A stretch of DNA of 37,733 nt from Amanita rubescens (taxonomy: Eukaryota; Basidiomycota; Agaricomycetes; Agaricales; Amanitaceae), in the NCBI GenBank assembly GCA_015039365.1, contig WION01000517.1:1-37733 (forward strand). Direction: 5' to 3'. The number at the start of each line of letters is the position of its first letter. Position 1 is the stretch's first letter. Below are positions 1-37,733 of the stretch, piece after piece. The notes under the pieces are model-generated. The model was not told the DNA's origin. It was given only the letters and a program-made list of their open reading frames with translations, and ran no database searches. The position numbers were made by a program, and so were the translations under genes.

Positions 1-1
1 A

Positions 2-770
2 CACAGTGGGGACACTGTTACTGGTCCGTTTGAAGGTCACACAGATTCTGTCACGTCTGTTGCGTTCTCTCCGGATGGCACCCACATCGTCTCTGGCTCA
101 GACGATCACACAATCCGACTATGGGACGCACAGAGTGGGAACATTGTTGCTGGTTCGTTTGAAGGTCACACAGATTCCGTCACATCGGTCGCGTTCTCTC
201 CGAATGGCACCCACATCGTCTCTGGCTCACGCGATCAAACAATCCGAGTATGGGATGCACACAGTGGGGACGTTTTTGCTGGTCCGTTTGAAGGTCACAC
301 AAATTCCGTCACATCGGTCGCGTTCTCTCCGAATGGCACGCGCATCGTCTCTGGCTCACGCGATCAAACAATCCGAGTATGGGACGCACACAGTGGAGAC
401 GTTTTTGCTGGTCCGTTTGAAGGTCACACAAATTCCGTCACATCGGTCGCATTCTCTCTGGATGGTACCCGCATCGTCTCTGGCTCACACGATCACACAA
501 TCCGACTATGGGACACACGCAGTGGGGACGTTGTTGCTGGTCCGTTTGAAGGTCACACAAAGTCCGTCACGTCGGTCGCGTTCTCTCCGGATGGCACCCG
601 CATCGTCTCTGGCTCATACGATCATACAATCCGAGTATGGGACGCACGCCGCAGTTGGGACGTTGTTGCCGGTCCATTTGAGGGCCAGACATCTTACGTC
701 ACGTCGGTCGCGCCCTCTCCAGATGGCACCCGCCGCATCGTCTCTGGCTCAGACGATCACACAATCCGTG
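2..770 (+). repeat. Six tandem 129-bp WD40-encoding repeats
   Basis: Units begin near 2, 131, 260, 389, 518 and 647, spaced exactly 129 bp (43 codons). The units are highly similar at nucleotide level, including synonymous positions, with changes concentrated in a few codons (for example TDS/TNS/TKS/TSY and SDD/SRD/SHD/SYD). This is the signature of concerted evolution or recent unit shuffling. The sixth unit carries two 3-bp insertions, so it is slightly longer. Confidence 0.9.
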
Positions 771-835
771 GATTAACCCATGCACAACACAACAATCACA
801 TCTTCCCCACACACCCCACCCTCTTTCACACTTAA
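2..835 (+). CDS. WD40 repeat protein, C-terminal part (5' end outside window)
   Basis: The frame starting at base 2 is open from the window edge to TAA at 833-835 and encodes six consecutive WD40 repeats of 43 residues. Each repeat has the FEGH...SVAFSPDGT..VSGS..TIR.WDA pattern, with the GH and WD dipeptides in the usual places. Such near-identical WD arrays are typical of the C-terminal sensor of fungal NACHT/NLR-type proteins (HET-E/HNWD-like, used in self/non-self or xenorecognition), but no NACHT domain is visible here, so that assignment is inference. The last repeat is odd: one extra codon near its start, a second within it, and the final WD missing. It ends TIR followed by about 20 unrelated residues, so the 3' end may be truncated or recombined. 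An overlapping open frame at 6-776 is only a by-product of the repeats. Confidence 0.85.
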   Translation, partial: HSGDTVTGPFEGHTDSVTSVAFSPDGTHIVSGSDDHTIRLWDAQSGNIVAGSFEGHTDSVTSVAFSPNGTHIVSGSRDQTIRVWDAHSGDVFAGPFEGHTNSVTSVAFSPNGTRIVSGSRDQTIRVWDAHSGDVFAGPFEGHTNSVTSVAFSLDGTRIVSGSHDHTIRLWDTRSGDVVAGPFEGHTKSVTSVAFSPDGTRIVSGSYDHTIRVWDARRSWDVVAGPFEGQTSYVTSVAPSPDGTRRIVSGSDDHTIRGLTHAQHNNHIFPTHPTLFHT

Positions 836-2630
836 AACATTTCATATTTAAGCAGGATGGATGGATAACTGTGGACAATTACCCATTCTTTTGGATATCA
901 CCTCTTTTTCGTCCCTATCTACCATTTCCAAGTAATACATTTGCTATTAGTCCCCAAGGAGGCATTTCCATTTCCTACCCTCCTCACCTTAATGTCGGCA
1001 CAAAGTGGCCTTCCTCCTTTGCTCCGCATACCTGATCCCTTAAACAAACGAAATTTATTTAGTTGTTCATGTATCATTAATATCCAAATGAGCCCGATGC
1101 AACAACAATTCTGACATTGTATGCAAGGACTGGGATATCAATCACGTTCAAGTTCCATTTCTGTGATCGCGGCTTCAGTCCATACGTCTTCCTTCCTTGG
1201 ACTATACCATCTCTAACTCATCATCAGCACCTTCAATGCCGACGTGCTTGTGGTTCATGTGAACTGCCCATATTCTTCTTGTTCACTAAAATTCTCTTAT
1301 CTCTCGCTCCTCTTTGTGCTCGGTTATTCTGCAGTGGCCGCCCATGGACGACACTCAGCCCGGCGCACTTAACCAGCCCCTTCGGCACCACACCCCAAGC
1401 CATATGATTGAGCCCAGTCCTTACCAGCCGTACGCATCATCCGTACGCAACTCCACACGAACCTTACAGCCTCTACTGCACCACTAGCTTCCGTGCGCCC
1501 CCCTACAGCATCTATACGACGCTTTGCTGCGTAATGTACACTTTTTTAGCTTAACAATTTGAGTCTCGCCACGAGGACCGTTGAAGAGACGGGCATGAAA
1601 ATTCGCCTAAAACCTTCTATGCCACCAGTAAACGGCAGTCTCGCTGCACCCGCTTCAACCAAGGACGACGAGCTTGTTGATTGTTTAGTCTTCACTCTTC
1701 AGAAAGGATGAAGTTGTAAGTGTCATACTTTAAAACAGACCGTGAACACATACTCAATGGATCGGCAATACCTTGGTGTATCCCAAGACTAGGATCGTGC
1801 ATGGCTTTAGTACCCCCTTCTACCTGGTCTGCGAAAACTTGGGACTCGTAGTATACTAATGGCACGCTTCCTCTACCTGGATACTGGGGAAGATTACCGG
1901 GTGATTTAAACCGTGAGCTTGGCGATATTCTCGCCATCGATTATGTTAATAATCATAGCTGGTATGCACGTCTTCTCGGAGAAACCATATTACGGGTTTC
2001 CACGCAGTCTCTCGATGTTGCAACAAGGCAAAGTGTTGAACTCTATTGCACTGCTATCGCGGTATATTCTTCATCGCCTGTCCACGATCTCGGATCAAGA
2101 GCGCCAGCGGCGCTGATATGTGATAGTGGTGATCATGATGGTCGTATCTAACCTGATGGCTATCATTGGCCATTGGGCGCAGACATCCCTCGCATCGCTG
2201 ATACACCGTCGTTGCGCGCATGTGGCGCCGTAGGGGCCGCCGCCCTGCAGTGATAACGTTGACGGCGTCTTGGCATCGCTAAGAATATTCGACTCAAAAC
2301 GCACACTTTGACCCTCGCAACAGAGATGAGATGATGAGTATAGTACACTGGTCGCGCGCGACGAAACACGTCGCATGGCTGTATATTTTCAAGTTATGGA
2401 TACGGCGCTGTGCATGATGTGCTAAAAACAGGGGGAAAAATGCAGTACGGTACAGATTGCAATAGATTATGCATATGGTGATGCCAGTTGTATTGTATGA
2501 AGATGAGCGGTAAGATTAGGATACATGCAGTGAGTTGTTGGGTCATAACAAATCTAGACAGAAAGAAAGAAAGAAAAAAAAATAGTGTCGTGATGTCAAT
2601 GCGAAGGAAGAAAAAAAAACGAAAAAACGA
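836..2630. other. Intergenic; includes the 3' flank of the conserved gene at 2631
   Basis: I see no supportable gene here; short open frames on both strands lack family resemblance and plausible splice structure. The part from about 2015 to 2480 is the downstream flank of the minus-strand gene ending at 2631. It is recognisably related, in inverted orientation, to about 24170-24630. A purine-rich run (AGAAAGAAAGAAAG then A-runs) lies at 2559-2583. Confidence 0.5.
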
Positions 2631-3692
2631 CTAATATCCCCGATTCTTTTTAAGATTCCTCAATGCCATGGCACGTTTTTCGGCATCCTTGATATTCCAT
2701 TCGCCATCCCAGCTTCTCTGCGGTTTCTCATCTGGATCAGGAATGGGAGCCCGGATAGATGAGAAGGGGGCTTCCTCTGGTATGCGAGGTGAAGATCGTT
2801 TCTTCCCTACACGCCTACTACCAGGAGGGGTACCAGTCCGACTCGTTTGTGCGCCGACCGTAAGGCTCCTACTCCTCTGCACAGTCGCGTTCCGTGGAGA
2901 CTGTGGGATAGGTGGCAATGGGCGCGATTTCGTCTCCTCGCCTGAGGATGTATTTCGGGAAAGAAACTGTGATGGATGTGGCGGTATGGGCCTCACGGCG
3001 AGAGGCACGGTGTTCCTCTCCGTCCCGAACGTAAATATACCGCGAGGAGTGGGCTCTGACGGTGATTTGTGGTGGTGGCGCGGGAAGACGAGTTCGGTGG
3101 GGATGTTTTCCCCTAGCGTACGTGTCAGCTTGGCCATGCGTCTGCGACGAATGTTATCCGGGCCGTCTAGGTTGAAAGAGTCCATCGTTGGAGCGGGAGA
3201 TGGAGGGATCATGCTCATCGATAAGGGCCGAGGTGGAAGAGAAAGAGGAGCAGGGACGGAGAGATTGAGTGAGGTAGACGAAGATGGTGTTAGAGTTTTT
3301 ATTACGGGTTCAGAGGCAGGCGGTGGGACAGATTGCAAGCGGAGTACCAGTAAGCGGGGAAGCTCCTTTGAGTTTCGCCTCTTATGGCCTCCAGTCGCTG
3401 CGGGCTCAATAGGCGCGGCGAAGAGGTTGTCCGAGATGTGGGTGGTGGTAACCGCTGCCAAAGAAGTTACAGAGGAGGAAGCAGAATGCGAGAATAGGGT
3501 GTTATCCCTACGTTTTGAGGGACCTGCCAGCAGGGAGTCGTGATGGTCGATAACATGAGGTGTGGCGCCGAGGACATTTCCTAGTTTTCTAGTTGACCTG
3601 AGCAGACGAGTACGCTGGTCTGGGGGAAGGTCGTTTACTGTGGGAGGGAGAGCTGCTATGGTTACGGACATGAGGAGGGCAACGGGGCACAT
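2631..3692 (-). CDS. Conserved Ser/Pro-rich protein of unknown function
   Basis: A single long exon of up to 353 codons. Two basic motifs look like fixed points of a conserved family: RTRLLRSTRKLGNVLG near residue 28 and RRRRMAKLTRTLGE near residue 184. Between them are long Ser/Pro/Thr-rich low-complexity stretches, and the C-terminus is basic (ending in KKNRGY). There is no signal peptide or transmembrane segment, and I cannot name a function. The first ATG (3692) sits inside a good donor sequence (CCAG|GTATGTG), but the upstream frame has an immediate stop. The ATG at 3671 (MSVTIAALPP) is therefore an equally likely start. A decayed inverted copy of this gene lies at 23.6-24.65 kb. The long antisense open frame 2668-3543 is a shadow. 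Confidence 0.7.
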   Translation of the reverse strand: MCPVALLMSVTIAALPPTVNDLPPDQRTRLLRSTRKLGNVLGATPHVIDHHDSLLAGPSKRRDNTLFSHSASSSVTSLAAVTTTHISDNLFAAPIEPAATGGHKRRNSKELPRLLVLRLQSVPPPASEPVIKTLTPSSSTSLNLSVPAPLSLPPRPLSMSMIPPSPAPTMDSFNLDGPDNIRRRRMAKLTRTLGENIPTELVFPRHHHKSPSEPTPRGIFTFGTERNTVPLAVRPIPPHPSQFLSRNTSSGEETKSRPLPPIPQSPRNATVQRSRSLTVGAQTSRTGTPPGSRRVGKKRSSPRIPEEAPFSSIRAPIPDPDEKPQRSWDGEWNIKDAEKRAMALRNLKKNRGY

Positions 3693-4636
3693 ACCTGGAG
3701 GCTATATTATATAGTCATGTGGCTATTCATCTTGTTCTCCATTTGTTAACGTTACGGTCACGTTAAAAGGGTTTGCCGGCATCGCCTCGCAACAATATGT
3801 AGTCAAAGTGGCTGCTTAGTTACCTTCTATCTTTGTTCGGCACCGTTGATTGTAAGGTTAATGTCCCGGCCTGTCCCGACCTCGGTCTCGGTTGATTCAA
3901 CCGTACCCGGCTACTAAGTCGCTTCACTTGAACAAGCCAGCAGTCAACCTACATTCTGACATACATATGTACATCCAGACGAAATCGCCCGGTGGCGACG
4001 GATTAGGATCTTACGTTATTCACCGTTTCACAATCTCACCATCGGACCGTGTTATGAACGTGGAATCGTATTTGGACGGTCCCACTTTTATCCATTTGCA
4101 GGAAAAGGACTTATCGCGGCCGCTATCGTAATCTCCCAACCAGCGGTTAAATCAAGTGTATCAGTTTTATGTTCCGTCCCTCGGTGTCAATTACAACCTA
4201 ATCCCGTTCAAAAGACATACGTATCATAACGATAACTGTACCAGCAACCAACAGCGCCGCGGTGAAAGAGCGGTTAGTTATTTTGAGCTTTCTGACGTGC
4301 GCGAGATAATCCAGATCGCACCGCCTTGAGTGGTACATGTCTCAATCTGGGCTTTCCTCAAGAGTGAGCTCTTGTTCCTTGCACAGATCGCCCAACGGAG
4401 GTCTGGAGCCGCCCAAGAGTCCACAGCAATCCAGGTGACGATAAAAGGTTCCATAAAGCTAGGCCCACATCAGCTTCGGAACATGGGAAATGAACGATGA
4501 CGACTAGGGTCTTGGAGACGCACTATTACGCTACGCTTGCTATGGCAGCAGGAGCGTAGCGAGGTCGGCAATAATTTTCCGTCTTTAATGATAAAAATGC
4601 TCGCATTAAAGAAAATCCAGACACGTACGGGATAGC
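3693..4636. other. Intergenic region, no gene recognised
   Basis: This lies between the start of the minus-strand conserved gene and the stop of the minus-strand methyltransferase, so it holds the promoter of one and the 3' flank of the other. A small plus-strand frame at 3892-4131 has no recognisable features. Confidence 0.4.
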
Positions 4637-5857
4637 TCAGGTCCGTCGTACAAGTATCATGGCCACGGGCCACTCGACATCTATTTCATCCAACAGACCC
4701 GATTTCCTACCAGCATCCGAAACACCTTGCCTTAGATCCTTCCAGAATCTGATGGCAATATCACCACTCTTGACCGCGCCCAACTCCACAGCCATGTCAA
4801 ACCACTTCTCCCCACCTTCCAACGCTTTCGTGTCCTCTTCTAAAAACCTTTGATCAACGGGTGCCTCCTTGTCTTGGGGATACTGCTCAAGATAGTTGTG
4901 GAGAGCACTCCACGATCGAAGGTAAGCAAGCAACTCTAACCACGTCAAAGACTTGGTCAAGATAATCGGGTTATGCTCCACTTTCGTGACAGGTGTGGCA
5001 TCCAAGTCGGCACGACGGGGCAACTGCGTCGTAGATGGTAGATTCAACGCCTCTGGCGGCGCAAGTCCCGCGAAAAAAACGCGTTCGACGTCGCCCAACC
5101 CGCAACCTGTCGGATCCGCGATCGATGACGACGAAGAAGACGAAGGAAGGATAGTGGAAGGATGAGGAACGTCCAATAGATGCCTCTCCAAGATCGTACG
5201 ACCTGGCCGCTCAAAATGCGGTCCAAGCGAAGAACTAGGGTCCGTACCCTGAGCATACTGCGTGATGGACTCAGATAAAGACGGATAAGCAGGACAATCT
5301 TATTTCAGAATAGATCTAAGAATTAGGGTGAGGGACGGCGCGGTTATGAAGGAGGAGGAGGGGGCGTACCCAAAACGCAGCACATCCACCTTTTTTCAAC
5401 ACGCGACGCGTCTCAGGCCATATTTTTGACCAATCGAACCAATGGCAAGCTTGAGCTGAGATCATGAGATCGACCGTTCCGTCTTGAATGCCGATACTGG
5501 AGAGGTCTTCCGCGCTGCCGTTTGCAAACGAGATTTTTTCTGACCAGGGAGGGGAGGAGAAGAGCGTGCGAGCAGTGGATAGCATTGTTTCGGAAGTGTC
5601 TATACCGATGATACGGCGGAATGGCATGAGGTGGCGGGTTGCTTGTCCTGCGCGTACTAAGTAAGCTACGGGTCATAATGATAACGGCATTCCTACGTAC
5701 CGGTTCCGCAACCCAAGTCAAGAGCGAGGTCAAATCCTGCACCTCCTGGAGATCGTTTGTGATAGCCTAGAATACGTTTGAAAAGTTTTCCGGGATAAGT
5801 TGGACGAGCAGAAGAGTAGATGGAGGCATTGAATGAAGCTTGAGCAAACGTCGACAT
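4637..5857 (-). CDS. Class I SAM-dependent methyltransferase (Tmt1/Crg1-like), apparent 1-nt frameshift
   Basis: Three exons on the minus strand: 5857-5701, 5647-5370 and 5315-4637, with 53- and 54-nt GT-AG introns. The start is MSTFAQASFNAS at 5857; an in-frame ATG at 5890 is less likely. Motif I reads LDLGCGTGQATRHL across the first intron and binds SAM. It is followed by IGIDTSETML (motif II acidic residue), VDLMISAQACHWFDW and VLKKGGCAAFW, the arrangement of small fungal methyltransferases related to yeast Tmt1. After the second intron the family-like text IYSEIRL continues as PAYPSLSESI only in another frame. One extra T near 5294 explains the break. The rest runs open to the TAA-type stop at 4637, and the corrected product would be about 370 aa. 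Either a recent inactivating mutation or a sequencing error; the substrate is unknown. Confidence 0.8.
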
Positions 5858-6200
5858 GTGACAATGTGACACGAGTCCGATTTCTTCCACATGGCGGGTA
5901 AAACCAAGGCTCGGTATGTCCTTGTAAAAACTCCTAGTTTGATATTTACTGAAAATTGCAGAACACTCATCGTTCGCCTAATATCGACTGCTCAAACTGG
6001 GTTTTTTTATTCCACGCAGAGATTACGGATAGGTCCCAAGTTGTCAGCGGTGAAATATGATCCAGTTGGTGAGTGGATCGTCGTTGTCGTCGTCCATATG
6101 GGTTTCTAACGTCAATGTACTAGTGAAGCGGAGGGTTTTGTTTGTTGAGAGCAAAAAGACCAAAAAAGGGTAGAATGTATTGTACAGTTGTGTAACTCTA
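5858..6200. other. Short intergenic region
   Basis: The 5' flank of the methyltransferase and 3' flank of MDM35, both on the minus strand. Nothing else is seen. Confidence 0.4.
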
Positions 6201-6546
6201 CTACGATGGAGGAGTTTGGGGTGGAGGTGGAGGTGGAGTGGTCAAGGGATATTCTTCGCGAGCTTGGGCTAATAGGTTATCCAAGCGTTTTTCTTTAACT
6301 GCATCCTGTGTCTAGTTTGAGATTACGATTGGTGGATAGGAACAATACACAAACCTGGACACATTGACGATATTGTTCCCAGACCTTTCCACATTTTGCC
6401 TGGAATTCGTCAGCTTTTTGCTTTGAAAAAGCAACTCGTTGGTCTGGTGGTACTGTTGGTTCAAGATAACCCTCGAACCAAGAATTAAAGCAAGCGTCAT
6501 ATTCTCGCTTTAGTGGTGTACATTTTGGTTTGAGACTGTCAGCCAT
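6201..6546 (-). CDS. mdm35: Mdm35/TRIAP1-like twin CX9C protein
   Basis: Two exons, 6546-6355 and 6305-6201, separated by a 49-nt GT-AG intron, encode 98 aa. Residues 9-19 (CTPLKREYDAC) and 52-62 (CGKVWEQYRQC) are the two CX9C helices, and the family sequence FNSWFEGYLEP lies between them. Family knowledge: Mdm35 is imported into the mitochondrial intermembrane space by the Mia40 disulfide relay. There it partners Ups1/Ups2 (PRELI) proteins in phosphatidic acid and phosphatidylserine transfer. The C-terminus is a short Pro-rich tail. Its start codon is only 23 bp from that of the divergent RapZ-like gene. Length and motifs fit an intact gene. Confidence 0.93.
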
Positions 6547-6569
6547 GAGTTACAAACAATAGAAAACAA
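6547..6569. promoter_or_regulatory. 23-bp head-to-head gap between MDM35 and RapZ-like start codons
   Basis: The ATG of MDM35 (minus, 6546) and of the RapZ-like gene (plus, 6570) face away from each other with 23 A-rich bases between. Core promoters and 5' leaders must therefore overlap or extend into the opposite gene. Inferred from the two gene models; transcription starts are not visible. Confidence 0.5.
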
Positions 6570-7004
6570 ATGCTTTTACGCATTACGACGTTTGGACACC
6601 GAAATGGACCTCTAGTAACACCAGAACCAGATCTCCTCTTCGATATTCGTCCTCTTCCAAATCCACCAAAAGATCTTCGAACAGAAGCTCGTCGTACAGG
6701 TCAACTCATTCATATGCAAGAATGGCTTTTCGCTCTTCCTTCAGTCAGACAACTCTTTAACGACATCAGAATCCAGATTTACCAACGTCTTCGTAAAGCG
6801 GAAGATGATGGTCTCAATTTTGTCCATGTCGGACTGGGGTGTAACTTGGGACGCAACCGTAGCGTTACCATTGCCGAGGCACTCGCTACCCTAGACTGGA
6901 ATGACTGGCAGGTCGAGGTACAACATCGAGATCGTTGTCTACCTCACGTCGGAAAGGACAGCCCGCTCACTGCCATATCTCCTTCTCGTGCGGGTTCCTT
7001 TTAA
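6570..7004 (+). CDS. RapZ C-terminal domain-like protein
   Basis: A single exon of 144 aa. It begins LLRITTFGHRNG and continues DLLFDIRPLPNPPKDLR, WLFALPSVRQLF, VHVGLGCNLGRNRSVTIAEAL and VQHRDRCLP. These match in order the C-terminal (PF22740-type) domain of bacterial RNase adapter RapZ: TSFG, DVRxLPNP, GCTGGxHRSV and HRD. The GCxxGRxRSV loop is the phosphate/RNA-binding element of that fold. The N-terminal P-loop kinase half of RapZ is absent, as in fungal stand-alone versions. The fungal role is not established as far as I know. An AATAAA lies six bases after the stop. Confidence 0.82.
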   Translation: MLLRITTFGHRNGPLVTPEPDLLFDIRPLPNPPKDLRTEARRTGQLIHMQEWLFALPSVRQLFNDIRIQIYQRLRKAEDDGLNFVHVGLGCNLGRNRSVTIAEALATLDWNDWQVEVQHRDRCLPHVGKDSPLTAISPSRAGSF

Positions 7005-7009
7005 TATTC

Positions 7010-7015
7010 AATAAA
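7010..7015 (+). terminator. AATAAA polyadenylation signal candidate
   Basis: AATAAA occurs just downstream of the TAA of the RapZ-like gene and 250 bp before the CHS7 start. The position is plausible, but the motif is only loosely conserved in basidiomycetes. Confidence 0.35.
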
Positions 7016-7264
7016 CGCAGTTAACCCAACTTTTGTAGCCTCACCTTTCATAAATGAAGCTGATACCGTTACAATAGATTAGAGTTAGTTAGTTTTACAT
7101 TACATTGTTAAGTTTTTTGTACCCTATAAAGGAACAATCACACGTGCACCGCTTCTCATCGCTGCGAGTCTCCGTCTACCGTTCGCCCACTGGTTGGACG
7201 TAAGTTACTTTTAATTCCTGATCAGAACTTTTCGTTTCAACCTTCCCCCCTTCAGCCATATACC

Positions 7265-8516
7265 ATGACTCGCTTTGGCGATTTTCAACCTCTTTGTTCA
7301 TCTACTCCCAGTTACCCTTGGTGTAATCTTTTCTATCGTCAAGTGCGCTTTTTCTCTTGCTCGACTACTATTACCAACTCCTTTCCCCCAAAGCTTCTCC
7401 GTTTATCACCTCAAACCCTCACCGGCCTCTCCAGCTCGGCAATATCTGCTCCAGTAGGCGTCAATCCACAGTGTGGAATCCCTCGCGTAGGATACGATGG
7501 TTCAATAGGCAACGTCGCCAACATCGTCGTATGCGGGATAAGCATCCTCTTTGTCAGCTACCTCATTTACCTATGTAATCGCCGCAAAGCTGCCGTCGGT
7601 GCGTGCCCAACAAACTTTTCCTCCCCCTACACTTCATTTACATAAATCCTTCACCCTAGGCCGCATCGAGCATCGCTTTTTCCTCATTCTCTACCTCCTC
7701 ACTCTACCCTTTCAACTGCTCACGACTGGCTCGTTCCTCGAACAAGGTTCAACATCCCTCGTCGTCCTCACAGCGATCCACGCTGGTTTCGTAGCTGCCT
7801 TCTTCTGGTCGTTGCTGGCCAACGCAATCGTCTCCACTCAAATTGTAGAAGACGGAACGCCAAGTAGCCTTATCGTACGTTACACCCATCGTTTCACTTC
7901 TCAAACACGTATCTCATTCTTCCGCAGCCGTTTTACTTGTTGACCATCGCTATTCTATGCGGGACTACCTACATTTCTCTCGACGTTGCTCTGGGAGTAA
8001 CTCAAACCCTTGGTGGACCTTCCAACCCAGTCCAATCAATACGGAGTATACCCTTGTTCTTCTTGACGAGTATCTGGCCCGCAGCGTGAGTACATATCAT
8101 AACATTGTTCAGGGTCCGTGCACCGCGGTCCCAATATGGAATAATGAACTTTTTGAACGCTCACGCACACGCTCTATTTTCAGTGCGACCTTTCTATATC
8201 TGGTTATCATGACGTACATCGTCCTTACTGTCCTGCAAGAAACTCGACCCATGTTTTTTTACCTCCTCGCTGCGGCTCTATTCGTGCTTTCCCAATTGGA
8301 CTATTTTTTACTCAATCGAGTGATATGTAAAGGTGCTAATGGCAAGACTGATGGGTCGTTTGTAGCCACTATTTTGGAGACAGCTGCTGTGGGTATGTTG
8401 TATCTCGCTTGGAGAAGTATAACGGAAAGTGCGTCTTGGTTTCTTTTTTTTTCCCTTTTCCGGTTTTGATTAAATCCGACGCAGGTGCATGGGAGGACGA
8501 AACGTATTTCAATTAA
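7265..8516 (+). CDS. chs7: Chs7-like chitin synthase export chaperone (7-TM)
   Basis: Exons 7265-7598, 7660-7874, 7928-8085, 8184-8428 and 8485-8516 (introns 61, 53, 98 and 56 nt) give 327 aa with every phase consistent. A 51-nt in-frame stretch at 7343-7393 (GTGCGC...AAAG) may be a further intron, giving 310 aa. The start MTRFGDF..LC....PWCNL, then GVNPQCGIPR, about seven hydrophobic segments, QIVEDGTPSSLI, TYISLDVALG and the end WEDETYFN follow the Chs7 family (PF12271). Family knowledge: an ER membrane protein needed for folding and export of class-III/IV chitin synthases to the cell surface. The gene looks complete. Confidence 0.92.
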
Positions 8517-8953
8517 CCTCTCCTCTCTGTCTCATCCTGGGTTCCCACGACGAATCGTCTATCATCTCGGCTGTATACTGCTTTTGATGCATCGACCATG
8601 TGTTCTTGTACCTCGCGCGATATTTCGTGTGTGTAGTTATGATAGTAGTGACGGTAGAATAGTAGTACAAATCCAACTCGTGCTTGTGATAACATCGACG
8701 GTCTTTGGGCCGAAATAAAATCCAAAATAAATACAAACATAAATCTCCGAGTCTCACCTTTGCAGCCTCAGCAAAAACTTAAACCAGCTCCAATTCAGAG
8801 TCCCACTTCCGTGACATCCATCGATCGTTGCTGTTGATGGCGATATAGATGGTGATGGGAACATGAGACGACAACGACCATCCCATCCCAGGGGCCAACG
8901 CAGGCCAACGCTCTTGATACTTAAGGTCGTGCGGTTCTGACCACTCGACCAGA
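8517..8953. other. CHS7 3' flank and upstream part of first secreted-protein repeat unit
   Basis: From about 8780 the sequence matches 10090 onward and 11470 onward: a GATGGTGATGGG segment, then CTTGATACTTAAGG shortly before each start codon. It is the promoter part of the tandem unit. No separate gene is seen. Confidence 0.55.
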
Positions 8954-9655
8954 ATGACCATTACATTCATCCTCGTCACCCTCTTTCTTTTCACATTTGT
9001 ACAGGGAAATCTAATCCCTGGCCCAACCGACGTTAAACGCAGCGTCCTGACGCCTCCTTTAAGTAGCTCTGAGGTGAGCTAAAGCGGTCCTCCAAGGAGC
9101 GAGCATCTGACGATAATCCCCAAGTTAGTTTTATCAAAGCGCTCTGTCATGATCGTTGCACAAATCCGGATTGTGGAGGTATAAAGTATGAGGGAGAACG
9201 TCCCTTTGCGGTGGTGGTGGGGGATGTGGATTCGTGTGTAGACAATTGTCAATTCAACCGACTTCAAGGCCTTAGTCAGAAAGTGGGCCTTGAAGAGAGG
9301 CTTGCTAGGCGGTCCCATGGCGTAAGTATCCTTTAACGTATCCAGCCCAGTAACTCATATAAATTGAAAGGAATGGGACCCCTATGTATTTTTACGTCAG
9401 ATTTGCGCCGCTCGGTGCAACTATTACCGGTGGGGGTTGGTGGGAGATCGGATGTTGATTTTTGAGGCCCAATTTTGCCAGTATGAAGAAGTCACGAGTC
9501 GTTCTAACCATGCTAAATGCAGGGAAAATTGTATGCCTCATTTTGCAAAGATTCTTGAGAGCGTACGCATAAAGAAGGAGTCGGACTCACCTGCATGCAT
9601 TGTTCGAAGGGGAGACCATATGGGACCTCACGTTAATCATAAATGTCGGACGTAA
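8954..9655 (+). CDS. Secreted Cys-rich protein, copy A (possible pseudogene)
   Basis: Exons 8954-9073, 9125-9321 and 9371-9655. Exon 1 encodes a strong signal peptide (MTITFILVTLFLFTFVQG, about residues 1-18). Exon 2 carries CHDRC and CVDNC, exon 3 CAARC and CRENC. Compared with copy B, exon 2 has lost 4 nt just after its acceptor (TTAGTTTT versus TTAGAGGCATTT), which breaks the frame if the usual donor (GTGAGC, 9074) is used. A GTAGCT donor at 9063, created by one base difference from copy B, would restore the frame. The gene is therefore either a young pseudogene or spliced differently. No known family was recognised. Confidence 0.65.
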
Positions 9656-9689
9656 TCGTAGTAATGTAGGCATCCAATCATACTGCGGT

Positions 9690-10000
9690 TACACACTTCC
9701 ATCCACCGTGCAAGCAAACCTTTCAACGCTCCTGATATCACGCGATTCTCCTTCTCTACGTGCGCAACCGGCCCGCGTCACTTTTCCCTTCTCTAATTTG
9801 CAAAGGGTACCAGAGGGTACCTTGATCCCTCGTAGGATCCCACTGAAGCCCTATCGGATTTTTTTTTGATTACCACGCTTTTTGAAAACTTACGCATGGA
9901 GAAGGAAGCCAAAAAGCCGAAGCGTTTGGAATGATTAAACAACTTCCACAAAGGTCCCAAGCGCCTGTACGTCTGGACCCCTTGTCTCACATATAAGCGC
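9690..10000 (+). pseudogene. Decayed copy of the secreted Cys-rich gene (relic 1)
   Basis: Stretches resemble exon 1 (TTTGCAAAGGGTACC...TTGATCCCTCG against TTTGTACAAGGCACTCTGATCCCTG in copy C). Others resemble the end of exon 3 (TTTTTGAAAACTTACGCATGGAG against GATTCTTGAGAACGTACGCATGCAG in copy B). The middle is deleted and frames are broken. The same relic follows copies B and C, so it predates the tandem duplication. Confidence 0.6.
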
Positions 10001-10234
10001 TGCTGGACTCGTAGTCACCGTGCCGCTGCATCGCCATGAAGTTATCTCGTGAAGCAGATATAACTCTCGGATGCAAATCTAGAATATATAGTTAATTCCC
10101 AGACGCAAACGTCCGTTGCCGTTGATGATTCGGATATGATGGTGATGGGCACATCAGACGACAAGGACCATCCCATCCCAGGGTCAACGCTCTTGATACT
10201 TAAGGCCGTGCGGTTCCCATACCACTCGACCAGA

Positions 10235-10937
10235 ATGACCATTACCTTCATCCTCGTCACCCTCTTTCTTTTCACATTTGTACGGGGCAATCTGATCCCT
10301 GGCCCAACCGACGTTAAACACAGCGCCCTGACGCCTCCTTTAACTAGCTCCGAGGTGAGCTAAAGCGGTCCTCCAAGGAGCGAGCATCTGACGATAATCC
10401 CCAAGTTAGAGGCATTTATCAAAGCGCTCTGTCATGATCGTTGCACAAATCCAGACTGTGGAGGTATAAAGTATGAGGGAAAACGTCCCTTTGCGGTGGT
10501 GGTGGGGGATGTGGATTCGTGTGTAAACCTATGTCAATTTGACCACCGAGGCCTTAGTTTCCAGGTGGACCTTGAACAGAGGCTTGCTAGGCGGCCCAAT
10601 GACGTAAGTCTCCTTTAACGTATTTAGCCTAGAAAACTCACATATAAATTGAAAGAAATGGGATCCCATTGAATTCTTACGTGAGGTCTGCGTCCATCGG
10701 TGCAACGATTACCGGTGGGGGTTGGTGGGAGATTGGGCATCGAGTTTGGCTGGCCAATTTCATCAGTATAGTGAATTCGCGAGTCGTCCTAACCATGCTA
10801 GATGCAGGGACAATTGTGTGCCTCATTTTGCAAAGATTCTTGAGAACGTACGCATGCAGAAGTCGGACTCACTGACATGCATTGTTCGAAGGGGAGACCA
10901 TATAGGACCTCACGTTAATCATAAATGTCGGACGTAA
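10235..10937 (+). CDS. Secreted Cys-rich protein, copy B
   Basis: Exons 10235-10354, 10406-10603 and 10656-10937, introns of 51 and 52 nt, all phase 0, 199 aa. The signal peptide is MTITFILVTLFLFTFVRG, followed by a mature start NLIPGPTDV. The first half has CHDRC-TNPDCGGIKY and CVNLC; the second has CVHRC and CRDNC, then a tail with two further Cys. Each half carries a pair of CX3C motifs with the form CxxRC...CxxxC. It is small, secreted, Cys-rich and tandemly duplicated. That fits an effector-like or defence-like product, but function is inference only; I recognise no named family. Confidence 0.8.
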
Positions 10938-10989
10938 TCGTAGTAATGTAGGCATCCAATCGTACTGCGGTTACAAGCAACCACACTTG

Positions 10990-11330
10990 TTACTACCACT
11001 TCCATCCACCGTGCAAGCAAACCTTTCAACGTTCCTGATATTACGCGATTCTCCTTCTCTACGTGCATAACCGGCCCGCATCAATTTCTTCCTCGTCACT
11101 TTTAAGTTTTCCCTTCTCCACATTTGCAAAGGGCACTCTGATCCCTCGTAGAATCTCATCGAAGCCCTTTCGGATCACCATGCAAGGAGGATTGCAAGCC
11201 ATATTCTGCCGAGATTTTTGAAAACTTACGCACGGAGGACGAAGCCAAATGGTTAAAAAACTTCCACAGAGGTCCCAAGCGCCTGCACGTCACCTGGATC
11301 CCTTGTCCCACATATACGCGCTGCTGGACT
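10990..11330 (+). pseudogene. Decayed copy of the secreted Cys-rich gene (relic 2)
   Basis: The second instance of the relic. TTCCTCGTCACTTTTAAG then TTTGCAAAGGGCACTCTGATCCC matches the signal-peptide exon. CATATTCTGCCGAGATTTTTG then AAAACTTACGCACGGAGG matches the exon 3 end. Frames are interrupted. Confidence 0.6.
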
Positions 11331-11615
11331 TGTAGAGATCCGTCACCGTGCCGCTGCATCGATTAGTCAAATTTTCATTAACCCATTCGGAAGTTGTCTT
11401 GACCCTGAAGCAGATATAATGCTCGGATGCAAATCTAGAATACTGTATGGTTCTAAGTTAATCATTCCCCGTAACAAGATGCAACCGTCCGTTGACATTG
11501 ATGTGATACGATGGTGATGGAAACACGAGACGACAACGACCATCCCGTCCCAGGGGCCAACGCAGGCCAACGCTCTTGATACTTAAGGTCGTGCGGTTCT
11601 GACCACTGGACCAGA

Positions 11616-12344
11616 ATGACCATTACATTCATCCTCGTCACCCTCTTTCTTTTCACATTTGTACAAGGCACTCTGATCCCTGGCCCAGATGACGTTGGCA
11701 TCAGAGACCGGATGCCTCGTTTAACTCGCTCCGATGTGAGCTGTAGCTGTCCTCCAAGGATTTGAAAAACAAGCATCTGACGATAATCCCCAAGTTAAAG
11801 GCTTATATCAAAGCACTTTGCCATGATCGTTGCACAAATCCGAATTGTGGAGGTATAAAGTATGAGGGAAAGCGTCCTTTTACGGAGGTGATGCCGGATG
11901 TGGATTCGTGTATGCACGAATGCCAATTTCACCAAGATGGCATTAGTCGGCTTGCGGAGTATGCAGAGAAGGATTCTCGGCTACCCCATCGCGTAGGTCT
12001 CCTTTAACGTATTCGGCCCAGTATCATTGAGAACTCATATAAATCGAAAGGAATGGGCCCCCTATGGATTGATACGTGCCCTCTGCACCAATCGGTGCAA
12101 CAATTTCCCATTGGGCTTTTTCTCCCAATTTCGTCAGTATAATAAAGTCATGAATTTTGATAACCATGAAAGGTGCAGGGAAAATTGTGTGCCTCATTAT
12201 GCAAAGATTCTTGAGAACGTACTACGCACGGAGGAGCTACAGGGCAAGGGGTCATGCATTGTTCAGAGAGATCATATAGAACCTCACATCATAAATGCCG
12301 GAAGTAATCTCGAACGACTTCAATGTAGTAATGTAAACAATTAA
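11616..12344 (+). CDS. Secreted Cys-rich protein, copy C
   Basis: Exons 11616-11735, 11795-11992 and 12051-12344, introns of 59 and 58 nt, phase 0, 203 aa. The signal peptide is identical to that of copy A. First half: CHDRC-TNPNCGGIKY and CMHEC. Second half: CTNRC and CRENC. The C-terminal tail differs from A and B and ends ...LQCSNVNN. This is the most diverged of the three tandem copies, yet it has no frame damage, which suggests it is expressed. Confidence 0.8.
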
Positions 12345-12364
12345 CCGACGACTCACGACTGACT

Positions 12365-12690
12365 GCCACTTGTTACTGCCACTTCCAACCGCTGTGCAAG
12401 CAGGCCTTACAACGCTCCTGATATCACGAGATTGTCCTTCTCTACGTGCACTTGAACCAGCCCGCATCAATTTTTTTCCTCCTTACTTTTCCCTTCTCTA
12501 GTTTGCAAAGGATACCCTAATCCCTCGTGGGATCTCGCTGAAGCCCTATCGATTTTTTTTGATTACCACGCTAATTGCAGGGACCGTATTTTGCCGAGAT
12601 TTTTTGAAAACTTACGCATGGAGGAAGAGGCCAAAAGCTGGAGCGTTCGGAATGGTTAAAGAACCTCCACAAAAGTCCCAAGCGCCTGTG
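12365..12690 (+). pseudogene. Decayed copy of the secreted Cys-rich gene (relic 3)
   Basis: The third instance of the relic, with the same order of exon 1-like (TTTGCAAAGGATACCCTAATC) and exon 3-like (AATTGCAGGGACCG, GAAAACTTACGCATGGAGG) fragments. It ends near 12690, where the tandem similarity stops. Confidence 0.55.
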
Positions 12691-13696
12691 ACGGTTTGGT
12701 AAAAAGAAAGACAAGGGCGTTGATATTCGGAGGAGTAGAACCCAACTCTTACACTTGCGAGCATGTCGATTATATTACATCAGTGCGAAACTAAATGAAT
12801 GGTAGTCGGGAAGTAAATTTGCACAGAGACTTGAACCCAGTCCAGGGTTGATTCTGCTTCGCTGATTGTACTCGAACGTGATATTCAAAATTTGACGAAC
12901 TCACCGATTCCTCTCACATGGGTCCTCCAAGTCCCGGTCATGTTGGTATAGTAAGATTTCTCCTCGGTTGCTGTTACGTATACGGCCAACACTGGTCAAC
13001 ATCTCCGAGGAGTCCGACTGGCACTGCTGTGCGCGCACTAACCATCATGGTATCAATCGCATGTAATATGAATGGCGGAAGCAGCTTGGCTTCGAGGCCA
13101 ATTTTTGACAAGGGTCATTGATTGGCGGCTCATTCTATGTCGCATAAAGTAGCTGTGTAGCATTAGCTTGCCGACGTAACTGGAGGAACGAGGGTGGTAA
13201 ACTCGATTTCGCAATATGCCGGTACCTACTAGCACAGCTTCCGCAATGTTCATGATCCGGCTTCAGGTGAGGCGCCTCTCTTCAGTCTATGACAAGACGC
13301 AAACGTAGCATATCGGAACTTACCCGCGGGATCTTGGAAACTGGAAATCGTGGAAGTACATGTTGTGTCGACTTCAGCGAGATGAGTACACCAATTCATA
13401 ACCCGCTTGACGATGTTAAGTCGCCCCTCACACAAGCAACTTGCAGATGTCATGTATGTTGTTGGCATGCGATGTCACTGTCGTAGCACAAATGGTTCCG
13501 CAGTCCATTGATCCGTTATATGCCTCAGCGTTGCCGGATGTCGAAACATTCTTGATGGACCGGGCTTAGTGAAGCGATCATACTCATGCATATTTTAGGC
13601 AGACGACCAGCAGCAAACGGCAGTGACCGTGTTAGTCACCACTCCCGATATCCATCCAAGCAGGTCTTGCGATTCTTGCCAACGTTGCCAGATACC
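12691..13696. other. Intergenic region before divergent family member D
   Basis: No gene recognised. Short open frames on both strands have no family resemblance. The last ~100 bp before 13697 resembles the region before the relic at 14656, and the upstream part of D. Confidence 0.4.
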
Positions 13697-14394
13697 ATGC
13701 GGCTTTCTTCTACGTGCCCTTCTGGCGTTCACCTCGTCCTCCTCTTCGTTTGTTTCTTTTTCTCTATCTATACCACAGAAGGTGCGCTGGACTTTGCAAC
13801 CGGTCGGGTCAAAATGAGTATCCTGAGGCGTCGAATAACTCAAGCTGAAGTAAGTATCTCTCAGTGTTGATATAGCCCAAGACGACGACCTCTGACTGGG
13901 GATGAAAGATAGCTTCTTTCTCCTATGAGCTCTGCTTTGATCGTTGCACGAATCCTAATTGTGGGGGTATAATGTGGCATAGTAGAGAGTGGCCCCCTGG
14001 CAAGGACTGGAAAGGTGAAGCAAAGTGTATGGGCGATTGCGAAAACCCAATCACGGAGCTCGTAACTAGGGCGGCGCAGGAGGCCACGCAGGGTATGCCT
14101 GATGACGTGAGTGTGAATGTCATCTTTCTCAACGTGCTGGATCTCATTCAGAACAAGAAATGGAAACCAGATGAATTCTTCAACATTATATGCGAATATC
14201 GTTGCAATCATTGCGATTTTGGGGGCGTCGAATGGCATGATGGCAGCGTCAAATTCCAGCCCTACGAGTATGATCAGCCTGAGATTCTACCTACTTACCA
14301 TTCTCAGTGCAAAACGAATTGCAAGGTCCATTTTGGAAAGATTTTTCAAAGCTTACGCAGCAAACGCAAGGGATTGGGATGCATTATTCAATAG
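13697..14394 (+). CDS. Divergent member D of the secreted Cys-rich family
   Basis: Exons 13697-13849 and 13930-14394 with an 80-nt intron (GTAAGT...CTCCTATGAG), 205 aa. The N-terminus has a hydrophobic signal peptide (HLVLLFVCFFFSIYT). The mature part shows the architecture of copies A-C most clearly. The first half carries LCFDRCTNPNCGGIMW...CMGDC, and the second repeats the motif as ICEYRCNHCDFGGVEW...CKTNC. The second intron present in A-C is absent, so D encodes the linker (ELVTRAAQEATQG...) without a break. It is intact and the same length as C. This suggests an older paralogue whose two halves arose by internal duplication. Confidence 0.75.
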
Positions 14395-14589
14395 AGAGGA
14401 TATACAGAGCCCAACTTTCAAGTTACTGACGAGCCTTTACTCAAGTATGATAATAATGTTAGATGACCTCTATGTTGATGAGCCAGTAACTCGATTTAGA
14501 ACCTACGTACAGCATAACCAGGTGATAGGGGTGGCAATAAGAAGCGAGGGTTCATCATGATATTCGATACAAATTAGGTCAGTCAACCT

Positions 14590-14770
14590 GGAGCAACAGC
14601 GGTGCCGGCCACCACCTCCATCAATCAAAGTTAGCCTCGCCAACGCCATAGATACCATGCGACTTTCCTCTATTTTGGCACCGCTATCGCAGGGACTCGC
14701 CCGCTAATTCCGACTCCATGTAACCCGCAAGTCCGCCAGAGCTCTTGATCCCTCGTATAACTAAAAGCGG
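14590..14770 (+). pseudogene. Fragment of a fifth family copy
   Basis: CCATAGATACCATGCGACTTT and the following CCTC correspond to the start of D (CCAGATACCATGCGGCTTT). GAGCTCTTGATCCCTCGTA matches the relics. The frame stops after about 15 codons and no cysteine region follows. Confidence 0.5.
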
Positions 14771-15765
14771 GGTGAATAGCAAGTTGAATTGGAAAACTTA
14801 TCTTTCACCATTGGGTTATACTGACCAAGGCACAAATACCCATTTCGAGGATATGTAATGGGTTTATGTCATAGCCGTGTACAACACACTACGAAGATAG
14901 GAGCCATCGCGCCCAATTCGAATCGCGTAATTCCACCGCCACTTTGCGTTGATTCCGTTCACGAGTTAGCTGGAGCCACGTCCATGTAATGAATAATGAA
15001 TTGACGGGTAGTCTAAATACTTGAGCTCTGGTAACATTAATACGATCGGTTACAAGTTAGGAAATTGGCGTACTCACCATAAGTCTCGATTGCCCACATC
15101 CAGCTTGTACAAGATATTGGGTGCATGGCCATATGCGATGTACTCGTACCCATGAGCAGTCATCAGGGCATGGAACGGCACATATCCTTGCATGGAAATC
15201 CCTCAACTTCAAATTGACGCGTCAGCAACTTTCATAGCAGCAGGTCCATTTCTTACCGCTCTGCCCGAAAAAAAACCATTTTAACGGCGCATCAGAAGTA
15301 TGCTGATGATCTCGACATTCATACTATCCCTATCCGATCGAGTCTCGCTCGCGTCGAGACTCGGAACCGTTTGCGTCTAACAACAACGTAAATAGTCTCT
15401 TAAACGCCGCATTGAATGACCCTGCCAAGTCAAAGGTGAACATTCGAAGCAAAATGACATACCGCGTCCTGTAAATGGTTTAGTATGAGAAAGGATTTCG
15501 GCGACGAGCGACTTGTCGGGATCCGTTCACTGCGGAGCCAAATAAAGTCTGTGAAGCTGTGTTGGATATGTTTGGTTAGTTACGGCCGCAGCGAGACATA
15601 ATTGAGAATATGAACGAAGTCAGATATATGTTACTTGGGACCAGGACCTCGTAGAGTAATAATATTAAACTTGAACGTTTGAACTTGAATGTAAATGACA
15701 GGAGCTTGAATGCCACGTGGGAGAATTAGCACAGCGGAGGCTGCGGTCGACCGCTTCCAACTGAA
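14771..15765. other. Intergenic region, no gene recognised
   Basis: Follows the last relic and ends at the VPS74 start codon. No open frame with family resemblance was found; the final ~130 bp is the VPS74 promoter/leader. Confidence 0.4.
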
Positions 15766-17018
15766 ATGTCCTCTGCTGGTCTTTCTCGACGGCGCGTCAC
15801 AAATACCTCTTCTTCTCTCCGTGACGACGAACAAACTCCTCCTTCAAGCAATGGAAGCATCCGCAAAAACTCACCGCCCACAAACCACTCCGTACCAACC
15901 CACGCCGGCTCCGCATTCGAAGGCGGTAGCAGAATCGCGTTCGACCCCCGAGACCTTACCCAAGATGCATCAGAGGAGGCAAAAGTGGGAGGAAAGATGC
16001 CTAAGCTCACTATCATGGAGGAGGTTTTACTCATAGGCATCAAGGACAAACAGGTGCGGGCCTATCGCTTAACCCGACGCTCTGCGTGTCTTAACCAGAG
16101 AAATAGGGATATCTTTCATTCTGGAATGATAATATATCTTATGCTTTACGAGGCTGTATACTGATAGAACTTGCTCTGAGGCGACGCATTGCGCTCGTGC
16201 GCGATCCGAATCGGCGGCGGACACCCTTGGCCGACCGGACGGTGGAGGTGGTAGATGATCGACAGACAGGAGAAACGATACTGGATGAAGCGTTGCGAAT
16301 GATGAAAGGGCAAGAACATGACAAGCTCAGCATTAACAGTTGGATTGATCTTCTAAGCGGTGAGTCTTCCCTACTCGACCATCCTACAACTCACGTTTTG
16401 TATACAGGAGAAACATGGAATGTCATGAAAATTGGATACCAACTAAAACAAGTTCGAGAACGACTCGCAAAAGGCCTAGTTGATAAAGGCGTGCTCCGGA
16501 CAGAGAAACGTAATTTCCTCCTGTTCGATATGGCTACACATCCTGTTGCAGATGTACGGACGAAGGAGGCCATTATCAACCGAATTGTCAGCCTTCTTAC
16601 ATCAACAACGTCAGCTATACCACCCTCCGCGCTGAATAAGGAGGGCATTCAATGCAGAGTTGCAAGAGCAGTCTGTCTAGTCTGTGCCGGGTACACGGCC
16701 AACGTGTTGGATAACGCCTTTGGCCGGTTAGGGTACGAAGAACGGGAAGCAGCCTTCGCGAGAGCGGACGAGATTCTTGCCGAATTCTCGTGCTGGCCTT
16801 TGGGTGGTGGGGACGCCCCCAATTCGTCAACAGCAAGGCGGAGACAGGCGTTGGCCGCCGGTCGTATCGCTTCAGGAGGCGAACCGACTGGGCGTGAATC
16901 GGTGCTAGGTCTTATCGCGGAGGTGCGGAAGGAGACTACGGACGGTGATGACGATGTTGGGTTTGAGCTGATAGCCGGTGTGCTTGAGGTGCTTTCAAAA
17001 CTCGATTCTTTGCTTTGA
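15766..17018 (+). CDS. vps74: Vps74/GOLPH3 (GPP34 family)
   Basis: Exons 15766-16053, 16107-16359 and 16408-17018, introns of 53 and 48 nt, 383 aa. After a Ser/Thr-rich N-terminal tail of about 75 residues, the GPP34 domain begins LTIMEEVLLIGIKDKQ and continues GYLSFWNDNISYALRGC. It then runs ILIELALRRRIALVRDP, LLSGETWNVMKIGYQLKQV, RERLAKGLVDKGVLRTEK and NFLLFDMATHPV, the standard family order. Family knowledge: it binds PI4P on Golgi membranes through basic residues and the W of SFWND, packs glycosyltransferases into COPI vesicles, and forms a tetramer via the VDKGVLRTEK hairpin. An extra C-terminal Ala/Gly/Ser-rich loop lies near residue 320. Complete. Confidence 0.93.
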
Positions 17019-17690
17019 TAACCCCTGCATTACATATCGACCCTTGATATTCCACTGTTTCTCAGGTCAATGACATTTATAAACATCCGAACCTATCGTG
17101 CGCACAAATATAGTAATATTACGGCTTACGAACAAAAATAATCAGGGTCCGAGCACTACAGAAGCATTTACTTCCCATCCCCAAATGTGCTCCATATTCT
17201 TTGTACTAGCACGCAATCAGTCTTAGTCTTAGTCTGAAACTCAAAACAACATTCAATGTCATTCACATTATATCTGGGGAGTGCTTACTCGGGCTAACAT
17301 TGCCAATTCAAGTTTCACCCCCGGCTGGGGGGCATCGAATCAGGGCGACCAGATTCCGTTGACGACGTGTCTTCTCTTTTCACATAACATTTCTAATATT
17401 TTGATAATCTCCATTCTTCCGCCTCGTTCCTCTTTTCAACGTTCATACTCGCTTCCTCGACCGCAAACTATCCAACAATCGTAAGTCTTGCTCTTATGTA
17501 AACAACCTCTTTCCCTGGCCGACGAGGGTTCGAGGCTTGGCTTCTGATAGTGATATTGATGCTCGTTACCGTTGCCTTGGGCTATGAGCTGACGCCGTAT
17601 TCCACTCATTCAGGTTTAAATAACATCTCTTGTATCATCATTACACACGTCCCCCTCGGCGCCTGGGCCTAGCAAGCGTTTCCGGACAAA
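17019..17690. other. Intergenic: VPS74 3' flank and G-alpha promoter/leader
   Basis: The second half is CT-rich (17370-17470), typical of a basidiomycete promoter and 5' leader. AATC|GTAAGTCTTG at 17475-17489 could start a leader intron. No coding region is recognised. Confidence 0.4.
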
Positions 17691-19683
17691 ATGGGCATCT
17701 TCTCAGACGTCGACCCTTTGAGTGTGCTCATGTTACCGCCTCCCCACGAGACGATAGAGCAAAAGCTGGCTCGAGAGCAGAAAGAAACTGAAGCGAAGAA
17801 GATCAGTGACTTGATTGACGAGGAACTCAAACGGGAACGAGCGGCTCTCAAAAAGAAGCAGATAGTGAGAGTACTGTTGCTCGGTCAAGCCGAGAGTGGT
17901 GCGTGACTGCCGCAGTCCCTTGACGATTATCGCCATATCAATTTTTTTTCTCACAGGAAAATCGACAACTCTGAAAAGTAAGCAAGCGTTTGGCTCTTTT
18001 TGATCGTATCACAAGGAATGACGCTTTACTGCAAGACATACGAGTAAAGTATGCCCATCAAGAATGGACTCAAGAACGCGCGGCGTGGCGTTCGGTCATT
18101 CACCTCAACCTTATCCGATCTGTGCTAATTATCGTCGATACGGTCCAAGCGGAGCTGGACAACGATCGTGTATCTCTAAGAGAGTCAAAGAAGGATCCCG
18201 ACGCGCCCTCAGCTGCGCAGAGTTCTGTTCAACTTTCCGAAACCATTCGCATGCTCCTCCTGAGACTGGGGCCGCTGCGCACGGTTGAAACGGAGTTGAA
18301 ATTACGTCTTGGCGCGGCTTCGGAAGAGGTTCGAGAAGAGAATATCATCAACCTCTATGCAACGCCTTTCGATCTTCCGACTACCCATCGCAAGGAGTTT
18401 GTCGTACGGAAATGGAACGACATCTTGAAAACTGTTACAAAACCTGCACCTAATGAAGGACGACGTCTCCCGGATATAGCTGCAGCCCGGCCAGACCAGC
18501 CAACGGAAATTATAGCAAGTTTCCGGGGAGATATGAAATCGTTGTGGGGGGACGAGTCAGTCAGAGCGTTACTGCGGAAGAAAAGGGTGTATTTGGAGCA
18601 CACGGCCGGATTGTACGTGGATGGGCTCATACCGAAATATCACTCTCTCACCGTTTGACAGTTTCCTTCCTGATCTCGATCGGATAGCTACGCGGGAATA
18701 TGAACCCACAGACGATGATATTCTTCGGGCCCGTCTTCGGACGGTCGGGGTTCAAGAGTACAAGATACACATGGGGAGTGGTTCAAGTCGTAATTCAACC
18801 TATGCCTTTGCGATAAATTTGTACTGACATATCCCTTACAGTGACTACGTCACGGGATTGGTGTTTCTATGATGTTGGAGGCGCCAGAACGGTTGTACGT
18901 TACCACGTCTGTCCTTGCCGATCACCGAGTGACGACCGTTATACTTAGAGAAATGCTTGGTTACCCTTTTTCGACACCGTGAACGCCATCATATTTCGTA
19001 AGCGTTCGTCTCTCTTTTCTTGGATCGTCCTAAATGTCGTCTTTTCACAGTTGCTCGTGAGTTCCTTATTGCGGAATCCGCTTTATTATAGTTCTTGACA
19101 TCTTTCCTTAGCCGTTTCAGCGTTTGACGAGCACCTCTCGGAGGACGCCAAGGTCAACCGTCTAGAAGACTCTTTACTTCTGTGGAAGGCGATTTGCGAG
19201 TCAAAATTGCTCGTAAAAGCAACATTGATCCTCTTCCTGAACAAATGCGATATACTCAAACAAAAGATACAGAACGGGGCACAGCTTTCCATGTACCTCT
19301 CCGGTTACGGAGATAAGCCAAACGACGCAGCAACGTTTATCAAATGTGCGACATGATTCACTTCTGACAAGTCGTCAAGATACTTACATTGCGTACTAGA
19401 CCTGAAACGTAAATTCAATGATGCCATGAAGAGCTCGCCTAATCCGCAGAGAACTGGCTACTTTTATCCCACATCTGTCATTGTGCGCGTTCTGTTAAAC
19501 TCGTGAATGCGGGAAGAAGCTGAATCGTTCGTTATACACAGGACATGAAGGCAACCGCCTCGACGTTAGTTGCTGGTACGTCGCACTTTTTCGTTTGTAA
19601 TTGCTATCGACTGACCATATATACATACAGTTAAAGACGGGATTCTTCGGGAACATCTTAGAGATGCAGAGATGGTTTTATGA
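17691..19683 (+). CDS. Divergent heterotrimeric G-protein alpha subunit
   Basis: Eleven exons: 17691-17898, 17957-17977, 18036-18612, 18662-18777, 18842-18894, 18949-18997, 19051-19056, 19112-19345, 19400-19482, 19542-19575 and 19631-19683; 477 aa with all phases consistent. G1 is LLLGQAESGKSTTLKN. Switch I is DDDILRARLRTVGVQEYKI, with the Arg finger and Mg-binding Thr. G3 is FYDVGGART, G4 LFLNKCD, and G5 TSV.DMKAT; the C-terminus is RDAEMVL. The helical domain is far larger than in canonical G-alpha, with a long insert after RSVLIIVDTVQ. The catalytic Gln of DVGGQ is Ala, which predicts weak GTP hydrolysis. These traits fit the expanded lineage-specific G-alpha group of Agaricomycetes. The donor of exon 4 is uncertain (18778, 18781 or nearby). 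Confidence 0.85.
19051..19056 (+). other. 6-nt microexon of the G-alpha gene
   Basis: TTGCTC sits between a perfect acceptor (CTTTTCACAG) and a perfect donor (GTGAGT). Joined to its neighbours it completes LAPVSAFDEHL, matching the strongly conserved LAPISAFDQ text after IIF in fungal G-alpha. Without it both the frame and that motif would be lost. The flanking introns are 53 and 55 nt. Confidence 0.8.
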
Positions 19684-20279
19684 TAATCACTTAGAGCACA
19701 TATACCCTTCATTCTGAAAGTTAACTATATATTGCTCTCGTAGCAGCAGGAGGCATGTCTTGTAATTGATACACAAGGACTGAGGAACTAATTAGCATTC
19801 AATCTGACATTGAATGTCAATGAGAATGAGGATCGATCAGGATTGGAAGTTTTCGCCTCGGTCGCTCATGTGCAAGGGTTGGAGACTTTTATCATTGTTT
19901 GCTGCTACCGTAATATATAGTGGCCAACAGGAGCTAAGAGAAGTATCGTAATGGGTCTAGGTCCAGAAGATGAATACTAAGTGACGAGGTATACCAGAAA
20001 TGTAAATTTTTGCGTGGACCACTCGATGAGCGAATCGGGTGTGGATAGAAATAAAAGTTGTCAGAAGAACGCCGTACGCATACGCAACGAGTTGATGAGA
20101 GGGTAGTAGTGCTGCGTGAAGGATTGTATGCGTTCTATAGTGCTCCACGTCAGTTCCCGTCTAAAAGAGATCTCAAATAATGAATGTACCTCAGCGGATT
20201 CAATCCATCTCCCCAATGCCTCGCCAAACTTGAAGCCATCTGTTACTTCGAGGATCCCTTCACAGAAGGAGATGCCACC
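19684..20279. other. Intergenic, 3' of G-alpha
   Basis: No gene recognised; the right end adjoins the TRL1 relic. Confidence 0.4.
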
Positions 20280-20805
20280 ACCGTCCGACCGGTTTGACGA
20301 CCACCCGCCCGTTCTTCAAGTTCTCCAGAAAGGTAGCATCCGCGTTGGGCAATGCAAACACGATTTAACACTGACTCTAGGTCGAGTGTCAGGGAGGAAA
20401 ACAGAATACCGCGCAGACTCCTCCTCTTTTTCGCCCTTGAATAGAGGGGAGTTCGACCGAGTGAGGTTTCTGAAACTTCTCCGCTGCCTTGTACCCTTCC
20501 CTTTACTCAGCATAGAAAGCCCAGAAGTTCAAGACTCTGGCACGATGAACCATCTCCACCTGGGGGATAAACGTCGTCGTATAGCTCCGAGAGGATGAAG
20601 GCTTTGAGGCGAGGACGCAGACGTTAAAGATGGAAGCTGAAGAGAGGCATCCCAGTAGAGAGCGAGTAGCTGAGCTCGAGAAGACTGGGAGCCGTCGACT
20701 TTCGCTTGGTCTGGCTCGTTCCCTGTTTTCGCTTTCTTCGTTTGCCTGTTTTTTTAAAAGTCTTCACGTAGTGCGGTGCGATACAGGCGAAGGCGGTTAC
20801 ATCTC
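20280..20805 (-). pseudogene. Decayed TRL1 (tRNA ligase) copy
   Basis: Read on the minus strand, pieces are colinear with the intact TRL1 at the right end of the window. The stretch around 20700-20800 matches 37620-37730. SYTTTFI lies where NLYEDVIW is expected. ACAAGGCAGCGGAGAAG matches ACAAGGTTGCGGAGAAG, and RYSVFLPDTRPRV matches RYYAFLPDIDLET. The long helix between (about 60 codons) is deleted, and stops and frameshifts are frequent. It is therefore a non-functional relic of the linker/phosphodiesterase part. Confidence 0.75.
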
Positions 20806-20950
20806 GAAGAGCGTCAGCTAACGAACGCGCATACAGCAAGTAAATACGTACTTGTCTGCGTACTACGACTCCAACAGTCAGAGCCACGAGCGACGGAAAC
20901 AGCGGGCCTTACGTGTTCACGTTCAACGAGCTTCTCAGGGCCACGTTCCT

Positions 20951-22488
20951 ATGTTCAATATTTCAATGATTGACACGGACGACTGCGGGACTGAAGCCAC
21001 CATTGAACGTGACCCTTTCTGTGACATCATGAGTGTGAGTGTAGCACTTCTTCATTTTCATGGTCTGATAACTCACAATAGACTTGGAGGTTCTTCAGAC
21101 ACTAGTGCTATCGCAGCATGGCAGTCCGCGCCCATGGATATTATCCAAGAAATTTTCAAGTATTTCTCATGCCCGTTGCACATATTCACCAACGGTCATT
21201 CTATCAACTTTCCGTGGTGTCTGGGTCACATCTGCTCTGCGTGGCGGACAGTGTTTCGATCGATGAGTACCGAATTCTGGAGCACGTTCCACCTATTCAA
21301 GGACTGGAAATTATATGACACATCAGTTAATGATATCGTTGCTATGGCCAAGGTTTTCCTGGAGTGTAATCGAGGGCAACTGTTTTCTTTCAACATACAG
21401 GTTGCGTTCGAAACGGATATTCTCCAGGTGTTTATCCCAGAATCGGCGCGATGGTTGGACGTCTCAATCTCGGCTCTCCAAGAATGGGGCGGTTCAATTC
21501 TCTCCCCTGTAAAGGACCGTCTTCCTCACCTGCGTTCCCTTGAGCTGAAGGTTTGGCACACAAGTCCTCCAAATTCGCAAAACTTTTTGGACCAGGACTG
21601 TTTCAAGATTGTGCCCAATTTGACGTATGTCAAATCGAATGCCGTCCAGGAATGGCAATTTGACTGGTCAAATGTAACCACCCTCGTGCTCACGGGTACT
21701 TTCGAGCCCTGGTTTCTCGAAATTATCCCCACATTGCGCAATTTGGAGAAGTTGGTTATACCCGTACTTGAAGGAACTTTAAAGGATTATAACAAATTGA
21801 CGATCTCAACGTTTCCGCGTCTAAGAGTTTTGCGAACTCTGGAGCCTATGATCTTATCGGTTCTCCAATGTCCTTCACTTGAACAGCTATATATAGATGA
21901 TAGCATGTCGCTCTTTGGATTGGAACCAATGGGCACGTCGTTCTTGGACAGATCAAAGTGCACCCTCCAAAACCTGTACATCGGGCACTCTGACCCAACC
22001 GGTGCTTTCCCCGCAATCTTGAAGCGCTCACCAGATATCAAATCCTTAACTATGCGTATTTCCGGTCGTGGTCCTCACCGCTATCACCTCCACTACGAGC
22101 ATCTGACATGTCGCCCCAATATCCAATCGCTCGTACCCCGACTTAAGTCATTGACGATGTTTTCCCCTGATGACTCGATTGACGACATCGAGGAGTTCAC
22201 GGCCGTGCTAGCATCCCGCACTGTCGAACGGCTCCCTTTCGTTGAGCAGCTACAGCAAGTAATCGTAGTCTTTGACAGCCGTACACCGCTGCCGCATGTA
22301 TTCCAGCAAATATCTGAAAAATATGGTGTCTACTTCAACTTCGTGCATTATGATTGTTGGCACATCGAAGGCGATGATATCAGCTGGGACTTGGAAGATG
22401 ACAATATCAAGTGGTCAAGTAGGTTTCCTCGTGAAAACCTTTTCCGTACAACACTAAATAATAAATTACAGGGAATCGCCGATGTTGA
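20951..22488 (+). CDS. F-box/LRR-like protein
   Basis: The F-box lies at APMDIIQEIFKYFSCP...INFPWCLGHICSAWRTVFRSMSTEFWSTFHL. The WCLGHICSAWR and EFWST elements are typical of Agaricomycete F-box proteins. It is followed by a long region of irregular leucine-rich repeats (LPHLRSLELKVWH, LRNLEKLVIP, FPRLRVLRTL and so on). F-box proteins are SCF ubiquitin-ligase adaptors; the target is unknown. A clear 53-nt intron (22419-22471, GTAGGT...AAATTACAG) gives an end at 22488 and 494 aa; unspliced, the frame runs to 22579. The start is uncertain: 20951, 20966 or 21134. A 47-nt intron-like segment at 21035-21081 would need an upstream exon that I cannot find. Confidence 0.75.
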
Positions 22489-23640
22489 GTGGATGACGTC
22501 CGTGTTGGATAACTCTATGGATTACAATTTTTTCATTCGTAGTGGTATATTGGAATTACAGGACAGCTCAGGCTTGTAAAATATGACGTAAAATATCATG
22601 CCTTGGATCGATGCGAGCCTCATGTTCACCAGTGCCAGCCGTGCAACCGACGGCTTACCTCCAACGCCTGCTCTCTCCCTCGTGTTCACCCAACGGATCT
22701 TCATCCACCGGGTTGCATCTCCGTAACCATGTAAGCTCCGCCACAGCTCCCGCTGTCCTAGCAGTCAATGATGAAGAGGAAGAAGCCGATAGGTACAAGC
22801 AACCCAAAGGCGGCGTGACCTGTCCGCTATCTGTACTCTTCTTTCCCTTCTTTCCCAGAGCGAACCCGACTACAAACGCGTTACCGCTGAACGAAGGTAG
22901 TTTTTCCAGCTTCGGATTGAAACCGACAGGTCTACCTTCTGGGTGCGCACGGAGCATGTCGTCTGGGTGGGCACCGTCGTTAGCCGGGGCGCGGTGAAGG
23001 AGGATGAAGAACCCTTGACGCCAATAGACTCAGCACAGTGGAGGAAGTCATCTGGATTGCTGCTTATGCTGCTGGTGACAGCGCTTGAAGCGTTGGGAGA
23101 GGACCTGCTGAGGGTAGGAGCAGGAGTAGCAGCCTGACGTTCTGCGCATACACAGAACATATCATTGGGGAATAGTGGGTGGGTTCTGGTATAGGTATTC
23201 GTCGGGCTGTTATTCCTCGATTTGGACCATGGAAAAAGATCGGTAGGCCGGGCTGAAGAGGTTGGTGGTAGAGGTACGTGATCCGGTACGCATCACTGAG
23301 GTAGTGAATTAGATGTCATCCGTTAGAAGGAATGAACGACTCACTAGATAGAGCAGCGAGAACCTGAGAGTGAGAGGACCAGCAATTTGTCGTGGACTAA
23401 GGCTGAGTCCTGACGTCAACTTCGTCTGAGTTTTCTTTTACTCTTTCCTTGTGACTGTACACGACAGGAAAAGAAGGGACAGGCGGTGGATAAACAGAAT
23501 GGAATGAACAGGAAGTGACGTCAGTAGGTGACAGTGATAGGGACGTTTTGCCAGCCTCGCTGAAGCGAGTTGATCATCTGGCCTAGAATAGGCGTGATAA
23601 AGCTAGCGATCGCGACCTGAGCGCGTCTTGCGTGTGTAGG
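22489..23640. other. Intergenic region, possible unassigned coding remnant
   Basis: Around 22655-23160 both strands have open frames rich in Ser, Pro and Lys, without recognisable motifs or a consistent exon structure. I do not call a gene. The rest shows nothing. Confidence 0.3.
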
Positions 23641-24650
23641 AGCGGAATGGACGTGCCCAGCTTGAGGATTCTCATACGCATGGCACCTACACCGCCTTGC
23701 CTAAGATTCCGGGCCGGGGGTACCAACGTTGCTGACTCAATGGAGAAATTATCCAAATATGTTGTCAATGGGCCTGCCAAGATGATCAATCTGGTTCCTA
23801 GGCGTCAGTCAACTGATCATTGGTCCTGCGCGCTCTTGACGCACCCCGGTCCCCGTGCCATACAGTACACATCCTCAGGCGAGGAGACTCTTACGCCGAC
23901 GAGATTGCGACTGTGTAGAGTCTGAGTAGGTGCCTTATGGTCGGCCTACTGCCCCCCCTGGTAGTAGGCGTCTAGCGAAGAAACGACCTCACTTGCCTAC
24001 CAAAGGTAGCCCCTTTTCGTCTATCGGGGTTCCTATTCCTGATCCAGACGAGGCAGAGAAGCTGGGATGCCGAATGGAATATCAACGGTGCCGAAAAACG
24101 TACCACAGCGTTGAGGAATCTTCAGTTGCTAATTTTTCATTTTCTTGGTTATGACCCAATCACTGCATATTTTCGTACAGCTGGCTCCATTCCTCCATCA
24201 TCTATTGCAATCTGTACCGTACTGCGTGTTTTTAGCACATGCACAGCACCACATCCGTAGTTGGAAATATACAGCCATGCGACCTATTTCGTCGCGCGCT
24301 GGTCCTATGCCCACCATCCCTGGGCTAAGTGTGCGTTTTGAGTTGAATATCCTTAGTGATGCCAAGACGCAGTCAACGTCATCATTGCCGGATGTGCGCG
24401 CAACGATGGTGCGATGCGAGGGATGCATGGCCCAGCCTTGGGATCGAATGGCCAGTGATAGCCATATGCATAATCACGAGGACCATCCTGATCACTATCA
24501 CATATAAGCGCTCTTGATCGGTACCAGTCTTTACATTGACAGGTGACGAAGGATACTGTGATAGCAGTGCAATAGATTTCAACACTTTGCCTTATCGGTG
24601 TTGCCAGCGTCGCTCGACAGCAACATCGAGATATCATACACATTTGCAAA
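23640..24650 (+). pseudogene. Decayed inverted copy of the conserved gene at 2631-3692 and its 3' flank
   Basis: TSSGEET, PPGSRRLAKKR and PFSSIGVPIPDPDE at about 23870-24055 correspond to TSSGEET, PPGSRRVGKKR and PFSSIRAPIPDPDE of the minus-strand gene at the left end. Downstream, about 24170-24630 corresponds to 2480-2015 (for example SVRFELNILSDAKT against SVRFESNILSDAKT in one frame). Frameshifts and stops separate the pieces, so it is a pseudogene. Confidence 0.8.
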
Positions 24651-25950
24651 AACTAGCCGAGTTAGAGACGTGAATGGCGTGGAAAAGCTATCGTGGACGA
24701 TTTGTGTGCTAGGACGCGGCCCATACAAGACTGCTGCCGCGCAGTGAAACCTGTAATATGGCTTCTTGTCTCCAAGAAAAGGTTCATACAGCCATGAACG
24801 TACGAATGGTCTCGGAACTTGAATCCCGGGCTATGTCAAGACTCGGTAAAATTAGATTTTCATCGCGAATCTCCAAATAACTTGGATATCCTGACGTTTG
24901 TCGATAGGCTGTAATCTGGACTTATCGAATCGGGAGATGGCACTGATGTGGAGTTTATAAAGGTTGAGATCGCATTTGGGTGGTGGATGGGCGCCGGGCG
25001 TGGATCAAGGGTGTTGGCAGCCTGGATGAAGATCTGAGGCCGGCGGAAGGGGATCAGTCAAAGGTATATACAGAAAGGGATGCACGCACCTTCGTAGGTG
25101 CTGGATCCTTCTGTCTGTCTCTGTCGTTTTCACCCTTACGCCACGGTATACTAGCCTGAACGACCAGCATATCTCATCATTTGCCTGGTCAATGGTGGGA
25201 CGCATGATCTCTCGCTTAGCCTTGTCTGCCGCATATTGCCAGATGTTGACGATCTGGCACCAGTCGCGATGAATTGGCGGATCGGACGCGGACAGAAGCA
25301 TGATGGTGGTTGGACAGCGTGGTCAATTTGTAGCCCAGTGTGGAAGCAGATCAGCGAACCTTCGTAAGGGAGCGCCCGTCCTTATTGTTGTATCACAGGC
25401 CTGAGAATCCGCAGTTTCGAGCAAGAGCTAGAATGGAAGGAAGACGGTGTGAGGCGCCAGTGAGATGCCGGGACCGGGAGAAGTTATCCAAATATGTATA
25501 ACTCCACCCCTGGTTCCTGGTGACTGGGGGTCAGTACAGCCTTATGGTCCTGCACGCTCTCGGCTCTTTGACTAGACGCACCATTCGATTTCGATAGTTC
25601 TGCGTGCTCTCGACCCTTTGCACGGATTTTGCTCGTACCCGCCGTGCGCGCTGTGCCACACAGTACGCTCGCATCTTAGCTGTATCGTGTGCGCTCTCAA
25701 GTCAGGTTGACCAAATCTAACTAGCCGTCGCTTGTCGCACGGTTATCTGTCGCACCACCATCTCTTTGATCTCGACTCGCGCAATTTCATATACCAGGTC
25801 AGGACCACATCCGAGTCATTGAACTTCGAGTCAGGGCCCGGCCGTGCTGACCTCTTAATCCAGGCCCAGTTCGGGATTCCTTACCTCTGTCAAGTCCTAC
25901 ACACAGCTTCAAGTTCTTGATTCACAGACCCATCTAACACAACATCAATT
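24651..25950. other. Intergenic; contains a fragment repeated from 23.74-23.88 kb
   Basis: A stretch at about 25475-25560 (GAGAAGTTATCCAAATATGT, CTGGTTCCTGG, TGGTCCTGCACGCTC) echoes 23740-23835 in the relic above. A minus-strand frame at 25005-25301 has no recognisable family. The end is the upstream region of the GTPase gene. Confidence 0.4.
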
Positions 25951-28900
25951 ATGATGGCAACTGCAACTTCTAGTGCGGGTAGGCCAATTTATGTTTCTCA
26001 GCATGGCTGATCCTTGACATATACCATCAGATGTGGATGAGACATATGTTCAAATGCTCAGGGAGCACTATCTATGCCCACACTTTCGCATTCTTGTCAT
26101 GGGGAGGGCTAATGCAGGCAAGACAACTATCCTTGAGAAGGTTTGTGGTGTAGCAAGGGGGACAAGGCCCATCATATATTATGGTAGTAAGTTGGTCTGA
26201 GTTTTGTGCTTCCTTTGGCTGTTGAGCTTCTTGCAGGTAATCAGCTTGGACAACAGATTCAAATCATGCCATCACTTGAGGTGACTCAGACCAATGTGTA
26301 GATGTACCCATTTACATGCAGTGATAACAGAGAGGCAAACATGATATTGAGCATCAAATTACATACCCTGGAAGTAACTTTATCTTCCATGACTCTCTGG
26401 GTTTTGAATCTGGTTCAACTGAGGAATTGGGGATTACTTGGAAGTTCATTGAAAAGAAGTCTGCAGAAACTGAGCTGAAAAACCAGCTGCATGCAATTTG
26501 GTATCTTGCTTTATCCCATTACAATACTGGCTGACCTGCCTCTAGGTACTGTATACCCATGGATGACCCTCGTCCCATTCTACCTGCTGAACTTGAATTC
26601 TTCAATAAAGGGACAGGCAGAGGCAAGTCCTAATGAATTCATATCTCATCTTGTTGCACTTGCTGGATTAACTATTGTACCTCCTTTCCATTGGCAAACT
26701 TCCCACAAATCTACTAGTACTGACTAGTAAATATTTCCTTTATAGTTCCTTTGGTGGTTATATTCACCAAATTTGATGGTCAAATAGCAAGTGCATTTGT
26801 CAACTTGACTGATACAAACTTGAATGATGAAGATAAGTGGGAGAGAGCCAGGAACATTGCTGAAATCACTTTTCAGCAAGTTTATCTTCCTAAAGTTTTG
26901 GAAGTGAACTATCCTCCCAAGGCATTTGTGCGGTTTGAAGGTGAGAATGATGAGTATTTCTTCTTGAAAATGGGAGTGATGTTCTTTTATAGATCTGGAT
27001 TTACCAGAGAATGATTGTGCTGAATTGACTCAGACAACTGCTGATGTCATAGATAGTGATAGCATGCACCAGCTGTTTATTTCAACACAGATGAATAATC
27101 TTGACCTTTGTGTTAAATCTGCACTTCGGTGAGGGTCAAATTCACAATGTCACTTACTAACATTGACAATGTTCAGACATGTTCTGAAACATCAACATTT
27201 GACATGGGATCATGTCATCATCATAGTTTTTTCAAAATTTCCACATTTCTGGGTATGCATTTTGGTCAAACTGCACATTAGTATAGGAAAAGTTATAATG
27301 TCAATAGGTTGACAGGGAGGTAGGTGGCCTTCATATGGAATGACAAAGACTTGCAAAAAGTTCATCAGGAGGTAAGTAACACTCCACTGCCTTCAAATGA
27401 AAAAAAAAAAACCAGTCATACCTCAGATGTCTAATCAACAACTAAGTGAAACAGAGGTTAGTTGTCACCATATTCTTGCTGGCAGGATCTGATGACATTA
27501 ATATCAGTGGGTGAGTGGCATTGAACTGGCATAGATCTGATATATTTTCTCATGACAACAGTTTGTGAGCAATGTGTCCTTTCACCATCAGCAGTCTTAT
27601 CTCCAATACTCTACAGGAAGTGAGTGACATGACCCAATTTTGATTTTTGGTAAATGAACCTATGGTGACCAACAGCAAGTAAGTTACTCCATCTTTATAA
27701 GCAGACTTGTCAATCCTTCATGGACAGGGAGTGAGTAACACAACACTGCCTCACACCACATCTGACCTGCTTAAAGAAAGTAAGCAACATTGATGTTGCC
27801 CAAGTTCTAGTGACATAATTCAATGAACAATAGAAAGTTGGGTGACTTACTGTTATTTGAAATCAATGCTCAGCAAACTTCATTGTATTAATAACAGGAA
27901 GTAAGTGACATTTCCCTCTGTCTGATTATAAACATTACATCTTGTCCCAAAACAACAGACAGTAAATATCAATATCTCCCCCTCCCAATTTCTCTTGACA
28001 AGCTATTGCAACACAAACAGGATGTATGTGATACTTTTGTGAGATTTGAATTCATCATATGAAATACTATGGCAAAAGAGAGTCAGTGCCATTGTTTTCT
28101 GTATTCCCAACTCATTATGCTAATTTAATTCTTAAAGGAAGTGAGTGTTGCTAGCTGCTCTGCTGCAAGACACTCTGGAGACATTCTCATGTTCTACAGA
28201 TTGTGAGTGATATTGTGAGTACTAAGCAGTGAAATCACATCTTTTCCTATAGAAGGTCGGTGTCATGCCAGCTTGTCTCAAAGATGATCTTTTCAAAAAA
28301 TTTCCTGTGACCTACAGTATGTGAGTAACATTGCAAATATTTCTAGAAAACTACTCTAAGTATTTTTCCCTATTCCTGACAGGATGTGAGTGACAACATT
28401 GAAGATTTTTGTGGATGCAGTCTAATCACATCTTTTCTATGATCAACAGGGAGTGAGTGAAATTGTATACTTTGTCAAAGACAATCTCATCACATCTTTT
28501 CCTACTATGACCAACAGGGAGTGAGTGCTATTGTACATTTTGTGAAAGGCAGTACATATCATCACATCTTTTCCTATGGCCAACAGGGGGTGAGTTGTAT
28601 TGCACATTTTATGAAAAGCAGTCATCACATCAGACCAACAGGGAGTGAGTGACATTGCATACTATGTGAAAGGCAGTCTCATCACATCTTTTCCTATGAC
28701 CAGCAGTTTGTGAGTGGCATTGGGCATCTTATGAAAGGCAATGGGCTCATCACATCCTTTCCTACCAACTTGGAGGTTGTGAGTAATATTGCACATTTGT
28801 GTGAAAGGCAGACTCTTTTCCTATGATCAACAGCGAGTCAGTGACATTGCACAGTTTGTGAAAGCCAGTCTCATCAGATCTTTTCCTATTACCAACAGGG

Positions 28901-30518
28901 AGTGAGTGACATTGCACATTTTGTGAAAGGTAGACCCATCACATCTTTTCCTGTGACCAACAGTTTGTGAGTGACATTGCACATTTTGTGAAAGCCAGTT
29001 TCATGACACCTTTCAATTCCTATGACCAACAGCGAGTCAGTGACATTCAATGTACATTGTGTGATAGCCAGTCTCATCAAACTTTTTCCTATGACCAATA
29101 GCTTGTGAGTGACCAGCACATTTGTGAAAGCCAGTCTCATCACATTTTTCCTATGACCAACAGGGAGTGAGTGACATTGCACATTATATGAAAGGCAGTC
29201 TCATGACCATGTCATCTTTTCCTATGACCAACAGCTTGTGAGTGACATTGCACATTTTGTGAAAAGTGGACTCATCACATCTTTTCCTATCACTGACAGG
29301 AAGTGAGTGATGTTGCACATTTTGTGAAAGGGAGTCCCATCACAGCTTTTCCTATGACCAACAGGAAGTGAGTGATGTTGCACATTTTGTGAAAGGGAGT
29401 CCCATCACATCTTACATACATATATCAGAAAGTGAGCATATTGCCATATCTTTTCCATGTCTTCCTTTTACATTATTATCATCATAGATTGTAAGATTTC
29501 ACTTCAGCCCACCCACTTCCACCTCATGTGATAATTTTGTTGTCATTTATATTACTTCTAGGTAAGTGATGGTGGTTAATGAGGCATTGATTTTCACATT
29601 AGTTTGCATGCTAGTGTGTAGGTTTGATGATACATTGGGTGTTTTACTGTCACACTAATCTCACACTAACTAGGATGAACTTTTCTCCATGTTTGGAGAC
29701 AGGAAACGGCACTTTGCCATCATGGTATTTGATCTTTCCTTTCTGAATGATATGCAACTGATACCATTGCAACAAGCCTACTGGTTGCCAGATCTTAGTT
29801 TGTAAATTATTCCTTTTCATTTACTGTATTTATGCTCAAACTTTGAAGCAATTATTGTCATTGCCAAGCTATCCTTTTGGATCAACAGAGCATTTCTGCC
29901 ATCTGTTACACAAGCCTTGTATCAATACCAGCAAAACTGCTATGCTCAGAAGCTGAAGACTGAAATTACTGCCGAATTTCTGCACCCTGGTTATCAAGAT
30001 ATGGTCACATTACTCTATAGGCAGGTGACTCACATTGATGGTAGGTTCTTTGTATAGTCATGCATTACTTATGAACAATTTATGGCAGGGTGAAACACCT
30101 GGCATTGGATATTCAGGTGATTTATTGGCTGCATTGCATTTGCATTGAGATCATATTTATCTGTACACAGATCACTTCTCATATGCCTCTCTTTTGTTAT
30201 TCATGCATCTGGCTCAATTTTTCTTTTTAATGTAAACATACATATACATATGTCATTGTTGGGAATACATTTGGCAGGGACACAGGTTGGATGCAAGTAA
30301 AAGAATGGCAGCTACATAATTATGAGCCATTAATGGAAATTGTAGGAGTCCATAGTAATAGTAGCTGCTGGCATCCGAGTCCTGATTTGTGCAGATGCTG
30401 TGCCTGTTGCATTAAGTCAAAGTCCATTGGAAAACCTCTCAGCCCTTGTCACCTGCCCTCTCTGGACTTCCCACCATCCTTGCCTAACATTTCCTCAGAT
30501 GTTTGCATGTGCCAATGA
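25951..30518 (+). CDS. Agaricomycete-type P-loop GTPase with ~50 exons, 35 of them 3 nt
   Basis: Ordinary exons: 25951-25978, 26031-26186, 26237-26280, 26331-26500, 26546-26622, 26746-26940, 26993-27128, 27177-27252, 27308-27319 and 27427-27456. The later ones are 29674-29724, 29869-30024, 30089-30116, 30171-30231 and 30278-30518. Between them lie 3-nt exons, listed separately. The model gives 521 aa with every phase agreeing. G1 is FRILVMGRANAGKTTIL. Next come PSLERGKHDIEHQ across an intron, G3 IFHDSLGFESGSTEEL, LHAIWYCIPMDDPRPI, and G4 VPLVVIFTKFD. LFISTQMNNLDLCVKSAL closes the G domain. Later exons give FGDRKRHFAIM, INRAFLPSVTQAL, a hydrophobic helix (YASLLLFMHLAQFFFLM) and a Cys-rich tail (CRCCACC). 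This is the AIG1/50S-binding-GTPase-like family expanded in Agaricomycetes; its role is unknown. The region is AT-richer than its neighbours. Confidence 0.8.
26623..26745 (+). other. GC-AG intron in the GTPase gene
   Basis: The exon ends CAGAG and the intron begins GCAAGT, the typical strong context of non-canonical GC donors; it ends TTTATAG. Splicing joins G to TT to give the conserved VPLVVIFTKFD start of the G4 strand. It is 123 nt, longer than the other introns upstream of the triplet array. Confidence 0.7.
27369..29490 (+). other. Array of 34 three-nucleotide exons, AG|NNN|GT
   Basis: Triplet and first base: GAG 27369, TGG 27508, TTT 27562, GAA 27617, CAA 27676, GGA 27728, AAA 27777, AAA 27834, GAA 27898, ACA 27959, GAT 28021, AGA 28079; GAA 28138, ATT 28200, AAG 28253, TAT 28318, GAT 28383, GGA 28450, GGA 28518, GGG 28587, GGA 28642, TTT 28707; GTT 28776, CGA 28834, GGA 28899, TTT 28964, CGA 29033, CTT 29102, GGA 29164, CTT 29235, GAA 29300, GAA 29365, AAA 29429, ATT 29488. 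A 35th (TTT 29799) follows an ordinary 51-nt exon. Every triplet follows AG and precedes GT, mostly GTGAGT or GTAAGT. The introns from 27511 to 29561 are 46-71 nt and many have TGAC-type branch sites. A 30-nt exon (27427-27456) lies between the first and second triplets. Phase is 0 and there is no stop codon. AAA 27834 has the weakest donor (GTTGGG). Confidence 0.75.
28386..29428 (+). repeat. Tandem ~65-bp intron-like repeats
   Basis: About 16 direct units, each a whole intron. They start GTGAGTGACATTGCACA, pass through TTTTGTGAAAGGCAGTC and CATCACATCTTTTCC, and end TATGACCAACAG. Units are 55-71 bp including the triplet. The similarity fades upstream: introns at 27511-28320 share only splice signals and size. 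CGA is followed by the variant donor GTCAGT both times it occurs. Confidence 0.9.
29560..29563 (+). other. Zero-length AG|GTAAGT junction (candidate recursive splice site)
   Basis: TTACTTCTAG is joined directly to GTAAGTGATGG at 29561/29562: a good acceptor abutting a good donor with no exon between. It divides the 183-nt intervening sequence between ATT (29488) and the exon at 29674 into 71 and 112 nt. In animals such ratchet sites mediate recursive splicing; here the role is inference. Confidence 0.5.
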
Positions 30519-31108
30519 AACAAGCTCCAAATCTTGATACATCAGTAGGATGTACTGTATGTATAGTATTTTGAAATATTCTTCTTGACCTATGTACATG
30601 TGTCTGGTCAGGATTGCCTCTGCTGTACTATGAATGCAAGTTGAGTTAGATTTGAAGGACAGTTATGCTCCCTACACACTTCACTTCTTGGTGACACTTA
30701 CATTTGATGACAAGTCATCTGCCTGGACATGTATCTTAACATTAATACTTACTGTGCTAGGGCAGGAAGTGGGCCACCTAAGCAAGGCTGGTGATTGTTT
30801 TCAGTAGATCAAAGCTTTTATAAGATCTAATGGGCTAGGATCGCAGACAAGTATCCTAGGAGGATGGCATATTGTAGGCGTGATTTTAGAGAATGTTGTT
30901 GTTGCGGTACGAATATTTTCGCACGGCGGCTACCAAAACGGGAAAGTCGGTGATCTGGGCCATGCGTGAGAACCATCCCTGTTGGCCGCCGCCCCAACTT
31001 TGCCGTGCTAATCTGAACGATCTAGAGCAGCTTTGCGCTTCAAATTTTGGATTCACATTAAGAGGTGTGTGATCTACTGTTAACTTAAACTTTTGTTGTA
31101 TCTGACCA
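30519..31108. other. 3' flank of the GTPase gene and 3' flank of the transposase
   Basis: AT-rich to about 30840, then returning to the composition of the rest of the window. No gene is recognised, and no terminal inverted repeat of the transposon could be recognised by eye. Confidence 0.4.
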
Positions 31109-33672
31109 TCATTTGCGCCTAGGATTTCGACGTCTTGGAGGATCTACCCGGGTCTCAATCTCAGTGGACTGCACCATCAATCGCGCCTCAAGACTTCTGC
31201 TCTCTGCCTCTAAATCATCCTCCAAGACCCTGGGTACAAAATTAATGCGAGACTTGGGACTTGCAGCTTGTTCTCGTGTGTCCTCTTGCAAAACTTCAGG
31301 CTCATTCTGACATCCAACTTCGGCATCTACAATATGTGAAATCTCAGCTCCTCCATCATCTCCAGTCTCAAGCGGAGGTGAGCGCATATGTGGGAGTGGT
31401 CGTGGGCGTGGGCGAGGTTGTGTACGTTGACTTCTTTCCTGCTCGGCACCAGCCTCCTCACACCATCCTTGAATCACCCGAACAGGACGTTGTCGGCGTG
31501 ATCTGGGGATAAGAACCTCTGCGTCACTCTCAGAATCGGAGTCAGAGCTGGTTTCTGACGACTCAGGTGTCCCCGATGACTCCCGGCCCCGATCTGAATC
31601 ATCTATTTGCGTGCTGGCACCGCCCACCATGTCTGCGCCTCTGCCTCTCGTGCTCCTCCCTCTGCCTCTGCCTCCACCTCTGCCTCCACCTCTATTACCT
31701 CTAACACGACCACGAGCCCTTGCTGCCTTTTCTGCAGCCACAGCCGCCTTCTTTGCCTCACGCTCAGCCTTCTTTGACGCGCGCTCGGCCACCTGCTTCG
31801 CTTTCTCAATCTGCTTGTGATAGTCAAGAATGCTCTTCTTTAGGACTTTGAATCGTGGTGCCGCCTCTTTAAACACATCTTTCATCCGACTCTCCCAGTC
31901 CTGTCGAGCAAGTAAATCCAGGTTTTCAGCAGCTGTCATATGTCGTGCCTGTCCTGAGCTTCGTTTGTTCTTCTGGGCTTTTCGCTTTTCCTTTTCGAAT
32001 GCTCACTTTCTCAGTCTCTCATTCTCCAGGTCCATAAGCTTCATCTGTGCATAATCCTCCTCCAGAGCAATACCTGCTTGGACAATAATGTCTCGCAGCA
32101 TCATATTCTCGGCCCTAAGTGATTGCCGAGACGCAGTACCTGGAAGCGGAGGTGGAACTTCAATGTGATATCGTTCCATTGGCTCCTCGTCGTCGTCTGA
32201 TGATTCTTCAACAGGTGTTGTCTCATACATTACAGCATCGTGTTGAAGTGTAGCTGTTGCTGCTGCTGATGGAGTTGGGGTTGGGGTTGGAGTTGGGTTG
32301 GGCGTTGGCGCTAGGATAGAAGGGAGACGTGCAGGAAGGGGCTGCGAAGCCTGTGTAGTTGTAGTCTTTGATGGCTCAAAGGCTGAAAGAGGGATTGCAT
32401 GACGATCCAATGGCCAAATTCCTGTTTTTCGGAAGGCCAATTGAATAGTTGTAGTCTTCAATGCATTAATACGTGCGGCATGGTAATAAACTAATAGATT
32501 ATCTTTTCTGATTGCGATAAGAGATTGGGATGCAAGTGTCACCTCTCGCTTCCATGACTGTGCGAGAGGCCCGAAAGCACCAACATCACATGGCTGAAGG
32601 GCATGCGTTGTGTGCGAGGGAAGACATATGATAATTATCTTGTTATCTGCAGCATACTTGCAGAATGTGAATGTGCAGTGCGAGTTATGGCCATCCAAGA
32701 TCAACAGGCGATACTGTCCCACAGCGGCCTTGTCTCGTGTTGCAGGATCGAAATCATTCCGAAGCCATGCAGCGCCCAGCTCTTGGTCAGTCCAGCCATT
32801 CGGAGAGATGGATATGCTGTTCAAATTGGTAAGATTGATCATCCGTACTTCAATATGATTAATGATGCAAACCTCGCATTACAGGGATTGTTACGACCCC
32901 ACTCTGAGTTTCGTCTCTGACCCTGGAATATCACAGAAGGGTGAAGAACAGATCCATCAGCACAGATGGTCTCAATAACTGTGACGAGCTCCCTGTTTCC
33001 ATCTTCAATTGAATAAACAGTTTGTTGATTGCGATCGATCATGGCAGTGATTCTCGCACCAATCCCAAGTTGAAGACCCTTTTCATCCATATTATATAGA
33101 TTCTCAGGTAGAATATTAAATTCCTTCATTACATCAGTGAGCATATCAAAGAACTCATTGACGGCAAATTGATTCAGCGCTTTTGCACGTGCTTTCTCCA
33201 AGCCTGTCGTCCTCTTCATCTTTAAACTGGGATGACGCTTGCAGAAGCGTTTTGGCCATGATTTCCCGGTCTGCTTGCCAGAAATTGCATCGGCGCACTG
33301 TGTGACAGAAGCGTATGTCATAGGTATACCACGACGGCCTTGAATTTTAACCCATTTGGCTAAGATCTCCTCCTGGGCTTCAGTGAGGAGTTGTTCACCA
33401 ACATGTGCCTCGCAACAGCTCTTCCCTCCTAGAAAATCACTTAGCAACACGAAATCACCATACACAATGCCACACATACCTTGCAAACGGCGGCCAAGGG
33501 AAGATCTTGGAATACTAAAATCCCGTTCTGCTTGACGTGCAGAGTAGTGTGGGTTGCCATTGGGTTTTGTACCTGAGTTCTGAATCATAGCTACAGCCAG
33601 TTGGATGCGTTCCTCTCGTGGGTGAGTAAGAATATCGTCAGGAATTGAGATATCTGGCCTTAAAGGTGGCAT
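31109..33672 (-). CDS. pogo/Fot1-like DDE transposase
   Basis: Exons on the minus strand: 33672-33480, 33428-32873, 32816-32007 and possibly 31958-31109, up to 802 aa. The N-terminus has a psq/CENP-B-type helix-turn-helix (YSARQAERDFSIPRSSLGRR) and a second DNA-binding part (WPKRFCKRHPSLKMKRT). The DDE_1 catalytic residues are seen at NMDEKG, LILDGHNSH and PCDVGAFGP. The second and third Asp are 35 residues apart (DD35D). The C-terminus is low complexity: PTPTP repeats, a coiled coil, and an RGRG-rich tract. At 32003-32005 a TGA interrupts the frame, although the same frame continues (AFEKEKRKAQKNKRSSGQARH). Either the TGA is a nonsense mutation or it is removed with a 48-nt GTGAGC...CGAAG intron. 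Confidence 0.85.
31109..33672 (-). mobile_element. pogo/Fot1-type DNA transposon (ends not identified)
   Basis: The transposase gene marks a Tc1/mariner-superfamily element of the pogo/Fot1 branch. Terminal inverted repeats and TA target duplications could not be found by eye, so only the coding part is delimited. It sits between the GTPase gene and the TRL1/HNH region. Confidence 0.6.
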
Positions 33673-34612
33673 TTTGGATGGTATGGCTTAAGTTTAGTGT
33701 GGGCTGGGATTGCGACTGGGCATCGCTCACTCGTGACTTAAATACAGTACCACAGAGTTGGAAACGGTTAAAGCATTGATATATTGGCACAGTCTAGGTA
33801 CGGGACATAAGGTGGGCAGGTGGATAAATATCGGCATTGGTGCAATGTTCTGCAGGTAGGATAACATCAGGATGGCTCAAACAATTAAAAAGAGCCCTAA
33901 TCCACGCACCTGCAGTGAGACGTCGACATCCCTGCACCTCCAATTCCCATAACGATTTCCATCAGCTAACATGCTGAAAAAGCGCATACAAGTGTAACGG
34001 AGTCCACAAAGGCATGAATAAATTTGCTAAAAATATAATCACTGCTGTTCACGAAACATTGAGTTAATATGAAGATAATTACCAAAGGTCATAAACGCAC
34101 CTCATTATCTGAAGCCGACATGCGTCAATCAAGGGAGCCCATCCAAAATGAAAAACAAGGCAGGCCACGACAATTGGATGAGGAAAACCGGCCAGTAGGC
34201 GTGGAATTATACAGAAGGGATGATTGGAGGGAAGCGAATGGGTGAGACAATTGTAGATACGAAGGTTTGGAAAGATTCGGTTTAGAATTGCGTCATCAGG
34301 GCAGCGGCTGCCGGATTTGGTAATGCCATTGATCTTACCAAATTAGGCAAATTCTCGCTTCGGCAACATTAACCGGCCTATTACTCAGCAAGGAATCGCT
34401 GCAACCGTCCAAGGAGCTGTTCAAGGCAACACTCGATATAGTTCTTGTCATTCATCCCAACACAACAGGTTTTGGTACTCTACGGGGCTCATAAATTACA
34501 GAGTGGCCTGCTACACAGGGTGGCCCACTTCCTGACCCAGCACAGTATTGAACATACAAAATTATTACTATTTTATGTTAGTACAGGATCCATGACAGGG
34601 TGCCAACTTGTT
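33673..34612. other. Intergenic between transposase and TRL1 3'-end copy
   Basis: No gene recognised; includes the transposase promoter. Nothing coding stands out on either strand. Confidence 0.4.
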
Positions 34613-34875
34613 AATGCTAGATACATGAGTGTCAATGCATCTCAAGATGAACAACCACTAAACCCACTTCCCACTTATCCTTGCCTTGACTGTAATTCTA
34701 TTAGGACCCAGATCCAGCACCCTTGGTGCCTTGTTCTTCTCCCCCTTCCTCCGACCCATGACGAGCACCTTTGCCTCAAGAGGCACAATCCCTACATCCT
34801 TCATTCCAACTGTAATGTGTAACCGCTCCCATTCCTCATCCAACTCCTTCACAAACTTTTTCACAAGCTTATATG
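34613..34875 (-). pseudogene. Second copy of the TRL1 3' end (about 70 codons plus 3' UTR)
   Basis: The minus strand encodes KKFVKELDEEWERLHITVG, then MKDVGIVPLEAKVLVMG and ITVKARISGKWV-stop. This aligns codon by codon with the end of TRL1 (KEFVKELPDEERERLHITVG...ISGMWS). Similarity starts in the 3' UTR (AATGCTAG, 34613 against 36595) and stops abruptly after GCTTATATG (34875 against 36853). The frame is undamaged and the second HxT motif (HIT) is kept, but there is no upstream coding part. It is either the displaced original 3' end or a duplicate. Confidence 0.85.
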
Positions 34876-35016
34876 ATTGCTCTCCAGGTGCTCAAATGTT
34901 GATGTTCAGGTGACGTTATTCAAGTCTTCTGCTACACTCCGATGAACTTGGCAAAATAAGAAATAACTTGATGCTAACCTAAACTTGATACTGTACAATC
35001 GTGCTGATGTTGTAGA

Positions 35017-36270
35017 TTAATCTTTTGCAGAATCAAGCCATGTTCGGACTTTCTCCCGAGTCTTTTCTGCCTTCATTGCACGTGCTTGGCGCTGACCCTG
35101 CCTTGCATTGTACGTCCATAACCCCAAGATAATGTCAGCAATGTCAGGGGTCTGAGAGTCCGCAGCCTTGGTGTTGCTCGCTTGCTTCTTTTTCTGCTCT
35201 TGCCTGACAGCCCGCGCAACACGATCAAGCATCTCCTGGCGACGTTTCTGATCAACGCCCGATACATCATCTGGCTCCCCGTCATAGTAAATATGCCTGG
35301 TGCGTTGTCGGGCCAAGTTCACAAATTGAGGCACCCCCCAGGTGTTGAGGGCAGCACAACCATAGGCGATGTCGAAGAGAAGAGGTGGTGGCCAATCATC
35401 ATGGTCCACACGTTGCCTCGCATCCGAGTTGTGAGGTGCCACGTACGTGGTGACAACATCAGGGGCATTGAAGTGCTGAAACGTGAGGCGACTGACTGCG
35501 AGCGATGGATTGAAGCCTATGGGTTGCATGACTCGGGCCACGTCGGTGACAGACATCGCGAAATTGGGGGTCTACTACGAATTAGTTCAACCACATGGAA
35601 GACAAAAACTAACTTGCAAAAAAGCGACCATAGAGGCCCCAAATGGCCTGTGTAGCTGTACGGAAAGCAGGATTCCGTTACGTGGATTGTTGATGTCATC
35701 CAAGGGTGGATCCAAAACTTCATTCCTATGATCGGCGAGACCAGTAATGTACTGGGCCTGGAATGAGAACTGGGAGTGATTCAAATATTCAGAACACACC
35801 TGGCTTCCCTTTGCGTGAGGAATGATATGACACGCTCGAAAGTTTGATGTCGCACCAGTCATCAGACAGGTTCCGTCGCGATCAGTCACCCTCTGTGCGA
35901 AATCGGCCTGGCGAGTGGAGATAGCTGATGAATATGAAGTCCTGTCGTCCATCAAATCAGGGTCAAGCAGAAACGGATCTGACATTGAATGAGCATTGAG
36001 GGGTCCTTGGACGCCGAAATATGACTTGCCTTGTGAGTCGGGTATATAGTAATAAACACCAGCCTGTATATCAACCTCAGGATACTGGACCACTGCCAGG
36101 CCAGCGGCGGACCGGGAGATGTGGCCTTTGGTGCCATAGACCGTAAACCCGACATACCGCAACCACCTAAGAGGGTGCAATGAGAAGCGCTGACACGTCT
36201 CAACAGGAATGGATAGCGCAGGCTGGTATTCACCATCGATTTGCATCTGAAGCTCAACGATGGCGGCCAT
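35017..36270 (-). CDS. HNH_2-domain endonuclease
   Basis: Exons 36270-35614 and 35571-35017 with a 42-nt intron (GTTAGT...TAGTAG), 403 aa. An upstream ATG at 36390 is possible, but MAAIVELQMQ at 36270 has the better context and family-like start. The nuclease core is FAQRVTDRDGTCLMTGA, then ACHIIPHAKGS, and NNPRNGILLSVQLHRPFG. These supply the HNH_2 (PF13391) His, Asn and His. The text then continues FLQ|TPNFAM across the intron. The second exon is Lys/Gln/Arg-rich at its end. Such HNH proteins form large families in Agaricomycetes, but their biology is poorly known. It lies between two direct copies of the TRL1 3' end and on the same strand, suggesting a mobile or homing-type element. Confidence 0.85.
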
Positions 36271-36594
36271 GTTGGATGTTGAAATGTGGGTGACAAGTCT
36301 GCGTCCGTGCGTCATCCATCTCACGTGCTTCTCCAATACGAAATAGATCTGCGAGAAGAGGGCGTGTTTGATTTCGAGTATTTTATGCAAAATTGTATGC
36401 GCCTTTCTGGTCGACGCAACGCTGACCCTGCTTTAGTCTAGACTTTCCCAAGCGGAGCTTAGAGAGCTTTTCGACAAGTACGCGCCTGGAGTTGTTCCGA
36501 AGTTTCCCGAGACCACGGCGATACGCGAGACACCCAAGCAGCGCACGGCAATTCACGAGACATAAAAGACTGCCGGCGTTACTGAGTGTATTAA
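36271..36594. other. Spacer between HNH gene and TRL1 3' UTR copy 1
   Basis: Promoter region of the HNH gene (minus strand). A minus-strand frame extends to 36390 in phase with the HNH gene. Nothing else is seen. Confidence 0.4.
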
Positions 36595-36853
36595 AATGCT
36601 AGGAATACACGAGTGTCAATGATGAACAACCACTAAGACCACATCCCACTTATCCTCGCCTTGACTGTAATTCCATTAGGACCCAAGTCCAGCACCTTCA
36701 GCGCCTCATTCTTCTCCCCCTTCCTCCAACCCATGACGAGCACCTTTGCCTCAAGAGGCACAATCCCCGCATCCTTCGTTCCAACTGTAATGTGTAACCG
36801 CTCCCGTTCCTCGTCTGGCAACTCCTTCACAAACTCCTTCGCAAGCTTATATG
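36595..36853 (-). repeat. TRL1 3'-end direct repeat, copy 1 (in the intact gene)
   Basis: Paired with 34613-34875 in the same orientation, covering about 40 bp of 3' UTR and the last ~73 codons. The copies differ at scattered positions and by a 10-bp indel in the UTR, so the duplication is not recent. Confidence 0.85.
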
Positions 36854-37733
36854 CTCGCCCGTCTTCTCCATCCTGTTTGCCGTCGAGTTCAAACGGAATG
36901 ACGCCATCCACAGTAAGCGCCATAACCCTCCCATCCCACACGACATTCATCACTCTCAAACCAAACATCGCACCCGCATTCTCGTTCACGAGCTTCTCAC
37001 ATCTCTCCCACAACAATTGAGAAACCGGCAACTCTTTACGGTGTACGATCGTCACGTGAGGTTTAAACGCCAACCGGCCCTTCTTCAAATGCGCCCAAAA
37101 CTCGTCATTGGACGACGCAAACACGGGCTCCAACATCGTCTCTAGATCGATATCCGGTAAAAAGGCGTAATACCGCGCTGTGGTGCCAGTAGACCGTGGC
37201 TCAACGGGGGGAGGATCAGGCTTCTTAGCCTTCTCCGCAACCTTGTAAGCCTTGACTTTCTCGATCCCCTCCTTCACCTTTTCCTCGCTTGGCATAGTCA
37301 GACCAAGCTCTTTTACGATACCGTTTACGGCACGACGCACGCTTTCTTCCAACCCTTCGCTTATAGGCATGTCGATGATCGCGTCTACTTCTGAAGGGAG
37401 GAGATCCTCCGACTCTCTTATGAATCTCCAAATCACGTCTTCGTATAGGTTGGAAGAGAGAGAGGGAGAGGGAGAGGGGGGACGCGCTTGTGGGGGTGCG
37501 CGGAGGGTTTGGTGGTTAGTCCCTCGTGAACGGACGCGTTCAGCGCATGTGGTGAAGATCGTAGCGGGGGGTTGGGAGGAGGAATCCCAGTGAAGAGCAA
37601 GGAGCCTAGCTCGGGAGGTATCCTCGTCAGCCGGATCTGGGTCGTTCCCTGCTTTGGAGGCTTTTTTCTTTTGTTTTTTGAATAGGTTGAAAGATTCTTC
37701 GCGTAGAACGGTGCGGTGTTGGCGGAGGTGGTT
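36633..37733 (-). CDS. trl1: tRNA ligase Trl1, C-terminal part (5' end outside window)
   Basis: The minus-strand frame is open from the window edge to the stop at 36633-36635 (366 aa seen). The part near 37500-37733 is the end of the central polynucleotide-kinase domain (HRTVLREESF...LLALHWD, ERVRSRGTNHQTLR), followed by a Ser-Pro linker. From YYAFLPDIDLETMLE onward is the 2H cyclic phosphodiesterase domain (PF08302). Both HxT motifs are visible: FKPHVTIVH and ERLHITVGT. Family knowledge: Trl1 heals and seals tRNA exons after intron removal and HAC1 mRNA in the unfolded protein response, and is essential in yeast. No damage is seen. A partial duplicate lies at 34613 and a relic at 20280. Confidence 0.93.
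   Translation of the reverse strand, partial: NHLRQHRTVLREESFNLFKKQKKKASKAGNDPDPADEDTSRARLLALHWDSSSQPPATIFTTCAERVRSRGTNHQTLRAPPQARPPSPSPSLSSNLYEDVIWRFIRESEDLLPSEVDAIIDMPISEGLEESVRRAVNGIVKELGLTMPSEEKVKEGIEKVKAYKVAEKAKKPDPPPVEPRSTGTTARYYAFLPDIDLETMLEPVFASSNDEFWAHLKKGRLAFKPHVTIVHRKELPVSQLLWERCEKLVNENAGAMFGLRVMNVVWDGRVMALTVDGVIPFELDGKQDGEDGRAYKLAKEFVKELPDEERERLHITVGTKDAGIVPLEAKVLVMGWRKGEKNEALKVLDLGPNGITVKARISGMWS

Follow-up and report, generated by a model that had tools for sequence, protein, structure and literature searches.

A probable run of three-nucleotide exons downstream of a GTPase-like region

Can a fungal gene carry dozens of consecutive exons that each hold a single codon? The question is raised by a 37,733-nucleotide stretch of Amanita rubescens DNA (contig WION01000517.1; hereafter, the window), in which AG|NNN|GT occurs 34 times at 27369–29490 on the forward strand without a stop codon among the triplets, as a first-pass annotation had claimed. 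A 35th such triplet (TGT) lies at 29615–29617. All 35 have the structural properties of microexons (internal, no longer than about 30 nt, standard splice sites), with NAG before and GT after each. Within 27253–29650, the longest chain of AG-3 nt-GT steps with 44–72-nt introns had 33 steps, compared with a maximum of 5 in 500 dinucleotide shuffles. Elsewhere in the window, none of 13 stretches of equal length gave a chain longer than 3. When spacings of 0–12 nt were scanned, chains of more than two steps were obtained only at 3 nt (33) and 7 nt (22), the latter being an echo of the 3-nt chain via the second GT of GTGAGT.

Upstream of the array, translation motifs and homologs delimit a GTPase-like part of seven forward-strand exons (26030–27252; 26030–26183, 26237–26295, 26331–26500, 26546–26622, 26746–26940, 26993–27128 and 27177–27252, with the 5' limit at 26030 provisional). 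It ends with ...KFPHFW in phase 0, and its translation has motifs of P-loop GTPases (MMR_HSR1/AIG1/IRG-like), namely GRANAGKT, DSLG and TKFD, which we take to be G1, G3 and G4. Several homologs have PF01926 among their precomputed domains. No Pfam profile matched P0049 (a homologous protein), P0001 (the annotated protein of an identical gene copy) or the window protein at E ≤ 0.001, and the best Foldseek matches were GM4951 and p47 GTPases such as IIGP1 (E 3e-5 to 8e-5, with a TM of just 0.33–0.34).

The triplets had been described as one run following KFPHFW; the triplets are there, but the run is not continuous, as two longer exons intervene. The first of these (27308–27319, 12 nt) encodes VDRE, comparable to VGRD/VDRA after PHFW/PHLW in the homologous proteins P0046/P0003, and the second (27427–27456, 30 nt) encodes MSNQQLSETE, comparable to MANKQLSEAQ/TNEQLSETK in the same proteins. 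The first single-codon exon, GAG (E), is at 27369–27371, where P0046/P0003 have E or V. Because of these longer exons, the unbroken run comprises 34 single-codon exons by triplet calls and the chain test (27508–29617; WFEQGKKETDREIKYDGGGGFVRGFRLGLEEKIC). Their first bases are 27508, 27562, 27617, 27676, 27728, 27777, 27834, 27898, 27959, 28021, 28079, 28138, 28200, 28253, 28318, 28383, 28450, 28518, 28587, 28642, 28707, 28776, 28834, 28899, 28964, 29033, 29102, 29164, 29235, 29300, 29365, 29429, 29488 and 29615, and the introns inside the run are 46–68 nt long except for the last one (124 nt).

Downstream, visual alignment pairs the exon at 29674–29724 (DELFSMFGDRKRHFAIM) with PELFSVFGEHSTFFSAT of P0044, and the 25-nt exon at 29777–29801 (PTGCQILV(S)) with ATECQLVVA of P0049. 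The TTT at 29799, previously read as an extra triplet exon, is simply the end of this 25-nt exon. The last exon of the model (29849–30057; ...IIVIAKLSFWINRAFLPSVTQAL...HIDGRFFV) matches the C-terminal exon of paralogs and ends with a TAG at 30055–30057; possibly one more intron precedes the true gene end. P0001 (269 aa) covers 66% of the first spliced prediction, so about one third of the product would be absent from the annotation.

Triplets correspond to residues of contiguous homologous proteins

An almost residue-by-residue correspondence came from L033, a divergent paralog with unlike introns. Its 50 triplets were compared with P0049, whose 478 aa are encoded contiguously on a contig of 1,486 nt; 42 of the 50 were identical with one gap, and the alignment score (231) far exceeded the best of 2,000 order-shuffles (65). 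The paralog itself extends over ~5 kb, the matches to P0049 on contig C1 covering 29740–34729, compared with 1,486 nt for the contig of P0049, and the size of the JGI contigs of homologous proteins suggests that they are cDNA. One P0049 residue has no counterpart among the L033 triplets, whose spacing is partly uneven (intervals of 131, 121 and 101 nt are present).

The window triplets EWFEQGKKETDREIKYDG correspond to QWFEHGKKDTDKQIVYDG / KWFEKGKKESDREIEYDG in P0046 and P0003, and the array beat all 300 order-shuffles against both proteins, as did all 11 arrays tried. In both proteins the match is confined to the first 18–19 residues of the window array; those beyond differ, and P0003 may leave frame past the matching residues. 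Against a third such protein, P0020, just 3 of the 11 arrays beat their order-shuffles. A protein search with the window array plus C-terminal region returned no protein at E ≤ 0.01, and one with the corresponding region of P0049 returned only P0049 itself and P0044. As for microexons present in mature mRNA, the triplet residues are included in contiguous homologous proteins, a correspondence seen at the protein level.

Exon length, stop codons and codon choice

Exon lengths were called with a parser using splice weights set by us and weighting all lengths from 1 to 60 nt equally. Three nucleotides was the commonest exon length in all 12 arrays (433/564 exons), compared with 31 of 362 exons on reversed sequence; in the window, just 20/33 exons were 3 nt long. 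We also searched one fixed splice context genome-wide for gaps of 1–9 nt. Gaps of 3 nt were found 865 times, those of 6 nt nine times and those of 4 nt six times, and there were none of 5, 7, 8 or 9 nt. The 16 gaps of 1–2 nt all fell within contigs C749 and C13, outside of which this context gave only two 4-nt exons and no 1–2-nt exons.

Base composition predicts 43 stop codons among the 621 triplets of 11 arrays, yet none was present; this count omits L021 and L026 (disturbed) and L011 and L019 (near-identical to counted copies). With L021 and L026 added, there were 8 stops in 723 triplets (54 expected). Stops were called once in L011, twice in L019, twice in L021 (one of them clear) and six times in L026, where they arise from 2-nt exons. 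One of the L019 stops is a misparse at an altered acceptor. Genome-wide, ahead of an identical 14-base intron start, CAG-CRA was found 379 times versus once for CAG-TRA.

Codon choice differed between the arrays and the long exons of the gene, both for two-fold T/C codons ending in C (1/144 versus 20/69; p 3e-10) and for NAG codons (25/208 versus 24/50; p 1e-7). A C-ending codon places C just before the donor, and a NAG codon would provide a second acceptor.

The arrays could in principle be relics of a formerly spliced region that is now non-coding in most copies. The 1-, 2- and 4-nt exons in L026 (on C749) and C13, the stops in L011 and L021 and the changed acceptor in L019 would fit such decay, but the scarcity of aberrant lengths outside C749/C13 and the lack of stops in the 11 arrays make it very unlikely.

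Single-codon exons in phase 0, as originally proposed, are instead supported by the L033–P0049 match, the scarcity of stops, the gaps of 3 (then 6) nt and the near-exclusion of C-ending codons, and are the only reading considered that explains these four lines of evidence jointly. On these sequence comparisons, we regard it as highly probable that the 35 triplets at 27369–29617 are single-codon exons, each predicted to be spliced into the mRNA of the GTPase-like gene.

Intron similarity and splice signals

Within the window array, introns at 28425–29413 are mutually similar with a tandem period of ~65 nt, and those 5' of them have hardly any mutual similarity. The former, together with the almost perfectly periodic array of paralog L025, would suit a (mini)satellite inside one large intron, with AG|NNN|GT belonging to the repeat unit and none of it entering the mRNA. 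Yet the 3-nt gap is kept where the first 15 array introns of the window and those of L033 are barely more alike than shuffled sequence. As had been argued earlier, a simple satellite is insufficient for the 5' part (27253–28385), where, despite unlike introns, the chain reached 15 steps (at most 5 in 2,000 shuffles). That L033 triplets spell P0049 speaks strongly against a satellite, and given also the gap lengths and near-absence of stops we consider it extremely unlikely.

Equally improbable are ratchet points (recursive splicing or stwintrons) by which the array would leave stepwise as one long intron with its triplets lost or transiently joined: acceptor and donor are nearly back to back and their sequential use is plausible, but the recursive sites described in the cited part of PMC13149111 are typically zero-nucleotide AG|GU sites in very long introns, and here three bases remain between AG and GT, match residues of contiguous homologs and avoid stops.

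In a scan for branch points, candidates were modestly more frequent towards the intron 3' end than towards the 5' end, both in L033 (21/46 versus 9/46 introns) and in the 5' part of the window (8/15 versus 4/15).

The array is a trait of a gene family

The first-pass annotation had concerned a single gene. The gene is a member of a large GTPase-like family, and a triplet array was present in all 20 copies fetched, so the array is a family trait. Among the matches listed, the GTPase exon was found at no fewer than 91 places, 71 of which had a C-terminal match no more than 25 kb downstream, on the contig and strand of the GTPase exon (pairing was by nearest place and does not prove a single gene). 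The other 20 of the 91 listed include the window, which is unpaired because its C-terminal exon is not among the C-terminal matches listed. Copies free of an array were not evident, no pair among the 71 being closer than 2.1 kb. Near-identical introns were found at 2,107 places (≤3 mismatches), with a gene assignment for a minority among the first 100 listed. The array on C8, for which no neighbour was known, proved on checking to belong to the same GTPase-like family.

Evolution of array units among paralogs

Over the first 14 units of 11 paralogs, divergence per site was 0.188 in intron cores, where gaps occupied 11% of columns, and 0.106 in triplets, which did not vary in length. Codon differences in these units were mostly non-synonymous (184 versus 18 synonymous pairs), so codon conservation is only moderate. 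In eight comparisons of near-identical copies, introns had 80 substitutions, splice signals 4 and triplets 3, and no indels were assigned to triplets; L014 and L015 had no codon differences in 183 nt. As codons change slowly between near-identical copies, diversification is not steady. Steady hypermutation of triplets was ruled out by the same small number of triplet differences.

In L025, diversity was 0.016 per site in introns and 0.58–0.68 in triplets. Five rare intron variants common to both copies mark an 18-unit block duplication in this array. Its two copies differ in 5 of 18 codons (11/54 nt) but in 3 of 1,119 intron bases; no such duplication was detected in the other 10 arrays at the threshold used. 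Compared with L023, L025 has one extra CGA unit. Between P0044 and P0047 the flanks are 287/302 and 82/87 identical, and the array-homologous segment is 31/53 identical with 21 gap columns. Higher-order codon repeats in nine arrays were at most weakly above shuffles. Divergent introns occur with conserved codons in the 5' part of the window and in L033, and homogenised introns with variable codons in the 3' part of the window and in L025. Since introns are near-identical and codons differ in the most regular array, whole codons are likely gained, lost and swapped.

Under the single-codon reading, the 46–68-nt introns would be removed by intron definition, probably starting from the 5' end, every splicing event adding one residue. 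In the product, E, the residues of the 30-nt exon and then those of the unbroken run would connect the GTPase-like part with a helical part at the C terminus. Units of intron plus codon (~65 bp) may be gained, lost or exchanged by unequal crossing-over or gene conversion, with near-identical introns as a substrate for codon-by-codon exon shuffling. With a single phase-0 codon in every exon, such events would keep the frame. It is thus likely that the array forms a linker evolving residue by residue. Exon-skipping isoforms are possible, as any skipped exon leaves the frame intact. To the fuller proposal, of one residue per exon and one residue edited per recombination event in expressed hypervariable linkers of 35 to 90 or more residues, we give somewhat less than an even chance.

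If RNA confirms the splicing, a fungal spliceosome would be shown to cope, within a single transcript, with dozens of successive exons much shorter than is usual. Such a result would be relevant to sequential intron definition and to the open question of how small an exon can be. The arrays would moreover represent exon shuffling at its limit, where intron recombination alters a protein by whole residues with the frame kept.

Comparison with known systems

The titles and abstract beginnings listed by searches of the open-licence PMC literature (preprints excluded) contained no report of such an array, and a search for Amanita plus microexon in that literature found nothing. The layout is denser than any that we found described. 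One near parallel is provided by the micro-exon genes (MEGs) of Schistosoma mansoni, which, in the cited part of PMC10526429, have 10–20 exons of 6–81 bp (3–81 in the abstract) and introns of 0.1–5 kb and encode secreted proteins. They too form a gene family that is difficult to annotate and has a variable protein product, with many tiny exons in succession whose lengths are for the most part divisible by three. The Amanita arrays fall outside the schistosome type, having ~35 to 90+ exons of exactly 3 nt and introns of ~60 nt in a mushroom GTPase-like gene.

Exons of similar size with normal flanking splice sites include a 1-nt exon in Arabidopsis APC11 (PMC4674806), a 3-bp exon in Drosophila homothorax (PMC7392893) and a plant pair of 5 and 12 nt (PMC8831610), which, in the parts cited, are solitary or in twos rather than dozens. 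Consecutive microexons, one of them 3 bp, are also described for RPS24, but as three alternatively spliced exons (3, 18 and 22 bp; cited part of PMC11162997). Fungal mitochondrial mini-exons (1–3 bp) can likewise be 1 or 3 bases between adjacent introns, but those in the cited part of PMC12308204 involve group I/II introns and are isolated cases with no run. Fungal introner-like elements share near-identical spliceosomal introns in many copies per genome; as presented in the cited part of PMC4457414 they lie in unrelated genes, whereas the Amanita copies examined are tandemly arranged in a single gene family, with one codon between neighbours.

Detection of the triplet array

The GTPase-like gene carries an array (27369–29617) in which all 34 of the AG-NNN-GT triplets claimed by the first-pass annotation were found in place. 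Chains of AG, 3 nt and GT linked by introns of 44–72 nt reached 33 steps in 27253–29650, versus at most 5 in 500 dinucleotide shuffles and at most 3 in any of 13 further window segments of equal size. The 5' part, where the introns are hardly alike, also keeps the 3-nt gap, as had been claimed (15 steps versus at most 5 in 2,000 shuffles). When spacings of 0–12 nt were tried over the whole region, chains exceeded 2 only for 3 nt and for 7 nt, the latter being an echo of the 3-nt chain that arises because GTGAGT contains a second GT. We also ran a splice parser whose weights we chose ourselves and which favors no exon length between 1 and 60 nt; it returned 3 nt as the most frequent exon length in each of 12 arrays (433 of 564 exons, versus 31 of 362 on reversed sequence) and in 20 of 33 exons of the window alone.

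Distribution among paralogs

The run is present in 20 of 20 paralogous loci fetched by position, with a start like E..WFEQGKKETDREI. Three of these (L009, L010 and L011) are nearly identical to the window gene, and further near-identical groups occur among the other loci. The chains called have 35 to 90 triplets per array, several arrays extending beyond the end of the fetched stretch; the exception is L012 (G000:C3), with 12 triplets only, up to array position 759, where other DNA of about 1 kb splits the array. Two loci picked later, L033 and one on contig C8, both have the array, and the latter (G000:C8:76400-80520) has 56-nt units rather than 65 over much of it. At least 91 places of the GTPase exon were examined for pairing and 71 were paired with a C-terminal place; no pair was closer than 2.1 kb, and thus no array-free copy was found among the 71. 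A distance of 13–17 kb separates the GTPase place from the nearest C-terminal place in C3, C456 and C97, perhaps reflecting insertions.

Triplets as probable codons

Judged by comparison with homologous proteins, the triplets read as predicted codons, and paralog L033 is the most telling example. Similarity between its introns is close to that of shuffled sequence (mean score 0.009 versus -0.081 shuffled; 0.95 in paralog L025). The predicted single-codon exons of L033 spell DWFESADNAAAKERQYYDDGVHAGYGYYGGEKISEKERDKRKDFVEREIL, and the corresponding stretch of the homolog P0049 is DWFESADDAAGKEREYYDDGIHSGGYGYYGGKKISEKERDHRRDFVEREIL. With one leading parser triplet (a stop) removed beforehand as a misparse, 42 of 50 aligned residues were identical with one gap (score 231), versus scores of at most 65 when triplet order was shuffled 2,000 times. 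L033 has three long intervals (131, 121 and 101 nt), and the 121-nt one coincides with the alignment gap. The 478-aa open frame of P0049 lies on a JGI contig of 1,486 nt, so that this contig would derive either from spliced RNA or from a relative lacking introns; we infer RNA.

Agreement of the window protein with homologs was partial: P0046 and P0003 match its first 18 triplet residues and differ from it further on. These two proteins expose two short exons near the start of the run, VDRE and MSNQQLSETE. With the more distant P0020 as target, 3 of the 11 arrays scored above their own shuffles and the others did not. In the P0049 structure model (mean pLDDT 72), the segment follows the GTPase part and precedes the C-terminal helices, and residues 314–361, which include most of the segment, have pLDDT < 50, as would fit a flexible linker.

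Constraint on frame and codon choice

None of 621 triplets in 11 arrays is a stop, versus 43 expected from base composition at each position; including the disturbed arrays L021 and L026, there are 8 of 723 versus 54 expected. L011 and L019 are absent from this count because near-identical copies were counted once; L011 has one stop call and L019 two, one of the latter being a misparse at an altered acceptor. In L011 (G000:C151), near-identical to the window gene, one triplet is changed from CGA to TGA. Genome-wide, the same 14-base intron start is preceded by CAG-CRA 379 times and by CAG-TRA once, the single case lying in C537, where L021 is located.

When the flanks are fixed as CCAACAG-gap-GTGAGTGACATTGCAC, gaps of 3 nt number 865, those of 1–2 nt 16 and those of 4–9 nt 15 (nine of 6 nt, or two codons, and six of 4 nt). 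Since every 1–2-nt gap and four of the six 4-nt gaps fall in C749 (the contig of L026) or C13, these contigs probably show the array after loss of frame keeping. In L026 and at G000:C13:581777-584804, exons of 1, 2 and 4 nt lie between near-perfect introns, and both arrays seem to be copies in decay, which offer a natural control on the constraint to keep frame. The nine 6-nt exons (e.g., CTTCAA, CAATAT) are in C1, C35, C61, C184, C190, C197 and C229, as would fit precise intron loss or a pair not yet split.

Two-fold codons end in C in 1 of 144 cases in the arrays versus 20 of 69 in the window gene's long exons, and codons ending in AG make up 25 of 208 versus 24 of 50. An AG-ending codon would offer a second acceptor, and few C- or AG-ending codons are expected if the exon ends with the third codon base, directly ahead of the donor, and the codon must be kept.

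Evolution of the units

Across 11 paralogs, the first 14 introns have 0.188 differences per site, 11% gap columns and lengths of 45 to 142 nt; the first 14 triplets are constant in length, with 0.106 differences per site, mostly non-synonymous. Eight comparisons of near-identical copies (L018/L019 covering 2,500 nt only; window versus L010 with zero differences) gave 80 intron substitutions, against 4 affecting splice signals and 3 affecting triplets, the stop in L011 among the last. Of the indels in these comparisons, none was placed in a triplet; two were placed in splice signals in L023/L025, where the alignment is shifted by one 65-nt unit, and L025 is one unit longer than L023.

Of the 69 units in L025, 67 have a length of exactly 65 nt, and diversity per site is 0.016 in introns and 0.58–0.68 in triplets. 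An 18-unit block is duplicated, marked by five rare intron variants common to both copies, between which 5 of 18 codons (11 of 54 nt) have changed versus 3 of 1,119 bases in the introns. Three of the five altered codons differ at all three bases. We read the block as whole codons probably swapped via conversion between near-identical introns, the alternative being strong selection for change. The homologs P0044 and P0047 have 95% and 94% identity flanking the segment and strong divergence inside it.

Splicing and known microexons

Retention would bring a stop or frame shift for 29 of 32 window introns (those ≤95 nt) and 40 of 46 in L033, so splicing would have to be nearly complete. In fungi, introns in this size range are as a rule defined across the intron itself; this would lessen the clash of splicing factors over a 3-nt exon, and removal of the array introns in 5'-to-3' order is plausible as a prediction.

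Single exons of 1–3 nt are already known (e.g., one of 1 nt, PMC4674806), as are a cluster of three microexons in RPS24 (PMC11162997) and mini-exons of 1–3 bp in fungal mitochondria (PMC12308204). Schistosome genes are described as having 10–20 exons of 6–81 bp (PMC10526429), whereas the Amanita array is predicted to be a run of dozens of one-codon exons. The first-pass annotation knew of no such run, and none was found in open-licence PMC papers, judged by title and abstract start. We file the array as an extreme variant of a microexon gene.

Gene family and neighboring features

The window corresponds to contig C459 in an assembly of 75.7 Mb and 786 contigs. Among protein matches to the gene, the best (97%) is to an Amanita rubescens hypothetical protein from a contig of 109,489 nt, and C89 carries a copy of the gene with an array identical throughout. 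P-loop GTPase motifs are present; the Pfam search gave no family at E ≤ 0.001, and several homologs carry PF01926. The best structural neighbors of the P0049 model are GM4951 and p47 immunity-related GTPases (e.g., IIGP1) at a low TM of 0.33–0.34; the modeled likeness to immunity-related GTPases is weak and may serve only as a lead. The gene family is large: one exon as DNA query gave at least 40 scored matches out of 195 candidates, P0049 gave at least 235 tblastn matches (several per gene), and the C-terminal part has 149 places in the genome.

At window 1–768 (+ strand) there are about six copies of a 129-bp repeat with the pattern GHTDSVTSVAFSPDG, which we take to be WD40-type repeats. About 2 kb downstream of the gene, at 32003–33687 (- strand), two overlapping open frames in two frames match HTH_psq, HTH_Tnp_Tc5 and DDE_1 and presumably represent a pogo/Tigger-like transposase.
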